This document shows, piece after piece, positions 1-64,000 of a DNA stretch of 64,000 nt. Source of the DNA: an uncultured Bacteroidia bacterium. GTDB taxonomy: Bacteria > Bacteroidota > Bacteroidia > Bacteroidales > UBA932. Below the pieces are notes generated by a model that was not told the DNA's origin, did no database searches, and saw nothing but the letters and a program-made list of their open reading frames with translations. Position 1 is the first letter of the stretch. The number at the start of each line of letters is the position of its first letter. Position numbers and translations under genes: made by a program. The stretch spans positions 62,001-126,000 of the forward strand of contig CACWOH010000004.1 of NCBI GenBank assembly GCA_902762435.1. Direction: 5' to 3'.

Positions 1-981
1 CGGGTACTCCGGCCGGTTGGGGCTGTCCGGGAAGTGCTGGCACTCCAGCGCCACGCCGGAATAGTCGCGGTAGATGCGGCCGCGCTTGCCCTCGGGGCAG
101 CCGCCCAGCCAGTTGCCCGTATAGACCTGGATGCCCGGCTGGGTCGTGAAGACCCTGAGCGTGCGTCCGCTGCGGTTGGACCACAGTTCGGCGGCCTCCT
201 GGAGCTGGCCCTTGCGGTAGCCGTCGATGACGAAGCAGGCATCGTAGCCCTTGCCGTAGTTCAGGGCCGGAAAGTCCTTCTTGATGTCGCGGCCGAGGGT
301 CTTGCCGTTCAGGAAGTCCATCGGGGTGCCCGCCACCGGCTCCGGGTCGCCCAGCGGGATGAGGGTCGCGTCGGTCGGGAGGTATTCCGAGCAGTTCAGC
401 TTCAGGAACTGGCGCAGGATGGAACCGCCGCCGTTCAAGTTGAAGTAGGCGTGGTTTGTCAGGTTGACGACGGTGCGGGCGTCGGACCGGGCGCTGAAGG
501 TAAGGCGGAGCTCGTTCTCCTCGCTCCACTCATAGCGCGCCACGACCACCAGCTTGCCGGGATAACCCATCTCGCCGTCGGCCGAGACATACTTGAACTC
601 CACGCCGCCCTTGTGCTTGCGGGAATCCCAGACCTGGTCCGCGAAGCCCTCGGGACCGCCGTGCAGGTGGTTGGGGCCATTGTTGATGGGAAGGGTGTAT
701 TCCTTGCCGTCCAGGGTGAACTTACCCTTCGCGATGCGGTTGGCGAAGCGGCCCGGGCACTTGCCCAGGAACGGACCGTCGCTGAAATAGCGCTCCGCCT
801 TGCCGTAGCCGAGCACCACGTCGTCCAGCTTGCCGTCCTTGTCGGGGACGTTCACGCCCACGATCGCCGCACCCACGCTGCCCAGCACCACAGAAGCGCC
901 GCTTCCGTTGGTCATCGTGTACTTGAAGATGGCTTTTCCTTCCGGGGTCCTGCCCCACAGTTTTCTCTTGATGGTAGTCAT
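1..981 (-). CDS. galM: Galactose mutarotase (aldose 1-epimerase), 3' end cut by the window
   Basis: This enzyme interconverts the alpha and beta anomers of galactose or glucose ahead of the Leloir pathway. The reading frame is open from an ATG at 981 to the window edge, giving 327 codons; the family is about 340-380 residues, so only a short C-terminal tail is missing. Family motifs visible are NRIAKGKF (about 81-88), the NHLHGG segment with His105/His107, the NLTNHAYFNL block with His177, and a C-terminal ALECQHFPDSPN block that carries the usual catalytic Glu. No signal peptide is present, so it should be cytoplasmic. It is the last gene seen of a minus-strand series and starts 4 bases after the stop of the DUF5106 gene. 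The galactokinase at 24.5 kb is broken, so the downstream step may not run from this locus. Confidence 0.93.
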   Translation of the reverse strand, partial: MTTIKRKLWGRTPEGKAIFKYTMTNGSGASVVLGSVGAAIVGVNVPDKDGKLDDVVLGYGKAERYFSDGPFLGKCPGRFANRIAKGKFTLDGKEYTLPINNGPNHLHGGPEGFADQVWDSRKHKGGVEFKYVSADGEMGYPGKLVVVARYEWSEENELRLTFSARSDARTVVNLTNHAYFNLNGGGSILRQFLKLNCSEYLPTDATLIPLGDPEPVAGTPMDFLNGKTLGRDIKKDFPALNYGKGYDACFVIDGYRKGQLQEAAELWSNRSGRTLRVFTTQPGIQVYTGNWLGGCPEGKRGRIYRDYSGVALECQHFPDSPNRPEYP

Positions 982-985
982 ATCA

Positions 986-1954
986 TTATGTGTTTTGTTG
1001 GTTTTGCAGCCAGGAGACCACCCGCTCTACGGGCGCGTCTTTCATCAGGACGCGCTTCCGCCCGTCCAGCAGATACAGCGACGGAATCGCCCGCACGTTG
1101 TACAGGCGGTCGCTCCGGATGAGCCCCGCGGCGTCGTAGCCGCAGAGCCAGGCCCGGGGATAGTTGGGTTCGTACTCCCGCCAGGCGGCCACGTCCTCGT
1201 CGATATACACGTTCACGACCGCAAGCGTGCCGTCGCGGAGCATCGTTTCCATACCCGGCACGGCCTGCAGCGTGTTGATGATCTGCTGGCAGGCGTAGCA
1301 GCCCGGGTTGCTGAAGAAGAGCAGGGTGGCGTCCGCCTGCACTTCGTACAGGCGGTGCGTGCGGCCGCGGGCGTCGGTGAAACCGAAGTCCGCGGCAGGG
1401 GAGCCCACCGGGTTCAGGGCGCACATCCGGCGCTGGTACACATAGCCCGGCCGGGCTTCCTCCCGCGTGAAACGGGACTCCGCAAGCCCTTCTACATAAG
1501 GAAGATACAAGTCTTCGTCGCGCACCGGGGAGTTGGGATCGTAAAGGTAGTGCGCCACGATCTCCTCCATCATCAGGTACACCAGCGAGGCGGTATCGGC
1601 AGCCTGCCGGTCCTCCACCCGGCGGAACAGCCGCCGCATCCGGTCCTGTGCCGGCTCCAGGGGAAGCCCGTGCAGCAGTTCGATGTACATCGCCACCTGC
1701 TTCTCCACGTCCTCCCGACGCACGCCCAGCACGGCGCCCGTATCGCAGGGCCCGTCGCCGGCGAAGAAATCGTCCCAGAAATGGTCCAGGAACCACGCCT
1801 GCCGCTCGGCGGGGTCGGTGTACACGGCGGGAATGTCCGGATAACGGAAGGCGCGGAGCTCCGGCGCCTGCGGCTGCTTCGGACCGCCCGGCCGGCAGCC
1901 CGGCAGGAGCAGCGCAGCCAGCGTCAGACCCAATATGAAAGCCTTTGTACTCAT
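986..1954 (-). CDS. DUF5106 / thioredoxin-fold lipoprotein
   Basis: This 322-residue protein is probably an envelope thiol-disulfide protein of the Bacteroidetes DUF5106-thioredoxin type. Residues 1-20 form a lipoprotein signal ending LLLPGC (Cys20). Residues of about 35-180 match the alpha-helical DUF5106 region. The C-terminal 130 residues are thioredoxin-like, with FFSNPGCYACQQI giving a CxxC at Cys219/Cys222 and a later AIPSLYLLD segment with the expected cis-proline. The substrate is unknown. A weak -7-like sequence (TAACTTTA, 1964-1971 on the minus strand) lies just upstream of the start, and a terminator separates it from the acyltransferase, so it may be transcribed with galM only. 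Family assignment is by recognition of domain architecture and was not searched. Confidence 0.85.
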   Translation of the reverse strand: MSTKAFILGLTLAALLLPGCRPGGPKQPQAPELRAFRYPDIPAVYTDPAERQAWFLDHFWDDFFAGDGPCDTGAVLGVRREDVEKQVAMYIELLHGLPLEPAQDRMRRLFRRVEDRQAADTASLVYLMMEEIVAHYLYDPNSPVRDEDLYLPYVEGLAESRFTREEARPGYVYQRRMCALNPVGSPAADFGFTDARGRTHRLYEVQADATLLFFSNPGCYACQQIINTLQAVPGMETMLRDGTLAVVNVYIDEDVAAWREYEPNYPRAWLCGYDAAGLIRSDRLYNVRAIPSLYLLDGRKRVLMKDAPVERVVSWLQNQQNT

Positions 1955-1974
1955 CCAAAGGCATAAAGTTAACG

Positions 1975-1999
1975 AAAAATCACGGAAAGCAAACCGTGA
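1975..1999 (-). terminator. Rho-independent terminator after the acyltransferase gene
   Basis: TCACGG (1980-1985) pairs with CCGTGA (1994-1999) around an 8-base loop. On the minus strand the hairpin is followed by five T (1975-1979). It sits just downstream of the acyltransferase stop and upstream of the DUF5106 gene. Confidence 0.6.
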
Positions 2000-2014
2000 C
2001 AGGGGAACTATTTG

Positions 2015-3076
2015 TCAGCCGACGAGGTATTTCCCGAAAGGAAGCCTGCCGATCAGGCGGGAGAGCAGGAAGCTGGCGAGGTAGGTCAGCAGCGCCGTGC
2101 ACAAGATGGCCAGCGGGACGGGAAGCACCGGATTGAGCAGGGAGAAGATGGCAGGAAGCATCAGCATGTGCATCAGGTACATCCCGTAGCTGGCTTCGGA
2201 AATCTTGCGGACCAGGCCATACAGACGCCCGCCGCTGCGGATCCGGCTGAAAAGAAGGAACACACAGGCGCTCATCACGCCGGCCACGATGGTATCGTTC
2301 TGCCAATGGGCTTCCAGCAGCTGCGGCGTATCCACGACGAAGCTCCTGCGATAGAACTGCCACGCGCCGAAAGCATAGAAAGCCAGCAGCAGCGGAATGC
2401 AAAGGGCGAAAACCTTCTTTCCGGACCAATCCAGCCGCGTCCGGATATAATAGCCCAGCACGATATACCCCACGAATCCGGAAACATAGTAGAACAGCGG
2501 ATAAGGATTCCACCAGCACTCGCCGAACACCGGTCCCAGCCATTCCCGGAACATATAGAAGCACAGGGTAAAGGCCCAAAGGCCCAGGAAAAACAGCAGT
2601 TCCTTCCGGCCCGCCCCGGCCAGCCAGGGCGAGATGACCGGCATGATCAGATAGAGCCCCAGCATCATATAGACGAACCAGAGATGCGACTCGCGCGGGA
2701 TGAAGTTGATCCACACCTGTTTCAGGTTCGCGAGCGCCTCCGCGCCGGAGAACTCTCCCCAGAGTGCCGGCAGGACGGCATACAGGACCAGGAAGACCAG
2801 GAACGGGATGCCCACCCGCGTGAAACGCTTCTTCAGGAACACGCCCGTGGCCGTTTTTACGGGAACGAGCAGATAGGCGGATGCCATCAGGAACAGCGGC
2901 ACGGCGACCGGCCGCACAAAACCCTGGATGAACATCACGCTCCAACGCGCCAGTTCCGAAGGGAAACTGAAAGAATAGTCATCAGAATAAACGCACTCGC
3001 TGGCGTGGACCAGCATCACCATCAGGCAAGCCGCCGCACGCAACCAGTCCAGAAAGACGATCCGTTGTTTTTCCAT
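2015..3076 (-). CDS. Acyltransferase 3 family membrane protein
   Basis: A 353-residue multi-pass inner-membrane protein of the acyltransferase-3 (OafA/OatA-like) family, which O-acylates cell-surface or secreted carbohydrates. The N-terminus has the family pattern IVFLDWLRAAACLMVMLVHA, with the conserved Arg and the His near residue 24 that is thought to be catalytic. About ten hydrophobic segments follow, including FLFLMASAYLL-like and LWFVYMMLGLYLIMPV stretches. It starts one base after the stop of the HExxH/propeller/barrel gene, so the two are co-transcribed, and it is followed by a terminator. The acceptor cannot be read from the sequence. Its place behind xylan-related genes may be incidental. 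Confidence 0.85.
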   Translation of the reverse strand: MEKQRIVFLDWLRAAACLMVMLVHASECVYSDDYSFSFPSELARWSVMFIQGFVRPVAVPLFLMASAYLLVPVKTATGVFLKKRFTRVGIPFLVFLVLYAVLPALWGEFSGAEALANLKQVWINFIPRESHLWFVYMMLGLYLIMPVISPWLAGAGRKELLFFLGLWAFTLCFYMFREWLGPVFGECWWNPYPLFYYVSGFVGYIVLGYYIRTRLDWSGKKVFALCIPLLLAFYAFGAWQFYRRSFVVDTPQLLEAHWQNDTIVAGVMSACVFLLFSRIRSGGRLYGLVRKISEASYGMYLMHMLMLPAIFSLLNPVLPVPLAILCTALLTYLASFLLSRLIGRLPFGKYLVG

Positions 3077-3077
3077 A

Positions 3078-6008
3078 TTACAATTCTATACTGAAAAGAA
3101 GAGACACGGCATGGTGTCCGTCCACGAGCCCCTGGCCGGCAAGATCCGCGAAGGACACGCCGCCGAGGAAACTGTACGACACCCCGATGCGGGTGGGGTA
3201 GGGAATCCAGGCCAGGTTGCCCAGCACCGCGGCGAAGTCGGCCCCGGCACTCAGCAGGGAGCCGCTTTCTTTCGAGGAACTGAACGCGGTCCGGTCTCCG
3301 TGCAGGGTCAGTTCGAAGTTGCGCAGATAGGACACCGGCCCCAGCAGGGCACGGTCCACGGGCAGCAGCGGCATCTTGTAGTCCAGCGAGGCCTTGAACT
3401 GCACGGGATAGGCGGCGAGGTGGGCGTTCACGGCGCCCGTGAAGCCGCGCGGCGCCAGGTTGGCGTGCGCTTCGCAGAAGGTTCCCGTCCCGATGCGGCG
3501 GGACAGCAGGCCGCTCCACCGGAGGCCGTGCGTCTCGTGCAGGCCGGGCAGGTAGCCGTACAGGGAGAAGTAGCCCGACGGGGCGATCAGGCCCGGCACC
3601 CAGCGGAAACTCCCGCCCAGTTCGGCTCCGACGCCGAAGCGGGGGTACAGGCGGGACGGGGGCGTGCGCTGCATGATATAGCCGCGCAGGCTGAAGGTCG
3701 TCCGGTTCATCGGGGCGCCGCTTTCGAAGTGGTCGTTGCTGAAAAGCAGCGTGGCGGCGGGAACGAGCCCGCGCAGCCAGCCGCCGGACGAGAAATTCCA
3801 GGGGATGTAGGCCCGCAGGCGGCCCGAGACGGACGCATTTCCGAGCGGTCCGGCCTTCAGCGCTTTCCGGCCGTCTGTTTCTTCCACGCAGTATCCGAGC
3901 GCTTCCCGGCCGCCCAGGTCCAGCGAAGCCTCCAGGACCGGATAGAGCCCTGTGTAGGAGACCTTGGCGTGGGCGGAGTGGCGCCAGACGCCTTCCGAGA
4001 CACCCGCGTGGTAGCCCAGCGACCCGAAGCCCGTCCCCAGGTCGTTCTGCCAGAAGGCGGTGGCGCCCAGGCCGGCGTCCTGCTCGAGCGTGGCCAGCGA
4101 GAGATTGTCCACCGCGTCGTATTCGAGATACAAGGGCAGCCAGGAATGGAAATGCAGCAGGTGCGCAAGTTTGCCGTAAGGCTTCGGTTCGCTCACTTCG
4201 ACTTCCGCTTCGGGGTTCACGGCGAGCGGCTCGCCCGCCGAAAGCTCCTCCGCGAAAGGATGGCGCGGCAGCGCGGACCAGTCGGCCGGCCTGGGCGCCA
4301 GTTCCGACAGGGCAGTCTTGCGGACGAGCCGCCCTTCGGGCTGCAGGCTGCTGTAGAAAAGGGTGTCGCGCAGGATCTCGAAATCGGAAGCGCCGAAGCG
4401 CGTTGCCGTCAGCTGCAGGAGCTCGCCGCCGGCAGGATCCAGGGAATACAGTTCGTTCACCCCGCTGTGGTCGCTGGTAAAGAGCAGGCGGCCCTCCGCA
4501 TCCCCTTGCAACTGTTTGATGCTGACGGGTTTTGAAGAGAGGACGGGCGAAAAGTCCGCCACGCGGAAAATGCCCGCGCCCGCGTCGTCTATGCCGCTGG
4601 CGTACAGTTCCCCGCCCGCCCAGGCGGTCTCGAGCACCTGCAGGCCCGCCGGGGCCGGATGCACCTCGAGCACGCAGCCGTCGCGGGCATCCAGCAGGAC
4701 CACGCGGCTGCTGCCGTCGGCGGGATATTCCGTCACGGCGAGCACCGGACGGTCCGGTGCGGGGGCCGGATGGAAATAGCGTGTCTTTTTCGTCAGCGGA
4801 CGGGAGGTCTGCCCGTCGGAGATGCGGACCACCGACCACGAACGCAGCGGCCAGCGGGCGTCGGGGACCACCTCGCTCCAATACAGGCGGCCGGTGGCCC
4901 CGCTGAAACGGGGATGCGAGGTGGAAGCGCCCAGCAGGGTGAGCGGCGTATCTTTGCCGCCCGCATCCAGGCGCACCAGCCGGGCCGGGCGGGTGATGCC
5001 GGTCCGGACGGCGTACAGGCCGTTCCCGGCGGCGGTCAGGTTCCGGAACTCCGTAAAGCGGCGCGGCGTGGCGCTGACGCTTTCCGAAGGAAGGAAAGGC
5101 CCGCGGGCCGCTTCGTCCGCCGCCCAGAAGGCCTGCAGGCTGTCGCAGACTTCGGCAAAGGCCTGCCGGAACGGCTTGCCGGTGGCTTCCCGGACGGTTT
5201 TGTCCCAGTTGAGGAACGCCACGCCGCCGTGGTCGGCGATGCGCCGGTAGAAGCGTTCCGTGAGGTCCGGAACGCCATACAGGGCGCGGATGCCGCCGAT
5301 GGCGAGGTAGCCGGCCCGGTAATAGTCGGGGGTATAATAGCGCTGGGAGCCGTAGCGCCAGCGCCAGTAATCCCGGAAATCGCCCGCGGCGAAGCTCACC
5401 CGGTAGTATTCCAGGAAATCCGCCGTCCGGCCGCGTCCCGCCTGCGTCAGGGCCGTTTCCGCCACCACGGCGTCGCCTTCCAGGAAGGCCGGGCCGCCAT
5501 ATACGGCGGAAAGGCCGCCCGCCGCCAGTTCCCCGCCGAGCACGCGCAGCCAGCGGAAGGGCGCTGAGGCCCCGGGCTGCATCTGCGCGACGTGGCGCGA
5601 CTCGTGCTCGGCCAGCTGCAGGAGCCAGGGGGTGGGGTCGGCGGAAAAGGCGTCGGGCACCGTCAGCAGCTCCATCCGCCGCGGCGTCCAGGTGACCTGT
5701 CCGTTGGACTGGGCCGTCCAGGGGTGCAGCACCACGGGCATCTTGCTCCGGTAAGCCGCGTTCGGCCGGAAGCCGATGCTGCCGCCCACGGGCGTGGCGA
5801 CGCGCTCCAGCGTCACGGCGTAGGCCCGTGCGAGCGAATCCAGCCCCCGGGGATAGATTACCCGGTAGGTCGGCGTTTCCACGCTGCTCCAGCGCAGCCC
5901 GCCCGGATCGGCACCCTGCGTGTAGAACTGGGCAGAAACGGGATGGGTAACGAAAAAGAGGACGGCAGCCAGTGCCGACGTCCTCCATATGCGTTTCAGA
6001 CGAGGCAT
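3078..6008 (-). CDS. Large envelope protein: HExxH peptidase-like, beta-propeller and C-terminal barrel
   Basis: I do not recognise a named family for the whole 976-residue protein. The start at 6008 gives a clear signal peptide (residues 1-26, ending HPVSA); the upstream in-frame codons overlap the SGNH gene and are not needed. Residues 134-140 read EHESRHV, an HExxH zinc motif (His135, Glu136, His139), followed by PAFLEGDA with Glu177, the spacing seen in gluzincin (M1-like, peptidase-MA) enzymes. The middle (about 300-600) is rich in TolB-like propeller strands such as LVRLDAGGKDTPL and LYSLDPAGGELLQL. The last 330 residues look like amphipathic strands of an outer-membrane barrel, with alternating aromatic and polar residues, ending in SIEL. 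It could be a surface protease or an assembly factor; the function is not known. Confidence 0.75.
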   Translation of the reverse strand: MPRLKRIWRTSALAAVLFFVTHPVSAQFYTQGADPGGLRWSSVETPTYRVIYPRGLDSLARAYAVTLERVATPVGGSIGFRPNAAYRSKMPVVLHPWTAQSNGQVTWTPRRMELLTVPDAFSADPTPWLLQLAEHESRHVAQMQPGASAPFRWLRVLGGELAAGGLSAVYGGPAFLEGDAVVAETALTQAGRGRTADFLEYYRVSFAAGDFRDYWRWRYGSQRYYTPDYYRAGYLAIGGIRALYGVPDLTERFYRRIADHGGVAFLNWDKTVREATGKPFRQAFAEVCDSLQAFWAADEAARGPFLPSESVSATPRRFTEFRNLTAAGNGLYAVRTGITRPARLVRLDAGGKDTPLTLLGASTSHPRFSGATGRLYWSEVVPDARWPLRSWSVVRISDGQTSRPLTKKTRYFHPAPAPDRPVLAVTEYPADGSSRVVLLDARDGCVLEVHPAPAGLQVLETAWAGGELYASGIDDAGAGIFRVADFSPVLSSKPVSIKQLQGDAEGRLLFTSDHSGVNELYSLDPAGGELLQLTATRFGASDFEILRDTLFYSSLQPEGRLVRKTALSELAPRPADWSALPRHPFAEELSAGEPLAVNPEAEVEVSEPKPYGKLAHLLHFHSWLPLYLEYDAVDNLSLATLEQDAGLGATAFWQNDLGTGFGSLGYHAGVSEGVWRHSAHAKVSYTGLYPVLEASLDLGGREALGYCVEETDGRKALKAGPLGNASVSGRLRAYIPWNFSSGGWLRGLVPAATLLFSNDHFESGAPMNRTTFSLRGYIMQRTPPSRLYPRFGVGAELGGSFRWVPGLIAPSGYFSLYGYLPGLHETHGLRWSGLLSRRIGTGTFCEAHANLAPRGFTGAVNAHLAAYPVQFKASLDYKMPLLPVDRALLGPVSYLRNFELTLHGDRTAFSSSKESGSLLSAGADFAAVLGNLAWIPYPTRIGVSYSFLGGVSFADLAGQGLVDGHHAVSLLFSIEL

Positions 6009-6040
6009 TTGCACAAAAATAGCAAATCCTCCGTAAGAAA

Positions 6041-7237
6041 TCAATAAAACAGGCTCCGATCGATGCTCGTGCCCATCAGGCGGTAGCCGTCGGCATTGAG
6101 ATGCAGCCAGTCGTTCTCGAAGAGGAAGGCCGGGTTGATGCGCGTGGGGTCGTCCGGACCGGCGGTGATCTTGTCGAAGTCGATCACGCCGTCGAACTCC
6201 CCGCTCTCCCGGATCCACGCGTTGAGCGCCTGGCGGCCCTTCTCATGCTCGCCCTCCCGCTGGTAGAAACTGCCTACGGCGGAAGTCACCGTAGCGCCGA
6301 TCACCCGGATACCGCGCTCGTGCGCCTCCCGGATGATGTCCCGGAAGACGGCCTTGATCTGCTCGGCCGTGGCCACGCCGTCCCGGCTGCCGCCCAGGTC
6401 ATTCGTGCCCTCGAACAGGATGACGTACTTCACCCCGCGCGGGCCGAAGAGGTCCCGCCGGTAGCGGCTCTGGGCCGTGGGCCCGTTGCCGCCGCGCAGG
6501 ATGCAGTTGCCGCCCAGGCCGAAGTTCAGCACGGAAAGGTTGCGCGTCCGGCGGTCGGAGAGCAGCGAACGGGACAGCTGGTCGGTCCAGCGGTCCTGAC
6601 CGTTGGTGGTGGTGCCGCGGCCGTCCGTGATGGAGTCGCCCAGCACGGCGATGGCGGCGCTGCGGCGGCGGGGTTTGACGTCGATGGCGCTGATGGTGTA
6701 CCAGTGGTCCGTCTTCGCCACGGGGGCCGAGAAGTCCGTCGTGTTGCCGGCGGCGATGTAGGAGGTCGTGCGCGAGCCGGGGTGGCTGGTCAGGCGCGTC
6801 GCGGAGATCTTGCCGTAGTGGATGGTAACGGCAAGGTTCTCCCGCTCGGCGAGCTTGAAACGGACCGGGTCGGAAACCACCTCTTCCCCGGGCGCCATCG
6901 TGAAGGAACGGCGTCCGCCGAAAGTCAGTTCCACGGTGGAGCCGGGCAGGATTTCGGGGCTCGCGCCCATCGTCGCCGCCCGGGCGATCTCCACGCCCAG
7001 GATTTCCGTTTCATCTTCGTTGAACAGGTTGCTCAGGTGCAGCCGCAGGGACTTGCCGCCGATGGACACCTGCACGATCTGGCGGAAGGAATTGCCGGCA
7101 AGGCCAGGTGCGGGCGGGTTGTTGTGCGGCTCGGCGATCTGCAGGGCGGTGGCCCAGGTGGTGACCCAGTCGCGGGTCTGCGCGACGGCGCCGAGCGTCA
7201 ATAACGCCAGCGCCAGGGTGGTCAGGATCTTTTTCAT
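6041..7237 (-). CDS. Secreted SGNH/GDSL hydrolase (probable carbohydrate esterase)
   Basis: A 398-residue protein with a signal peptide (residues 1-19, cleaved near AVA-Q). All SGNH blocks are present: GDSITDG with nucleophile Ser202, the Gly of FGLGGN (about 240-244), GTND with Asn279, and DWLH with Asp376/His379. The N-terminal 190 residues form a beta-rich domain. This layout resembles secreted Bacteroidetes esterases that remove acetyl groups from plant polysaccharides. Position supports that: its start lies 3 bases downstream of the GH67 alpha-glucuronidase stop. Acetyl-xylan esterase activity is an inference; other acyl esters are possible. Confidence 0.87.
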   Translation of the reverse strand: MKKILTTLALALLTLGAVAQTRDWVTTWATALQIAEPHNNPPAPGLAGNSFRQIVQVSIGGKSLRLHLSNLFNEDETEILGVEIARAATMGASPEILPGSTVELTFGGRRSFTMAPGEEVVSDPVRFKLAERENLAVTIHYGKISATRLTSHPGSRTTSYIAAGNTTDFSAPVAKTDHWYTISAIDVKPRRRSAAIAVLGDSITDGRGTTTNGQDRWTDQLSRSLLSDRRTRNLSVLNFGLGGNCILRGGNGPTAQSRYRRDLFGPRGVKYVILFEGTNDLGGSRDGVATAEQIKAVFRDIIREAHERGIRVIGATVTSAVGSFYQREGEHEKGRQALNAWIRESGEFDGVIDFDKITAGPDDPTRINPAFLFENDWLHLNADGYRLMGTSIDRSLFY

Positions 7238-7240
7238 AAC

Positions 7241-9277
7241 TTACTGCGGACGGCGCATCATCCTGCGCGGAGGCAGGATGACCACGCGGAGGTCATCGTC
7301 GAAGACCGGCATGCCGAGCTCGTCGGACTTCAGCTGGTGGAACTCCAGCGAGTCGATGGGCAGGCGGAGCGGACGCACGTCGGACGGCAGCGGCCGCTTC
7401 GAGAAGGTCTGGAAATAGCCCACGCAGGCGTCCCGCCACCATTCGGCGTCGTGCTGCTGGATCTCCAGCTTGCGCTTCGCCTCGGCGAACAGCGCCGGGC
7501 TTACGTACGGCTCCAGGCCGTCCCAGGTGCGGCGGAACTCCTCCACCTGCCGGATGCCGGTGTCGTAATGCAGGCAGATCTCGTCCCAGAGCGTGCGGCC
7601 AGAAGACAGCTTGTAGTCCCACGGCAGGTGGTGGAACCAGAGCAGCAGGTTCTCCGGGCAGGTGGCCAGGTCGGCATAGGTTGAGGTAAGCGGCTCGTGG
7701 TACTGGTGGACGTTGTCGGAGCCGGTGGGGGTGCGGTCGAAACCGATGCCCAGCGAGTCCGCCTTGTGGTAATAGGCAGGCGTCCAGTCGGGACGGCCGA
7801 CGCGGTCCCAGGGCGCCGGGCCGTAGTGCGTGCCGCCGAAGAGGTGGTGCAGGCCCAGGGGCATCTCATAGTTGACGACCGCCTCGCGGGAGGCCATCAT
7901 CATGTCGCGAACGGGGGCGATGAATTTCGCCTCGTAGGTCTTGTCGGAAACGCCGGCCGGCTTGAGGAAGGTCTGGCGGATCCACTCGTCGGCAATCTGC
8001 CCGGCATCCAGTTCCGGGTTCCAGGCCAGGCGGCCGAAGGCATACCAGTTGGACTGCGCGAAGAAATAGCCGCAGAAGTTGGGGTCCTGGCCGGTGTTCG
8101 CCACGCCGGCGATGGCCGTGACCATCTTCGCCACGGTGGAGCCGGGGCCGTCGCGGTAGGTGTCGCTGTCCAGGCATTCCTCCCAGGTGGTGCCGTGATA
8201 GGCCAGGTGGTGGGAGAAGCCCAGGTATTCCTGCGTGATCTGGAATTCCATCATCATCTTCGTGTCCTTGAGCTGGCCGAAAAGCGGGCTGAAGGGCTCG
8301 CGCGGCTGGAAGTCCACGGGACCGTTCTTGATTTGGACGATCACGTTGTCCGCGAACTTGCCGTCCAGCGGCAGGAACTCCTCCACGGCCTGGTTGGCGC
8401 GGTCGGGGCTGGTGGGGCTGTACACGAAGGCACGCCACATCACGATGCCGCCGAAGGGGGCCACCGCCTCACCGAGCATATTGGCGCCGTCGGCGTGGGT
8501 GCGGCCGTAGTCCTGCGGGCCGGCCTGGCCCTCGGAATTGGCCTTCACCAGGAAGCCGCCGAAGTCGGGGATGGCGGCGTATATCTCAGCCGCCTTGTCC
8601 TTCCACCATTGGCGGACCTTCGGGTCCAGCGGGTCGCCGCTCTTCAGGCCGCTCAGGGCGATGGGGCTCGTCCATTTGATGGAAAGGTAGGTCCGGATGC
8701 CGTATTCCCGCAGGATGTCCGCGATCTTCGCCACGCGGGCGATGTGCTCCGCGTCCAGGACCAGCGGGTTGGAGTTGACGTTGTTGAGCACCGCGCCGTT
8801 CAGGCCGACGGACGCGCAGAGCTCGCCGTAATGGCGGATGCGCGCCTCCGGGATGGACGCGGATGTCCACTCCCACATCGACTTGCCGGCATAGCCGCGC
8901 TCCACGGTGTCGTCCAGGTTATCCCAGTGGTTGAGCAGGCGCAGGTCGTAGTACGGCTTTTCCGAGATGTCGATGCCCGGGCCGGCCTGGCCCAGCACCT
9001 CGGCGCGCTGCAGGGCGTATACGCCGTAACGCAGGCCCGCCTCGGAGCCCGCGGCGACGACGCGCAGCGCACCGTCGTCGTAGATATGGAAGCCTTCGGC
9101 GGGCAGGGCGGGATCGACCTTCGCCTGCACGGAGGCGAGGACCTCCGCATAGGGGCGCCCGGCGGCGAGCCAGAGCTCGGTGCCGTCCTGCGCCACGGGA
9201 ACGGGACGGCTGCAGGCGGACAGCAGCAGGGCGCCCGCCAAGACCGTCAGAACAAAGGATTTACGCATATTTCTCAT
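7241..9277 (-). CDS. aguA: GH67 alpha-glucuronidase, lipoprotein
   Basis: A 678-residue family GH67 enzyme that releases (4-O-methyl-)glucuronic acid from the non-reducing end of xylo-oligosaccharides. The N-terminus is a lipoprotein signal with LLLSAC (Cys22), so it is probably anchored in the periplasm. GH67 landmarks are LNHWDNLDDTVERGYAG (about 115-131), FLVKANSEGQAGPQDYGR carrying the acid Glu, KNGPVDFQPREP with a catalytic Asp, and MEFQITQEYLGF with a catalytic Glu; these map to the catalytic residues known for the Cellvibrio enzyme. Met4 is an alternative start. GH115 is encoded about 3 kb away and acts on internal substitutions, so the pair should cover both kinds of glucuronyl side chain. 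Confidence 0.95.
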   Translation of the reverse strand: MRNMRKSFVLTVLAGALLLSACSRPVPVAQDGTELWLAAGRPYAEVLASVQAKVDPALPAEGFHIYDDGALRVVAAGSEAGLRYGVYALQRAEVLGQAGPGIDISEKPYYDLRLLNHWDNLDDTVERGYAGKSMWEWTSASIPEARIRHYGELCASVGLNGAVLNNVNSNPLVLDAEHIARVAKIADILREYGIRTYLSIKWTSPIALSGLKSGDPLDPKVRQWWKDKAAEIYAAIPDFGGFLVKANSEGQAGPQDYGRTHADGANMLGEAVAPFGGIVMWRAFVYSPTSPDRANQAVEEFLPLDGKFADNVIVQIKNGPVDFQPREPFSPLFGQLKDTKMMMEFQITQEYLGFSHHLAYHGTTWEECLDSDTYRDGPGSTVAKMVTAIAGVANTGQDPNFCGYFFAQSNWYAFGRLAWNPELDAGQIADEWIRQTFLKPAGVSDKTYEAKFIAPVRDMMMASREAVVNYEMPLGLHHLFGGTHYGPAPWDRVGRPDWTPAYYHKADSLGIGFDRTPTGSDNVHQYHEPLTSTYADLATCPENLLLWFHHLPWDYKLSSGRTLWDEICLHYDTGIRQVEEFRRTWDGLEPYVSPALFAEAKRKLEIQQHDAEWWRDACVGYFQTFSKRPLPSDVRPLRLPIDSLEFHQLKSDELGMPVFDDDLRVVILPPRRMMRRPQ

Positions 9278-9286
9278 GTGTTTGGA

Positions 9287-10762
9287 TTACAGGTTTGCCT
9301 GGGTGAAGACTTCGCTTTCCGCCTTGAACATCCGCCGGGCGTCACGCGGCGTCATGCCGGTGGAGGCGTTCCCCAGGTCCGGGACGTTGAACGATTTCAG
9401 GGTGTAGTTGTAGAAACGGGAGTTCTTCTGCGGCAGGACGAAGGGCTTGGTCGTGCGCCCCTCAGCATCCAGGTGGCAGAAGTACGGCTTTCCGTACTGG
9501 CCGTCGCCGCGCTTGCTCGCGAATACGAACCAGCGGCTGTTCGAGGACCAGCTGTGGTAGGAGTCGGACTTGTCGCCCTTGATCTCGTCCAGCGGACGGA
9601 TCTCCCCCGTCCTGAGGTCGGCCAGGTACAGGGTGCATTCGGTATGGAAAAGCGGGAACGTCCCGTAGTCGGCCACAGTGAACATCAGCCAGCGCCCGTC
9701 CGGCGACACCTTGGGGTGGCAGACGGAATCGTTGTTGGCGCGGCCGTTCCAGACGGTATCCACCTGTTCGGAAATCCGTCCGCTCTCCGGATCGAAGTCC
9801 GCCCGCACCAGGTCGTACTTCAGCTCGAAGATCCCTTCCGGCACCGCGACGGTGTCCGCCACGCAGTAATACACCGACCTGCCGTCGGCGGAAAAACACG
9901 GGAAGGTCTCGAACTTGTCCGCCCGGGCGATGTGGGGCAGGTTGATCATCTCATTCTTCTCGAAGTCCGCCACCGTCAGGTCCGACCCTGTGTCGTACAC
10001 CTCCATCCGCGTGCCCGCCAGGGTGTGGAAGCTGGGGATGATGATGTTGGTGGAGAACACGCCGAAGCGGCCGGACGGGTGGAGCTCGCCGTAAACGGTG
10101 GCGGAAAGCATCCCGGGGGCGTTCAGCGTCAGCTTGCGCAGTTTGCCGTCTTGATTGAGGATGGAACCGCCCTTGGGACCGCGGATGTAATACAGGGAGT
10201 AGTCCCCGCGCGACTGGCCATGGACGTGGCAGTTCATGCAGGCGTTGTCTGTCAGGGTGTGGTCACAGATGATCGTTTCCCTGAAATTCTCCACGCAGCG
10301 CTCCCGGATGGAAACCTCATTGTACATCTGGTAGGAAGGCTCGATGAGCCGGTAGGTCAGCCAGCCGTCCATCCCGTCTTCGCTCACGAAGATGGACCAC
10401 TGGTCGGTCAGCGGCTGCCCGCCCACCTCGGCCTCCGCCTTCACCGTGATCGTCTTCCCCTCCGCACCGGCCAGGAAGGCCTTCCAGGCGCCCAGGCGCC
10501 ATTCCACCTCCGCGCCCCGGATCGTGACCGTCCGGTCGCCGAGGGAGAATGTGGTCTTCGCCTTCCGGACATCCGGCATCGCGTAGCGGAAGTTCAGCGG
10601 GGCGATGTTCGCCGGGATGGTCACCTCCTTGTAGTCCGGGTAGATCACGAGCGGCCCGGCGCTTCCGTCCGGGGCGACGGCAAGGTCCCTTCCGCCGCAG
10701 CCCGGCAGCGCCAGGCAGAGCAGCCCGGCAAGGAACAGTCTGGAAATCAATGAGGTTCTCAT
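9287..10762 (-). CDS. PD40 beta-propeller lipoprotein with one c-type heme motif
   Basis: A 491-residue protein with a lipoprotein signal (LALPGC, Cys22). A beta-rich region precedes CMNCH at residues 175-179, a canonical CxxCH covalent heme site. The remaining 310 residues carry TolB/PD40 propeller blades such as FSADGRSVYYCV, VSPDGRWLMFTV and WSSNSRWFVFAS. Similar Bacteroidetes proteins are annotated only as PD40-domain or cytochrome-like. Its start follows the stop of the DUF6057-like gene by 3 bases, so the two probably work together. The heme would need a maturation system; a CcsBA gene lies at 59.4 kb. No substrate can be inferred from the sequence. Confidence 0.82.
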   Translation of the reverse strand: MRTSLISRLFLAGLLCLALPGCGGRDLAVAPDGSAGPLVIYPDYKEVTIPANIAPLNFRYAMPDVRKAKTTFSLGDRTVTIRGAEVEWRLGAWKAFLAGAEGKTITVKAEAEVGGQPLTDQWSIFVSEDGMDGWLTYRLIEPSYQMYNEVSIRERCVENFRETIICDHTLTDNACMNCHVHGQSRGDYSLYYIRGPKGGSILNQDGKLRKLTLNAPGMLSATVYGELHPSGRFGVFSTNIIIPSFHTLAGTRMEVYDTGSDLTVADFEKNEMINLPHIARADKFETFPCFSADGRSVYYCVADTVAVPEGIFELKYDLVRADFDPESGRISEQVDTVWNGRANNDSVCHPKVSPDGRWLMFTVADYGTFPLFHTECTLYLADLRTGEIRPLDEIKGDKSDSYHSWSSNSRWFVFASKRGDGQYGKPYFCHLDAEGRTTKPFVLPQKNSRFYNYTLKSFNVPDLGNASTGMTPRDARRMFKAESEVFTQANL

Positions 10763-10765
10763 GGT

Positions 10766-12175
10766 CTATTGCTGCTCGTTCATGGCTTTCAGGTAGTAGT
10801 ACCAGTAGGTGTTCTTGAAGGCGCCGGGATTCCGGCCGAAGCGGCCCATCCGGTCGACTTCCGAGGCCGGCACCCCGTAGCGGGAGAGCTGGTCCGGTGC
10901 CAGCCTGCCGTTCTGGCTGAGCCAGATCAGGATGGCCTCGTTGTACACGTGGCCCGGGATCATGTCCGCCGCATACGTTTCCATGAACCCGTCCAGATTG
11001 TAACTCATCAGGTCGTAGCAGAGCAGGTAATTCCGGGCCGGCAGGTTGCCGGGATCGACGTCCAGCAGTTCGCGGAGGACCTGGCGGGGCCGGTCCGAAT
11101 GGTGCACGAAATCCTTTTTCGCCAGGCGCGCGTGCGCCGCGGCGATCTGGGCGCGCGTGGCTTCATCCTGATTCCCGGGCATCATGCTCCGGGCCCACTT
11201 CCCGTAGAAAAGCGTCCGGGAAAGCAGGTTGAGGTATTTTTGTGCGGAGGCTTCCTCTCCCATGGTCAGGTTCACGCGGGCCAGGCGGACCAGGAAGCGC
11301 ACGCCGGTATGCTTGGGAGATGCCTGCAGCGCGGTGATGGCGCTCTGTTCCGCCACGGTCATATCGCCCAGCTGGAACCAGGCCTCCCCGGCCAGCATAT
11401 TGGTAAACAGGCTGTTGTCTATCGATACCGGGATCAGCAGGGTGTACTGGTGGTTCTGCACATAGTTGAAAAGCGCGTCGCCCAGCTTCCCCGTCATCGC
11501 ATACGCGAGGTTGTAGCAGTAACTGGACTCCACCATATGGAGGTCCTTCTTGGAGAGCCGGACAACCTTGTCCCAGTTCTCGCGGGAAATCTCGGTGTCC
11601 AGGCCGATCACCCGGTCGTACTCGACGAGGGGCACGCCCCAGGCCTTGCCGTAGTGCTTGTGGTACGGGGAGCCCAGGGCCCAGACGCCGAACGCGACCA
11701 GCAGCACGCCGGCGACCGGCCGGAGCCAGGCTTTCCGGAACTGCAGGGCCAGCAGCACCAGGGACAGGTACGCCAGCGAGGCCACGGTGTACCGGGTGAT
11801 GTAGAGGTTGCCCGTTTCCCGCAGGAAAGACCAGGCGAAAAACAGAAAGGCAATACCCAGGGACGGCCATTTACCCAGGAACTTCCGGCAGATCCGGTAC
11901 ACGACCACGCCGATTCCCGTCAGCAGCAGCGCCACGATGAGCGCGCCCACCCCGGGAAACAGGAAGAACTGCTCCAGGAAGTCGCCCGCAAAGCGGGCCA
12001 GCCAAGCGGAACCCCGGTAGGTCTGGCTGATATAGTCCGCGTCGAACGCGAACAAGTTCATCTGTTCCCGGCGGAGCAGATGATAGGGATACACAAACCA
12101 GAAAAAGCCCCACGAACCCAGGAAAGCCGCAGCCGCGAAGCAGGCGAAGTTGAACCGGCGTTTTTGTTTCTTCAT
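10766..12175 (-). CDS. DUF6057-like polytopic membrane protein with C-terminal TPR-like region
   Basis: A 469-residue protein. The start at 12175 (MKKQKRRFNFACF) is preferred over an in-frame ATG 24 bases upstream because it begins at the basic stretch before the first membrane helix. About five to six hydrophobic segments lie in residues 10-180. The C-terminal 290 residues are helical and repeat-like (LGDMTVAEQSAITALQASP, FLVRLARVNLTMGEEA), suggesting TPR-type repeats facing the periplasm. The architecture recalls the Bacteroidetes family DUF6057; that assignment is from memory. It leads the minus-strand series, immediately ahead of the heme PD40 lipoprotein. Confidence 0.68.
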   Translation of the reverse strand: MKKQKRRFNFACFAAAAFLGSWGFFWFVYPYHLLRREQMNLFAFDADYISQTYRGSAWLARFAGDFLEQFFLFPGVGALIVALLLTGIGVVVYRICRKFLGKWPSLGIAFLFFAWSFLRETGNLYITRYTVASLAYLSLVLLALQFRKAWLRPVAGVLLVAFGVWALGSPYHKHYGKAWGVPLVEYDRVIGLDTEISRENWDKVVRLSKKDLHMVESSYCYNLAYAMTGKLGDALFNYVQNHQYTLLIPVSIDNSLFTNMLAGEAWFQLGDMTVAEQSAITALQASPKHTGVRFLVRLARVNLTMGEEASAQKYLNLLSRTLFYGKWARSMMPGNQDEATRAQIAAAHARLAKKDFVHHSDRPRQVLRELLDVDPGNLPARNYLLCYDLMSYNLDGFMETYAADMIPGHVYNEAILIWLSQNGRLAPDQLSRYGVPASEVDRMGRFGRNPGAFKNTYWYYYLKAMNEQQ

Positions 12176-12233
12176 CGTTAAAGAAGCAATAATATACAAA
12201 TATGCGAAAAAAAAACGGAACGGCAGAATTTGT

Positions 12234-12241
12234 TATCTTTG
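12234..12241 (+). promoter_or_regulatory. Bacteroidetes -7 promoter element for GH115
   Basis: TATCTTTG matches the Bacteroidetes -7 consensus TAnnTTTG. It lies 23 bases before the GH115 ATG, implying a leader of about 18 bases. No convincing -33 element is visible. Confidence 0.65.
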
Positions 12242-12264
12242 TATGAACGCAATACGATTTCACG

Positions 12265-14799
12265 ATGATCTTTCAACGACTCCTTCCCTGCCTGGCGGCC
12301 CTCCTGCTTTCGCTCTTTTCCGCGGCCGCCGTCGATTTCCCCGGCATCACCGAAGCCCGCACGGCTCCCGGCCGTTTCTCCCTGATCGAAAACGGCGCGC
12401 CCGCCGCCGTGGTCACGGACCCGGCGGACCCCAAGGGCATCCTGTATGCCGCAACGAACCTGCGCGCCGACTTCGGACGCGTCTGCGGCTCGGTGGCCCC
12501 GACCGTGGGCGCGCGCGCCATCCTCGCGGGCAGCCTGGACAGTCCGATGATCCGGGACCTCGCCGGGCGCGGCATCATCGACATCAGTCCCCTGAAAGGG
12601 CAGTATGAAAGCTATCTGATCGCTACCGTCGGCAACGCCGTTCCCGGGTACGAGGACGCGCTCGTGGTCGCGGGCGCGGACATGCGCGGCACCATCTACG
12701 GCATCTACGAGATTTCCGAGCAGATCGGCGTGTCCCCCTGGTATTACTGGGCGGACGTGGCCGTGGAACACCGCGACAACCTGTCGATGGCGCCGGGGAC
12801 CTACCGCACCGACCCGCCCGCCGTGTGCTACCGCGGCATCTTCCTCAACGACGAGGCCCCCTGCCTGACCGGCTGGGTGAAGAACACCTTCGGCACCGAC
12901 TACGGTGACCATCGTTTCTACGCCCACGTGTTCGAGCTCCTGCTGCGCCTGCGGGCCAATTTCCTCTGGCCGGCGATGTGGGACTGGGCCTTCTACGCCG
13001 ACGACCCGCTGAACAGCGTCACCGCCGCCGAAATGGGCATCATCATGGGCACTTCGCACCACGAGCCGATGGCGCGCAACCACCAGGAATGGGCGCGCCG
13101 GCGCGGCTCGGACGGCCCCTGGGACTACACCGCGAACCGGAAGGTCCTGGACAAATTCTTCACCGAAGGCATGGAACGCGCCAAGGATACGGAGGACCTG
13201 ATCACCATCGGCATGCGGGGCGACGGAGACGCCGCCCTGGGTAAGGAGGGCGAAGAGGCGAAATACATCAGCCTGCTGGAAGGCATCATCAAGAACCAGC
13301 GCAACATCATCCGCAAGGTCACCAAGCGCCCCGCCGAGGAGCGCCCGCAGGTGTGGGCCCTGTACAAGGAGGTCCAGCAGTACTACGACCTGGGCCTGCG
13401 CGTGCCCGACGACGTCACGATCCTGCTGAGCGACGACAACTGGGGCGACGTGCGCAAGCTCCCCACCCCGGAGGAGCGCCGGCGCAAGGGCGGCTGGGGC
13501 ATCTATTACCACGTGGACTACGTGGGCGCCCCGCGCAACTCCAAGTGGCTGAACATCACCCCGATACAGAATATGTGGGAGCAGTTGCAGCTGACGTATG
13601 CCTACGGCGTGGACAAGCTGTGGGTGCTGAACGTCGGCGACCTCAAGCCGATGGAATATCCCATCGACCTGTTCCTCGCGATGGCCCGCCGGCCGGAATC
13701 CTTCACGGCGGAGAACCTGCTGGACCACACGCGCGCCTTCTGCGCGCAGGCCTTCGGGGAGGACCAGGCGGACGAGGCAGCCCGCATCCTCAACCTGTAC
13801 AGCAAATACAGCGGCCGCACCACGGCCGAGATGATGGACAGCCGCACCTACGACCTCGCTTCCGGGGAGTTCCGCCGCGTCTGCGACGACTTCGCCCGCC
13901 TGGAGGCCGAGGCGCTGCGGCAGTTCCTCGCGCTCGACCCCGCCCGGCGCGACACCTACCGCCAGGTCATCCTCTTCCCGGTGCAGGCCCTCGCCAACAT
14001 CTATGACATGTACTACGCCCAGGCGATGAACCGCGACCTCGCCGCCAAGGGCGACCCGGCGGCGAACCGCTGGGCGGACGAGGTGGAACGCTGCTTCGCG
14101 CGCGACGCCTTCCTGATGGAGCAGTACAACAAGGAGATGTCCGGCGGCAAATGGGACGGCATGATGACGCAGAAGCACATCGGCTACCGCAGCTGGAACG
14201 ACAATTTCCCGGCGGACCGCATGCCGGACGTGAGCCGCATCGAAGACACGGCGCCCGGCGGCTTCTCCTTCGCGGCCGACCCGCGCGGCTATACCGCCAT
14301 CGAGGCGGAGCACTTCCTGTCGGCGCAGCCCGCGGAAGGCACCGCCTGGACCGTCATCCCCGATATGGGACGCACCCTGAGCGGCGTGGCCCTGATGCCC
14401 TACACCCTCCCGGCGGAAGGCGGCGCCCTGAGCTACCGGGTGCAGCTTCCGGAAGGCGTCTCGGGCGTCAGGGTGCACGTGGTCACCAAGTCCACCCTCG
14501 CCTTCAACAACACCGGACACCGCTACGAGGTGGACCTGGACGGCGCGAAGGCCGTGCAGTTCTTCAACGAGCGCCTCAACGAGGACCCGCAGAACATCTA
14601 CTCCGTCTATTACCCGACCGTCGCCCGGCGGGTGGTGGAAACGGTCTCCGAACTGCCCGCACGGGGCGGCTGGGCCACGCTCACGCTGCGCCCGCTGGAC
14701 CCGGGCATCGTGTTCGAGAAGATCGTGGTGGATTACGGCGGCTACACGCCGCAGTTCCTCTTCGGAGAGGAGTCTGCCGCCACCCGCGGGGCGCGCTGA
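12265..14799 (+). CDS. GH115 xylan alpha-1,2-glucuronidase
   Basis: An 844-residue secreted GH115 enzyme, which removes (4-O-methyl-)glucuronic acid from internal as well as terminal xylosyl units of glucuronoxylan. Residues 1-21 are a signal peptide (LLLSLFSAAA). The family core is plain: YYWADVAVEHR, PPAVCYRGIFLNDEAP, LRLRANFLWPAMWDWAF and GIIMGTSHHEPMARN in the first 280 residues, then LLSDDNWGDVRKLP and YHVDYVGAPRNSKWLN. The C-terminal about 190 residues form the usual beta-sandwich domain. It is transcribed away from the GH67 series and heads a run with the GPH transporter and GH43. Confidence 0.95.
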   Translation: MIFQRLLPCLAALLLSLFSAAAVDFPGITEARTAPGRFSLIENGAPAAVVTDPADPKGILYAATNLRADFGRVCGSVAPTVGARAILAGSLDSPMIRDLAGRGIIDISPLKGQYESYLIATVGNAVPGYEDALVVAGADMRGTIYGIYEISEQIGVSPWYYWADVAVEHRDNLSMAPGTYRTDPPAVCYRGIFLNDEAPCLTGWVKNTFGTDYGDHRFYAHVFELLLRLRANFLWPAMWDWAFYADDPLNSVTAAEMGIIMGTSHHEPMARNHQEWARRRGSDGPWDYTANRKVLDKFFTEGMERAKDTEDLITIGMRGDGDAALGKEGEEAKYISLLEGIIKNQRNIIRKVTKRPAEERPQVWALYKEVQQYYDLGLRVPDDVTILLSDDNWGDVRKLPTPEERRRKGGWGIYYHVDYVGAPRNSKWLNITPIQNMWEQLQLTYAYGVDKLWVLNVGDLKPMEYPIDLFLAMARRPESFTAENLLDHTRAFCAQAFGEDQADEAARILNLYSKYSGRTTAEMMDSRTYDLASGEFRRVCDDFARLEAEALRQFLALDPARRDTYRQVILFPVQALANIYDMYYAQAMNRDLAAKGDPAANRWADEVERCFARDAFLMEQYNKEMSGGKWDGMMTQKHIGYRSWNDNFPADRMPDVSRIEDTAPGGFSFAADPRGYTAIEAEHFLSAQPAEGTAWTVIPDMGRTLSGVALMPYTLPAEGGALSYRVQLPEGVSGVRVHVVTKSTLAFNNTGHRYEVDLDGAKAVQFFNERLNEDPQNIYSVYYPTVARRVVETVSELPARGGWATLTLRPLDPGIVFEKIVVDYGGYTPQFLFGEESAATRGAR

Positions 14800-14823
14800 C
14801 CGATTATTATCCTTTTTTGAGCG

Positions 14824-14850
14824 AATCCGGAACGTATTGTCCCGGATTTT
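14824..14850 (+). terminator. Possible weak terminator between GH115 and the transporter
   Basis: AATCCGG (14824-14830) pairs with CCGGATT (14842-14848) around an 11-base loop and is followed by only two more T. It lies just before the transporter's -7 element, so it may reduce read-through from GH115. Confidence 0.35.
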
Positions 14851-14853
14851 GCG

Positions 14854-14861
14854 TACATTTG
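14854..14861 (+). promoter_or_regulatory. -7 promoter element for the GPH transporter
   Basis: TACATTTG matches TAnnTTTG and lies 33 bases upstream of the transporter ATG. It would let the transporter-GH43 pair be transcribed independently of GH115. Confidence 0.6.
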
Positions 14862-14894
14862 TTAGACTTGGATAATATGTCAAAACTATAACCT

Positions 14895-16343
14895 ATGGCC
14901 AACACTCCCAATGAAGCGAAAGGCTTCTACAAACTGAGCTGGATGCAGCGCATCGGCTTCGGCGCCGGCGACATGGCGCAGAACCTCATCTACCAGACCG
15001 TCAGTATCTGGCTGCTTTTCTTCTATACCAACGTGTTCGGGCTCAAGCCCGGTCCCGCCGCCCTGATGTTCCTCATCGTCCGCCTCGTGGACGTGCTCTG
15101 GGACCCCGTGGTAGGCACCATCGTGGACAAGGGCAACCCGAAATGGGGCAAATACCGCTCCTGGCTCATCTTCGGCGGCATTCCCCTCGTGGGCCTCGCC
15201 ATCCTCTGCTTCTGGAACGGCCTGTCCGGCGCGTCCGACACCGCCAAGCTCATCTACGCCTATGTGACCTACGTCGGCATGTCGATGTGCTACACCCTCG
15301 TGAACGTGCCGTACGGCGCCCTGAACGCCTCGCTCACCCGCGACACCAACGAAATCACGATCCTTACCTCCACGCGCATGTTCATGGCCAACCTCGGCGC
15401 CCTGTGCGTGAAGTCCCTGCCCATCATCATCGCCATCTTCGCCCCGAAGGTCCTCAATCCGGAGACCGGCAAGATGACCGCCGTGTACAACACCCCGGAA
15501 GCCGGAAGCGCCTGGTTCATCACCTACGCCATCTTCGCCGTCGTGGGCCTGGCCCTGCTGGTCTTCTGCTTCACGCAGTGCAAGGAGAAGGTCGTCATGG
15601 ACCAAAAGGAGTCCGCCAACGTGAAGGTCAGCGACCTGTGGATGGAGTTCGGCCGCAACAAGCCGCTCCGCATCGTGGCCTTCTTCTTCATTACCGCCTT
15701 CGCGATGATGAGCGTGAGCAACGCCGCCGACGCCTACTTCATGAGCTATAACGTCGAGGCCACCCCGCTGCTGACCACGCTCTTCATGTGGCTCGGCACC
15801 ATCCCGGCCTTCATCTTCATGCCGCTCGTGCCCGCCATCAAGCGCAAGATCGGCAAGAAGGGCATGTTCTACCTCTTCCTGGGCATCGCCATCGTGGGTA
15901 TGGCGCTGATGTACACCTTCGTGTCCATCCCGGCCACCAAGACCAACTTCGTGCTGCTTTGCATCGCCCAGTTCGTGAAGTCCACCGGCATCATCACCGC
16001 CACCGGTTACATGTGGGCCCTGGTTCCCGAGGTCATCGCCTATGGTGAATACACCTCCGGCAAGCGCATCGCCGGCATCGTGAACGCCCTCACCGGCATC
16101 TTCTTCAAGGCCGGCATGGCCCTCGGCGGCGTGGTTCCGGGGCTCGTGCTCGCCTGGGTCGGCTTCAACGCCGACGCCGCCCAGCAGACCCCGCTCGCCC
16201 TCCAGGGCATCCTCTGGCTGGTCTGCGTGATCCCGGCCATCCTGCTCCTGCTCGCCATCTTCATCATCAGCAAGTACGAACTCAGCGACGAGAAGATGGA
16301 CAAGATCAACCAGGAGATCGAAGCCCGTCACCTGTCCGAATAA
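14895..16343 (+). CDS. GPH-family (MFS) glycoside/pentoside/hexuronide symporter
   Basis: A 482-residue inner-membrane cation symporter with about 12 hydrophobic segments. The N-terminus carries the GPH signature: LSWMQRIGFGAGDMAQNLIY, then FLIVRLVDVLWDPVVGTIVDK and WGKYRSWLIFGG, a motif typical of XynB/XylT/MelB relatives. Members import xylosides, melibiose, glucuronides and similar sugars. Flanking GH115 and a cytoplasmic GH43 make xylo-oligosaccharides or glucurono-xylosides the likely substrate. The stop is 19 bases before the GH43 start, so the two form an operon. Confidence 0.92.
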   Translation: MANTPNEAKGFYKLSWMQRIGFGAGDMAQNLIYQTVSIWLLFFYTNVFGLKPGPAALMFLIVRLVDVLWDPVVGTIVDKGNPKWGKYRSWLIFGGIPLVGLAILCFWNGLSGASDTAKLIYAYVTYVGMSMCYTLVNVPYGALNASLTRDTNEITILTSTRMFMANLGALCVKSLPIIIAIFAPKVLNPETGKMTAVYNTPEAGSAWFITYAIFAVVGLALLVFCFTQCKEKVVMDQKESANVKVSDLWMEFGRNKPLRIVAFFFITAFAMMSVSNAADAYFMSYNVEATPLLTTLFMWLGTIPAFIFMPLVPAIKRKIGKKGMFYLFLGIAIVGMALMYTFVSIPATKTNFVLLCIAQFVKSTGIITATGYMWALVPEVIAYGEYTSGKRIAGIVNALTGIFFKAGMALGGVVPGLVLAWVGFNADAAQQTPLALQGILWLVCVIPAILLLLAIFIISKYELSDEKMDKINQEIEARHLSE

Positions 16344-16362
16344 CCTTAATAACCAATAAGAT

Positions 16363-17376
16363 ATGGCAAGGAAAGCTCAGAAACGCTACCTCCTCCCCGA
16401 GGACTACATGGCCGACCCGTCCGTGCACGTGTTCGACGGAAAGCTCTACATCTATCCCTCCCACGACTGGGAGTCCGCCGCACCGGACGACGACTTCGGC
16501 AGCGAGTACGACATGAAAGACTACCACGTCCTGTCCCTGGAGGGCAAGGACCCGATGACCTCCCCCGTCAAGGACCACGGCGTCGCCCTGGACATCAAGG
16601 ACGTTCCCTGGGCCCGCCGCCAGCTGTGGGACAACGACGTCGTGAAAGGCCGCGACGGCCGCTACTATATGTATTTCCCGGCCAAGGACAAGACGGACAT
16701 CTTCCGCTGCGGCGTAGCCATCTCCGACTCGCCCACCGGTCCCTTCGTCGCCCAGCCGGACCCCATCCGCGGCAGCTATTCCATCGACTACGCCGTCCTG
16801 CACGATGACGATGACGAGTACTACATGTACTTCGGCGGCATCTGGGGCGGCCAGCTCCAGCGTTACGAGGACAACCTCGCGAAGGACTGCGGCACCTCCT
16901 ACCCCGCCGACGGGGAACCGGCCATCCCGGCCCGCGTGGTGAAGCTCGGCAAGGACATGCTCCAGTTCGCCGAGGAGCCAAAACCGGTCGTCCTGCTGGA
17001 TGAGGACGGCACCCCCATCAAGGTGGAAGACAACAAGCGCCGCTTCTTCGAGGCCAGCTGGATGCACAAGCACAACGGCAAATACTACTTCAGCTATTCC
17101 ACCGGCGATACCCACCGGATCTGCTACGCCATCGGTGACAACCCGTACGGGCCGTTCACCTACAAGGGCGTCATCCTGACGCCGGTCTTCGGCTGGACCA
17201 CGCACCACTCGATCGTCAAGTACGGCCGCAGCTGGTACCTTTTCCACCACGACAGCGTTCCCTCGAACGGTATCAACCGCCTGCGCAGCCTCAAGGTCTG
17301 CAAGCTCTCCTACCGTCGCGACGGCACCATCGTGGCCATCAAGGGGCTTGACAAACCCGCTGAGCCCAGCGAATAA
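16363..17376 (+). CDS. GH43 family beta-xylosidase/arabinofuranosidase, cytoplasmic
   Basis: A 337-residue five-bladed propeller glycosidase of family GH43, which hydrolyses xylosyl or arabinosyl ends of short oligosaccharides. It has no signal peptide, so it should act on sugar imported by the preceding transporter. Acidic residues expected in the active site are visible: Asp18 in YMADPSVHVFDGKLY (base), the Asp in GSYSIDYAVLHDD (pKa modulator) and the Glu in RRFFEASWMHKHNGKYY (acid). The pattern IWGGQLQRYEDN is shared with xylosidase-like GH43 proteins of Bacteroides. Substrate preference (xylose or arabinose) cannot be decided from sequence. Confidence 0.92.
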   Translation: MARKAQKRYLLPEDYMADPSVHVFDGKLYIYPSHDWESAAPDDDFGSEYDMKDYHVLSLEGKDPMTSPVKDHGVALDIKDVPWARRQLWDNDVVKGRDGRYYMYFPAKDKTDIFRCGVAISDSPTGPFVAQPDPIRGSYSIDYAVLHDDDDEYYMYFGGIWGGQLQRYEDNLAKDCGTSYPADGEPAIPARVVKLGKDMLQFAEEPKPVVLLDEDGTPIKVEDNKRRFFEASWMHKHNGKYYFSYSTGDTHRICYAIGDNPYGPFTYKGVILTPVFGWTTHHSIVKYGRSWYLFHHDSVPSNGINRLRSLKVCKLSYRRDGTIVAIKGLDKPAEPSE

Positions 17377-17398
17377 ACAATAAATGTACTAAAACCGG

Positions 17399-17430
17399 AA
17401 CGGGGACCGCGTGATGCGATCCCCGTTTTT
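17399..17430 (+). terminator. Terminator after GH43, possibly bidirectional
   Basis: CGGGGA (17401-17406) pairs with TCCCCG (17420-17425), with an inner CGC/GCG pairing, followed by TTTTT at 17426-17430. It closes the GH115-GH43 transcription unit and faces the end of the convergent cysteine hydrolase gene. Confidence 0.8.
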
Positions 17431-17450
17431 CCTTATTCCGTCGCGATGCC

Positions 17451-18002
17451 CTAGAAGGCGGCGATCAGTTCGTCGTTGCTGTAGGCGTCGGCGCCGTAAC
17501 AGGTCTTCAGGTAGGCCAGGCCGCCCAGGTAGTCCTCCTCGGTGAAGGAGTTGGTCGCCTCCTTGGCCGCCACCACGTCGTAGCCGAGGCAGTAGGCGTC
17601 GGCGGAGGTATGGCGGCAGCACATATGGGTGTGCAGGCCGGTGATGATCACGGTCTTGACGCCCAGTTCCTTCAGGAGGATGTCCAGGTCCGTCTGGAAG
17701 AAGCCGCTGTAGCGGCGCTTGGGCACCACGTAGTCGCCGGGCTGCGGAGTCAGTTCGGGAATCACTTCGGCGCCGGGGGTGCCGACGAGGGCGTGGTCGC
17801 CCCAGATCTGGAGTTCCCGGTCGATGCCCGGCAGGTGGGCGTCGTTGCAGTAGACGACGGGAACGCCCTTCTCGCGCGCTGCGGCAAGCAGGCGGGCGGT
17901 GGCGGGAACGATGGCGCGGGCACGGTCGCAACCGATGGCGCCGGTGACGAAGTCGTTGAGCATGTCAACGACCAGGATGGCGGGATGATTCAATTTTTCC
18001 AT
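17451..18002 (-). CDS. Isochorismatase-like cysteine hydrolase (nicotinamidase-related)
   Basis: A 183-residue cytoplasmic hydrolase of the isochorismatase/nicotinamidase superfamily. The catalytic triad can be read: Asp13 in LVVDMLNDF, Lys95 in VVPKRRYSGF and Cys128 in TGLHTHMCCRHTS. The Asp-Asn-Asp-Phe opening and the GxxTxxC nucleophile block are typical. Members act on nicotinamide, ureidoacrylate, N-carbamoyl compounds and others; a His replaces the usual Asp two residues before the nucleophile, so nicotinamidase is only one possibility. It stands alone between the GH43 terminator and the exporter pair and has no obvious link to xylan use. Confidence 0.87.
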   Translation of the reverse strand: MEKLNHPAILVVDMLNDFVTGAIGCDRARAIVPATARLLAAAREKGVPVVYCNDAHLPGIDRELQIWGDHALVGTPGAEVIPELTPQPGDYVVPKRRYSGFFQTDLDILLKELGVKTVIITGLHTHMCCRHTSADAYCLGYDVVAAKEATNSFTEEDYLGGLAYLKTCYGADAYSNDELIAAF

Positions 18003-18072
18003 ATGCTTTCAATTGTTTTCTTTCGTCTTCAAACAGACCGGTGTCCTTTCCCGCAAAACGCGGGCCACGCCG

Positions 18073-18351
18073 TTATTTCCTGCGGTCGATACGCGTCCAG
18101 ACCCAGTACATAAACACGCCCCAGACCAGGAACAGCACCACATACACCCAGAAGGGCAGCCGCGCCTGATAGATGTCCCAGTTCAGGACCTTCTGGTACT
18201 CCGGGATATCGGCGTAGTAATAGGCGCCGGCGCCGAAGTCCAGCTCGGGGTCGAGCCCGATGCGGTTGACCATGATATAGACGGCTGCGGCCAGGATGGC
18301 CCCTCCCACCACGAGGAGGGCCACCCTGGCCGCGCGTCCGGATTTCGGCAT
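18073..18351 (-). CDS. Small two-helix membrane protein next to the YeiH-type exporter
   Basis: A 92-residue protein not recognised as a named family. Residues 8-28 (VALLVVGGAILAAAVYIMV) and 68-85 (FWVYVVLFLVWGVFMYWVW) are hydrophobic helices, joined by a polar loop with an aromatic patch (GAGAYYYADIPEY). The C-terminus is basic (RIDRRK). Its start is 4 bases after the exporter stop, so it is co-transcribed and may be a small subunit or regulator of that transporter. A short CCCGC/GCGGG hairpin without a T run lies 3' of it (18050-18064). Confidence 0.75.
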   Translation of the reverse strand: MPKSGRAARVALLVVGGAILAAAVYIMVNRIGLDPELDFGAGAYYYADIPEYQKVLNWDIYQARLPFWVYVVLFLVWGVFMYWVWTRIDRRK

Positions 18352-18355
18352 CCCC

Positions 18356-19711
18356 TTAGGACAGGTGCGGGATGGGGAAGAGCACGCCGCTGAGCAGCAG
18401 CCACACGGCGAAGAAGGTCAGCGCGATGTTGAAGCACTGCCCCACGAGGTACAGCCAGAGCGGCTTGCCGCCCTGCATCTGCTTCACCAGGTCCTTGAAG
18501 TTGGTGTCCAGGCCGATGCTCACGAAGGCCAGCACGAAGGCCCAGTTCTTATACTGGTCGAGCACGCCGTTGATGGCCTTCACCTGGTCTGCGCCGGCGA
18601 GCGGCTGGATGATGAAGGAGGCCACGAGCGAAGCCACGAAGAAGCCGATGATGAATTTCGGGAAGCGGGTCCAGATTTCGCCGGCGCCCACTTTCTGGCC
18701 TTCCTTCCGGTTCACGCTGGTCGCGAAGAACAGGGCCACGAAGAAGGCGATGAAGCCGATGAGGATGTTCTGGATCATCTTGACCAGCACGGCGGCCTGT
18801 TCGGCCTCGCCGCCCAGCACAGAACCCGCCACGGCCACGGCGCCGGTGCTGTCCACCGTACCGCCGATGAGCGCGCCGCCCATGATCGGAGACATGCCCG
18901 TGGCCCGGATGAGCACGGGTTCAAGGGCCATCATCAGCACCGTGAAGATGATCGAGATGGAGATGGTCATCGTGAGGTCATCCTTCTTGCAGTTGGACGC
19001 CGCGCCCGTCGCGATGGCGGCGGAAGTACCGCACACGCTCGTGGCGGAGGCCATCGTGATGACCAGCGGCTTGTTGTCCATCTTCAGCACGCGCGTGCCG
19101 AACCACCACATGAAGAGGATGACGATCGGCGTGACGATCCAGGCGATGCCCAGGCCGTACAGGCCGAATTTCGCAATGTTGGAGAAGAGCACGGAGAAGC
19201 CCATGATCACCAGGCCGGTCTTGATATAGAATTCCGTCTTGACGGCCGGCTTGAGCCACTTGGGCGTACCGACTGTATTGGAAATCAGGATACCCACGAT
19301 CAAAGCCCAGAAGGCCCACTCCAGGTAGCGGTTGAGCGTGAACTCCGCGCTGATGAGGCGGACGATCACGGCCAGCACGAACACGCCCAGGAAGGCGGGC
19401 AGGAACTTCTTCACCTTTTCGCCGAGCAGGGCGGCGCCGCAGGTAAAGAGCACGCCGAGCACGAGGACCGTGCGCAGGAGCTTGCCCCAGAAGGCGCCCG
19501 ATGCGAACTGCTGTCCCAGCGGGACGATCTTGGCGGCCTGGGCCTCGTTGAGCGATTCACCCCAGGACCAGGTCTTGAAGCTGAGCGCGGAAAAATCAAA
19601 TGCTTGGGCAAGGACGGCGACGCAGGCGATCAGGATGACGATGAATCCGATCCACACGGAAAGCCAGTCCTCGGTTTTCCACAATTTGGACAAGTTGCTG
19701 TTCTTTGCCAT
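18356..19711 (-). CDS. Putative sulfate exporter family (YeiH/UPF0324) transporter
   Basis: A 451-residue inner-membrane protein of the UPF0324/YeiH family, with about 11 hydrophobic segments. Characteristic blocks are GVFVLAVIVRLIS, FWALIVGILISNTVG, KTGLVIMGFSVLF, ASATSVCGTSAAIATG and GGTVDSTGAVAVAGSVLG. The family name comes from weak evidence for sulfate/sulfite or related anion export, so the substrate is uncertain. An insertion after the first helix (about residues 40-65) gives it an N-terminus longer than in E. coli YeiH. It is followed at 4 bases by a 92-residue membrane protein and diverges from uxuA across a 77-base gap. Confidence 0.9.
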   Translation of the reverse strand: MAKNSNLSKLWKTEDWLSVWIGFIVILIACVAVLAQAFDFSALSFKTWSWGESLNEAQAAKIVPLGQQFASGAFWGKLLRTVLVLGVLFTCGAALLGEKVKKFLPAFLGVFVLAVIVRLISAEFTLNRYLEWAFWALIVGILISNTVGTPKWLKPAVKTEFYIKTGLVIMGFSVLFSNIAKFGLYGLGIAWIVTPIVILFMWWFGTRVLKMDNKPLVITMASATSVCGTSAAIATGAASNCKKDDLTMTISISIIFTVLMMALEPVLIRATGMSPIMGGALIGGTVDSTGAVAVAGSVLGGEAEQAAVLVKMIQNILIGFIAFFVALFFATSVNRKEGQKVGAGEIWTRFPKFIIGFFVASLVASFIIQPLAGADQVKAINGVLDQYKNWAFVLAFVSIGLDTNFKDLVKQMQGGKPLWLYLVGQCFNIALTFFAVWLLLSGVLFPIPHLS

Positions 19712-19742
19712 TTTCTACGGGTTTTGTTTTAAATACAACGGG

Positions 19743-19750
19743 CAAAGATA
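19743..19750 (-). promoter_or_regulatory. -7 promoter element for the YeiH-type exporter
   Basis: On the minus strand this reads TATCTTTG, matching TAnnTTTG, and lies 31 bases upstream of the exporter ATG. It is only 11 bases from the divergent uxuA element. Confidence 0.65.
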
Positions 19751-19761
19751 GTGTTTTTTCT

Positions 19762-19769
19762 TAACTTTG
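19762..19769 (+). promoter_or_regulatory. -7 promoter element for uxuA
   Basis: TAACTTTG matches TAnnTTTG and lies 25 bases before the uxuA ATG at 19795, implying a leader of about 20 bases. Confidence 0.65.
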
Positions 19770-19794
19770 TCTTGGAATTCGAATATATGTGCGT

Positions 19795-20982
19795 ATGGAG
19801 AAAACCTGGAGATGGTTCGGCCCGGCCGACAAGGTGACGCCGGAGATGATGCGCCAGATCGGCGTGGAAGGCGTGGTGACGGCCTTGCACCACCTCGCCC
19901 CCGGCGAGTTGTGGACGGTGGAGGACATACGTGCCGTGCAGGCGCGCCTCGCAGCCGCCGGGCTGCACTGGTCCGTCGTGGAAAGCCTGCCCGTCAGCGA
20001 GGAGATCAAGTACGCCGGCCCCCGGCGGGACGCCCTCATCGACACCTACATCCGGAGCCTGGAAAACCTGGGCCGTTGCGGCATCCATACCGTCTGCTAC
20101 AATTTCATGCCCGTGATCGACTGGGTGCGCACCGACCTGGAGCGGCCCCTGCCGGACGGCTCCCTTTCGCTCTATTTCGACTACGTCCGCTTCGCCTGGT
20201 TCGACATCAAGATCCTCGCGCGCAAGGGCGCGGAGAAAGATTTCCCGCCGGAGGTGGTGGAGAAGGTGGAGGCGCTGGACCGCAGCGCCACGGACGAGGA
20301 CCGGGCGCAGATCGTCGATACCATCATCACCAAGACGCAGGGCTTCATCAACGGCCCGCTGGGCGGCGGCGACGCCTCCCCCGTAGAGAAATTCCGCGCC
20401 CTGATGGCCCCCTACGCGGGCGTCTCGAAGGTGCAGCTCCGCGAGAACCTGCGCCATTTCCTCGAGGCCGTGATGCCCGTCTGCCGGCAGTGGGACATCC
20501 GCCTGTGCATCCACCCCGACGACCCGCCCATGCCGGTGTTCGGCCTGCCGCGCATCGTCTGCGACGCCGGCGACATACGCTGGCTGCTCTCCGCGGTGGA
20601 CGATTTCCACAACGGGCTGACCTTTTGCGCGGGTTCGCTGTCCGCAGGCGCGCACAACGACGTGGAGGCGATGGCGCGCGAATTCGCCCCGCGCACGCAT
20701 TTCGTGCACCTGCGTTCGTGCAACCTGCTGCCGGGCGGCGACTTCGTGGAGGCGCCGCACACCGCCGGGCGCGTGAATCTGGTGGAGCTGGTGCGCATCT
20801 TCGAGCGCGAGGGCCGCAACCTGCCGATGCGGGTGGACCACGGCAAGACGATCCTGGGCGACGAGCGCGTCGGCTACAACCCGGGCTACAGCTTCCACGG
20901 CCGGATGCTGGCCCTGGGCCAGGTGGAAGGGATGATGGCGGCCGTACAAGACGAAATCAAACGCAACCAAGCATATGAATGA
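19795..20982 (+). CDS. uxuA: Mannonate dehydratase
   Basis: A 395-residue cytoplasmic enzyme that dehydrates D-mannonate to 2-keto-3-deoxygluconate (KDG) in glucuronate breakdown. I chose the ATG at 19795 because MEKTWRWFGPADKV aligns with the conserved N-terminus of UxuA (M-E-x-T-W-R-W); a GTG two codons upstream is possible. Family blocks include GVVTALHHLAPGE, ICIHPDDPP-like metal ligands (CIHPDDPPMPVFGLPRI), FCAGSLSAGAHND and RVDHGKTILGDE, with the His and Cys residues expected for metal binding. It overlaps the next gene, an SDR, by 8 bases. Glucuronate isomerase, KDG kinase and KDPG aldolase are not in this window. Confidence 0.95.
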   Translation: MEKTWRWFGPADKVTPEMMRQIGVEGVVTALHHLAPGELWTVEDIRAVQARLAAAGLHWSVVESLPVSEEIKYAGPRRDALIDTYIRSLENLGRCGIHTVCYNFMPVIDWVRTDLERPLPDGSLSLYFDYVRFAWFDIKILARKGAEKDFPPEVVEKVEALDRSATDEDRAQIVDTIITKTQGFINGPLGGGDASPVEKFRALMAPYAGVSKVQLRENLRHFLEAVMPVCRQWDIRLCIHPDDPPMPVFGLPRIVCDAGDIRWLLSAVDDFHNGLTFCAGSLSAGAHNDVEAMAREFAPRTHFVHLRSCNLLPGGDFVEAPHTAGRVNLVELVRIFEREGRNLPMRVDHGKTILGDERVGYNPGYSFHGRMLALGQVEGMMAAVQDEIKRNQAYE

Positions 20983-21790
20983 ATTGTATTCCGTAGCCGG
21001 AAAGGTGGCCGTGATCAGCGGCGCCGCCGGAGCGCTGGGCGGCTCGCTCGCCCGCCATTTTGCCGCGCAGGGCGCCGACGTGGTGGCGCTCGTGCACCGT
21101 CCCGAACAGGTGGAACCCACCGTCGCTTCCCTGAAGGCCCTCGGCGGCAAGCCCGTCGGTTATGCCTGCAACGTGATGGACACGGAGGCGGTTTCCAAGA
21201 TCGCCGATGACGTGGTGGCTGCCTACGGCCGGGTGGACATCCTCATCAACGTGGCCGGCGGCAACGTGCCCGGCGCCACCGTGATGCCCGACCAGAACTT
21301 CTGGGACATGAAGCTGGAAGACTGGACCAAGGTGCTGGACCTCAACCTCAACGGCACGGTCTATCCCTGCCACGTGTTCACGAAGGTCTTTGCGAAACAG
21401 GGCTACGGCTGCATCCTGAACATCTCCTCGATGGCCGCCTACGACGCCCTGACCCGCGTGGCGGGCTACGGCGCCGCCAAGGAGGGCGTGTCCAACTTCA
21501 CCCGCTGGCTCGCCGCAGAAATGGCCATCAAATACGGCGAGAAGATCCGCGTGAACGCCCTCGCGCCGGGCTTCTTCATCGGCAAACAGAACCGCGCCGC
21601 CCTGCTGAACGAGGACGGCTCGCTGACCGAGCGTTCGATGAAGGTGATCGCCAAGACCCCGATGCGCCGCTTCGGCGACCTGACGGAACTCAACGGCGCC
21701 GCGCAGTTCCTCTGCTCCGACGCCGCCTCCTTCGTCACCGGCGTCGTCCTGCCGGTTGACGGCGGCTTCAGTTCTTTCAGCGGAGTCTGA
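20975..21790 (+). CDS. uxuB: SDR oxidoreductase, probable D-mannonate oxidoreductase (fructuronate reductase)
   Basis: A 271-residue short-chain dehydrogenase. The Rossmann nucleotide motif is GAAGALGGSLA (about 16-26), the catalytic Ser is in NISSMAAYD and the YxxxK is in GYGAAKEG; VDGGF closes the family pattern. Many Bacteroidetes pair UxuA with an SDR in place of the long-chain E. coli UxuB, and the 8-base overlap with uxuA strongly suggests translational coupling and the same pathway step (fructuronate to mannonate). The gene symbol reflects function by context, not homology to E. coli UxuB. Gluconate 5-dehydrogenase is the main alternative. Confidence 0.85.
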   Translation: MNELYSVAGKVAVISGAAGALGGSLARHFAAQGADVVALVHRPEQVEPTVASLKALGGKPVGYACNVMDTEAVSKIADDVVAAYGRVDILINVAGGNVPGATVMPDQNFWDMKLEDWTKVLDLNLNGTVYPCHVFTKVFAKQGYGCILNISSMAAYDALTRVAGYGAAKEGVSNFTRWLAAEMAIKYGEKIRVNALAPGFFIGKQNRAALLNEDGSLTERSMKVIAKTPMRRFGDLTELNGAAQFLCSDAASFVTGVVLPVDGGFSSFSGV

Positions 21791-21803
21791 ACGAACTGAA
21801 GCC
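21764..21803. terminator. Inverted repeat looping out the SDR stop codon
   Basis: GGCTTCAGTTC (21764-21774) is a perfect inverted repeat of GAACTGAAGCC (21793-21803). The 18-base loop contains the SDR stop TGA (21788-21790). There is no T run, but the site lies between convergent genes, so a terminator or mRNA-end stabiliser is likely. Confidence 0.5.
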
Positions 21804-21828
21804 GGGACGCTGCCGCGGGACGCAAGTG

Positions 21829-22413
21829 CTAGCGGAAAAAGCGGGAGAGCCAGGCCTGGTCGATGGTGGCGAGACCAGCGGCAGATTCGCGGATGAGCGG
21901 ATTGCGCCCCAGGATGCCCGCGCAGTCCTCATACACGTTGAACCCGACCGCCAGCATCTCCATCTGCCCGTTCTCCGGATAGGTGAAGGTCATCTCGCCG
22001 TCGGAACCGTCGCTTTTCAGGAACTTCAGCGGCACGTCCTTCTTCAATTCCTGGCAGGTCACGAACTTGCACATCTCGATTACGAGGTCGTCCAGCCCGC
22101 ATTCAAAGATCTTGATCTTCTCGATCAAGTCCCCGACGGAGGCCACCAGGCGGCCCGTATAGCCCTCCGGCAGGCCTTCCGCCGCGAGCGGGGCGTCCGA
22201 GAGCACGATCATCAGGCGCTCGTCCGTATCGTAATACAGGAAGGGGAATTTCAGCAGGTTGACGGTCCCGCACACCGGGCAGGTCCGCGTGAACAGTTCT
22301 CCACTCCGGACCTGTTCCTTCAGGTCCGACGAAGCCGCGGCGTTGACGCTCTGCGGCACTTCCGTGGTGAATTGCGCCCCGCAGCGGGAACACGTTGTTT
22401 TTATCTCAGACAT
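21829..22413 (-). CDS. CpXC-domain protein
   Basis: A 194-residue cytoplasmic protein. The N-terminal region has two Cys pairs, CSRCGAQF (about 8-11) and CPVCGTVN (about 45-48), the pattern of the CpXC domain (a probable zinc ribbon) found in many bacteria without an assigned function. The remaining 140 residues are alpha/beta and acidic, with no motif I recognise. Its start overlaps the ychF stop by 8 bases, so the two are translationally coupled. The CpXC call is from motif recognition and was not searched. Confidence 0.8.
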   Translation of the reverse strand: MSEIKTTCSRCGAQFTTEVPQSVNAAASSDLKEQVRSGELFTRTCPVCGTVNLLKFPFLYYDTDERLMIVLSDAPLAAEGLPEGYTGRLVASVGDLIEKIKIFECGLDDLVIEMCKFVTCQELKKDVPLKFLKSDGSDGEMTFTYPENGQMEMLAVGFNVYEDCAGILGRNPLIRESAAGLATIDQAWLSRFFR

Positions 22414-23509
22414 TGAAGAGGAAGTGCATTATATCACCATCTTGGACGACGTATTCCTTGCCCTCGACACCCATCTTGCCTGCGGCGCGCACGGCCGCCT
22501 CGGTCTTGTACTGCACGAAGTCGTCGTACTTGATGACCTCGGCGCGGATGAAGCCCTTCTCGAAGTCGGAATGGATGACGCCGGCGGCCTTGGGGGCCTT
22601 GTCGCCCTTGTGGATGGTCCAGGCGCGGCACTCGTCGGCGCCGGCCGTGAAGAAGGTCTGCAGCCCCAGCAGGTGGTAGGCGCCCTGGATCAGACGCACC
22701 ACGCCGGATTCCTGCAGGCCCATCTCCTCCAGGAACATCTGCCGGTCGTCATAGTCCTCCATTTCGGCGATCTCGGCCTCGGTGCGGGCGGAGATCACGA
22801 GGATCTCGGCGTTCTCGTCCTTCACGGCCTCGCGGACGGCGTCCACGTATTTGTTGCCGCTCACGGCGGATGCGTCGTCCACGTTGCACACGTACATCAC
22901 GGGCTTGTCGGTGAGCAGGAAAAGGTCGTGCGCGAGGACGGCCTCCTCGTCGTTCAGCAAGGCCACGCTGCGGCAGGACTTCCCCTGCTCCAGCGCTTCT
23001 TTGTAGCGCAGCAGCAGCGCCAGGAGTTTCTTCGCCTCCTTGTCGCCGCCGGTCGTAGCCTGCTTCTGCACCTTGGCGATGCGCGCGTTGACCGTCTCCA
23101 GGTCCTTGATCTGAAGTTCCAGGTCAACGACCTCCTTGTCCCGGACGGGATCCACCGAGCCGTCCACGTGCACGACGTTGCCGTCGTCGAAGCAGCGCAG
23201 CACGTGCAGGATGGCGTCGCACTCGCGGATGTTCGCGAGGAACTGGTTGCCCAGGCCCTCCCCCCGGCTGGCGCCGCGCACCAGACCGGCGATGTCCACG
23301 ATGTCCACCGTGGCCGGGATCGTGCGCTGGGGGTGGCAGATCTCCGTCAGCACCTCCAGGCGCTTGTCGGGGACGTTGGTGGAGCCGAGGTTGGGTTCGA
23401 TGGTGCAGAACGGGAAATTGGCGCTCTGGGCGCCGCCTGCGCTTACGCAGTTGAAGAGGGTGGATTTGCCGACGTTCGGAAGGCCGACGATACCGCACTT
23501 GAGGGACAT
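22406..23509 (-). CDS. ychF: YchF/OLA1 family P-loop ATPase
   Basis: A 367-residue Obg-related protein that prefers ATP, binds ribosomes and is linked to oxidative stress and translation. The start at 23509 ([17 protein letters not shown]) is the usual YchF N-terminus; the upstream in-frame Met would add 14 atypical residues. Motifs are the P-loop GLPNVGKST (8-16), [20 protein letters not shown] (G3 region), and MYVCNVDD in place of the GTPase NKxD, which fits ATP use. The C-terminus is a TGS domain ([20 protein letters not shown]). A -7 element lies 19 bases upstream. Confidence 0.96.
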
Positions 23510-23528
23510 ATTCTTTCGATTTATCGTA

Positions 23529-23536
23529 CAAAAATA
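23529..23536 (-). promoter_or_regulatory. -7 promoter element for ychF
   Basis: On the minus strand this reads TATTTTTG, matching TAnnTTTG, 19 bases upstream of the ychF start. The leader would be about 14 bases. Confidence 0.6.
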
Positions 23537-23585
23537 CGCAATTTTTACCATCTTCGCGGAAGGATTGCCTTAAAACTGACAAACG

Positions 23586-24458
23586 ATGAAAAAGCTTCGA
23601 TTCCTGCTGCCCGCAGCGCTGCTGCCGGCCCTTCTCCTTTCCCTCCGCGCACAAACGCCCCCGCCCGGCCGCGATTCCCTGCTGGTCGTCTTCTGGAACG
23701 TGGAGAACTTCTTCGACTATCACTCTGAGAACAAGCCGCAATTCTGGACGGCAGGCCGCTTCTATGCCAAATGCGACGCCGTGGCGAAGACGCTGCTGCG
23801 CATCGCCGACCGCTACGGCCGGCTGCCGGACGCGGTGGGGTTCGCGGAAGTCGAGAACGGCTTCGTCCTGCGGCAGCTCTGCGCGAGTTCCGCCCTGCGC
23901 AAGCTGGACTACCGCATCGTCCACTACGAATCGCCCGACCACCGCGGCATCGACTGCGCGCTGCTCTGCCGCCGGTCCACCCTCCCCCTGCGCGGGAGCG
24001 CCCCGAAACACGTCCCGGACAGCGCCGGCGGGGTGATGGCCACGCGGGACATCCTGCTCGCGGAGTTCGACAGCCTCGCCATCCTGGTGAACCACCACCC
24101 CTCGCAGATCGGCGGCAAGGACGAGCGGCGGGCGGCCGCCCGCGCCCGGCTGCAGGCCCTGACGGACTCGCTGCACGCCGCCGGAACGGCCCGCACCCTC
24201 GCCGTCGGCGACTTCAACCAGGACCTGTGGCCCGGTGCTCCACGGGGAACGCTCAAGTACGACGGGCATTGGGAAAAGATCGACGGGGCGTTTGCCGAAG
24301 GCTTCTCCGCCGTTCGGGAAGAGGTGTTCGACGACCCCCTGCTGCTGGTCCCCGACAGCGCCTTCGGCGGGCTGAAACCCCGCCGTACCTTCGTGGGCCC
24401 GCGCTACCAGGGCGGCGTCAGCGACCACCTGCCTGTTGTGTTTATCGTTTATTTTTGA
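23586..24458 (+). CDS. Secreted endonuclease/exonuclease/phosphatase (EEP) family protein
   Basis: A 290-residue protein with a signal peptide (residues 1-22, ending SLRAQ). EEP superfamily active-site blocks are in order: FWNVENFFDY (metal-binding Asn), VGFAEVENGFVL (catalytic Glu), VNHHPSQIGGK, LAVGDFNQD (Asp/Asn) and GGVSDHLPVVF (Asp-His). Such proteins hydrolyse phosphodiesters, either extracellular nucleic acids or phospholipid-type substrates. It stands alone: divergent from ychF, and its stop abuts the galK promoter element. Confidence 0.88.
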   Translation: MKKLRFLLPAALLPALLLSLRAQTPPPGRDSLLVVFWNVENFFDYHSENKPQFWTAGRFYAKCDAVAKTLLRIADRYGRLPDAVGFAEVENGFVLRQLCASSALRKLDYRIVHYESPDHRGIDCALLCRRSTLPLRGSAPKHVPDSAGGVMATRDILLAEFDSLAILVNHHPSQIGGKDERRAAARARLQALTDSLHAAGTARTLAVGDFNQDLWPGAPRGTLKYDGHWEKIDGAFAEGFSAVREEVFDDPLLLVPDSAFGGLKPRRTFVGPRYQGGVSDHLPVVFIVYF

Positions 24459-24466
24459 TACATTTG
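24459..24466 (+). promoter_or_regulatory. -7 promoter element for galK
   Basis: TACATTTG matches TAnnTTTG and starts immediately after the EEP stop codon, 31 bases before the galK ATG. Confidence 0.6.
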
Positions 24467-24497
24467 TGATTGCGACAAAAATATAAATCACATAGTT

Positions 24498-25551
24498 ATG
24501 AAAGACATGAACACCCAAATCCACGAGAAATTCCTCTCCTTATACGGCGACGGCGGCACGATGTACGCCGCGGCCGGCCGCATCAACCTGATCGGCGAGC
24601 ATACCGACTACAACGGCGGATACGTCTTCCCCGGCGCCATCGACAAGGGTATCATGGCCGAAATCAAACTCAACGGAACCCGCCGGGTGAATCTGTATTC
24701 CCTCGACTACGACGCCGCGAGCAGCTTCGGCCTGAACGAGGAGGACAAGCCCGCAGAGGCCTGGGCGCGTTACGTCTTCGGCGTCTGCCGCGAGACCGTC
24801 AAGCGCGGCGGGAAGGTGGACGGTCCAGAACGGGATCGACAAGTTCGAACTCGCCAAGATCGGCCAGAGCACGGAGCACAACTACTGCGGCGTGAACTGC
24901 GGCATCATGGACCAGTTCGCCTCCTGCTTCGGCAAGGCCGGCAGCCTCATCCGACTCAACTGCAAAACGCTGGAATACAAGTACTTCCCCTTCGACCCCA
25001 AGGGCTACCGGCTCGTCCTTGTGGACTCCTGCGTGAAGCACGAACTCGCCTCCTCGGCCTACAACTACCGCCGCCAGAGTTGCGAGCGCGCCGCCGCCGC
25101 CATCAAGAAGAATCACCCCGAGATCGACTTCCTGAGCGACTGCAAGCGCGTGTGGCTGGACGAGGTGCGCGACCAGATCTCCAGCGAGGACTTCATCCGT
25201 GCGGAATACGTGATCGGCGAGGTCCAGCGCGTGCTGGACGTCTGCGACGCCCTGGAGCGCGGTGACTACGAGACCGTGGGCGAGATGATGTACCAGACCC
25301 ACTTCGGCCTGAGCAAACTCTACGAGGTGAGCTGCGAGGAACTCGACTTCCTGAACCGCCTGGCCCGCCGGCTCGGCGTCACCGGTTCCCGCGTGATGGG
25401 CGGCGGCTTCGGCGGCTGCACCATCAACCTCGTCAAGAACGAACTCTACCTGCCGTTCGTCGCGGCCGCCAAGGCGGAATTCGCCCTCAAGTTCGGCCAC
25501 GCCCCGAAGATCTACGACGTGGTCATCTCCGACGGCGCCCGCCGGCTGTAG
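24498..25551 (+). pseudogene. galK: Galactokinase broken by an internal frame-shifting deletion
   Basis: Galactokinase phosphorylates galactose to galactose-1-phosphate. Codons from 24498 read a normal N-terminus, with GRINLIGEHTDYNGGYVF and ARYVFGVCRETVKRGGKVDG. At about 24823-24830 the frame is lost. Homology resumes one frame over with QNGIDKFELAKIGQSTEHNY, VNCGIMDQFASCFGK and the C-terminal GGGFGGCTINLVK, ending at 25551. Against the usual 380-390-residue family, about 35-40 residues are missing, and these include the GHMP motif 2 (PLGAGLSSSAA) that binds ATP phosphates. The total length (1054 bases) is not a multiple of three. Either the gene is inactive or the assembly dropped about 110 bases. 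Flanking sequence shows no other decay, so an assembly error is a real possibility. Confidence 0.9.
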
Positions 25552-25568
25552 AGACAGGTCGATGAACG

Positions 25569-25602
25569 AAAAAAGGCTGACGCAAAAGCGTCGGCCTTTT
25601 TT
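25569..25602. terminator. Bidirectional terminator between galK and ppiD
   Basis: GGCTGACGC (25575-25583) pairs with GCGTCGGCC (25588-25596) through an AAAA loop, with one G-T pair. Six A precede and six T follow, so it can stop transcription in both directions. Confidence 0.9.
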
Positions 25603-25628
25603 CGTTTCTTCCTGGTGTTCGGAGCGCA

Positions 25629-25663
25629 GCTTCTTCTGGCAGCTCCGAGCTGCTAGAAGAAGC
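25629..25663. repeat. Strong 16-bp hairpin covering the ppiD stop codon
   Basis: GCTTCTTCTGGCAGCT (25629-25644) pairs with AGCTGCTAGAAGAAGC (25648-25663) with a 3-base loop and one G-T pair. The right arm contains the ppiD stop TAG (25653-25655, minus strand) and its last codons. It lacks a T run of its own and lies 27 bases from the bidirectional terminator. Confidence 0.8.
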
Positions 25664-27725
25664 GCTCGCGGTTATCCTTGACGTTGTCGTAGTCGGACAT
25701 CACGGAGAGGATCATCTGCGAAAGGTACTGGGACTTCTGCAGGGCCAGTGCCTTGGCATCGTCCTCGGTGTAGAAAGAACCCGTCTCCTTGTTGGCGACA
25801 CGCACGACATAGGAACCCATCACGCCGCTCACGGGACCGAAGACCTCGCCTTCCTTGGCGACGGCCATGGCACCGAGCAGGGCCGGCTCCACGCTGGTGG
25901 AGGCCAGCGACAGGGCGTCACGATGCTCGACCTGGACGCCGAGGCGCTCGGCAGCCTCCTCAAGGGTGGCGGCACCGGCGATCTTGTCGGCGACTTCCTT
26001 CGTCTTGACATCCTGGATCTTCTCGGCATAGAGGCGGTCCTGAATCTGGGAAGCGACCTTCTCGACCGGGGTGTAACCCTCCTTGGTGGCATCCTTCACG
26101 GCGACGACGAAGAAGTAGTTGTTGTCCACGGTGATGATGTTGGAGGCCTTGCCGACCTTGTTGTCAAATGCCCAGCGGGTCACTTCCTTGGCGTTGTCGA
26201 TGGCGCCGTAGTTGGAGGTCGCCTCGCTGATGGTGGCCGGGTGGGAATAGACCTTGGTGGAGTCGATGGCCTTCTTGTAGCCGTCATAGCTGCCGCCGGC
26301 GAGGGTGGCGAAGGTGTTGGCCTGCGCGTAGAAGGAGTTGAAGGTGTCCTTGCTGGCGAGGGCGGTCTTCTCGAGGATGGCGACCTGCTTCTTCGCGACC
26401 GGCTTGGTCTTGTTGCTCACGACCACGATGTGCGTGCCGTACTGCGTGTTCAGGACGTAAGGCTGGTTCACGGCGGCCTCGAAGACACCCTCGAAGCCGG
26501 GGATCATGTAGGTCTGCGTCATCCAGCCGATGCTGCCCAGCTCGCCGTCGGCGGCGGAGCCCTGGTCGGCGGAATAGACAGCCGCAAGGTTGGCCAGGTT
26601 GCCGCCCTTCTTCAGCACGTTCAGCAGGCTGTCGGCCACGTGTTCCGCGTTCTCACCCTGCAGGAGGATGTGCTTGACGAAAGCGGAGTCGGGCAGCATC
26701 TTGCTGTCCATCTCGCGGGCCGCGTAGAAGGTGTTGCCGGCGGTGACGATCTGGGTCAGCTTGCTGCCGCCGAAGATCTGGGCGTCGATTTCGGGATTGA
26801 CCGTGGCGAGCTCGCCCGCCTTGTACCAGTAGTTGTCCAGGGCGCGGTCGGAGTTCTTGGAAAGGAACGCGCGCATGTTGTCGGTGGAAGCGAACTCGTC
26901 GTAGGCCTCGTTCATCGCGGCGCTGGCGGCGGCGACGTCCTCGGAGGACGGAACGACCTCGTAGACCACGTACTCGATCTCACGGGTGGCGTTCTGCTTG
27001 AAGAAATCCTTGTGGGCCTTGTAGTAGGCGCGGATCTCGTCGGAGGTCACGGTGACGGTGCTGTCGGGGACCACCGGATAATAGACCACGAAATAGTCCA
27101 CGTCAGCCGTGGTGTTGCCTTCCTGGACCGCCTGGGCGACCTGCAGCGCGTTGTCCATGCCGCTGGCGTTGAACAGGGCGCCGTACTTCGCATAGTACTG
27201 CTGGTTGTGGACCGTGTTCTGGATGTAGTCCCAGTAGGTGCGGAGCTGGCCGCTGCCGTCGGCGTCGACGCTCTCGATGAACGCCCGCAGGCGGTCGGCG
27301 GAGAAGTTGCCGGTCTCGTCCATAAAGACGGGATTCTGCGCCAGGGCGGGGGAGATGTACTCGCCGCTCATCAGGGACACCATTTCATTCTGACCCACGG
27401 TGATGCCGGCGTTCTTCGCGTTCTTGACAAACATGTATCTGTCGAGAAGCTCCTGCCAGGCGGCGTTGCGGATCTGCTTCTGGGTCTCCTCGTCGCGGCC
27501 TGCGCCGAGCAGTTCGTTGATGGTCGTGTAACGGTCGACGTCGGCCTGGAAATCCGTATAGGAAACGTTCTTGCCTGCGATCTGGCCGACGTCATACTTG
27601 GAAGACATCGAATTGAGCGCAGACTCCAGGGTGCTGGGGTCGATAATGAAGGAAAGGAGGGCCAGCGCGATGATGATGGAAATCACGAGGCCGAATTTAA
27701 CGCGTATTTTTTCAAGTACCGCCAT
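25653..27725 (-). CDS. ppiD: PpiD-like peptidyl-prolyl isomerase / periplasmic chaperone
   Basis: A 690-residue membrane-anchored periplasmic folding factor. Residues 11-29 (FGLVISIIIALALLSFIID) form the single N-terminal anchor, after the family opening MAVLEKIRVKFG. A SurA-N-like helical domain follows (about 35-230), then the parvulin domain (about 340-440) with AFVKHILLQGENAEHVADSLL, AVYSADQGSAADGELGSIGW and GTHIVVV. The C-terminal 250 residues are helical with a second, degenerate parvulin-like part. It is the last gene of the minus-strand envelope series; the 46 bases upstream hold no promoter match. Its stop codon sits inside a strong hairpin. Confidence 0.93.
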   Translation of the reverse strand: MAVLEKIRVKFGLVISIIIALALLSFIIDPSTLESALNSMSSKYDVGQIAGKNVSYTDFQADVDRYTTINELLGAGRDEETQKQIRNAAWQELLDRYMFVKNAKNAGITVGQNEMVSLMSGEYISPALAQNPVFMDETGNFSADRLRAFIESVDADGSGQLRTYWDYIQNTVHNQQYYAKYGALFNASGMDNALQVAQAVQEGNTTADVDYFVVYYPVVPDSTVTVTSDEIRAYYKAHKDFFKQNATREIEYVVYEVVPSSEDVAAASAAMNEAYDEFASTDNMRAFLSKNSDRALDNYWYKAGELATVNPEIDAQIFGGSKLTQIVTAGNTFYAAREMDSKMLPDSAFVKHILLQGENAEHVADSLLNVLKKGGNLANLAAVYSADQGSAADGELGSIGWMTQTYMIPGFEGVFEAAVNQPYVLNTQYGTHIVVVSNKTKPVAKKQVAILEKTALASKDTFNSFYAQANTFATLAGGSYDGYKKAIDSTKVYSHPATISEATSNYGAIDNAKEVTRWAFDNKVGKASNIITVDNNYFFVVAVKDATKEGYTPVEKVASQIQDRLYAEKIQDVKTKEVADKIAGAATLEEAAERLGVQVEHRDALSLASTSVEPALLGAMAVAKEGEVFGPVSGVMGSYVVRVANKETGSFYTEDDAKALALQKSQYLSQMILSVMSDYDNVKDNRERFF

Positions 27726-27771
27726 TGTTATGTTGTTTTTACAATTTTCCGATAAGGGGCTGCGAATTTAG

Positions 27772-28434
27772 TTATTTTTTTGGAAACGGCCCAATAAAAT
27801 TCACAGAATCAATGATTACGAGCGTACTATCCTGCACGACGACCCCGTACGCGTCGAACGGACGGTACAGGATCGAGTTGCGTACGTGGTCGTCGGAACG
27901 CATTCCGTACCCCTGCAGGAAACCCTGGCGGGAGTACATCTTGACATAGCAGTCGGTATAGACCTCCCGCTTCGCCTGGTCCCAGTAAATCGTGTCCGTT
28001 TCCATCGTTTCCTGCTCGATGACATTGTGCAGGATGACGTTGCCGAACGCCTCCCAGACCTCGTCCCGGTTCCGGTCCTTGGGCACGATGTGCCGCGCGT
28101 CGTCCGCCACGATGACCGACTCGAGCAGGCCCTCGTCGGTGTAGCCGTACACGGAAATCCCGTGCGGGAACGCATCGTACGAGGCCGTGTCGGCATCGTA
28201 ATGCTCCATCAGGTCGGATTCGATGCGCATCGACACCGAGCCGTTGCGGGTCTGCACGGCGAACATGTCGAAGATGCGCTGGGTGGGCGTCTTGTCCAGG
28301 TCGAGCCGGTCCGCCTCCCCGATCTGGCTGCCGCAGGAAACGACAATGCTGGCAACCACCACCGTGATTGCCAGCAAGATAAGACTTTGTCCCTTTCGGT
28401 TCAAACTAACGGGTACGCACCGTCGTCGTGGCAC
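27772..28434 (-). CDS. lptC: LPS export ABC transporter periplasmic protein LptC
   Basis: LptC anchors the lipopolysaccharide transport bridge at the inner membrane. The 220-codon frame begins with GTG at 28434 and overlaps the TPR gene by 29 bases. A TTG at 28404 would give MNRKGQSLILLAITVVVAS..SCG, a cleaner lipoprotein-like signal with VVSC as a possible lipobox, and would nearly remove the overlap; I cannot decide between the two. The core has LptC-type strands: FDMFAVQTRNGSVSMRIES, FPHGISVYGYTDEG and EAFGNVILHN. It lies between the TPR gene and ppiD, as in other Bacteroidetes, though the CorC/hemolysin gene often found here is absent. Confidence 0.87.
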   Translation of the reverse strand: MPRRRCVPVSLNRKGQSLILLAITVVVASIVVSCGSQIGEADRLDLDKTPTQRIFDMFAVQTRNGSVSMRIESDLMEHYDADTASYDAFPHGISVYGYTDEGLLESVIVADDARHIVPKDRNRDEVWEAFGNVILHNVIEQETMETDTIYWDQAKREVYTDCYVKMYSRQGFLQGYGMRSDDHVRNSILYRPFDAYGVVVQDSTLVIIDSVNFIGPFPKK

Positions 28435-29725
28435 GCATTCCGCCGCAGACGACCGTATAGGACTGGCCGCGGGTGACGTCGTACATGAAGGCCTCGGCGG
28501 TCTCCGGGAAGTACACGCTGTACTGGCCGATGTAACGGTTCGCCTCTTCCGTCAGGGACGGGTCGGCGGCCTTCGCCTTGTTCATGTAGTCGCAGGCCAC
28601 CCAGTAGGGGGCGCGGCGGGAGATCTCGTCGCCGCCGCAGCGGGTGGCGCCCCAGATGTTGCCGATCAGGAAGTAGGCCTTGCCGGCCATGGCCTCGTTC
28701 TCGTCCGCCACCTTGTTGGCGTACTCGAAGGCGCGGCCGTTCTGGCCTGCCTTGAAGCAGAGCGTGGCCAGCTCGTAGGTCCAGTCTCCCCGCTTGGTGT
28801 CGCCGGGCTCAAGTCCGGCCAGCGCGCTCTCCAGGTAGGAGACGGCCTCGCTGTAGTTGCCGCGGGCGCCGTGCAGACGGGACAGGTAGTAAGCGGAGCT
28901 CGGGGACGGATCGAGCTTGTTCATCGTGGTGACGGCCTGCAGGAAGAGGTCGTTGTTGTCGCAGCCCTCGGTGATGCTCATCGTCTTCACGATGCTCTGG
29001 GCGAGCGTCAGGTTGTCCGGATCGGCGGCCAGGCGCGGGGTGTACAGCTCCACGAGGGTCTCGCAGCTGGCGACCTTGCTGGCGGCGAACACGCTGCCCA
29101 TGTCGTTCTTGACGTTGGCCAGCTGCTCCTTGTCGGCGTCGTTCGCCGGCGAGATCGACTCGAGGAGGTCGCTGTTGCGCTGGTAGGCGTTGATCACGGC
29201 CTCGGCGTCCATCTGGCCGGCCTGGAACAGTTCGATGGCGGCCTGGAGGTCGAAGAGCAGGAGCGTCGGGCGGACCTTGGCCTGGTTCGCGGCGATGATG
29301 CTCTCGAAGCCGTCATAGAGCTTCTTGGGATCGTTCTTCACATAGTTGAACAGGTCCTGTCCCTTGTTGTTGAGGGCCGACACCGCGTTGTTGGGATAGT
29401 GCTGCGCACGGATATCATAAAGCGTGAGCAGGGAGTCCACCAGCTCGCTGCGGTACTTGGCTTCCCGGGTCTTGCTGATCATCTGGCGCATCAGGGTGGC
29501 GCCGTTGATGTAAAGGTTCTGGCTGGCCGTCGGCGGGCAGAGCCGGTAGGCGTTGCGCCAGCTCGGCATGGCCTCTTCATAGTTCTTCTGCTTGAAATAC
29601 TCCTGGTAGAAGGAGAGGTTCTTGATGCACTCAGCGCTGTCTGCGCCATACTTGCCCTGTGCGAAGAGGTTGTTCCCCGCCAGTGTTGCGGCAATGGTCA
29701 GAATGGCAATGGTTAACTTTTTCAT
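28406..29725 (-). CDS. Periplasmic TPR-repeat protein
   Basis: A 439-residue protein with a signal peptide (residues 1-22, NNLFAQ). The rest is almost wholly helical with TPR-like pairs, for example LSFYQEYFKQKNYEEAMPSW (about 37-56), SSAYYLSRLHGARGNYSEAV and ATLCFKAGQNGRAFEYANKV. Short Cys-containing stretches (CIKN, CPPT, EGCDNN, TRCGGDE) may form disulfides. Homologous genes sit between an outer-membrane barrel and lptC in many Bacteroidetes; a role in envelope assembly is plausible but unproven. The 33 bases upstream contain no promoter match, so it depends on upstream transcription. Confidence 0.85.
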   Translation of the reverse strand: MKKLTIAILTIAATLAGNNLFAQGKYGADSAECIKNLSFYQEYFKQKNYEEAMPSWRNAYRLCPPTASQNLYINGATLMRQMISKTREAKYRSELVDSLLTLYDIRAQHYPNNAVSALNNKGQDLFNYVKNDPKKLYDGFESIIAANQAKVRPTLLLFDLQAAIELFQAGQMDAEAVINAYQRNSDLLESISPANDADKEQLANVKNDMGSVFAASKVASCETLVELYTPRLAADPDNLTLAQSIVKTMSITEGCDNNDLFLQAVTTMNKLDPSPSSAYYLSRLHGARGNYSEAVSYLESALAGLEPGDTKRGDWTYELATLCFKAGQNGRAFEYANKVADENEAMAGKAYFLIGNIWGATRCGGDEISRRAPYWVACDYMNKAKAADPSLTEEANRYIGQYSVYFPETAEAFMYDVTRGQSYTVVCGGMRATTTVRTR

Positions 29726-29758
29726 ATGGCTATAATTGTTTATCCGTTTTAGTTTCCT

Positions 29759-31069
29759 TTACTGATACTGGACCTTCCGGAACCAGATGTCGAAGAGGTT
29801 GAACCCGATCGAGAAGTTTATGTACCGCTCGCGGACCATCTTGTCAGAGACCGCGCCCCGCTGTCCGAAATCGACGCCCAGCGTCAGGCCGTTGTAGTTG
29901 TTTACGATCGGCAGGGTGACGCCCAGCGTGATGCCTGTCGACGTTACACGGTTACCATCTAGCAAATAGTATTCCTTTTTGTGATAAGCCCCCACACGAT
30001 ACGCCACGTGGTTGAGATAATAACGGATGTCGTTGCGGTTCGGAATGAGTTCGAAACCTACACGATATGCCTCTGCAACGGTGCTGGAGAAGGATTTGCT
30101 GGCCGTGAAGGCGCGGTTGCCGTCCAGGCCGCAGGCGGTCCAGTCGGAACGCGTGTAGTCCGCGGCGAACATCCAGCGGCCGTTGTCTTTCAGCGAAAGG
30201 CCTACGCCGATTTCGCCGGCCAGCTGCACCTTCGAATCGGCGCCGAGCCTGTCCGACTTGAAATAGAGCGTGTCCGAAGCGGCCGTTCCGGCGGAGAAGC
30301 GGGAGTTTTCCGCGGTGCCGCCGAGGTTCGCCGCCGTGGTGTAGGTGGCGCCGATGCCGAGGACCAGCGCCGTTCCGAGCGGCTGCTCGTACTGGACGCC
30401 GAACTTGAAATTGCTGCCCGTCAGGCGGACGACCGATCCGTTCCGGATGCTGTTGTAGGAGGCGTCGTTGAAGGTCGTATAGTACGTCTTCTCGATCTTG
30501 CCGAAGTAGTAGTTCCACTGGGCGCCGACGGACAGGCGCTTGCCGATGCGGGCGCCGGCTGCGACGAAGCCCTTGTAGATGCTTCCGTTGCCGTTGGCGG
30601 AATAGGTGATGTTGCCGGTGCGGCCGATCAGGTCCGGATCCGTGTAGTTGAAGCTGTAGCCGAAACCGGTGTCGCTGAAGGGCTGGATGCCCACCATCAT
30701 GGCCGTCCCGTGCCAGAGCGGGAAGGACATAGCCAGGTCGTTGATGTTGAACGTGTTGCTGGCAGAGGTGATATTGCCCTGCTTGAACATCTTGTTGTCG
30801 CCGTAGAGCGAGAAGTCCGTCATGAAGGCGAGGCTGTCGCGGGCTGTCACGGCGGCGGGGTTCAGCAGGTTCAGGTAGCGGTTGTTGCGTACGCCCACGC
30901 CCACGCCGCCCATCGTCTTGTTCCAGGCGGTTCCGGGCTGGGCGAGGTCGCCGACTCCGTATATGGAATAGGGCGTGTACGTGCCCGTAGCCTGCCCGTG
31001 TGCGCTGAAAGCGGCGCACAGGGCGACGGTTACGGCCAAGACGGCTCTATTTAAGATTCTTCTCGACAT
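29759..31069 (-). CDS. Outer-membrane beta-barrel protein (FadL/porin-like)
   Basis: A 436-residue protein with a signal peptide (cleaved near AAFSAHGQ, about 24). It opens with TYTPYSIYGVGDLAQPGTAWNKTMGGVGV, similar to the plug-like start of Bacteroidetes FadL-type barrels. The remainder alternates hydrophobic and polar residues in strand-length blocks (MMVGIQPFSDTGFGYSFNYT, VVRLTGSNFKFGVQYEQPL). The C-terminus (FNLFDIWFRKVQYQ) is aromatic-rich. The gene overlaps coaX by 23 bases. The transported substrate is unknown; association with lptC and ppiD suggests a general envelope role. Confidence 0.85.
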   Translation of the reverse strand: MSRRILNRAVLAVTVALCAAFSAHGQATGTYTPYSIYGVGDLAQPGTAWNKTMGGVGVGVRNNRYLNLLNPAAVTARDSLAFMTDFSLYGDNKMFKQGNITSASNTFNINDLAMSFPLWHGTAMMVGIQPFSDTGFGYSFNYTDPDLIGRTGNITYSANGNGSIYKGFVAAGARIGKRLSVGAQWNYYFGKIEKTYYTTFNDASYNSIRNGSVVRLTGSNFKFGVQYEQPLGTALVLGIGATYTTAANLGGTAENSRFSAGTAASDTLYFKSDRLGADSKVQLAGEIGVGLSLKDNGRWMFAADYTRSDWTACGLDGNRAFTASKSFSSTVAEAYRVGFELIPNRNDIRYYLNHVAYRVGAYHKKEYYLLDGNRVTSTGITLGVTLPIVNNYNGLTLGVDFGQRGAVSDKMVRERYINFSIGFNLFDIWFRKVQYQ

Positions 31070-31775
31070 AGTCGTCCGTTATCAATGCCAGGCCCATAAG
31101 GACCAGATTGCAAACTACAAAGATGGAATTTTTCATCCGTTTGGCAAAATAAATTGCGTCTCCACCCGTAAATATTACAATACTGTCCGGCCTGCGCCTG
31201 ATGTATCCTTCAATTTCAAACATTATGCCCGAAATCACGCCGGACTCCACGGAGCCTGTCAGCGAGTGCCCTTCCGGGAGGATTTTTTCGGGCGTATCCA
31301 CGAGCGGAAGGGACTTCGAGTAGCGTTCCAGCGCCTTGAAGCGCGTCCGGCAGCCGGGGGAGATGTTGCCCCCCAGGTAGCGGCCGTCCCGGCCGAGGAA
31401 ATCCACCGTCAGCGTCGTTCCGAAGTCGAAGACGCTCACCGGCTTCTCCTTGAAAAGGTAGCCCGCGGCGATCAGTTCGGCCGCCCGGTCATAGGAAAGG
31501 TACTCGGGCAGGTTGTAGCGCAGCAGGTAGTTCGTGTGGGCCCGGTCCAGGATGAGCAGGTGCCCGCAGCGGCCGCGCAGGATCTCTTCCTCCTCCGGCG
31601 AAACGCCTTCTGCGGAAGCCACGGTCAGCACCTCGGGCCGGTCCTTCTCCAGCAGCGACAGCAGGTAGTCCATCATTTTCTCCCCCTGGTAACGGAAGGT
31701 CTTGCCGAGGGTGCTTCCCTCGGCCCAGGCGGCCTTAAGGGCCGTGTTGCCGGTTTCAACCAGGAGATTCGCCAT
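31047..31775 (-). CDS. coaX: Type III pantothenate kinase
   Basis: A 242-residue cytoplasmic enzyme for the first step of coenzyme A synthesis. CoaX landmarks are SVFDFGTTLTVDFLGRDG (ASKHA phosphate/adenosine motif with catalytic Asp), YLGGNISPGCRTRFKAL and VIFTGGDA. The first phosphate motif, normally DxGNT, reads ETGNT here with Glu7 for Asp, a conservative change at a metal-binding position. The C-terminal 23 bases overlap the next gene. A -7 element lies 13 bases upstream in the mfd-coaX gap, so coaX can be transcribed alone with a very short leader. Confidence 0.92.
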   Translation of the reverse strand: MANLLVETGNTALKAAWAEGSTLGKTFRYQGEKMMDYLLSLLEKDRPEVLTVASAEGVSPEEEEILRGRCGHLLILDRAHTNYLLRYNLPEYLSYDRAAELIAAGYLFKEKPVSVFDFGTTLTVDFLGRDGRYLGGNISPGCRTRFKALERYSKSLPLVDTPEKILPEGHSLTGSVESGVISGIMFEIEGYIRRRPDSIVIFTGGDAIYFAKRMKNSIFVVCNLVLMGLALITDDYVEKNLK

Positions 31776-31788
31776 AAACGCAATCGTG

Positions 31789-31796
31789 CAAAGTTA
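31789..31796 (-). promoter_or_regulatory. -7 promoter element for coaX
   Basis: On the minus strand this reads TAACTTTG, matching TAnnTTTG, within the 26-base gap between mfd and coaX. The leader would be under 10 bases. Confidence 0.6.
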
Positions 31797-31801
31797 CGAA
31801 A

Positions 31802-34800
31802 TTATCTCAACTTGCCCAAAACGGACCGGGCGTCCTGCAGGGACGGGACGTTCCGGACCACGATCTTGAGTTTTCCTTCGCTCTGCTTGAGTTCGTAGCG
31901 GGGTGTCGCCGACGCTTTTTCCAGCAGGGTGGCGAAAGTCTGCGACTTGTAATAGGGCGACATCTGGTTCGCAATGAAGAACGCGATCATCAGCCCGTTC
32001 TTCACGATGACCTTCTCGAAGCCCAGGGCGGCGCCCAGGTTCCGCAGCTTGACCACCTCGAAGAGGTTCTGCAACGCGGAGGGAAGAGCCCCGAAACGGT
32101 CGCACAACTGCGCGGCATAGCGGTCCAGTTCCTTGTCGGAAGACATCGCGTCCAGGACGCGGTAGATCCGGATCTTCTCCGCCGTCACATCGATGAACCC
32201 GTCGGGGATGAGGGCCGGCTGGTCCGTCTCTATCGTACAGTCCGTCACGAACTTGCCGCGGTCGCTCCGGGTGATGACACCCGTCTCCACGCCCAGTTCC
32301 TCCATCGCCTCCGCCAGGATCTTCTGATAGGTCTCGAAACCCATGTCCATGATGAATCCGCTCTGCTCGGCGCCCAGCAGGTTGCCGGCGCCGCGGATGT
32401 CCAGGTCCTGCATCGCGATGTTGAAGCCGCTGCCCAGGTCGGAGAATTCCTCGATGGCTTTCAGGCGCCGGCGGGCGTCGTCCGTGATGCTCACCAGCGG
32501 GGGCACGATCAGGTAGCAGAAGGCCTTCTTGTTGGAACGCCCCACCCGGCCGCGCAGCTGATGCAGGTCGCTCAGGCCGAAGTTCTGTGCCTGGTTGATC
32601 AGGATCGTGTTGGCGTTCGGGATGTCCAGGCCGTTTTCTATGATGGTCGTGCAGAGCATCATGTCGTAGTCGCCGCGGATGAAGTCCAGCATCTTGTTCT
32701 CCAGTTCGCGGGATTCCATCTGGCCGTGCGCCACGCAGATCTTCATGTCCGGGATCAGGCGGTGCAGGATGTCGTGGATGGCGGGCAGTTCCTCCACCTT
32801 GTTGTGCAGGAAGAACACCTGGCCGCCCCGGTTCAGCTCGTAGTTGACGATGCTCCGGATTTCCTTTTCGTCGAAGAGGATGATCTCCGTCTGGATGGGG
32901 ATGCGGTTGGGCGGCGGGGTGTTGATAATGCTGAGGTCGCGGGCGCCCAGCAGCGAGAACTGCAGGGTGCGGGGGATCGGGGTGGCCGTGAGCGTCAGCG
33001 TGTCCACGGACGCCCGGATCTGGCGGAGTTTCTCCTTCGCGGAAACGCCGAACTTCTGCTCCTCGTCGATGATCAGCAGGCCCAGGTCCTTGAACTCGAA
33101 ATCCTTTCCGAGAATCTTGTGCGTGCCGATCAGGATGTCTATCTGCCCGCTTTTCAGGCGCTTGCGGATATCCGTGATTTCCTTCGCCGTACGCAGGCGG
33201 CTGACGTATTCCACCGTGCAGGGCAGGTTCTGCAGGCGCTGGGTGAAGGTGTTGTAATGCTGCAGCGCGAGGATGGTGGTCGGCACGAGCACCGCCACCT
33301 GTTTGTTGTCGCCGACCGCCTTGAACGCCGCCCGGACGGCGATTTCCGTCTTGCCGAAGCCCACGTCGCCGCAGATGAGGCGGTCCATCGGGCAACTGTC
33401 CTCCATGTCCCGCTTGACCGCCTTCGTAGCGGTCTCCTGGTCCGGGGTATCCTCATACATGAAGGAAGATTCCAGTTCTTCCTGCAGATAGGTATCGGGG
33501 GAGTAGGCGAATCCCTTGGAGGCGCGCCGCTTGGCATACAGCTGGATGAGGTCCTTGGCGATATCCTTTACGCGCGACTTCGCGTTGTACTTGAGCGTGG
33601 TCCAGCTCTTGGATCCGAGTTTGTTGATCCGCGGAGGTTCGCCGTCCTTGGAACGGAAACGGGAAATCTTGTGCAGGGCGTGCACGGAAACGAACACTAC
33701 GTCGCCGTCCTTGTAGGTGATTTTCACCACCTCGCGCACCCGGCCGTAATCGTCGCGCAGACGGACCAGACCGCCGAACACGCCCACGCCGTGGTCGATG
33801 TGCACCACGTAATCCCCTATGTTGAAGGAATTCAGGTCGTTGAGCGTCAGCTGTTCGCTCTTCTCCACGCTGCGGCGGATGCTCACCCGGTGGAAGCGGT
33901 CGAAGATCTCGTGGTCGGAATAGCAGCAGACCTTGTCCTGCGCGTCGATGAATCCGTTGTGGACGTTCTTCCCGCATACGAACTCCGGGATGATTCCGCC
34001 GTTCTGGCCCAGAATGGACCGGATGCGTTCCAGCTGTGACTCCTTCTCGCCGTAGATATAGACCTTGTAGCCCGATTCGATGCGGCTGCGGATGTCTTCT
34101 GTCAGGATTTCGAAGTTCTTGTTGAAAGAAGGCTGCGGGGATATCTGGAACTGGACGGAATCGTCGCCGTCGTGCGAGAGGGGAGTGTCGATGAACACCC
34201 GCCTGAAACGCGCCAGCCCTTCGAAGAAAGGTTCCCGCGCGTACATGTCGGAAGAATCCAGCCACACGCAGGTATCTTTCGGAAAGATGTCCGACAGGGC
34301 CTGCCCGGCCGACTCCGGCGATCCGCTCAGCACGTCCGATACGATATCCACCGACTCCGCCTCTTCTTTTGACAGCTGCGTGTTGCAGTCGAAGGAATGG
34401 ATCTTTTCTATCTCGTTGCCCCAGAATGAGATGCGGTAGGGATTGCTGTCCGCGAACGAGAATATATCCACAATGGATCCGCGGATGGCATACTGCCCCG
34501 GAGCGGAAACAAAGTCCACTTTATCGAAGTTCTGCCCCGCCAGGGTCCGGATAATCTCGTCGTGGGAGATTTCCATCCCTACCCGGATCCGGAGTACGGA
34601 ATCGGTGATGGTCCGGGTGACGGGAATCTCTTCCGACAGCGCTTCCGGATAGCTGACCACGACCAGCAGTCCCCCTTCCCGGGAAAGGATCTTTCCGATG
34701 GCCGCCGTGCGCTGTACGCCCAGCGAAGACTTGTAATTGCTCCGCTCCACATTCTTTCCCGATTCCGGAAGGAAGAAAACGCGGTCCCCCTCTATCAGAT

Positions 34801-34987
34801 GATAGAGGTCCGCGGCACAATACTCCGCCGCTTCCTTGTTGGGGAGTACGACGACGTGCATCCCTTCCCGGGCCACCTGGGAAAGCACAAACCAGCGGGC
34901 GGACAGAAACAGCCCGCGGCAGAATACGTTCCGCTCGGAAAGTATCCTGTCACGCAGGAGTTCTGATGATTTCGAACTTATCAACAT
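31802..34987 (-). CDS. mfd: Transcription-repair coupling factor
   Basis: A 1061-residue DNA translocase that removes stalled RNA polymerase at lesions and recruits UvrA. Domain order is normal: the UvrB-homology region (1-350), the RNA-polymerase-interacting CarD-like domain around FNIGDYVVHIDHGVGVFGGL (about 388-407), then the helicase motor with GDVGFGKTEIAVRAAF (Walker A), LLIIDEEQKFGV (DEEQ box), TLTATPIPRTLQFSL (motif III) and DLHQLRGRVGRSNKKA (motif VI). The C-terminal TRCF domain is present. It is slightly shorter than the E. coli protein (1148). It begins the leftward-transcribed envelope series and borders the AT-rich gap. Confidence 0.97.
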   Translation of the reverse strand: MLISSKSSELLRDRILSERNVFCRGLFLSARWFVLSQVAREGMHVVVLPNKEAAEYCAADLYHLIEGDRVFFLPESGKNVERSNYKSSLGVQRTAAIGKILSREGGLLVVVSYPEALSEEIPVTRTITDSVLRIRVGMEISHDEIIRTLAGQNFDKVDFVSAPGQYAIRGSIVDIFSFADSNPYRISFWGNEIEKIHSFDCNTQLSKEEAESVDIVSDVLSGSPESAGQALSDIFPKDTCVWLDSSDMYAREPFFEGLARFRRVFIDTPLSHDGDDSVQFQISPQPSFNKNFEILTEDIRSRIESGYKVYIYGEKESQLERIRSILGQNGGIIPEFVCGKNVHNGFIDAQDKVCCYSDHEIFDRFHRVSIRRSVEKSEQLTLNDLNSFNIGDYVVHIDHGVGVFGGLVRLRDDYGRVREVVKITYKDGDVVFVSVHALHKISRFRSKDGEPPRINKLGSKSWTTLKYNAKSRVKDIAKDLIQLYAKRRASKGFAYSPDTYLQEELESSFMYEDTPDQETATKAVKRDMEDSCPMDRLICGDVGFGKTEIAVRAAFKAVGDNKQVAVLVPTTILALQHYNTFTQRLQNLPCTVEYVSRLRTAKEITDIRKRLKSGQIDILIGTHKILGKDFEFKDLGLLIIDEEQKFGVSAKEKLRQIRASVDTLTLTATPIPRTLQFSLLGARDLSIINTPPPNRIPIQTEIILFDEKEIRSIVNYELNRGGQVFFLHNKVEELPAIHDILHRLIPDMKICVAHGQMESRELENKMLDFIRGDYDMMLCTTIIENGLDIPNANTILINQAQNFGLSDLHQLRGRVGRSNKKAFCYLIVPPLVSITDDARRRLKAIEEFSDLGSGFNIAMQDLDIRGAGNLLGAEQSGFIMDMGFETYQKILAEAMEELGVETGVITRSDRGKFVTDCTIETDQPALIPDGFIDVTAEKIRIYRVLDAMSSDKELDRYAAQLCDRFGALPSALQNLFEVVKLRNLGAALGFEKVIVKNGLMIAFFIANQMSPYYKSQTFATLLEKASATPRYELKQSEGKLKIVVRNVPSLQDARSVLGKLR

Positions 34988-35245
34988 TCGTCCTGTAAAA
35001 TAGGTTGAAAACCCTGTTCATAATCCGTTGAAAAGGAAAAATTTTCCGTTGACAGAAAAAGCCGCCGGCTTTTCAACAAGCCTGAAAACAGAATTTCAAC
35101 CAGTTTACCAACCGTTTATTCTTCTATTAAAAACCTGATTTACAATTGCTTGAGATAATTATCAACATTTCAACAAGCGTATAAAAAAGAACAGATTTTC
35201 AAAATAAAAGAACTATATTTGTATTCCTAATCGTTACCGACGCGT
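34988..35245. other. AT-rich repeat-bearing intergenic region (candidate origin-like region)
   Basis: These 258 bases between divergent mfd and ruvB are about two-thirds A+T, against a roughly 60% GC surrounding. They hold repeated GTTGAAA/TTTCAAC words: 35005-35011, 35027-35033, 35071-35077, 35094-35100 and 35168-35174. Inverted repeats present are GGAAAAATTTTCC (35035-35047) and AAAAGCC-GCC-GGCTTTT (35057-35073). TTATCAACA, one base from the DnaA box TTATCCACA, occurs at 35159-35167 and, overlapping the mfd start, at 34978-34986. A -7 element for ruvB closes the region. No ORF or RNA gene was recognised. It may be a replication origin or simply a double promoter. Confidence 0.5.
35214..35221 (+). 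promoter_or_regulatory. -7 promoter element for ruvB
   Basis: TATATTTG matches TAnnTTTG and lies 24 bases upstream of the ruvB ATG. Confidence 0.65.
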
Positions 35246-36265
35246 ATGTCTGACTTCGATCCACATAATACAAACGAAGGCAAAGATAAGGATTTGGACG
35301 GAATTATCCGGCCCCAGGAACTGGAAGATTTCACGGGACAGGGAGAAATCGTCTCCCGGCTCCGGATCTATATCCAGGCGGCCCGGATGCGCGGTGAATC
35401 GTTGGACCATACCCTCTTTCACGGTCCTCCGGGTCTCGGAAAGACCACCCTGGCGCACATCATCGCAAACGAGATGGGCGTCAATATGAAAATCACTTCG
35501 GGGCCGGTGCTGGACCGCCCCGGCGACCTGGCCGGCCTGCTGACCTCCCTGGAAACGGGTGACGTCCTTTTTATCGATGAAATCCACCGGCTTTCTCCGG
35601 AAGTGGAGGAATACCTGTACTCCGCGATGGAGGACTACGTGATCGATATCATGATCGACAAGGGGCCGGGCGCCAGGTCGGTGCGGATTTCCCTCAATCC
35701 TTTCACGCTCGTGGGCGCCACCACGCGTGCGGGTCTGCTTACCGCTCCGCTGCGGGCGCGTTTCGGCATCACGGAGGGGCTGGAATACTACGACACGGAC
35801 GACCTGGTCCGGATCGTGAAGCGCAGCGCCGGCATCCTGAAGGTGGACATCGAGGACGAGGCCGCCCGGGAAATCGCCCTTCGCAGCCGCGGTACGCCGC
35901 GAATCGCCAATTCCCTGCTCCGCCGCGTGCGGGATTTCGCCCAGGTAATGGGCGACGGCCATATCGACCTCAAGATCGCCCGCTACGCCCTGGACAAGCT
36001 GAACATAGACAAGCGGGGCCTGGACGCCATCGACAACAAGATCCTCCGCACCATCATTTCCACCTTCAAGGGAGGTCCCGTGGGGGCGAACACCCTCGCT
36101 ACGGCGATCGGGGAGGACCAGGGTACCTATGAGGAGGTGTACGAGCCCTTCCTGATCAAGGAAGGATTCATCGTCCGCACCCAGCGCGGCCGCGTGGCGA
36201 CGGAACTCTCCTACAAGCATTTGGGGCTAGATCCCTGTCAGAACAACGCAGCTTCTTTATTTTAA
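35246..36265 (+). CDS. ruvB: Holliday junction branch migration helicase RuvB
   Basis: A 339-residue AAA+ motor that, with RuvA, drives branch migration of Holliday junctions. Visible are [15 protein letters not shown] (Walker A), [10 protein letters not shown] (Walker B), [20 protein letters not shown] (sensor 1 and arginine finger region) and a C-terminal winged helix with [29 protein letters not shown] short acidic N-terminal extension (residues 1-20) is unlike E. coli but common in the phylum. ruvA lies 7 kb away at 43.4 kb on the other strand; ruvC is not in the window. The stop is 26 bases before frdA. Confidence 0.97.
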
Positions 36266-36291
36266 GACAGATAGAAACATAAATACCAGAC

Positions 36292-38238
36292 ATGTCCGAC
36301 AAGTTAAATTCCAAAATCCCTGCAGGACCTCTTGAGAGCAAATGGACCCGGCGCAAGTCGGAAATCCGCCTCGTGAGTCCGAACAACAAGAGAAAACTCG
36401 AGATCATCGTGGTCGGTACCGGTCTCGGTGGCGCTTCCGCAGCCGCCTCCCTGGGCGAACTCGGCTACAATGTCAAGATTTTCTGCATCAGCGACTCCCC
36501 GCGCCGGGCGCATTCCATCGCGGCGCAGGGCGGTATCAACGCGGCGAAGAACTACCAGAACGACAACGATTCGGTTTACCGGCTGTTCTACGACACCATC
36601 AAGGGCGGCGACTACCGCAGCCGCGAGGCGAACGTCTACCGTCTGGCAGAGGTCAGCGCGGCCATCATCGACCAGTGCGTCGCACAGGGTATTCCTTTCG
36701 CCCGTGAATACGGCGGATACCTGGCAAACCGTTCCTTCGGCGGCGTGCAGGTCAGCCGTACCTTCTATGCCCGCGGGCAAACCGGCCAGCAGCTCCTGCT
36801 CGGCGCGTATGCGTCCTTGAACAAGGAGATTGCGGCGGGTACCGTGAAGTCCTATCCGCGCCACGAGATGCTCGACCTGGTGGTCATCAACGGCCAGGCG
36901 AAAGGCATCATCGCCCGCAACCTGGTGACGGGCGGCCTGGAGCGCTTCGGCGCCCACGCCGTCGTGATTGCGACGGGCGGTTACGGAAACGCTTACTTCC
37001 TGTCCACCAATGCGATGAACAGCAACGGTTCCGCTGCGCTGCAGTGCTACAAGAAGGGCGCTTTCTTCGCGAATCCCTGCTTTGCGCAGATCCACCCCAC
37101 TTGCATTCCCGTGCACGGAGACCAGCAGTGCAAGCTGACGCTGATGAGTGAATCCCTGCGCAACGACGGACGCATCTGGGTTCCCAAGAAACTGGAGGAT
37201 GTGGAGAAACTCCGCAAGCACGTCATCAAGCCTTCCCAGATTCCCGAGGAAGACCGCGACTACTATCTCGAGCGCCGCTACCCGGCCTTCGGCAACCTGG
37301 TGCCGCGTGACGTGGCTTCCCGGGCCGCCAAGGAGCGCTGCGACGCCGGTTTCGGCGTGAACGAGACCGGCAAGGCCGTATTCCTGGACTTTGCGGACGC
37401 CATCAAGCGCCTGGGCCGCCAGCGGGTAGCCGAGCGGTACGGCAACCTCTTCGAGATGTACGAGAAGATCACGGCGTCTTCCCCTTGGGAGGAGCCGATG
37501 ATGATCTATCCGGCCATCCATTATACGATGGGCGGCATCTGGGTGGATTACGACCTGCAGACCACCATCCCCGGCCTGTACGCGATCGGTGAAGCGAATT
37601 TCTCCGACCACGGCGGCAACCGCCTCGGCGCTTCCGCCCTGATGCAGGGTCTGGCCGACGGTTATTTCATCCTGCCGGTCACGATCGGGGACTATCTGTC
37701 CTACAAGTTCGCGGAGCCGAAGACGGATGTCAGCGCGCCGGAGTTCGATGCCGCCGAAAAGGCCGTACAGGCCCGTATCGACCGGCTTTTCTCCATCAAA
37801 GGTAAGGAAACGGTGGATTCCATCCACAAGCGTCTGGGCAACATCATGTGGGACTACGTTGGTATGGCCCGCGATGCGGAAGGTCTCAAGAAAGCGATCG
37901 AAGAAATCAAACTTCTCAAGAAAGAATTCTATGAGAACGTGAACGTGCCCGGCAGCCAGTACGAGTTCAACCAGGAGCTCGAGAAAGCCCTCCGCCTGGA
38001 GGATTTCTTCGACATCGGCGAGCTGATGGCGCGCGACGCCCTGAACCGTGCCGAGTCCTGCGGCGGTCACTTCCGCGTGGAAAGCCAGACCGAGGAGGGC
38101 GAAGCGAAGCGTAACGATCAGGAGTTTATGTATGTGGCGGCCTGGGAGTACAAGGGCGAAGATCAGGAACCCGAACTCCACAAAGAGCCGCTCAAGTATG
38201 AGTTTATCGAGGTGAAAACGAGGAATTACAAAGACTAA
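36292..38238 (+). CDS. frdA: Fumarate reductase/succinate dehydrogenase flavoprotein subunit
   Basis: A 648-residue FAD subunit that interconverts fumarate and succinate; in anaerobic Bacteroidales it usually works as fumarate reductase. The dinucleotide motif [20 protein letters not shown] is near residues 42-61, the FAD-attachment region reads [18 protein letters not shown] with the His for covalent flavin, and [23 protein letters not shown] and [19 protein letters not shown] complete the active site. The long (about 650) length fits the Bacteroidetes/Wolinella B-type enzymes. frdB follows after 5 bases. The cytochrome b subunit gene (frdC/sdhC), usually immediately upstream, is absent; ruvB occupies that place. 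Confidence 0.95.
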
Positions 38239-38243
38239 GCGAG

Positions 38244-39023
38244 ATGGAATTCAATCTGAAAATATGGCGTCAGAAGAACGCCAAGACAAAAGGTCACTTT
38301 GAAACCTATCATATTGCCGGAATCGAGGAGGATGCCTCTTTCCTGGAAATGCTCGATATCCTCAATGAACAGCTGATCCGCGAGGGTTGTGATCCCGTGG
38401 CGGTGGAACGTGGTTGCCAGAGCAGCGGTCCCGTGTCTTTCGACCACGACTGCCGGGAAGGCATCTGCGGTGCCTGCGGCCTGTATATCGACGGCCGTGC
38501 GCACGGTCCGGACGACCATGTCACCACCTGTCAGCTCTTTATGCGCCACTTCAAGGATGGCGCCACCATTACGGTGGAGCCCTGGCGGAGCGCCGCGTTC
38601 CCGATCATCAAGGACCTGGTCGTGGACCGTACGGCCTTCGACAAGATCCTGCAGGCCGGCGGATTCATCTCCGTGCGCACCGGAGCGGCCCAGGATGCCA
38701 ACAACATCCTGATTCCGCACGACCGTGCCGAAGACAGCATGGACGCGGCCGCCTGTGTGGGCTGCGGCGCCTGTGTGGCTACCTGTAAGAACGGTTCCGC
38801 GATGCTCTTCGTCGCCGCCCGCGTCAGTTCCCTCGCCCTGCTGCCGCAGGGCCGCCCGGAAGCGAAGCGCCGCGCCAAGGCGATGGTGGCCAAGATGGAC
38901 GAACTGGGCTTCGGAAACTGTACGAACACGCGCGCTTGCGAACTCGAATGCCCGAAAGGCATTACCGTCTCGCACATCGCGCGCCTGAACCGTGAATTCC
39001 TGAAGGCTAAGTTCTCGGACTAA
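38244..39023 (+). CDS. frdB: Fumarate reductase/succinate dehydrogenase iron-sulfur subunit
   Basis: A 259-residue subunit that passes electrons between the flavoprotein and the membrane quinone subunit. The [2Fe-2S] ligands lie in [16 protein letters not shown] with the distal Cys in DDHVTTC. The C-terminal half has [11 protein letters not shown] and a second Cys group in [15 protein letters not shown] for the [4Fe-4S] and [3Fe-4S] clusters. It follows frdA by 5 bases and ends 24 bases before the convergent hflX stop; that gap contains a parS-like palindrome. Confidence 0.95.
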
Positions 39024-39025
39024 AA

Positions 39026-39041
39026 CGTTCCACGAGGAACC
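39026..39041. promoter_or_regulatory. parS-like palindrome, one mismatch
   Basis: CGTTCCACGAGGAACC differs by one base from the core palindrome GTTCCACGTGGAAC of Bacillus-type parS sites. It fills most of the gap between the convergent frdB and hflX genes. It could also be a short hairpin (GTTCC-ACGA-GGAAC). Confidence 0.45.
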
Positions 39042-39047
39042 GGGTCC

Positions 39048-40232
39048 TTACCAGAGGAAATTATTGAAGGGATAACGTCCCGCGTGAATCTCCGCGACCA
39101 TCTTGTAGATGTCGTCGCGGAGTTTTTCTATGTTCTCCTTCTTGATGGCGGAGATGAAGATGCACGGGATTTTTCGGCCGTTGATCCACTTGTACTTGAC
39201 CTCGTCCAGGGTGAAGTTGCGTTCCGTCTTGGGCTGCAGGGAGAATTCGTCATATGGCTCCCAGGTGTAGGCGTCGGTCTTGTTGAAGACCACGTACACC
39301 GGCTTGTCGGCCGCAGAAATGTCTTTCAGCGTCTTGTCCACCACTTCCATCTGCTCCTCATAGTCGGGGTGCGAGATATCTACCACGTGCACGAGGATAT
39401 CCGCTTCCCGGACCTCGTCCAGGGTGCTTTTGAAGGCCTCGATGAGCTGGGTGGGGAGTTTCCGGATGAATCCGACCGTGTCGCTGAGCAGGAAAGGCAC
39501 GTTGCCGATCACCACCTTGCGGACGGTGGTGTCCAGGGTGGCGAACAGTTTGTTTTCCGCGAAGACGTCCGATTTGGAAAGCAAGTTCATCAGGGTGGAC
39601 TTGCCTACGTTGGTATAGCCCACCAGCGACAGGCGCACCAGCTGGCCGCGGTTGCTGCGCTGGGTGGCCATCTGCTTGTCGATCCTCTTCAAGTCTTCCT
39701 TCAGTTTGGAGATGCGTTCGCGCACGATGCGGCGGTCCACCTCGATCTGGGTCTCGCCCATGCCGCCGCGCGTACCCATGCCGCCGCGCTGGCGCTCGAG
39801 GTGCGTCCACATGCCGGCGAGGCGGGGGAGCATGTAATTGTAGCGGGCCAGTTCGACCTGCGTCTTGGCGTAGGCCGTCTGGGCGCGCTGGGAGAAGATT
39901 TCGAGGATCAGGCTTGTCCGGTCGATAACGGACGAGTTCTTGATAACCTTCTCAATATTACGCTGTTGCATCCCCGTCAACTCGTCGTCGAAGATGACGT
40001 AGTCGATGTGGTTTTCCTCGCAGTAGTCCGCGATTTCCTTTAGCTTTCCGGTGCGGATATAAGTGGCCTTGTCGGGGCGGTCCACCCGCTGGACGAACTT
40101 TTTGTCGCCCGTTGCGCCCGCCGTTTCCGCCAGGAACTGAAGTTCGTCCAGGTACTCGTAGATTTTCCGTTCGTCGTCATTCTGGCGGATGATGCCGACG
40201 AATACAGCTTTCTCTTCTCTCTTGTTCTCCAT
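39048..40232 (-). CDS. hflX: Ribosome-associated GTPase HflX
   Basis: A 394-residue GTPase that binds the 50S subunit and rescues stalled or stress-damaged ribosomes. The N-terminal HflX domain (about 1-190) contains DDELTGMQQRNIEK and the glycine-rich RQRGGMGTRGGMGETQIE linker. The G domain has GYTNVGKSTLMN (P-loop), TVRKVVIGN, DTVGFIRKLP (G3) and VFNKTDA (G4). The length is normal. A terminator for tonB lies just upstream, so it must have its own promoter; I see no clean TAnnTTTG match in the short gap. Confidence 0.96.
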   Translation of the reverse strand: MENKREEKAVFVGIIRQNDDERKIYEYLDELQFLAETAGATGDKKFVQRVDRPDKATYIRTGKLKEIADYCEENHIDYVIFDDELTGMQQRNIEKVIKNSSVIDRTSLILEIFSQRAQTAYAKTQVELARYNYMLPRLAGMWTHLERQRGGMGTRGGMGETQIEVDRRIVRERISKLKEDLKRIDKQMATQRSNRGQLVRLSLVGYTNVGKSTLMNLLSKSDVFAENKLFATLDTTVRKVVIGNVPFLLSDTVGFIRKLPTQLIEAFKSTLDEVREADILVHVVDISHPDYEEQMEVVDKTLKDISAADKPVYVVFNKTDAYTWEPYDEFSLQPKTERNFTLDEVKYKWINGRKIPCIFISAIKKENIEKLRDDIYKMVAEIHAGRYPFNNFLW

Positions 40233-40240
40233 CTTTGGTC

Positions 40241-40270
40241 AAAAAAAGGCCATCCGCGTGCGGACGGCCT
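40241..40270 (-). terminator. Rho-independent terminator of tonB
   Basis: On the minus strand AGGCCGTCCG pairs with CGGATGGCCT around a 4-base loop (40247-40270, one A-C mismatch) and is followed by a run of T (40241-40247). It ends transcription of tonB just before hflX. Confidence 0.85.
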
Positions 40271-40291
40271 CTTGAATGTGTTCAGCTTGGA

Positions 40292-40981
40292 TTATCGCAG
40301 CTGGAAGATCACCGGGAACTGATAGGTCACCTTGACGGCGCGGTCGCGCTGGCGGCCCGGAGTCCACTTCGGGGAGCTCTGGATGACGCGGACAGCCTCG
40401 CGGTCGAGGGAAGGATCCACGCCGCGGAGCACCTTCACGTCGGAGACGGAGCCGTTCGGGTTGACGGTGAACTGCACCATCACACGGCCGGACACACCGT
40501 TTTCCTTGGCGATTTCAGGATACTCGAGATGCTGGGACACCCACTTGGAGAAGGTGTTGGCGTCGCCGCCCTGGAATTTGGGCTTCTCCTCGACGAGGGC
40601 GAACGGAATCGCTTCCTCCTCGACGACCTCTTCCTGAACCTCCTCGACATAGTCCATGATCTCTACGCCCAGGTTGGCGTCGTCCTCGAGGTTGAGGATG
40701 CTGTCGTCGACCTTGATGTTGTCGTCAACGATGTCGATCTGGTCGGAGAGGACGGGGATCTTCGGGGCCTCGGGGGGCGGCGGAGGGGTGTCCTGCGTGA
40801 TAGGAATGATCTCTTCCTCAATAAGTTCCGTAGTCTCGGCAGTGAGAATACTTTCCTGCTTCTCCTTGGTCTTGTACTCGAAAGCACCGATGGTGATCAG
40901 GAGGGACAGGATCAGTCCGATCTCGACGAACAGGAGTTTCTTGTTGTTCAGATCGGCTTTGGGCGATTTCTTGACTTCCAT
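40292..40981 (-). CDS. tonB: TonB energy-transducing protein
   Basis: A 229-residue periplasmic protein that couples inner-membrane proton force to outer-membrane receptors. One N-terminal helix (about 17-34, LLFVEIGLILSLLITIGA) anchors it; a short PPPPPEAP segment begins the linker, which is strongly acidic (DYVEEVQEEVVEEEAIP) and not Lys-Pro-rich. The TonB C-terminal domain is clear: KPKFQGGDANTFSKWVSQHL, YPEIAKENGVSGRVMVQFTV and VIQSSPKWTPGRQ. It is a single-gene unit with its own promoter and terminator. No ExbB/ExbD or receptor genes are nearby. Confidence 0.93.
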   Translation of the reverse strand: MEVKKSPKADLNNKKLLFVEIGLILSLLITIGAFEYKTKEKQESILTAETTELIEEEIIPITQDTPPPPPEAPKIPVLSDQIDIVDDNIKVDDSILNLEDDANLGVEIMDYVEEVQEEVVEEEAIPFALVEEKPKFQGGDANTFSKWVSQHLEYPEIAKENGVSGRVMVQFTVNPNGSVSDVKVLRGVDPSLDREAVRVIQSSPKWTPGRQRDRAVKVTYQFPVIFQLR

Positions 40982-41015
40982 ATCTGTGGTTAAATTTAAT
41001 ATTCCGTTCGAGTCT

Positions 41016-41023
41016 CAAAGATA
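41016..41023 (-). promoter_or_regulatory. -7 promoter element for tonB
   Basis: On the minus strand this reads TATCTTTG, matching TAnnTTTG, 34 bases upstream of the tonB ATG. Confidence 0.65.
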
Positions 41024-41065
41024 GAAATAAATAATTTCAATTCCAATTATTTCATTTAATAGATG

Positions 41066-41073
41066 TAAATTTG
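41066..41073 (+). promoter_or_regulatory. -7 promoter element for ybeY
   Basis: TAAATTTG matches TAnnTTTG, 14 bases before the ybeY ATG, implying a leader of under 10 bases. Confidence 0.65.
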
Positions 41074-41087
41074 CAAAAAAGTTGCAG

Positions 41088-41507
41088 ATGATACGCTATT
41101 TCCAGGAAGATATCCGTTTTGACCTGAAACAGAAGATGCAGAACAACCGCTGGCTCAAGATGGTAGCCGGCAGCGAGATGCGCCGCATCGGTGCGGTCAA
41201 CATCATCTTCTGCTCGGACAACTACATCCTCGACGTCAACATGCGTTATCTCCAGCACGACTATTTCACGGACATCATTACCTTCGACTATTGCGAGAAG
41301 GACATCCTTTCCGGTGACCTGTTCATCAGCATCGACTCCGTTCGGGAGAACGCCCTGTTCTACGGCGTCCCGTTCGCGGACGAACTGGACCGGGTGATGG
41401 TGCACGGTCTGCTCCACCTGATCGGCTACGACGACCACACCGAGGAGCAGATCCGGGAAATGCGCGCCAAAGAGGATTACTATCTGCAGATGAAAGCCGC
41501 GCTGTGA
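41088..41507 (+). CDS. ybeY: rRNA maturation endoribonuclease YbeY
   Basis: A 139-residue zinc-dependent RNase needed for 16S rRNA 3'-end maturation and ribosome quality control. The metal-binding motif [12 protein letters not shown] is near the C-terminus, preceded by [21 protein letters not shown] chose the ATG at 41088 ([11 protein letters not shown]); a TTG two codons earlier is possible but less likely. Its stop overlaps the mnmG start by one base (TGATG), so the two are translationally coupled. The N-terminus is short for the family but the catalytic part is complete. Confidence 0.95.
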
Positions 41508-43369
41508 TGCAGGACCGCTATGATGTCATCGTCGTCGGGGGAGGGCACGCCGGATGCGAGGCCGCGATGGCTGCGTCCCGGCTCGGCTCGTCCGTCCTCC
41601 TCGTTTCGATGGACATGCTGGGGTTTGCCCGGATGTCTTGCAATCCGGCGATGGGTGGAATCGCCAAGGGACAGATCGTCCGGGAGATCGACGCGCTGGG
41701 CGGGTGGAGCGGAATCGTCACCGACCGCACCACCCTGCAGTTCCGGATGCTCAACCGCTCGAAAGGGCCTGCGATGTGGAGCCCCCGGGCGCAGTGCGAT
41801 AAAATCCAGTTTTCGCTGGAATGGCGGAAAATCCTCGAAAGTGATTGTAAATTAGATATTTACGTGGATTCTGCGGTCAGTTTTCTCGTTGAGAATTCAA
41901 AAATCTGCGGCATCCGTACGAATACCGGCGCAATTTTCAAGTCTCAAGCGGTTATCCTGACCGCCGGAACCTTCCTGGGCGGCAAACTTTTCATCGGCCG
42001 TCACGAGATGGAAGGGGGCCGGCTCGGCGAGCCTGCCTCGCACGGACTGACCGCCCAGCTCCGCGAGATGGGAATCGTCTCCGACCGGATGAAGACCGGG
42101 ACCCCGCCGCGCATCGACATCTCCTCCGTCGATACGTCCCGGCTCGAACTCCAGTCCGGCGACCCGGATCCGGCGCGCTTCTCTTTCCTGCCGGAGCCCT
42201 CGGCTGTGCAGGCGCCCGGCAGCAGCCAGATGTCCTGCTACATCCTGCACACCAACGAACGGGTGCACGAAATCCTGCGCGGGGGGTTCGACGAGTCTCC
42301 GCTCTTCACCGGGATGATCCACGGCCGCGGACCGCGCTACTGCCCGAGCATCGAAGACAAGCTGCGCGTCTTTCCGGAGAACGACGCTCACCAGCTTTTC
42401 CTGGAGCCGGAAGGCCGCTGGACGAACGAATACTATCTGCAGGGATTCTCTTCATCACTGCCCCTGCAGGTCCAGCTGGATGCGCTGCACGCCATATGCG
42501 GGCTGGAGGAAGTCCGCATCTTCCGTCCGGCCTACGCCGTCGAATATGACTACTTCGACCCGACGCAGCTTCGGCCCACCCTGGAGCTTAAAAGCATCGA
42601 AAACCTCTTCCTGGCCGGCCAGGTCAACGGCACGACCGGCTACGAGGAAGCGGCGGCACAGGGAATCGTGGCCGGCATCAACGCCCACCTCAAGGTCCGG
42701 GAAAAGGAGCCGTTCATCCTCCGGCGGGACCAGTCTTACATTGGTGTCCTCATCGACGACCTGGTGACGAAGGGCGTAGACGAGCCCTACCGGATGTTCA
42801 CGTCCCGGGCCGAATATCGCATCCTTCTGCGGCAGGACAACGCCGACCGCCGCCTGACCGCCCTGTCCCACGACATCGGCCTGGCCGACGAACGGCGCTA
42901 CGCCGCGATGATGCGGAAGTACGAACAGGTGGATGAACTGGAGGCATTCTGCCGGAACAAGAACCTGACGGCCCGGCAGGCGAATCCGTACCTGGTTTCC
43001 GTCGGTTCCAGCGAAATCACGGAGTCCAGGAAGATCTCGGACCTGGCCACGCGCCCGGAGGTGGAACTGGCCGAACTGTTGAAAATCGTTCCACGTGGAA
43101 CGCAGGATAGGGAAGTGGTAGAGAGTGTCGAGATCTCGCTGCGTTACCGGGGTTACATCGACCGGGAGCTTGCCATGGCGGAGAAGCTGCAGCGGCTGGA
43201 AGATTTGAAGATCCCGGAAGATTTCGACTTCGACCGGGTAAGCGGGCTGACCATTGAATGCCGCCAGAAACTCGCCCGCTACAAGCCGCGCACCATCGCC
43301 CAGGCGTCCCGGATTTCCGGAGTCTCGCCTGCCGATGTGTCCGTACTGCTGGTCTGGTTCGGGCGCTGA
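41507..43369 (+). CDS. mnmG: tRNA uridine-5-carboxymethylaminomethyl modification enzyme MnmG (GidA)
   Basis: A 620-residue FAD enzyme that, with MnmE, modifies U34 of certain tRNAs. The FAD motif [18 protein letters not shown] is at residues 7-24; [27 protein letters not shown]-like [29 protein letters not shown] and [17 protein letters not shown] are diagnostic. The C-terminal helical domain is complete ([18 protein letters not shown]). The ATG at 41507 overlaps the ybeY stop; a GTG one codon earlier is less likely. A perfect parS-like palindrome is embedded at codons for IVPRGTQ (43087-43102). The stop is 2 bases from the end of convergent ruvA. Confidence 0.97.
43087..43102. promoter_or_regulatory. 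parS-like ParB-binding palindrome inside mnmG
   Basis: CGTTCCACGTGGAACG is a perfect 16-bp palindrome. Its inner 14 bases are identical to the core of the Bacillus subtilis parS site (TGTTCCACGTGGAACA). It lies within the mnmG coding sequence and uses CCA, CGT and GGA codons, which look uncommon in this GC-rich gene. A chance exact match to the 14-mer in 64 kb is expected well below 0.001 times. Confidence 0.7.
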
Positions 43370-43371
43370 AG

Positions 43372-43965
43372 CTAGAGCCGCTGGAGGGCGGCCTTGATGA
43401 GTTCTTCTACACTGGCCTGCGGATTCGTTTTCAGAATGGCCTGAAGGGCCTTGTTGATGTTGGGTTTGGTGAAGCCGAGCATCTGGAGCGCCGTCGCCGC
43501 TTCGTCGGCCGCCGCGTTGGGCTCGCTGCGGAGCAGCACGCCCGGCTCCGCGCCATCGCCTTTCACGATCTTGTCTTTCAGTTCCAGCACCATGCGCTGG
43601 GCGGTCTTCAGCCCGATGCCCTTGACGGACTTCAGGCGGGCGACGTCTTCGGCGAGGATGGCGTTCCGGAGTTCTTCCGCCGTCAGGGACGAGAGGACCA
43701 TCCGGGCGGACGCGGCGCCCATGCCGGAGACGCTCGTGATCTGGCGGAAGAGTTCCCGCTCGTCGCGCGTGGCGAAGCCGTAGTCCACGTCGGTGCCGTC
43801 GCGCGGATTGAGCTGGCGTTGGACGAAGACCGTGGCGCTGTCTTTTCCGTTCAGGACATCGTAGGTCTGCAGGGAGATTTCCAGGGCGTATCCGATGCCC
43901 TGGTTGTCGATCACCGCCATCGTGGGCGTAAGGGTGACAAGTTTTCCGGAAATGTAATCTATCAT
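43372..43965 (-). CDS. ruvA: Holliday junction branch migration protein RuvA
   Basis: A 197-residue protein that binds four-way junctions and loads RuvB. The N-terminal OB-fold begins MIDYISGKLVTLTPTMAVID; the helix-hairpin-helix region contains FRQITSVSGMGAASARMVLSS and LKSVKGIGLKTAQRMVLELKDKI; the C-terminal domain III is PNINKALQAILKTNPQASVEEL. The length matches the family (about 195-205). It is convergent with mnmG (2-base gap) and divergent from sufS, with its own -7 element 19 bases upstream. Confidence 0.96.
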   Translation of the reverse strand: MIDYISGKLVTLTPTMAVIDNQGIGYALEISLQTYDVLNGKDSATVFVQRQLNPRDGTDVDYGFATRDERELFRQITSVSGMGAASARMVLSSLTAEELRNAILAEDVARLKSVKGIGLKTAQRMVLELKDKIVKGDGAEPGVLLRSEPNAAADEAATALQMLGFTKPNINKALQAILKTNPQASVEELIKAALQRL

Positions 43966-43984
43966 ATGAACGCTACTCGTTTCA

Positions 43985-43992
43985 CAAAAATA
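43985..43992 (-). promoter_or_regulatory. -7 promoter element for ruvA
   Basis: On the minus strand this reads TATTTTTG, matching TAnnTTTG. It is separated by 4 bases from the divergent sufS element. Confidence 0.6.
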
Positions 43993-43996
43993 ATGT

Positions 43997-44004
43997 TAAA
44001 TTTG
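43997..44004 (+). promoter_or_regulatory. -7 promoter element for sufS
   Basis: TAAATTTG matches TAnnTTTG and ends only 9 bases before the sufS ATG, so the transcript would be essentially leaderless. Confidence 0.65.
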
Positions 44005-44013
44005 CATTTCTCT

Positions 44014-45243
44014 ATGACACAGGTCGAAAAAATACGGAAGGAGTTCCCCGAACTGGGGGAGCGCGTGTATGGCAAGCCGCTTGTCTATCTGGACAATGCG
44101 GCCACCTCGCAGCGCCCGCTTTCCGTCATCCGGAAGTGGACCGAGATGTCGGAGAAATACAACGCCAACCTGCACCGCGCCGTGCACCGCATCGCCGACC
44201 TGGCCACAGCCGAATACGAAGCCACGCGCGACGCCGTCCGGGAATACCTGAACGCTGCCGCCCGGGAAGAGATCATCTTCACCGCCGGCGCAACCGCCTC
44301 CATCAACCTGGTCGCTTTCAGTTTCGGTGAAGCGTTCGTCCGCGCGGGCGACGAGATCGTCGTGAGCGAGGCGGAGCACCATTCCAATATCGTTCCCTGG
44401 CAGATGCTCTGCGAGCGGAAAGGCGCCAAGTTGAAGGTCCTGCCGGTGGACGACCGGGGCTGCCTCCGCCTCGAGAGCCTGGACGCCCTGCTTACCCCGC
44501 GAACGAAACTGCTCTGCGTCGCCCATATCTCCAACGTGCTGGGCATCGTCAATCCGGTCCGGGAGATTGTCCGGGCCTGTCATGCGCGGAACTGCGCCGT
44601 CCTCGTGGACGGTGCGCAGGGCATCGTGCACGAGCGGGTGGACGTTCAGGACCTGGGCTGTGACTTCTACGTCTTTTCCGGACACAAGGTCTATGCGGCA
44701 CCGGGTACGGGCGTGCTCTACGGCCGTCGCGAACTGCTGGAACAGATGCCCCCCTATATGGGCGGCGGCGAGATGATCGGCACGGTCCGCTGGTCCGGAA
44801 CGACCTATGCTCCGCTGCCCCAGAAGTTCGAAGCCGGCACGCAGAACCTGGCCGGAACCCCCACGCTGCGTCCCGCGCTCGAATGGGCGACCGCCCTGCG
44901 CGAATCGGCCGTCCAAGAGAATCTTGAAACAATTAAATTGTTTATACTCAATAAATTACGTTCCGATAAGCGCTTCCGTCTCTATGGCGACCCGGAGGAC
45001 GGAAAGGACAAGATTCCCCTATTTTCGTTCTCCGTGGAACATTTGCACCACGAAGACCTGGCACTTATTTTGGACAAGATGGGTATCGCCGTCCGCTCCG
45101 GACAGATGTGCGCGGAACCGCTGATGGACCGCTTCGGCGTGACGGGTATGCTCCGCGTCTCCTTCGCGCCGTACAACACGCTGCAGGAGGCGGAATATTT
45201 GATGGAATCGCTCGAACGGGCGATCAAAATGCTGGAAAGATGA
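44014..45243 (+). CDS. sufS: SufS-type cysteine desulfurase
   Basis: A 409-residue PLP enzyme that takes sulfur from cysteine for Fe-S cluster assembly. The start at 44014 (MTQVEKIRKEFPEL) matches the normal SufS N-terminus; the long open frame upstream overlaps ruvA and mnmG and is not coding. PLP contacts are visible as SEAEHHSNIVPWQ, VLVDGAQG and FSGHK with Lys225. The active-site loop is RSGQMCAEPLM with Cys366, where many homologues read RxGHHCA. sufE overlaps its stop by 4 bases. The scaffold genes sufB, sufC and sufD are not in the window. Confidence 0.95.
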   Translation: MTQVEKIRKEFPELGERVYGKPLVYLDNAATSQRPLSVIRKWTEMSEKYNANLHRAVHRIADLATAEYEATRDAVREYLNAAAREEIIFTAGATASINLVAFSFGEAFVRAGDEIVVSEAEHHSNIVPWQMLCERKGAKLKVLPVDDRGCLRLESLDALLTPRTKLLCVAHISNVLGIVNPVREIVRACHARNCAVLVDGAQGIVHERVDVQDLGCDFYVFSGHKVYAAPGTGVLYGRRELLEQMPPYMGGGEMIGTVRWSGTTYAPLPQKFEAGTQNLAGTPTLRPALEWATALRESAVQENLETIKLFILNKLRSDKRFRLYGDPEDGKDKIPLFSFSVEHLHHEDLALILDKMGIAVRSGQMCAEPLMDRFGVTGMLRVSFAPYNTLQEAEYLMESLERAIKMLER

Positions 45244-45653
45244 AAACATTGCAGGAAGCCCAGGCAGAGGTCATCGAGGACTTCTCGATGTACGACGAAT
45301 GGCTGGACAAATATGAGTATCTGATCGACCTCGGCCACCGGCTCCCCCCGTTCCCGGAGGAGCTGAAGACCGAAGACCGCCTCATCAAGGGCTGCCAGTC
45401 CCGGGTGTGGCTGGACACGACCGCCGAAGACGGCCGGCTGTTTTTCCGCGCCGACAGCGACGCCATCATCACCAAGGGCATCATCTCCCTGCTGATCGGC
45501 GTCTATTCCGGGCGTACGGCCCGCGAGATCGCGGAGGACGACTTCTCTTTCATCGAGCGGCTCGGCCTGCGCGAAAACCTGTCCCCGACGCGGGCGAACG
45601 GCCTCGCTTCGATGGTCGCCACCATCCGTGAAACGGCTAAAAACCACGTGTGA
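45240..45653 (+). CDS. sufE: SufE sulfur acceptor protein
   Basis: A 137-residue partner that accepts persulfide sulfur from SufS and passes it to the SufBCD scaffold. The acceptor Cys52 is in DRLIKGCQSRVWL, the family signature, and IITKGIISLLIGVYSGRTAREI and SPTRANGLASMV follow. I chose the ATG at 45240 that overlaps the sufS stop (ATGA); the longer upstream frame lies inside sufS. The next gene, a DUF59 protein, starts one base after the stop. Confidence 0.95.
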   Translation: MKTLQEAQAEVIEDFSMYDEWLDKYEYLIDLGHRLPPFPEELKTEDRLIKGCQSRVWLDTTAEDGRLFFRADSDAIITKGIISLLIGVYSGRTAREIAEDDFSFIERLGLRENLSPTRANGLASMVATIRETAKNHV

Positions 45654-45654
45654 G

Positions 45655-46011
45655 ATGGATCCGAATGAAGTTTTGAACCCCGAGGACGTCAAGGAGCTCA
45701 CCCCGCTTTACGAAGCCGTGGTGCTGGCCCTCAAGCAGGTCTATGATCCGGAAATCCCGGTGAACGTCTATGACCTCGGCCTGATTTACGAGCTCCATAT
45801 CAACAAGGAGCACGAAGTGTCCATCAAGATGACCTTCACCGCCCCCAACTGCCCGATGGCGGACGTGGTGATCGGCGAGGTGAAACACAGCGTGGAAAAC
45901 ACCCCCGGCGTCGCCAAATGCGATATCGAGCTGGTCTGGGAGCCCGCCTGGGATTCCAGCCTGCTCTCCGACGAGGCCCGCGTGGCCCTGGGTTGGGACC
46001 CGGAACTCTAG
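45655..46011 (+). CDS. DUF59/MIP18 family (SufT-like) iron-sulfur assembly factor
   Basis: A 118-residue protein of the MIP18/DUF59 family, which helps maturation of Fe-S proteins. The family core is YDPEIPVNVYDLGLIYEL (about 30-47) and IKMTFTAPNCPMADVV with the conserved Cys. It starts one base after the sufE stop and is followed after 2 bases by folK. The context supports a SufT-like role. The start MDPNEVLNP is chosen because an earlier in-frame Met lies inside sufE. Confidence 0.92.
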   Translation: MDPNEVLNPEDVKELTPLYEAVVLALKQVYDPEIPVNVYDLGLIYELHINKEHEVSIKMTFTAPNCPMADVVIGEVKHSVENTPGVAKCDIELVWEPAWDSSLLSDEARVALGWDPEL

Positions 46012-46013
46012 CG

Positions 46014-46448
46014 ATGAAAGCGCAGGACGTCTATCTTTCCCTCGGATCCAACCAAGGCGACCGACAGGCCCGGATCGACGAGGCGCTCCGGCGCCTGGAC
46101 AAGGCCGTCGGGCGGCCGTACGACGCCCTTTCTTCCGTCATCGAGACGCCCGCGTGGGGCTTTGACGGCCCGCCTTTCCTGAATTGCGTCGTGCGTTACC
46201 GGACCGCACGCCGGCCGGAGACGCTGCTGAGAATCTGCAAGCGGATCGAACGGGCGATGGGCCGCCGCGGAGCGCCGGAATACGGCGACGACGGCCGGCG
46301 GATCTACCGCGACCGCCCCATCGACATCGACATCCTGCTGTATGGCGACCTGAGCGTGGATACGCCCGAACTGACAATCCCGCACCCCCTGATGCGCGAG
46401 CGCGAGTTCGTTATGCGGCCGCTCGCGGAGATTTTTCCGCAGAAATGA
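46014..46448 (+). CDS. folK: Dihydropterin pyrophosphokinase (HPPK)
   Basis: A 144-residue cytoplasmic enzyme that transfers pyrophosphate from ATP to 6-hydroxymethyl-dihydropterin in folate synthesis. The family signatures are LSLGSNQGDRQARI (6-19), ETPAWGFDGPPFLNCVV, and RDRPIDIDILLYGD with the two metal-binding Asp residues, then IPHPLMREREFVMRPLAEI. It is a stand-alone HPPK, not fused to DHPS. It ends 1 base before the glyS promoter element and probably closes the suf-folK unit. Confidence 0.95.
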   Translation: MKAQDVYLSLGSNQGDRQARIDEALRRLDKAVGRPYDALSSVIETPAWGFDGPPFLNCVVRYRTARRPETLLRICKRIERAMGRRGAPEYGDDGRRIYRDRPIDIDILLYGDLSVDTPELTIPHPLMREREFVMRPLAEIFPQK

Positions 46449-46449
46449 T

Positions 46450-46457
46450 TACCTTTG
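46450..46457 (+). promoter_or_regulatory. -7 promoter element for glyS
   Basis: TACCTTTG matches TAnnTTTG, 29 bases before the glyS ATG and directly after the folK stop. Confidence 0.6.
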
Positions 46458-46486
46458 CCCGATTGAATATTAGTTAGTAACGACAT

Positions 46487-48025
46487 ATGACACAAGAAGA
46501 ACTGTTCAAGGTACTCGTGGCGCACTGCAAGGAGTACGGTTTCATTTTTCCTTCCAGCGAGATCTACGACGGCCTGGCCGCCGTGTATGACTACGGCCAG
46601 ATGGGCGTCGAACTCAAGAACAACATCAAGCAGTACTGGTGGAACGCGATGACCCGCCTGAACGAGAACATCGTGGGCATCGATTCCTGCATCTTCATGC
46701 ACCCCCGCATCTGGGAGGCTTCCGGCCACGTGAGCGCCTTCAACGACCCGCTCATCGACAACAAGGACTCCAAGAAGCGCTACCGCGCCGACGTCCTCAT
46801 CGAGGATTACCTGGGCAAGATCGAGGAGAAGATCAACAAGGAAGTCGAAAAGGGCCGCAAGAAATTCGGCGCCGGCTTCGACGAGGCGCAGTTCCGCGCC
46901 ACCAACCCCAACGTCCTGCGCGAGCAGGCCAAGTGGGACGAGGTACACAACCGCTACGTGGCCGCCGAGCAGGCGTCCGATTTCGCGGAATACCGCCAGA
47001 TCATCATCGACTGCGGCATCGTCTGCCCGATCAGCGGCACCTGCAACTGGACGGAGGTGAGGCAGTTCAACCTGATGTTCAGCACCTCGATGGGCAGCAC
47101 CGCCGACGGCGCCAACACCATCTACCTGCGTCCGGAGACCGCCCAGGGCATCTTCGTGAACTACCTGAACGTCCAGAAGACCGGCCGCATGAAGATCCCC
47201 TTCGGCATCGCCCAGATCGGCAAGGCCTTCCGCAACGAGATCGTCGCCCGCCAGTTCATCTTCCGCATGCGCGAGTTCGAGCAGATGGAGATGCAGTTCT
47301 TCATCAAGCCGGGCACCGAGCTCGACTGGTTCGCCAAATGGAAGGAGAACCGCATGAAATGGCACGTCAACATCGGCATGGGCGCGGAGAACTACCGCTT
47401 CCACGACCACGAGAAGCTGGCCCACTACGCCAACGCCGCCACCGACATCGAGTTCAACTTCCCCTTCGGCTTCAAGGAGCTGGAAGGCATCCACAGCCGC
47501 ACCAACTTCGACCTGGGCAACCACCAGAAGTTCTCCGGAAAGAAGATCGAGTACTTCGACCCCGAGGAAGGCGCCGCCTACACCCCGTACGTGGTCGAGA
47601 CCTCCATCGGCGTGGACCGCATGGTGCTCGCCGTCCTGTCGCATTCCCTGCACGAGGAGCAGCTCGAGAACGGCGAAACCCGCGTCGTGATGAGCATCCC
47701 CGCCCCGCTCGCGCCGGTCAAGGCCGCGGTGCTGCCGCTCGTCAAGAAAGACGGCCTGCCGGAGCTCGCCCAGGAGGTGATGGACCTGCTGAAATACGAC
47801 TTCAACTGCCAGTACGAGGAGAAGGACAGCATCGGCAAGCGCTACCGCCGCCAGGATGCCATCGGCACCCCGTTTTGCATCACCGTGGACCACGAGTCTC
47901 TGAACGACCGCTGCGTGACCGTGCGCGACCGCGACACGATGTCGCAGGAGCGCGTTCCCATCGCGGAACTCCGCAGCCTGATCGACAGCAAGGTCAACCT
48001 GAACAACCTCCTCCGGAACCTCTAG
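46487..48025 (+). CDS. glyS: Glycyl-tRNA synthetase, single-chain (dimeric) type
   Basis: A 512-residue class II synthetase that charges tRNA-Gly. It is the alpha2 eukaryote/archaea-like form found in Bacteroidetes, not the alpha2beta2 bacterial form. Class II motifs are visible: FIFPSSEIYDGLAAVYDYGQMG at the N-terminus, TIYLRPETAQGIFVNY (motif 2 region), FRNEIVARQFIFRMREFEQME, and the C-terminal TPYVVETSIGVDRMVL (motif 3). The anticodon-binding domain ends with VPIAELRSLIDSKVNL. The next gene, a ThiL-like protein, starts 3 bases after the stop. Confidence 0.97.
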   Translation: MTQEELFKVLVAHCKEYGFIFPSSEIYDGLAAVYDYGQMGVELKNNIKQYWWNAMTRLNENIVGIDSCIFMHPRIWEASGHVSAFNDPLIDNKDSKKRYRADVLIEDYLGKIEEKINKEVEKGRKKFGAGFDEAQFRATNPNVLREQAKWDEVHNRYVAAEQASDFAEYRQIIIDCGIVCPISGTCNWTEVRQFNLMFSTSMGSTADGANTIYLRPETAQGIFVNYLNVQKTGRMKIPFGIAQIGKAFRNEIVARQFIFRMREFEQMEMQFFIKPGTELDWFAKWKENRMKWHVNIGMGAENYRFHDHEKLAHYANAATDIEFNFPFGFKELEGIHSRTNFDLGNHQKFSGKKIEYFDPEEGAAYTPYVVETSIGVDRMVLAVLSHSLHEEQLENGETRVVMSIPAPLAPVKAAVLPLVKKDGLPELAQEVMDLLKYDFNCQYEEKDSIGKRYRRQDAIGTPFCITVDHESLNDRCVTVRDRDTMSQERVPIAELRSLIDSKVNLNNLLRNL

Positions 48026-48028
48026 CCG

Positions 48029-49039
48029 ATGACGCAGACCTTCTCGGACCTGGGCCGCATCGAGGCGGTCCGGCAGCTCTTCGAGGGCACGCCCTGGCGC
48101 CCCTTCGAAGAGCCGCTGTGGTTTACCGCGAAGCCGCAGGAATGCATCACCACGGCCTCCGGCCTGCTGCTGGAGGGCATCGACTTCGACCTGGTCTATT
48201 TCCCGCTGAAGCACCTCGGCCGCAAGGCCGTGCTGAAGGTCACGGGAGAGTTGTACGCCGTTCTGGCGCAGCCCGAAACGCTTTCCGTGCAGCTCGGGGT
48301 TTCCGCGAAACTGGATTTCCCGCAGGTGCAGGAACTCTGGAGCGGTCTTTCCGCGGCCGCGCAGGAGTACGGCTACAAGCACCTCAGCCTGGACCTGCAG
48401 CCCTCGCGCAACGGCCTTACCGTGGCCCTGTCGGCCACCGGCCGCCACAGCGCCGCCGTTTCGGCCGCCCGCCCCGTGGCGCAGAGCAAGGACCTGATCT
48501 GCGTGTCGGGTGCCCTGGGGGCCGCTTTCCTGGGCCTGCAGGTGCTCGAGCGCGAACGCCTCAAATTTGAGAAGGGCTCCACCGACCAGGCCGCCCTGGA
48601 GCAGTACAGGATGCTCGTCGGAGCCTATCTGAAGCCCGAGCTGGGTACGGACCTGCCCGCGCGGCTCGCGGACGGGAAGATATCCCCTTCGTACGGTTAC
48701 TTCGTTACCCGCGGCCTCGCGGACGCGCTCCTGCGCCTGCGGCGCGACAGCGGGCTCGGCGCCAAGGTCTATGCCGACAAGATTCCTTTCGAGGGAGGCA
48801 GTTTCGACCTGGGCCGGGAGCTCAACCTGGACCCCGTTTCCGCCGCGATGAACGGCGGCGAGGATTACCAGCTGCTCTACGTGGTTCCGATCGCGCAGTT
48901 CGAGCGTTTCCGCAAGGATTTCCAGACCTTCGACATCATCGGCCACCTGGCGCAGCCCGAAGTGGGCGCTGTCCTGGTCTCGCCCGACGGGCTGGAACAC
49001 CCCGTTTCGGCCCAAGGGTGGACGGATCCTAAACAGTAG
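48029..49039 (+). CDS. Catalytically degenerate ThiL/AIR-synthase-like protein
   Basis: A 336-residue homologue of thiamine-monophosphate kinase. Similarity to Bacteroidetes ThiL is clear in LLLEGIDFDLVYFPLKHLG (46-64), DLICVSGALGAAFLGLQVLERER (155-177), MNGGEDYQLLYVVPIA (274-289) and IIGHLAQPEVGAVLV. But the residues that bind Mg-ATP and substrate are gone. The GxGDDxA block is replaced around 25-43, the STD Asp reads TTAS, the VNxSD motif reads LKVTGELYAV, GGDTT reads LDLQPS and DxSDGL reads FVTRGLADAL. The frame is intact over its full length, so this looks like a maintained pseudoenzyme. It is coupled to glyS by a 3-base gap. A regulatory, scaffold or new enzymatic role is possible. Confidence 0.85.
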   Translation: MTQTFSDLGRIEAVRQLFEGTPWRPFEEPLWFTAKPQECITTASGLLLEGIDFDLVYFPLKHLGRKAVLKVTGELYAVLAQPETLSVQLGVSAKLDFPQVQELWSGLSAAAQEYGYKHLSLDLQPSRNGLTVALSATGRHSAAVSAARPVAQSKDLICVSGALGAAFLGLQVLERERLKFEKGSTDQAALEQYRMLVGAYLKPELGTDLPARLADGKISPSYGYFVTRGLADALLRLRRDSGLGAKVYADKIPFEGGSFDLGRELNLDPVSAAMNGGEDYQLLYVVPIAQFERFRKDFQTFDIIGHLAQPEVGAVLVSPDGLEHPVSAQGWTDPKQ

Positions 49040-49052
49040 ATTCCGTCAAAGA

Positions 49053-49085
49053 AAAACGGCTCCGGAGCACTTCCGGAGCCGTTTT
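49053..49085. terminator. Bidirectional terminator between the ThiL-like gene and the Cthe_2159-like gene
   Basis: AAAACGGCTCCGGA (49053-49066) pairs perfectly with TCCGGAGCCGTTTT (49072-49085) around a 5-base loop. The A and T ends allow termination in both directions between these convergent genes. Confidence 0.93.
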
Positions 49086-49086
49086 C

Positions 49087-50853
49087 TTATCTGCCGGGGC
49101 CTCCCCCGGGCGCGCCGCCGCCCGGCCTGCCCATGCCGCCGGCATAGGCGGACAGGGTAACGGCACTGCCGCCGGAGACGCTGCCGTCCACGGCCCCCAG
49201 GCCGTCGAACAGGGACGTTCCGCCGCTGACGGACACGCCGGATTTCAGGGCCGGCGTCCCGGCCGTCGAGACGACCAGGGAGTTGCCGCCGCGTTCCGGG
49301 GTCTTGAAAGCAAAGACGGGCTTGTCGTCCGCGTAGAGGGCGTACCAGGTGTCCTTGTTCCAATCGGCCTGGTAGCAGGCCTGGGAGAGGTTCGCGCCGT
49401 TTTCCAGGCCGCCGATGGCGACGAGGGTCCCCCCGATGACGTACAGTTTGTAGCCGTCCTCGGTATTGGCGTCGATGGCGACTTCGGGAGAGCCGGATCC
49501 GACGGCATAGACGATACCGCCCTGGATGTAACAGTTCCCGTTGGCGTCGATGCCGTCGTTACCCGTTGACAGGGCGCACACCCGGCCGCCGGAGACGATC
49601 AGGTTGCCGCCCGCGTTGATGGCATCGTCGGAGGAATTGCCGTAAATCTCGCCCCCCGTGATGACCATATCGCCCTTGGCCTCGATGGCCTCGTGGTTCT
49701 TGGCGGAAACCCGGACGGAGCCGCCCGTAATGACGAGTTTCCCGTCGAATTTGATGCCTTTGGCGGACTTGGTGGTATCCTCCAGGCCGGCGGCGTCCGC
49801 GCCCGTCACCTCGTAATTGGTGCCCGTTACGCTGATCTCCAGGGTCCCCCCGGAAATCAGGGCGTCGACATCGCCGCTGATGCCTTTGCCTCCCTGGCCG
49901 CTGTTCGTCACGACGAGCGAGCCGCCGGTCATCACGAAGGTGGTGTCGGCCTTGATGCCGGACGAGGCGGACAGGTCGGTCAGGTCGGAGTCGTCCACGC
50001 CGCCGGAAACCGACAGGCGGGTTTTCCCTCCGTCGATGCGCACCGTACCGTCGGATGTGATGGCTTTCTTGCCGTCCTTGCTGACCGTTACGTCCAGGGA
50101 GCCGCCCGTCAGCACGACGGCGTCCTTTCCGCGGATGCCGTGCCCGCCGGTCGAGGAGACGGTCAGGGTCGGGCCGTCCAGTACGCGGACGTAATCGTCG
50201 GAGGTGATGCCGGCCTTGCCCGTCGCGGTGACGTCCAGGGAACCTGAACCGCTGAAAATCAGCTGCGCCTCGCTGAAGAAGGCCGCCTTCTCGTCCTCGT
50301 CGTCCGGGGTGTCGGTGTACTTCTTGCCGTCGGCGAGCTTGTTCCTGCCTTCCAGCACGACGAACGTGCGTTTCTTGTTCTGGTTGTTGATGGCGGCGCC
50401 GTTGGGGTTGGTCAGGTCCAGGTCTTTCAGCACCAGGGCCTGTTTCTTGTTGCCGTAGATCTTGAAGAAGCCGTCGGAAGCCGTCCCGGAGAGTTCGTAA
50501 CGGATGATTTCCCCGGTGTCGGTGTTGTCGACGGTCACATCGTTCCCGGACACGGACACGATGCCGGTTTCGTCTCCGGTCACGGTGGCGCCGGCGCTGC
50601 CGAAAACGATGGAAATCGTACGTGCGAAGGTGGTGTTGGCAATATCGTCATCGGAGTCTTCGAGAACGAAATTGTCGGTAATGGAGGTGTCCGGCGTCAC
50701 CGGATCGACCGACGTTGTCGTCGTGCCCGCATTGTTCTGTCCGGGCGGGAAGCCACCCCCGGGGCCGTTCAGCGAAAGGGGGTCGTCGTCGCTGCAGGCG
50801 CTGCAAAGGAGGAGCAGCAGCGGCAGCTGCAAAAGATAGATTTTCGGTTTCAT
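49087..50853 (-). CDS. Cthe_2159-like beta-helix carbohydrate-binding lipoprotein
   Basis: A 588-residue surface or periplasmic lipoprotein (LLCSAC, Cys20). After a low-complexity, Thr/Ser/Pro-rich linker (about 25-60), residues of about 65-520 are short repeating beta-strand turns rich in Gly, Asp and Ser, such as ISGGTLEISVTG, ITGGSVRVSAKNHEAIEAKG and ITGGEIYGNSSDDAINAGG. This is the pattern of Cthe_2159, a polygalacturonate-binding beta-helix that coordinates calcium. The C-terminus is a Gly/Pro-rich tail (GGMGRPGGGAPGGGPGR). Pectin binding is an inference from that relative; no lyase catalytic set is recognisable. It faces dnaE across a 147-base divergent gap. Confidence 0.83.
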   Translation of the reverse strand: MKPKIYLLQLPLLLLLCSACSDDDPLSLNGPGGGFPPGQNNAGTTTTSVDPVTPDTSITDNFVLEDSDDDIANTTFARTISIVFGSAGATVTGDETGIVSVSGNDVTVDNTDTGEIIRYELSGTASDGFFKIYGNKKQALVLKDLDLTNPNGAAINNQNKKRTFVVLEGRNKLADGKKYTDTPDDEDEKAAFFSEAQLIFSGSGSLDVTATGKAGITSDDYVRVLDGPTLTVSSTGGHGIRGKDAVVLTGGSLDVTVSKDGKKAITSDGTVRIDGGKTRLSVSGGVDDSDLTDLSASSGIKADTTFVMTGGSLVVTNSGQGGKGISGDVDALISGGTLEISVTGTNYEVTGADAAGLEDTTKSAKGIKFDGKLVITGGSVRVSAKNHEAIEAKGDMVITGGEIYGNSSDDAINAGGNLIVSGGRVCALSTGNDGIDANGNCYIQGGIVYAVGSGSPEVAIDANTEDGYKLYVIGGTLVAIGGLENGANLSQACYQADWNKDTWYALYADDKPVFAFKTPERGGNSLVVSTAGTPALKSGVSVSGGTSLFDGLGAVDGSVSGGSAVTLSAYAGGMGRPGGGAPGGGPGR

Positions 50854-50985
50854 TGCATTGAGGTTTTAGTAACGGCGGAAAAAAACAATAACCTTGCCAA
50901 AATTCCCTTTAAGCGGGCCGGACCGCCGCTTTAAAAAGTTATCAACAATGCATCCCCGGCCCGCTGAAGGTCGGTGGTTTTTCTT

Positions 50986-50993
50986 TATCTTTG
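50986..50993 (+). promoter_or_regulatory. -7 promoter element for dnaE
   Basis: TATCTTTG matches TAnnTTTG and ends 7 bases before the dnaE ATG, so the transcript should have almost no leader. A TTATCAACA word (50939-50947) lies upstream. Confidence 0.7.
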
Positions 50994-51000
50994 TACAACC

Positions 51001-54000
51001 ATGTCCTTCGTACACCTGCACGTCCATACCCAGTATTCCATCCTGGACGGAATGAGCGACATCGAGAAGCTCTTCCGCCGGGCGGAGGAACTGGGCATGC
51101 CGGGCCTCGCGATCACGGACCACGGCAATATGTACGGCGTGAAGGATTTCAGCGACGTGGCGAAGAAGCATCCCGGCGTCAAGCCGGTGTTCGGCTGCGA
51201 AATCTACGTCACGCAGCACTACGACCACCGCCTGAAGGACAACGACCACAAGAAGTACTACCACCTCATCCTGCTCGCCAAGAACTACACGGGCTACCGG
51301 AACCTGATGAAAATCGTGTCCACGGGGCACATCGAGGGCATGTACTACAAGCCGCGCGTGAGCCACGAGGTGCTGGAGAAATACCACGAAGGGCTGATCT
51401 GCTGCTCCGCCTGCATGGCCGGCGAGATTCCGCGCGGGATCCTGGCGGGCGACGCCGAGGGCGTGGACCGCGCCATCGAGTGGCACAAGCGCGTCTTCGG
51501 CGAGGATTATTACCTGGAGGTGATGCTCCACAAGACGGAGGTTCCCGGGATGACGCTCGAACTGTACGAGCGCCAGAAAGAGTACACCGCCCGCATCTTC
51601 GACCTGGCCGTCAAACACGGGGTGAAGGTGGTCGCGACCAACGACGTCCACTTCGTCCGCAAGGAGGACGGCCCGGCGCACGACCGGCTCATCTGCTTGA
51701 CTACCAATGCGATGGTGGATGACCCGAAACGCCTCCGCTACACGCAGCAGGAGTACCTGAAGAGCGAGGAGGAGATGGCCGCCCTGTTCCCGGACCACCC
51801 GGAAGCCCTCGCGAACACGCTGGAGGTGCTGGACAAGGTAGAGAGCTACGAGATCAACCGCGGCCACGTGCTGCCGAAGTTCGAGCTGCCGGCGGAGTTC
51901 CTCGCGGACATCGACGCCCAGCTGGAGAAATACGCCGACATCATCGAGAACGGCAAGTACGAAATCTCCAAGGACAAGGACGGCGCCGAGGTGAAGAACT
52001 ACCGCGGCGACGAATTCTGCCGTTCGGTGGCCTATCTGTGCCACCTGACCTACGAGGGCGCGCGGGAGCGCTACGGCGAGACGCTCAGCGACGAGCAGCG
52101 CGACCGCCTGCACTTCGAGCTGATGACCATCTCGTTCATGGGCTTCCCGGACTACTTCCTCATCGTCCAGGATTTCATCAACTGGGGGCGGCGCAACGGC
52201 GTTTCGGTGGGCCCCGGGCGCGGTTCCGCGGCCGGATCCTGCGTGTCGTACTGTCTCGGCATCACCAACCTGGACCCGATTCGCTACGACCTCCTGTTCG
52301 AGCGTTTCCTGAACCCGGAGCGCATCTCCATGCCGGATATCGACGTGGACTTCGACGACGAGGGCCGCTACCGCGTGATCCAGTACGTCCAGGACCGCTA
52401 CGGGGCCGACCACGTCTCGCACGTCATCACCTTCGGCACGATGGCCGCCAAGCTGGCCGTCAAGGACGTGGCGCGCATCTCCAACCTGCCCCTGCCGGAG
52501 TCCAACCGCCTGACCAAGCTCATCCCCGACCGCCCGATCATCGTGCGCGAGAACGGCGAGGAGAAGGAATACAAGCCCACCCTGGCCAACAGCGTCAAGT
52601 ACGTCCCCGCGCTGAAGGAGGAGTATGAGAAAGGGGACGCACTGGTGCGCGAGGTGCTCGACTTCGCCCTGCAGCTGGAAGGCTGCATCCGGCAGACGGG
52701 CGTCCACGCCTGCGCGATGATCATCGGCCGCGGCAACCTCACCGACTATATCCCCATCTCGATGGCCCCGGACAAGGCCACGGGCCAGGATGTCTGGGTG
52801 AGCCAGTACGAAGGCACCAAGATCGAGGACGTGGGCATGCTGAAGATGGACTTCCTGGGCCTGAAGACCCTGTCCATCATCAAGCGGGCGCTGGAGCTCG
52901 TGAAGAACCGCTTCGGCAAGGACATCGACATCGAGAAGATCCCCATCGACGACCCGGCCGTGTACGACCTGTACGCCCGCGGCGACACCAAGAGCATCTT
53001 CCAGTTTGAATCCGGTGGCATGAAGGAATGGCTCATCAAGCTGCATCCCGAGCGCTTCGAGGACCTGATCGCCATGAACGCCCTCTACCGGCCCGGCCCG
53101 ATGGACTACATCCCGAAGTTCGTGGCGGGCAAGCACGACCCTTCCAAGATCCGCTACGACCTGCCGGAGATGGAGGACCTGCTGAAGGAGACCTACGGCG
53201 TGACGGTGTACCAGGAGCAGGTGATGCGCCTGTCGCAGAAGCTCGCCGGCTTCTCCAAAGGCAAGGCGGACAAGCTCCGCAAGGCCATGGGCAAGAAGCA
53301 GAAATCCGTGCTGGACTCCCTCAAGGAGTCGTTCATGGAGGGCGCGGCGAAGAACGGGCATCCCAAGGAGATGCTCGAGAAGATCTGGTCCGACTGGGAA
53401 GCCTTCGCGAAGTACGCCTTCAACAAGTCGCACGCCACCTGCTACGCCTGGGTAAGCTACCAGACCGCCTGGATCAAGGCGCACTACCCGTCGGAATTCC
53501 AGGCCTCCAACTTGACCCAGAACATCTCGAACATGGACGAGATGAAGGAGATCATGGCGGACTGCCGCAAGGGGGGCATCAACGTGCTCAGCCCGGACGT
53601 GAACGAGTCCGAGGCGCAGTTCTCCGTGAACCGGAACGGCGACATCCGCTTCGGCCTGGGCGGCCTGAAGGGCTTCGGCGAAAACGTGGTCAGCGCCATC
53701 ATCCGTGAGCGCTCGGAGCACGGGGCCTTTGCGGACCTGTTCGACTTCGTGGAACGGATGGCCGAACTGATGAACCGCCGCAACGTGGAGACGCTGGTCT
53801 ATTCGGGTGCGCTGGATTCCTTCGGGCTCAAGCGTTCGCAATACTTCCTGCCCTGCAAGAACGGGGAGCTGTTCATCGACGAGGTCGTCCGTTACGCCGG
53901 GCTCTACCGCAACGACCAGCTGGATTCGTCCACGTCGCTGTTCGGCGAGGCTGAGGAGCTGAAGCCGGTCCGTCCGGAGGCGCCGATGATGGTCGGCGAG

Positions 54001-54696
54001 GAGGACGTGCTCGCGCTGCTCCAGCAGGAGAAGGAGTTCGTCGGGATGTACCTATCCTCCCACCCGCTTGACCGCTATCGTTTTGAGATAGAAACATTTA
54101 CGGACTGTCCGCTGTCCGGCCTGCAGGAGCGCATCGACGCCTGCGAGTCAGCCGACAAGACCGGCAAGGCCAGCGTTGCGGGCATCGTGACGGACGTCAA
54201 GACCATCACGACGCGGAACGGTGCGCCGGGCGCGCGCGTGACGGTGGAGGATTACAGCGGCACCTACGAATCCGCCCTGTTCGGCAAGGACTACGAGAAA
54301 CAGCTGCCCTTTATGCAGCTGCACGCCCAGATCTACATCGAAGGCGATATCGCGCCGCGCTATTTCGTGAAACCGGAAGAACGGGCCGCCGGCAAACGGG
54401 TCCCGTACGGCTTCAAATTCAAGAAGATCACCCTGCTCGGCAACCTCGGGGAAGACCTGATTACCGGATTCACGATCGTGCTGGAATCCGACCGCCTCAG
54501 CCAGGACTTCCGCACCCGGCTCGTCAAGCTGCTCAAGGCCCACAAGGGCGGCGTGCCGCTGTCGCTGTACCTGCACGACAAGGCCACGGGCTACAACCTG
54601 GAGTTCTACTCCAAGAAGTTCAGCGTGGGCGTGAACGAAGCCTTCGTCAACGCCCTCCGGCAGCAGGGCGTGCTCTTCACCGTTTCACACAAATAA
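51001..54696 (+). CDS. dnaE: DNA polymerase III alpha subunit
   Basis: A 1231-residue replicative polymerase. The N-terminal PHP domain keeps its metal-binding residues (HLHVHTQYS at 4-12, ITDHGNMYG, ATNDVHFV), so it may retain proofreading-type phosphoesterase activity. The polymerase core has GPGRGSAAGSCVSYCLGI, MPDIDVDFDDEGR with the catalytic Asp residues, and RQTGVHACAMII. Further on are ALYRPGPMDYI, the beta-clamp and HhH regions, and an OB-fold (KASVAGIVTDVKTITTRNG). The start at 51001 (MSFVHLHVHTQYS) is the standard DnaE opening. It is a single-gene unit between a near-leaderless promoter and a terminator. Confidence 0.97.
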   Translation: MSFVHLHVHTQYSILDGMSDIEKLFRRAEELGMPGLAITDHGNMYGVKDFSDVAKKHPGVKPVFGCEIYVTQHYDHRLKDNDHKKYYHLILLAKNYTGYRNLMKIVSTGHIEGMYYKPRVSHEVLEKYHEGLICCSACMAGEIPRGILAGDAEGVDRAIEWHKRVFGEDYYLEVMLHKTEVPGMTLELYERQKEYTARIFDLAVKHGVKVVATNDVHFVRKEDGPAHDRLICLTTNAMVDDPKRLRYTQQEYLKSEEEMAALFPDHPEALANTLEVLDKVESYEINRGHVLPKFELPAEFLADIDAQLEKYADIIENGKYEISKDKDGAEVKNYRGDEFCRSVAYLCHLTYEGARERYGETLSDEQRDRLHFELMTISFMGFPDYFLIVQDFINWGRRNGVSVGPGRGSAAGSCVSYCLGITNLDPIRYDLLFERFLNPERISMPDIDVDFDDEGRYRVIQYVQDRYGADHVSHVITFGTMAAKLAVKDVARISNLPLPESNRLTKLIPDRPIIVRENGEEKEYKPTLANSVKYVPALKEEYEKGDALVREVLDFALQLEGCIRQTGVHACAMIIGRGNLTDYIPISMAPDKATGQDVWVSQYEGTKIEDVGMLKMDFLGLKTLSIIKRALELVKNRFGKDIDIEKIPIDDPAVYDLYARGDTKSIFQFESGGMKEWLIKLHPERFEDLIAMNALYRPGPMDYIPKFVAGKHDPSKIRYDLPEMEDLLKETYGVTVYQEQVMRLSQKLAGFSKGKADKLRKAMGKKQKSVLDSLKESFMEGAAKNGHPKEMLEKIWSDWEAFAKYAFNKSHATCYAWVSYQTAWIKAHYPSEFQASNLTQNISNMDEMKEIMADCRKGGINVLSPDVNESEAQFSVNRNGDIRFGLGGLKGFGENVVSAIIRERSEHGAFADLFDFVERMAELMNRRNVETLVYSGALDSFGLKRSQYFLPCKNGELFIDEVVRYAGLYRNDQLDSSTSLFGEAEELKPVRPEAPMMVGEEDVLALLQQEKEFVGMYLSSHPLDRYRFEIETFTDCPLSGLQERIDACESADKTGKASVAGIVTDVKTITTRNGAPGARVTVEDYSGTYESALFGKDYEKQLPFMQLHAQIYIEGDIAPRYFVKPEERAAGKRVPYGFKFKKITLLGNLGEDLITGFTIVLESDRLSQDFRTRLVKLLKAHKGGVPLSLYLHDKATGYNLEFYSKKFSVGVNEAFVNALRQQGVLFTVSHK

Positions 54697-54698
54697 AA

Positions 54699-54726
54699 CA
54701 CCCGACCTGCTAAGGCCGGGTGCTTT
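54699..54726. terminator. Terminator between dnaE and secDF
   Basis: CACCCGACCT (54699-54708) pairs with AGGCCGGGTG (54713-54722) around a 4-base loop with one A-C mismatch, with A-rich sequence before and CTTTCT after. It serves the convergent dnaE and secDF genes. Confidence 0.75.
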
Positions 54727-54746
54727 CTGTCTGTTTCCTTTCGGAA

Positions 54747-57700
54747 TTACTTCTTGGAAACCGCCTTGGAGGCGGCCGCCTTCTTGCGGGTGCGGATTTC
54801 CGCGTCGTACATGATCGGGGTGCCGATCATGATGGAAGCGTAGGTACCGACCAGCACGCCGAGGCAGAGCGCGACGGACAGACCGCGGATGGACTCGCCG
54901 CCGAAGATCGCGATCGCGAGCATCGGGAGGAGGGTCGACACGGAGGTGTTGACCGTACGGGTGAGGGTCGCGTTGAGGGACTTGTTAACCATCTCCTTGA
55001 AGTCGTCGTTCGGGTGGAGCGCGAGGTTCTCACGGATACGGTCGAAGATCACCACGTTGTCGTTGATGGCGTAACCGATAATCGTCAGGATGGCGGCGAT
55101 GAAGGTCTGGTCCACGTCCAGGTTGAACGGCAGGATGCCGCTGAACAGGGAGAAGAAGCCGATGATGATGATTGCGGTGTGCGCCAGGGAAACGACGCCG
55201 CCGAGACCCCAGTTCCAGCCCTTGAACCGCATCGCGATGTAGGCGAAGATGACGATGAGGGCGAGGATGATGGAGATGATGGCGTTGCGCTTGATGTCGT
55301 TGGCGATGGACGCGCCCACCTTGTCGGAGGAGACGATACCGTTGGGGTTCTCCAGCGTGGAGGTAAATCCGGCGAAGTCCACGGGCTCCACGTAGAAGTC
55401 CTTCAGGGACTCGTACAGCATGTTCTCGATCTCGGCATCCACGGTGGCGGTCTCGTCCTCGAACTTGTAGGAGGTCGTGATCTTCATCTGGCTGTCGCCG
55501 CCGAACTGCTTGACCTCGACGGAGGACTCGGGATCCGCCAGGTTGAAGGTCTTGTTCACGGCGGAACGGACGTCCTCGGCGGTGACCGGCTTGTCGAAGC
55601 GGACCACGTAGGTGCGGCCGCCGGTGAAGTCGACGCCGTAGGTGAAGCCCTTGATGAACATCGAACCGAGTGCGATCAGGATGAGGGCGCCGGAGATGAT
55701 GTAGGACCACTTGCGGCCGTCCAGGAAGTTGACGTGCGTGTTCTTCAGGAAGTTCTTCGTCATATTGTTCTCGAACGTGATGTTCTTGCCGCGCTTGATG
55801 CGGCCTTCGAAGATCAGGCGGGTGACGAAGATGGAGGTGAACACGGAGGTGATGATACCGATGATGAGGGTGGTCGCGAAGCCCTTGATCGGACCGGAGC
55901 CGAAGAAGAAGAGCACGATACCCGTCAGCAGGGTGGTCACCTGGCCGTCGATGATGGCGGAATAGGCGTTCCTGTAACCGTCGGCGACGGCTTTGCTCAG
56001 GCCCTTGCCGGCCTTGAGCTCTTCCTTGATGCGCTCATAGATGATCACGTTGGCATCCACGGCCATACCCAGAGTCAACACCAGACCCGCGATACCCGGC
56101 AGCGTCAGGACGGCGCCGAAGGCGGACAGGGTGCCGAAGAGGAGCACGACGTTGGAAAGCAGCGCGATGTCGGCCGCCACACCCGCTCCCTGGTAGAAGA
56201 AGAGCATGTAGATGAGGACGAGGCAGAACGCGATCAGGAAGGAGATGAGACCGGCGCGGATGGACTCGGCACCGAGGGACGGACCGACGACCTGCTCCTG
56301 CACGATGGTGGCGGGGGCGGGCAGCTTACCGGACTTGAGGACGTTGGTAAGGTCGGTGGCTTCGTCGATGGTGAAGTTGCCGGTGATGGAGGAGGAACCT
56401 CCGGTAATCTCGGTCTGGACGGTCGGGTAGGAGTACACGGTGCCGTCGAGCACGATGGCCACCTGGCGGCCGATGTTCTCCTTGGTCAGGCGGGCCCAGG
56501 TGTTGGCACCCTCGGCGTTCATGGTCATGGAAACGCCCGGGTTGCCGCCGCGGCGCTGGTCATAGTCCACGTGGGCGTCGGTCACGACACCGCCGTCGAG
56601 CGGGGCCTTGCCGTCGCGGGACGTGGCCTTGATCGCCACGAGCTCGTAGATGTTGTCGCTCTGCATGTACTCGGACGGCTGCACGGACCACATCGGGCGG
56701 AATTCCGCCGGGAAGATGGCCGCGATCTCCGGCATGCGGAGGTATTTGTTGACCTGGGCCGTATCGGCGGCGGCAGCAAACGCGATGCAGGCGTTGCCGC
56801 GCATGCCGGACGGGCTGAGGATCGCATACAGCGGGTTCGCCTTGCGGGCGGCCTCCAGGCCGGCGTCGTCGGAGTTGGCCTCCTGGGCCTGGATCTCGCG
56901 GGACACCAGGTCGTCGGACGCGGCCTCGGTCCCGGCAGCGGGAGCGGCGGTCTCGTCGGCGGCGAGGAGCTCGGCCAGGCGGCTGTTGGCCTCGTCGAGG
57001 TAGGCGGACATCTCATCGAAGGTGAAGGTCGGCCAGAATTCGAGGGAAGCGGTGCCCTGGAGCAGCTTGCGGACGCGCTCAGGCTCCTTCACGCCCGGGA
57101 GTTCCACGAGGATGCGGCCGGTGTTGCCGATCTTCTGGATGGACGGCTGGGTGACGCCGAAGCGGTCGATACGGTTGCGCAGGACGTTGAAGGAGTTCGC
57201 GACGGCGCTCTCGGCTTCTTCCTTGATCACGGAAACGACCTGTTCGTCGGTGGACTCGGGCTTGATGCGGTCGCGCATCTCATAGGTTCCGAAGATCTGG
57301 GCGAGGCGCGTGCCGGGGGCGGTCTCCTTCATCGCCTCCGCGAAGAGGGTGATGAAGTCGGACTGGGAGTTGACGCTGCGCTCCTTGGCGAGGGCGATGG
57401 CCCGCTGGAACTCCGGGCTCTGGTTGTTGCCGGAGAGGGCGCGCACGAGGTCCTCGAGCTGGACCTGCAGCATCACGTTCATACCGCCCTTGAGGTCGAG
57501 GCCGAGGTTGATCTCCTGGTTCTGGACCTGCTTGAAAGTATAACCCAAATAAACTTTCTCGCCGGAGATGGAATCCGTATAGCGGCGGGATTCGATCTTC
57601 CGGATGGAATCGAGATAGAAAGCACGGTCCGCCTCGGCGACAGCGTTCAGGTTGGCTGCCTGGGCAACCTGTTCCGCACGCTTCTCGGCCTTCCGGTTGT

Positions 57701-57791
57701 GGAGGGCCGTCACCGCGGTGAAGGACAGCTGCCAGAGGCAGGCGAGCAGGAGGCAGATCGTGACGAATCTGATAGCACCTTTGCTTTGCAT
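54747..57791 (-). CDS. secDF: Protein translocase subunit SecDF (fused)
   Basis: A 1014-residue fusion of SecD and SecF, the proton-driven membrane complex that helps Sec export. In the SecD half are GLDLKGGMNVMLQVQLEDLV (D1), a large periplasmic domain with an Ala/Glu-rich, low-complexity insertion (about 255-310), LVLTLGMAVDANVIIYERIKEE (D4) and further helices. The SecF half has FIKGFTYGVDFTGGRTYVV, IVIFAYIAMRFK and YAINDNVVIFDRIRENL. About 12 helices are expected. The C-terminus is Lys/Ala-rich (RTRKKAAASKAVSKK). A -7 element lies 38 bases upstream, inside an inverted repeat. Confidence 0.96.
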   Translation of the reverse strand: MQSKGAIRFVTICLLLACLWQLSFTAVTALHNRKAEKRAEQVAQAANLNAVAEADRAFYLDSIRKIESRRYTDSISGEKVYLGYTFKQVQNQEINLGLDLKGGMNVMLQVQLEDLVRALSGNNQSPEFQRAIALAKERSVNSQSDFITLFAEAMKETAPGTRLAQIFGTYEMRDRIKPESTDEQVVSVIKEEAESAVANSFNVLRNRIDRFGVTQPSIQKIGNTGRILVELPGVKEPERVRKLLQGTASLEFWPTFTFDEMSAYLDEANSRLAELLAADETAAPAAGTEAASDDLVSREIQAQEANSDDAGLEAARKANPLYAILSPSGMRGNACIAFAAAADTAQVNKYLRMPEIAAIFPAEFRPMWSVQPSEYMQSDNIYELVAIKATSRDGKAPLDGGVVTDAHVDYDQRRGGNPGVSMTMNAEGANTWARLTKENIGRQVAIVLDGTVYSYPTVQTEITGGSSSITGNFTIDEATDLTNVLKSGKLPAPATIVQEQVVGPSLGAESIRAGLISFLIAFCLVLIYMLFFYQGAGVAADIALLSNVVLLFGTLSAFGAVLTLPGIAGLVLTLGMAVDANVIIYERIKEELKAGKGLSKAVADGYRNAYSAIIDGQVTTLLTGIVLFFFGSGPIKGFATTLIIGIITSVFTSIFVTRLIFEGRIKRGKNITFENNMTKNFLKNTHVNFLDGRKWSYIISGALILIALGSMFIKGFTYGVDFTGGRTYVVRFDKPVTAEDVRSAVNKTFNLADPESSVEVKQFGGDSQMKITTSYKFEDETATVDAEIENMLYESLKDFYVEPVDFAGFTSTLENPNGIVSSDKVGASIANDIKRNAIISIILALIVIFAYIAMRFKGWNWGLGGVVSLAHTAIIIIGFFSLFSGILPFNLDVDQTFIAAILTIIGYAINDNVVIFDRIRENLALHPNDDFKEMVNKSLNATLTRTVNTSVSTLLPMLAIAIFGGESIRGLSVALCLGVLVGTYASIMIGTPIMYDAEIRTRKKAAASKAVSKK

Positions 57792-57826
57792 AAGTATGGT
57801 AAATTAAATATAATTCACAAAATAGT

Positions 57827-57868
57827 CCGCAAAGTTAGTATTTTTCTCAAAACAAAGAAACTTTGCGG
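57827..57868. repeat. Inverted repeat enclosing the secDF promoter element
   Basis: CCGCAAAGTT (57827-57836) is a perfect inverted repeat of AACTTTGCGG (57859-57868), extendable to 13 pairs with one G-T. The left arm contains the secDF -7 box. On the minus strand the hairpin follows the floA stop by 32 bases and is followed by ATTTTG, so it may also act as a terminator for floA. Confidence 0.65.
57830..57837 (-). promoter_or_regulatory. -7 promoter element for secDF
   Basis: On the minus strand this reads TAACTTTG, matching TAnnTTTG, 38 bases upstream of the secDF ATG. It is part of a 10-13 bp inverted-repeat arm. Confidence 0.6.
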
Positions 57869-57900
57869 GCTAAAATTGTGATTATGGGGCGGAAAGACGC

Positions 57901-58845
57901 CTATTTCGCGATGTTCTCGCGCATCTCGGTGTCTGCCTGGATGTTCTTCATCCGGTAGTAGTCCATGATGCCGAGGTTGCCGCTGCGGAAGGCTTCGGCC
58001 ATCGCCAGCGGCACCTGCGCCTCGGCCTCGATCACGCGGGCGCGCGCCTCCTGGGCCTTGGCCTTCATCTCCTGTTCCTGGGCCACCGCCATCGCGCGGC
58101 GCTCCTCGGCGCGGGCCTGGGCGATGTTCTTGTCGGCGTCGGCCTGGTCCATCTGCAGCACGGCTCCGATGTTCTTGCCCACGTCGATGTCGGCGATGTC
58201 GATGGAGAGGATCTCGTAGGCCGTTCCGGCGTCCAGGCCCTTGCCGAGCACCAGCTTGGAGATGCTGTCGGGGTTCTCCAGCACGGACTTGTGGCTGTCG
58301 GAGGAACCGATGGACGAAACGATGCCCTCGCCCACGCGGGCGAGCACGGTCTCCTCGCCGGCGCCGCCCACGAGTTGTTTGATGTTCGCCCGCACGGTCA
58401 CGCGCGCCTTGGCGATCAGCTGGATGCCGTCCTTGGCCACGGCGGTCACGGGCGGCGTGTTGATGACCTTTGGGTTGACGGACATCTGCACAGCCTCGAG
58501 CACGTCGCGGCCGGCGAGGTCGATGGCGGAGGCCATCTTGAAGTCCAGGGGGATGTTGGCCTTGTTGGCGGAGATGAGCGCCATCACGACCTTCGTCACG
58601 TTGCCGCGGGCGAGGTAGTGGGCTTCCAGCTCGTTGGCCTTGAGTGTGAGTCCGGCTTTCGTGCCGGTGATGAGGGCCATCACGATGGTGCGGGGATTCA
58701 CGCCCCTCCAGCGCATCAGCACGAGCTGGATGAGGGATACGTACACCCCGGACAGGAGGGCCTGGAACCACAGGGCCACGGGGAAGAACCAGAGGACGAT
58801 GATGAGTCCGACGATCGCGATGACGATCCAGATGATGGCGTTCAT
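57901..58845 (-). CDS. floA: Flotillin-like protein FloA
   Basis: A 314-residue membrane-microdomain scaffold. The start at 58845 gives [21 protein letters not shown], the N-terminal hydrophobic hairpin (to about residue 45). The SPFH-like region includes [44 protein letters not shown] and [20 protein letters not shown]. The C-terminal part is an Ala/Glu-rich coiled coil ([22 protein letters not shown]). The upstream gene is an NfeD-family protein 2 bases away, the usual flotillin partner. The longer upstream frame overlaps nfeD and is not coding. Confidence 0.94.
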
Positions 58846-58847
58846 GT

Positions 58848-59318
58848 TTATTCGTTCGTTACGGGTTTGACAAGGGGCTTGTTCTCTTCGATGGCGACGA
58901 CCTCCAGCGGCGTGCCGGCGGCGACCATCTGGTTGTCGTAGCTCTTGACCTCGCAGCTGAGGGTGCCGAAGCGGCCCGTGCCCAGCGGCGCGAGGCGCGT
59001 GTAGGCGACGCCGCGGTCGCCCACGTGCACGTTCTCCGCCTCCGTGCCCGTCCGGGAGGTCATCTCGGTCTTGAGCTCGAAGCGGCGCCAGGTCTTGGCG
59101 CGCAGCGCGAAGAAGATCATCACGCCCAGCAGCAGCACGGCGGCCAGGGTGGTCCACCAGCCGGCAGTGGAGGAGATGGCCGTGAAGGCGTACCAGCAGG
59201 CGACGCCCAGCGAGCCGAGGCTCAGGAAACCGGCGATCCCGACGCCCGGGACCAGGAGCATTTCAACGAGCATCAGGACGACGCCCAGGACCAGAAGGGT
59301 TACGACGATCCACCACAT
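58848..59318 (-). CDS. NfeD-family membrane protein
   Basis: A 156-residue NfeD-like protein. The start at 59318 ([17 protein letters not shown]) is chosen; an in-frame Met 26 codons upstream would put a basic, aromatic stretch and the terminator hairpin inside the gene. Three hydrophobic segments lie in the first 80 residues ([37 protein letters not shown]). The C-terminal OB-fold contains [20 protein letters not shown] and [20 protein letters not shown]-like sequence. It is coupled to floA (2-base gap); in other bacteria NfeD proteins assist flotillins in the membrane. It is the short form without a ClpP-like protease domain. Confidence 0.9.
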
Positions 59319-59344
59319 AGCACAGAGACATAGATATACTCTTA

Positions 59345-59352
59345 CAAATATA
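59345..59352 (-). promoter_or_regulatory. -7 promoter element for nfeD-floA
   Basis: On the minus strand this reads TATATTTG, matching TAnnTTTG, 26 bases upstream of the nfeD ATG and directly after the ccsBA terminator. Confidence 0.6.
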
Positions 59353-59394
59353 AAAAAATGCTTTCGAAGGTGCAAACGATGGACCTTCGAAAGC
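59353..59394 (-). terminator. Rho-independent terminator of the imelysin-ccsBA operon
   Basis: GCTTTCGAAGGT (59360-59371) is a perfect inverted repeat of ACCTTCGAAAGC (59383-59394). On the minus strand it is followed by A and a run of seven T. It closes the operon and runs directly into the nfeD promoter element. Confidence 0.88.
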
Positions 59395-59415
59395 AAATAA
59401 GCCTTCGACCGCGGG

Positions 59416-60624
59416 TCAGGCGTAGCTGTGCATGCCGCCCAGCAGCATGTTCACCCCGAAATAGGTGATCAGCACGGACAGGAATGCCAGGATGCAGAAG
59501 ACGTGGAAGACGCGCGGCTTGCACAGGGCGGGCAGGGCGTCGCCGTGCAGGGGGAAGGAATAGACCAGCAGGGTGGCCAGCGCCCAGGTCTCCTTCGGGT
59601 CCCAGGCCCAGTAGTTCCCCCAGGAGATGTTCGCCCACACGGCCCCCAGGAAGGTGCCGAAGGTGAGCAGGAACACCGCCGGATACAGGACCGACAGGCT
59701 GACGTCCCGCAGGCGCTCGGAGGCCTCCTTCTTCACGACGAGGCCCGCGACGCCCAGCAGGGTCGTCAGGCCGAACAGGGCGTAGCTGACGATGATGGGG
59801 AACATGTGGAGGAACAGCAGGGGTGAACGGAGCACCGGCATCAGCGGTCCTTTCGGGAAGGCCCCGAGCATCCAGGCCGCCAGCATCGCGATGCCGGCCG
59901 CGGCGAGCACGGTCCCGAGCGCTCCGCGGTGCTTGCGGGGCGCCCGACTCCGGCGCAGCGCGCTTACCGTCCGGCTCCAGGCGCCGTCCTTCTCGAAGAA
60001 GAAGCCGATCATACATACGAGCAGCAGGGCGTATCCGGCATAGGTGACGCCCACGCCCCAGGGGTCGCGGCTCACGGCCAGGATGCTTCCCTGCAGGTCT
60101 TCGTCATAATCCGCCTGGTAGAAACGCCAGCCCTGGTTCTTGAAGATATGGTTCATCGAGATGGTGACGGGCCGACCTTCGCAGACCAGCTCGGACACAT
60201 AATCCGAGACATTCCGGGTTCCGGGATCGTATTCGATACGGAACTCCTTCAGTTCCAGCGAGAAAGGAAGCGTACCCTCCTGTCCGTCATCGTCCGTGAA
60301 ACGGGCTGTCTCCACGCCGTTGCGGAGGTGGATCTCGCCGCTCCGGCCGGTCAGGTGCGTGATCAGCGCTCCCGCGAGGATCAGCACCAGGGCCAGGTGG
60401 AGCCCCAGGGTGAAGGGCTTGCGGGAGGTTCCGCGCCGCCAAAGCAGCCACAATCCGGAAACGGCCGTCAGGCCCCAGAGCGCGAAGAAGACGGGGTGGT
60501 GGTAAATGCGGGTGAGCGCCACCTCCGTCCCGTGCAGGCGTTCTATCACGGTGGCGGCGGCCATCAGGACGATGAGTACGGCCAGCGAGCCGAAGCTCAG
60601 CCATTTGAGGGTCTTAGATTGCAT
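59416..60624 (-). CDS. ccsBA: Cytochrome c biogenesis protein CcsBA (ResB-ResC fusion type)
   Basis: A 402-residue polytopic protein of system II cytochrome c maturation, which exports heme and attaches it to CxxCH motifs. The N-terminal half is ResB-like with helices near 10-25, 45-60 and 72-90, and a soluble domain (DFSLELKEFRIEYDPGTRN-like). The C-terminal half is CcsA-like, with the tryptophan-rich heme-binding motif WANISWGNYWAWDPKETW and periplasmic His residues (FLHMFPI, FHVF, GGMHSYA). It is short for a CcsBA fusion (often 800-1000), so it is a compact form. It overlaps the di-heme oxidoreductase gene by 11 bases, linking maturation to that cytochrome. Confidence 0.88.
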   Translation of the reverse strand: MQSKTLKWLSFGSLAVLIVLMAAATVIERLHGTEVALTRIYHHPVFFALWGLTAVSGLWLLWRRGTSRKPFTLGLHLALVLILAGALITHLTGRSGEIHLRNGVETARFTDDDGQEGTLPFSLELKEFRIEYDPGTRNVSDYVSELVCEGRPVTISMNHIFKNQGWRFYQADYDEDLQGSILAVSRDPWGVGVTYAGYALLLVCMIGFFFEKDGAWSRTVSALRRSRAPRKHRGALGTVLAAAGIAMLAAWMLGAFPKGPLMPVLRSPLLFLHMFPIIVSYALFGLTTLLGVAGLVVKKEASERLRDVSLSVLYPAVFLLTFGTFLGAVWANISWGNYWAWDPKETWALATLLVYSFPLHGDALPALCKPRVFHVFCILAFLSVLITYFGVNMLLGGMHSYA

Positions 60625-62329
60625 CGATGAAAGCTACGACCGCTTTACGGTCTTCGGGGGAAAGATAGTAAAATTTTTCCGTTGCGTCATATGCATCGCT
60701 CTTTTTGCTGTAGCCGTGCCACATGATCGCCTCGATCACGTTCCGGGCACGGTCGTCGTGCAGGCGGTCCTCGGCGCCGGTGTTGGCCTTGGACAGGCCG
60801 CGTCCCCAGAGGGGCGTGGTCCGGCACCAGCTGCCGTGGATGCCGTTTTTCATGTACAGGCGGTGCTGGATCATGTCCGTGTACGGCCAGATGGTCTGGT
60901 TCTCATAACGCGGCAGCGGCTTGCCGTCCACGACGGCGGGCGCCCAGTAATTGTCGGACTTCGTCTTCCAGGAAGGACGGTGGCAGCTGGCGCAGCCGAT
61001 CTTCGTGAAGACCTCCTTGCCGCGCTGTACGTCCTCGCGGTTGAGGTCGCGGGCGCGCGGGATGGACAGGCCGCGGTGCCACACCAGGAAGTTGTAGTAC
61101 TGGTCGTCGCCCATTTCCGGGGTAAAGTTGTGCCAGGCGTTGTCGAACTGGTTCGTGGTGGGGTCCAGCAGGTTCAGGACGGCATCCGCGATGCCCTCCG
61201 GGGTGCCGTCGGCGTAATACGGCGACGCGGGGTCCTTCCGGATGGCCTCGATCACGCCGGCGTTCTCCGACATCGCCTTGGCCCAGGCTTTGGTGGTGTA
61301 CAGGAAGGGACGGTCGGAACGGCTGACGTTGGTGATGTTCCAGATGGCGTTGGCGCCGGCGCCGTCCTGCAGGGAGGCGCGCGTCATCGCGTAGGTGAAG
61401 CGCTTCAGCTTCTTGGTGCCCGCGGGCGCGGGCGTGCCGTCGGCGAACTGCCCGGCGGCGAGGCTGTACCACGCCGTGGGGGCGAAGTCGTTCGCGTCCT
61501 TGTCCCAGAAGGCGGGATTCAGTTCCACGAAGGGGGCCTCCGCCTGGTACTGGGCCTTGATGTCCTCTTCCGGAATGGCGTCCAGCAGGCCCGTGCCGAT
61601 GATGCCGATCGTGGATTCCAGCCGGAACGCGACCGCCTGGTTGCCAGTCTCATAGGGCGTGGGGTCGGTGTTGAAGCCGTCGCGGGGGATGCTGAGCTCG
61701 GGATAGATGAGTTCGTACTTTTCTCCGTCGGGGAAGGCCATCGGCAGGCCGCTTTCCATCGCGCTGACGGTCAGCCAGTTCAGGGAAATCTTATCTTCGT
61801 CCACGGGAGGCAGGAAAGGTTCTACGGCCTTGGTCTGCGGCATGCCCGTCACCTCGGCCACGTAAGGACCGTCGTCGCTGTTCGCCCCGTCGACGGGGTG
61901 ATAGATCACGAGCAGGTAACCGTTGCCGAAGCCGGCCTTGTACCACTGCTGGCGCTTGCCGTGCCCGTAGCCGGGGTGGCAGTCCAGGCAGGAGGTGCGC
62001 AGGTAGGCCGGTCCCAGGCCCTTGAACGGAGCGGTGTTGAGGGTGAAGTTGCGCTCGAAGGCCGCCTCGCCGAGGTTGAAGGCCGTCATCAGGCCCTGCT
62101 GGTCCGTGGCGGGCGTCTCGTCCTGGTAGCAGCCTTCGGTCACGTTGTCCGTGGTGCCGAGCACGCCGCCCGGATACCACTCTTCCGCCGTGAAGTTGCC
62201 CACGGCCTGGCCCACATATTTGGCGTCGGACTCCCGGCCGGCGGGGAATTTCGACCGGACGTCATCAGGCATACAGCCTGACGCCAGAAGCGCCAGGCCG
62301 CAAGCCAGGAAAAAGAATCTCTGTTTCAT
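60614..62329 (-). CDS. Di-heme oxidoreductase (DUF1111/DHOR family) lipoprotein
   Basis: A 571-residue periplasmic or surface cytochrome. Residues 1-19 are a lipoprotein signal (LLASGC). Two CxxCH heme sites are present, SCLDCHPGYGHG (about 114-118) and GCASCHRPSW (about 450-454), as in the DHOR/thiol-oxidoreductase (DUF1111) family. Other family blocks are SIPRDGFNTDPTPYETGNQAVAF (about 220), TGLLDAIPEEDI and CRTTPLWGRGLSKANTG near the C-terminus. Such proteins are often coded beside imelysin, as here (12-base gap), and are suspected of iron-related redox work. Electron donor and substrate are unknown. Confidence 0.9.
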   Translation of the reverse strand: MKQRFFFLACGLALLASGCMPDDVRSKFPAGRESDAKYVGQAVGNFTAEEWYPGGVLGTTDNVTEGCYQDETPATDQQGLMTAFNLGEAAFERNFTLNTAPFKGLGPAYLRTSCLDCHPGYGHGKRQQWYKAGFGNGYLLVIYHPVDGANSDDGPYVAEVTGMPQTKAVEPFLPPVDEDKISLNWLTVSAMESGLPMAFPDGEKYELIYPELSIPRDGFNTDPTPYETGNQAVAFRLESTIGIIGTGLLDAIPEEDIKAQYQAEAPFVELNPAFWDKDANDFAPTAWYSLAAGQFADGTPAPAGTKKLKRFTYAMTRASLQDGAGANAIWNITNVSRSDRPFLYTTKAWAKAMSENAGVIEAIRKDPASPYYADGTPEGIADAVLNLLDPTTNQFDNAWHNFTPEMGDDQYYNFLVWHRGLSIPRARDLNREDVQRGKEVFTKIGCASCHRPSWKTKSDNYWAPAVVDGKPLPRYENQTIWPYTDMIQHRLYMKNGIHGSWCRTTPLWGRGLSKANTGAEDRLHDDRARNVIEAIMWHGYSKKSDAYDATEKFYYLSPEDRKAVVAFIDAI

Positions 62330-62341
62330 AGGAGAACTGTT

Positions 62342-63562
62342 TTATTGGCGCAGGATCCAGTCTGCGGCCTTGTTCAATTCATCGTCCAGCCCGCTGATGG
62401 CGTCCATCGCCGTCTGCACCGACGCGTCGGCATAGATGTCCACGAAGGCGCCCTTGGCCTGGCAGGCCTTCAGGGCGGCGAGCGAGGCTTCCAGCGCCTG
62501 CTGGATGGCCGTGGCTCCCGAGTAACGCTGGGCGGCGAAGAAATCCATCATGCTGCCGGCCTGGGCGCTGGTGGCGCCGGCCTTGCCGTACAGGCTGTAC
62601 TGGATGCTCAGGATGTTGTCGATGAAGTCCTGGAACGACTGCTTGCTGTACGGCGACTCGATGTAGTTGATGTCCTCGCCCGTGTGGGCGTTGCCCATCT
62701 TCACGTCGGCCACCTCCGCGCAGATGTTGGAGCAGCCGGCCTTCAGGATGGAGGCCATCGCGCTCTGCCAGGTCTTGTAGGAGCTGCCCGCCTCGGCGGC
62801 GCCCAGCAGGTTCTCGCCATAGGTGAGGTCGGATCCGGTCACGGTCACGGCCACCTCCAGCTCCTCGCAGCGGTCGACATAGGCCTTCGGCGCATCCGGA
62901 TTCCAGGACACGCACAGGCGGTAGCAGTTGTCGCGCAGGTCGCCGGCCACGGCGGCCGCATAGATGAGCTCCTGGTCGCCGGTCACGGTCTTGCCCGCGA
63001 AGGCGGCATGGTCCTCGACCCCCTGCAGGGCCGCGACCGTGCGGTTCTTGCCGTCCCGGAAGAGGACGAATTCGATGCCGTGGAAGCCCAGGAGCTCCTG
63101 GCCCAGCTTGGCGGCGGCATAAGCGATGCCGTCCTCGCCCTTCAGGGCCTCCACCTTCTCGGCGTTGGACAGTTCGGTCGCCAGACCGTCCACGTCCAGC
63201 GGCCAGGTGTCGATGTGCGGGTCGATGCCGAAGTCGGTGGCGGCGCCGAACAGGAAGGCTTCCGACTCCTCCCAGCTCTGGCGGGCCTGCAGGAACTTGG
63301 CGCAGATGGCGTCCAGTTCGCCCTGGTTCAGCTTGCCCGCCCCTTTTCCGGCGGCCGCAGCCAGCAGGTCATAAAGCTCGCCGCTTTCCTTGGCGAGATC
63401 GCCGTAGGTGGCGTAGATCACGCCGGGTACATACTGGGCGGCGATGCCCTTCATGGCTTTTTCGGCGTCGCTCAGACCGCCGGTTTCCCCGCCTTTTCCC
63501 TGGCAGGATGCTGCCGCCACACAGAGGGCGGCCAGCGCAATCAAAGAAAGGAACTTTTTCAT
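62342..63562 (-). CDS. Imelysin-family lipoprotein
   Basis: A 406-residue helical periplasmic lipoprotein (AAASC, Cys20). The imelysin/ICMP signature GxHxxE is in LLGFHGIEFVLFRDG (about 160-174). The helical repeats resemble EfeO/IrpA-type proteins involved in iron handling, although imelysin peptidase activity has been doubted. It is followed by the DHOR gene and then ccsBA, and preceded by an outer-membrane barrel gene (22-base gap). The arrangement suggests an iron- or heme-linked uptake or redox operon. Confidence 0.92.
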   Translation of the reverse strand: MKKFLSLIALAALCVAAASCQGKGGETGGLSDAEKAMKGIAAQYVPGVIYATYGDLAKESGELYDLLAAAAGKGAGKLNQGELDAICAKFLQARQSWEESEAFLFGAATDFGIDPHIDTWPLDVDGLATELSNAEKVEALKGEDGIAYAAAKLGQELLGFHGIEFVLFRDGKNRTVAALQGVEDHAAFAGKTVTGDQELIYAAAVAGDLRDNCYRLCVSWNPDAPKAYVDRCEELEVAVTVTGSDLTYGENLLGAAEAGSSYKTWQSAMASILKAGCSNICAEVADVKMGNAHTGEDINYIESPYSKQSFQDFIDNILSIQYSLYGKAGATSAQAGSMMDFFAAQRYSGATAIQQALEASLAALKACQAKGAFVDIYADASVQTAMDAISGLDDELNKAADWILRQ

Positions 63563-63584
63563 ATCAGTTTGTTTTTTTAGTTAG

Positions 63585-64000
63585 TTATCTACTAAAGAAC
63601 CCCATATAGGCGACGCCCAGGGAAATGGACGGCTCGTCGTTGTACTGGCTGGGCAGGAAGCGGCGGGAGTACTCGCCCTTCACCGCGATCTGCGGCAGCG
63701 GCAGCCAGTTGAAGCCCACGGCGATGCGGTGCCGGTCGGTGTAGGGATAGTCCGGCTGGTCCTTGTCGGGGATATAGGAATCGTAGTATTCGTAGCGTCC
63801 GAACAGGTAGAACCGCTGCTCCTTGTCGCGCCGGTCCCGGAAGAAGTGCAGGATGTCGTAGCCGGCCTCGATGCCCGCGGCGCAGGCGCCCTTGCCCACC
63901 GGCGTCTTCCGGTACGGGGCGGCGTTGGAGGTAAGGTTGCGCTTCACCGTGCTGATGGTGGAGGCGTCGCTCACGAAGCCCCAGTCGGCGTTGCCGCGGA
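63585..64000 (-). CDS. Outer-membrane beta-barrel protein, C-terminal part only
   Basis: The frame is open from the window's right edge to TAA at 63585, so the N-terminus lies outside; about 138 codons are visible. Strand-like alternation is clear in QRFYLFGRYEYYDSYI, HRIAVGFNWLPLPQIAVKG and PSISLGVAYMGFFSR, typical of a porin or small barrel in the outer membrane. A GTG within the frame at 63974 is not a real start, since RGNADWGFV reads on upstream. It is the first visible gene of the imelysin-DHOR-ccsBA operon. The family cannot be named from this fragment. Confidence 0.8.
   Translation of the reverse strand, partial: RGNADWGFVSDASTISTVKRNLTSNAAPYRKTPVGKGACAAGIEAGYDILHFFRDRRDKEQRFYLFGRYEYYDSYIPDKDQPDYPYTDRHRIAVGFNWLPLPQIAVKGEYSRRFLPSQYNDEPSISLGVAYMGFFSR

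Follow-up and report, generated by a model that had tools for sequence, protein, structure and literature searches.

A motif-less homologue of thiamine-monophosphate kinase maintained in a Bacteroidales family is probably a non-catalytic pseudoenzyme

ThiL, the thiamine-monophosphate (TMP) kinase, is the closest described relative of the protein considered here. In the ThiL of P. aeruginosa, Asp30, Asp47, Asp75, and Asp211 are strictly conserved metal ligands, Asp122 is an additional metal ligand, Gly121 and Thr123 contact the ribose and the adenine, and His54 contacts TMP (PMC13254938). A second source locates the active site at the dimer interface and also describes a GDD loop (PMC6416309). 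By title and abstract opening, no description of a motif-less ThiL was found among the matches listed from the open-licence PMC literature. We analyzed an open reading frame in a 64,000-nucleotide stretch of DNA (the window) from an uncultured Bacteroidales genome. A first-pass annotation had regarded it as a ThiL homologue that has lost all its catalytic motifs and is either a maintained pseudoenzyme or a new activity.

The frame, which we call pThiL, starts with an ATG at 48029, ends with a stop codon at 49037-49039, and contains no internal stops, so that the intact frame and the 3-base spacing from glyS noted at first pass are both correct (Table 1). Its relatedness to ThiL is far above chance. 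pThiL matches the NCBIfam model TIGR01379 (thiL) with an E value of 3.2e-35 and 121.6 bits, which is below the curated cut-off of 184.15, a cut-off that is an unsafe test for ThiL because motif-poor copies from two other families (f2 and f75) reach 221 to 239 bits. Of the two Pfam models for the AIR synthase-related superfamily, PF00586 is matched with 25.7 bits, over its gathering score of 24, and PF02769 with 14.1 bits, under its gathering score of 23.1. The AlphaFold2 model of pThiL has a mean pLDDT of 92.1, and in a Foldseek search with this model, ranks 1 to 17 were all ThiL (best E value 5.8e-25), in agreement with the assignment by fold in the first-pass annotation; the top matches of a PDB sequence search were likewise ThiL structures. 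pThiL shares with ThiL (PDB 8yks, 5cm7, and 3c9r) the fold, with TM-scores of about 0.7 to 0.85, the GGEDY motif, and many structural glycines, and graded relatives show common descent. Unlike ThiL, however, pThiL scores below the curated value, is without the GDD, STD, NxSD, and SDG motifs, has GGDT cut down to its Asp, and carries an Asp at the equivalent of His54; its genomes also match another thiamine pyrophosphate (TPP)-forming enzyme. In the same superfamily, SEPHS1 is a non-catalytic relative. It appeared in the Foldseek list as part of Zincore (PDB 9hjt), a complex with another job, but it is a eukaryotic selenophosphate-synthetase homologue and its E value was only 3.7e-12.

Table 1. 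Features of the pThiL locus in the window; residue numbers of P. aeruginosa ThiL are those given in PMC13254938
Feature	Position	Strand	Basis or remark
glyS (glycyl-tRNA synthetase), ending 3 bases 5' of pThiL	46487..48025	+	neighbour in close relatives only
pThiL, motif-less ThiL-fold protein, 336 aa plus stop	48029..49039	+	ORF list, TIGR01379, AlphaFold2, Foldseek
Codon 45 (Gly), place of the STD metal Asp (Asp47)	48161..48163	+	alignment
Residues 49-66, EGIDFDLVYFPLKHLGRK, most conserved stretch of eroded forms	48173..48226	+	conservation
Codon 52, Asp replacing the TMP-contacting His (His54)	48182..48184	+	alignment
Residues 71-74, VTGE replacing NxSD (Asp75)	48239..48250	+	alignment
Residues 120-123, SLDL replacing GGDT; Asp122 equivalent kept	48386..48397	+	alignment
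Residues 225-230, FVTRGL replacing DISDGL (Asp211, Asp214)	48701..48718	+	alignment
Residues 276-281, GGEDYQ, retained from ThiL; GGDD in many relatives	48854..48871	+	alignment
Residues 287-331, C-terminal stretch, variable in intact ThiL, conserved in pThiL	48887..49021	+	conservation
Terminator-like perfect 10-bp inverted repeat, 5-base loop, then TTTT	49057..49081	.	read from sequence

The source genome of the window (G000) comprises 2.3 Mb on 46 contigs and is 95.87% complete. pThiL is the last member of a one-strand run (41507-49039) whose preceding genes we take, from their sequences, to be mnmG, sufS, sufE, a MIP18-type gene, folK, and glyS. The terminator-like repeat lies between pThiL and a convergent gene (49087-50853, minus strand), whose repeat-rich product is 588 aa long and has a lipoprotein-like N-terminus. 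A 903-aa open frame (46304-49015, minus strand) runs antisense to glyS and pThiL and is probably a by-product of the high G+C content.

The motifs were checked column by column against 25 vertically inherited ("vertical") ThiL rows chosen as motif-intact and 18 rows of a second, distant clade (type-2 ThiL). The four metal-binding Asp are kept in 25 of the 25 motif-intact rows, a count that is partly circular because these rows were picked for their motifs, and in all 18 type-2 rows; all four (Asp30, Asp47, Asp75, and Asp211 as named in the P. aeruginosa study) are missing in pThiL. The STD position reads ASG, and the Gly and Thr that contact the ribose and adenine (Gly121 and Thr123 in the same source) are replaced by two Leu. 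Among the metal, ATP, and TMP residues named there, only the equivalent of Asp122 is retained, and pThiL is therefore an enzyme homologue without its catalytic residues, which is one of the marks of a pseudoenzyme. The same state is found in the 30 same-genus rows, where the GDD columns are gaps in all 30, Gly121 is replaced by Leu in 30, Thr123 by Leu in 29, and the His by Asp in 29; at residue 52, Asp occupies 98% of the 49 rows from the crown of family f1, the family of the window genome. Among the order-level rows that reach the motifs, L050 is the only one with several of them lost. The earlier claim that every catalytic motif is replaced thus holds for GDD, STD, NxSD, and SDG, but GGDT keeps its Asp and GGEDY is retained. 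An ordinary ThiL that happens to carry these substitutions can be rejected, since the intact and type-2 rows hold all four metal Asp, and judging from the replaced residues, the TMP kinase function has very probably been lost in the window protein.

The sequence comparisons indicate that pThiL is the vertically inherited Bacteroidales ThiL of family f1. It belongs to the same vertical lineage as motif-intact Bacteroidales ThiL (such as L041 and L187), is 33-39% identical to full-length motif-intact order-level relatives, and has in common with them an FDLxYxPLKHLGYK stretch and an LEREK insertion; unlike pThiL, these proteins keep the catalytic motifs and have a variable C-terminus. The genus of the window is an uncultured gut and rumen group of Bacteroidales, and 80 named near relatives of pThiL show 58-90% identity. 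Orthologues were found in the window genome itself and in 30 of 36 same-genus genomes, the six misses all being less than 90% complete. At an E value of 1e-20, a genus profile matched 139 of 139 f1 genomes that are at least 95% complete, a count that takes in a few motif-intact relatives because the profile finds both kinds, and 100 of 100 same-genus genomes of that completeness, the window genome included, two of which have partial matches (a 60-residue piece only in G204 and a partial copy at a contig edge in G510). Some of the matched rows carry one stop in the matched span, which we took from the frame lengths to be the terminal stop. A local mutant or a sequencing error is out, as the same state occurs genus-wide and in ten further f1-crown genera. 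In the material examined, we found neither close relatives with intact motifs beside a mutated copy here nor these substitutions in most Bacteroidales ThiL of proven activity, the two findings that would have spoken against the first-pass interpretation. The evidence comes mostly from draft, largely metagenome-assembled genomes, in which an absent gene may mean an absent contig.

Across f1, the motifs are lost stepwise. The readable copies, one row per genome (n = 55), hold no metal Asp in 41 cases, one in 9, three in 1, and four in 4. Genera g30, g31, g41, and g43 form the intact end; in g35, STD has lost its Asp and NxSD its Asn; g44, g39, g40, and g42 have one metal Asp each; and g33 and the remaining crown genera have none, with one in a few rows. 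In a tree built without most of the motif columns, g35 and g44 are followed by g39 and g42 and then by the crown (SH-aLRT 100). Genus g40 fell with the other families in this tree (SH-aLRT 89) and inside f1 in a second one. When columns were compared between 26 intact vertical rows and 49 crown rows, both groups being of our own choosing, 48 columns were conserved in both, 35 were lost, 6 had shifted to another fixed residue (including His52 to Asp and Tyr104 to Trp), and 15 were newly conserved.

pThiL is maintained under purifying selection. The median NG86 dN/dS was 0.161 (235 pairs from the window protein and 25 near relatives), compared with 0.165 for folK (138 pairs), 0.157 for dnaE (38 pairs), and 0.069 for glyS (292 pairs), with the count restricted to pairs whose synonymous difference lay between 0.05 and 0.6. 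The dN/dS measurement and the alignment with true ThiL that had been suggested at first pass yielded motif loss together with constraint. The distribution of this constraint has shifted: the identity of residues 287-331 relative to the whole-protein mean is 0.68-fold in intact ThiL, 1.12-fold in the f1 crown, and 1.22-fold in the genus, and residues 49-66, which rank first in the eroded forms, are outranked in intact vertical ThiL by the GGEDY stretch alone. We read the shift of conservation to the C-terminus as a change of function, not decay.

The suggested search for a second, intact thiL was successful in the window genome. G000:C5, on a different contig, scores 320 bits and has every motif intact; this type-2 ThiL shares fold and family with pThiL in the same cell, but it belongs to a distant clade. 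Models for ThiL, thiE, and thiamine pyrophosphokinase (TPK) were searched in 56 f1 genomes. Intact vertical ThiL was present in 4 of the 56, three of which also have TPK. The other 52 comprise 51 with a readable eroded copy and G204. Type-2 ThiL occurs in 13 of these 52, including the window genome, with a TPK match in none of the 13; the remaining 39 all match TPK, 37 of them over the curated cut-off and two (G073 and G087) under it. Because TPK or a separate intact ThiL was matched in all 52 genomes, it is very unlikely that TPP is formed by pThiL. A role as the partner of either enzyme is also out, since pThiL is present where one or the other is missing. Type-2 ThiL requires at least five changes on the pThiL tree. 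In a sign test of type-2 ThiL against TPK, only three independent pairs lay on supported branches; the two enzymes changed in opposite directions in nearly all random pairings, but three pairs were too few for significance (median p of 0.25).

The thiE gene shows a further pattern. In 24 of the 52 genomes, a thiE match and an intact ThiL are both missing, and the eroded protein is still kept there; in 14 f1 genomes, thiE is over its cut-off without an intact ThiL, as it is, below the cut-off, in G153. Type-2 ThiL lies no more than about 2 kb from thiE in six other genomes, and in the three of those six loci whose genes were listed, it stands beside what is, by its N-terminus, presumably a thiD-like gene. 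Four genomes, including that of the window (G000, G170, G185, and G199), have an intact type-2 ThiL, yet thiE and TPK were unmatched in them at an E value of 0.001; missing contigs, a diverged TMP synthase, or TMP uptake may account for this.

Erosion of ThiL is not confined to f1. ThiL was over the cut-off in 282 of 296 genomes of the order, and TPK was matched in 86 of the 296. The motifs were checked in 15 survey genomes, namely the low scorers and the f2 relative G436, so that partial erosion among higher scorers may have been missed. Six of the 15 carry a motif-poor vertical ThiL, five from f2 (genera g2 and g165) and one from f75 (g163), and all six have TPK; in G436 (f2, g180), ThiL is intact and TPK is unmatched. 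In the f2 copies, Asp47 and Asp211 are gone but Asp30 and Asp75 remain, which makes loss of activity less sure for them; of the four metal Asp, the f75 copy holds Asp30 only. All six are over the curated cut-off of TIGR01379, as are the eroded f1 genera g35, g39, g40, and g44 (motif-poor copies L264, L265, L266, L268, L269, and L270, and G070, G074, G075, and G080). The f2 and f75 forms still possess the His that contacts TMP and the two Arg of RQLKPEAR, which have mostly disappeared from the crown.

The trees bear on whether these losses are separate. The f2 copies group with G436 (SH-aLRT 98). With all columns, the AU test did not reject a single clade of eroded copies (p of 0.061); with five of the six motif stretches removed, the sixth motif string having stayed in the alignment, the single clade was rejected (p of 0.006, and 0.003 without the f75 row). 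Certain replacements recur, namely Gly121 to Leu or another bulky residue, Thr123 to Leu, Ile, or Val, and Glu to Asp in GGED. Three genomes of f78 (G258, G383, and G423) have TPK and no ThiL match at an E value of 0.001, and it seems that thiL was lost there outright rather than kept without motifs. Six genomes outside f1 and f78 are also without a ThiL over the cut-off (G238, G266, G268, G334, G393, and G424); their matches read as other superfamily members, a fragment, or an odd copy, G334 holding a C-terminal ThiL piece and G424 an odd 144-bit relative. Among these six, TPK was matched in G393 only, with no TPK match in the other five.

The first-pass annotation also suggested a link to glycyl-tRNA or ribosome physiology through glyS. 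The ThiL-type gene was located in 118 of 121 loci by clustering of neighbours, with genes called using an amino-acid composition score. glyS is the adjacent upstream gene, in the same orientation, at 39 of the 118 loci. All 39 belong to the set of 88 loci from the genus and its named near relatives; at the 30 loci of other genera and families the count is 0, and suf genes or others are the neighbours. The linkage is therefore lineage-specific, and a general connection with translation via glyS was abandoned. A DUF4923-type gene (PF16270; cluster member L074:7016-7642) is directly downstream on the same strand in 41 of the 118 loci, with a spacing of 3 to 22 bases in 30 of the 41. In nine loci of other f1 genera, pThiL is divergent from a SufBD-type gene, and eight of the nine have the same run, which includes an ABC gene read as sufC and a PnuC-family transporter gene, the Pfam match to PF04973 coming from L231 only (L231:3142-5601). 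Immediately upstream of the motif-intact L259 lies, in the same direction, what we take to be a punA-like gene, with a presumed lpxK-like gene beyond it. Because no neighbour is common to all locus groups among the 118 loci, gene context points to no function and supports no glyS-related one. Rfam gave no riboswitch over the gathering score in the window or nearby, the 10 loci searched yielding two tRNAs only, and a TPP riboswitch at pThiL was discarded because the window had no Rfam match.

Taken together, the part of the earlier proposal that stands is the maintained pseudoenzyme, in view of the second intact thiL, the family-wide loss, the retention, and the dN/dS of 0.16. We suggest, with a probability of roughly 0.6, that pThiL is a pseudoenzyme with a binding or regulatory role and no catalysis, and not a new enzyme. 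TPK may have made the ThiL kinase step dispensable. The metal and ATP residues would then have been lost first and the TMP site later, since the f2, f75, and early f1 forms read that way. The ATP-free fold might have been retained to do something other than catalysis. The most likely role would be that of a regulator that binds a protein or a ligand and could work through the newly conserved C-terminal stretch and the conserved stretch of residues 49-66. Against this reading, no neighbour follows pThiL across genera, and no Rfam riboswitch suggests a thiamine role. The retention of Asp122 and GGEDY makes its non-catalytic nature less certain, and the kept role does not extend to the whole order, because the three f78 genomes with TPK show no ThiL match.

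The other possibility raised at first pass, that the ThiL fold now supports another reaction by means of different catalytic residues, appears unlikely to us. The 15 newly conserved positions are as compatible with a new active site as with a binding surface, and these positions, the six shifted ones, and the persistence of GGEDY and Asp122 are what such an enzyme would have in its favour; the residues that contacted ATP are now bulky and aliphatic, however, and no linked pathway gene travels with pThiL. It is still more improbable that pThiL acts as a thiamine-phosphate sensor, with a dead ATP site and a thiamine-phosphate site at which ligand binding and signalling continue. Copies from f2 and f75 would suit this role, as they keep the TMP His and both RQLKPEAR Arg and have lost Asp47, Asp211, and the Gly/Thr contacts to ATP, and the suf cluster divergent from pThiL in other f1 genera mostly holds the PnuC-family gene; but in the f1 crown and the window genus, the His has given way to Asp and the two Arg have mostly gone, and no nearby riboswitch reaches the Rfam gathering score. 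We consider it very improbable that pThiL remains a working TMP kinase whose motifs are unusual, even though TMP would need handling in the 14 f1 genomes with thiE over the cut-off and no intact ThiL: the window copy is without all four metal Asp, all 14 genomes match TPK (under the cut-off in G073 and G087) and could therefore remove the phosphate from TMP and pyrophosphorylate the resulting thiamine, and pThiL is kept even where thiE is unmatched. A gene decaying after a TPK takeover, as the loss of motifs once the kinase step was dispensable and the three f78 genomes might suggest, is contradicted by selection and retention, with matches in 139 of 139 f1 genomes, the low dN/dS, and the higher conservation of the C-terminal stretch compared with true ThiL, and deserves hardly any credence.

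A wider history can be sketched tentatively, although we think it more doubtful than probable. Bacteroidales ThiL may have had an ancestral second function independent of the kinase site, and lineages with TPK (f1, f2, and f75) would have eroded that site at least twice, and probably three times, with parallel replacements while keeping the protein, the f1 crown then building a new conserved surface. We hold this the more cautiously in view of the two metal Asp, out of four, that persist in the f2 copies.

ThiL in the Bacteroidales thus offers a natural series from an intact kinase through half-eroded forms to a motif-less, family-wide protein, which is partly repeated in other families and is associated with a second route to TPP. 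It makes the fate of an enzyme whose reaction became unneeded directly testable. As the motif-poor copies pass TIGR01379, automated annotation would call them thiamine-phosphate kinase, and reconstructions of the B1 pathway in gut Bacteroidales may count dead kinases as live.
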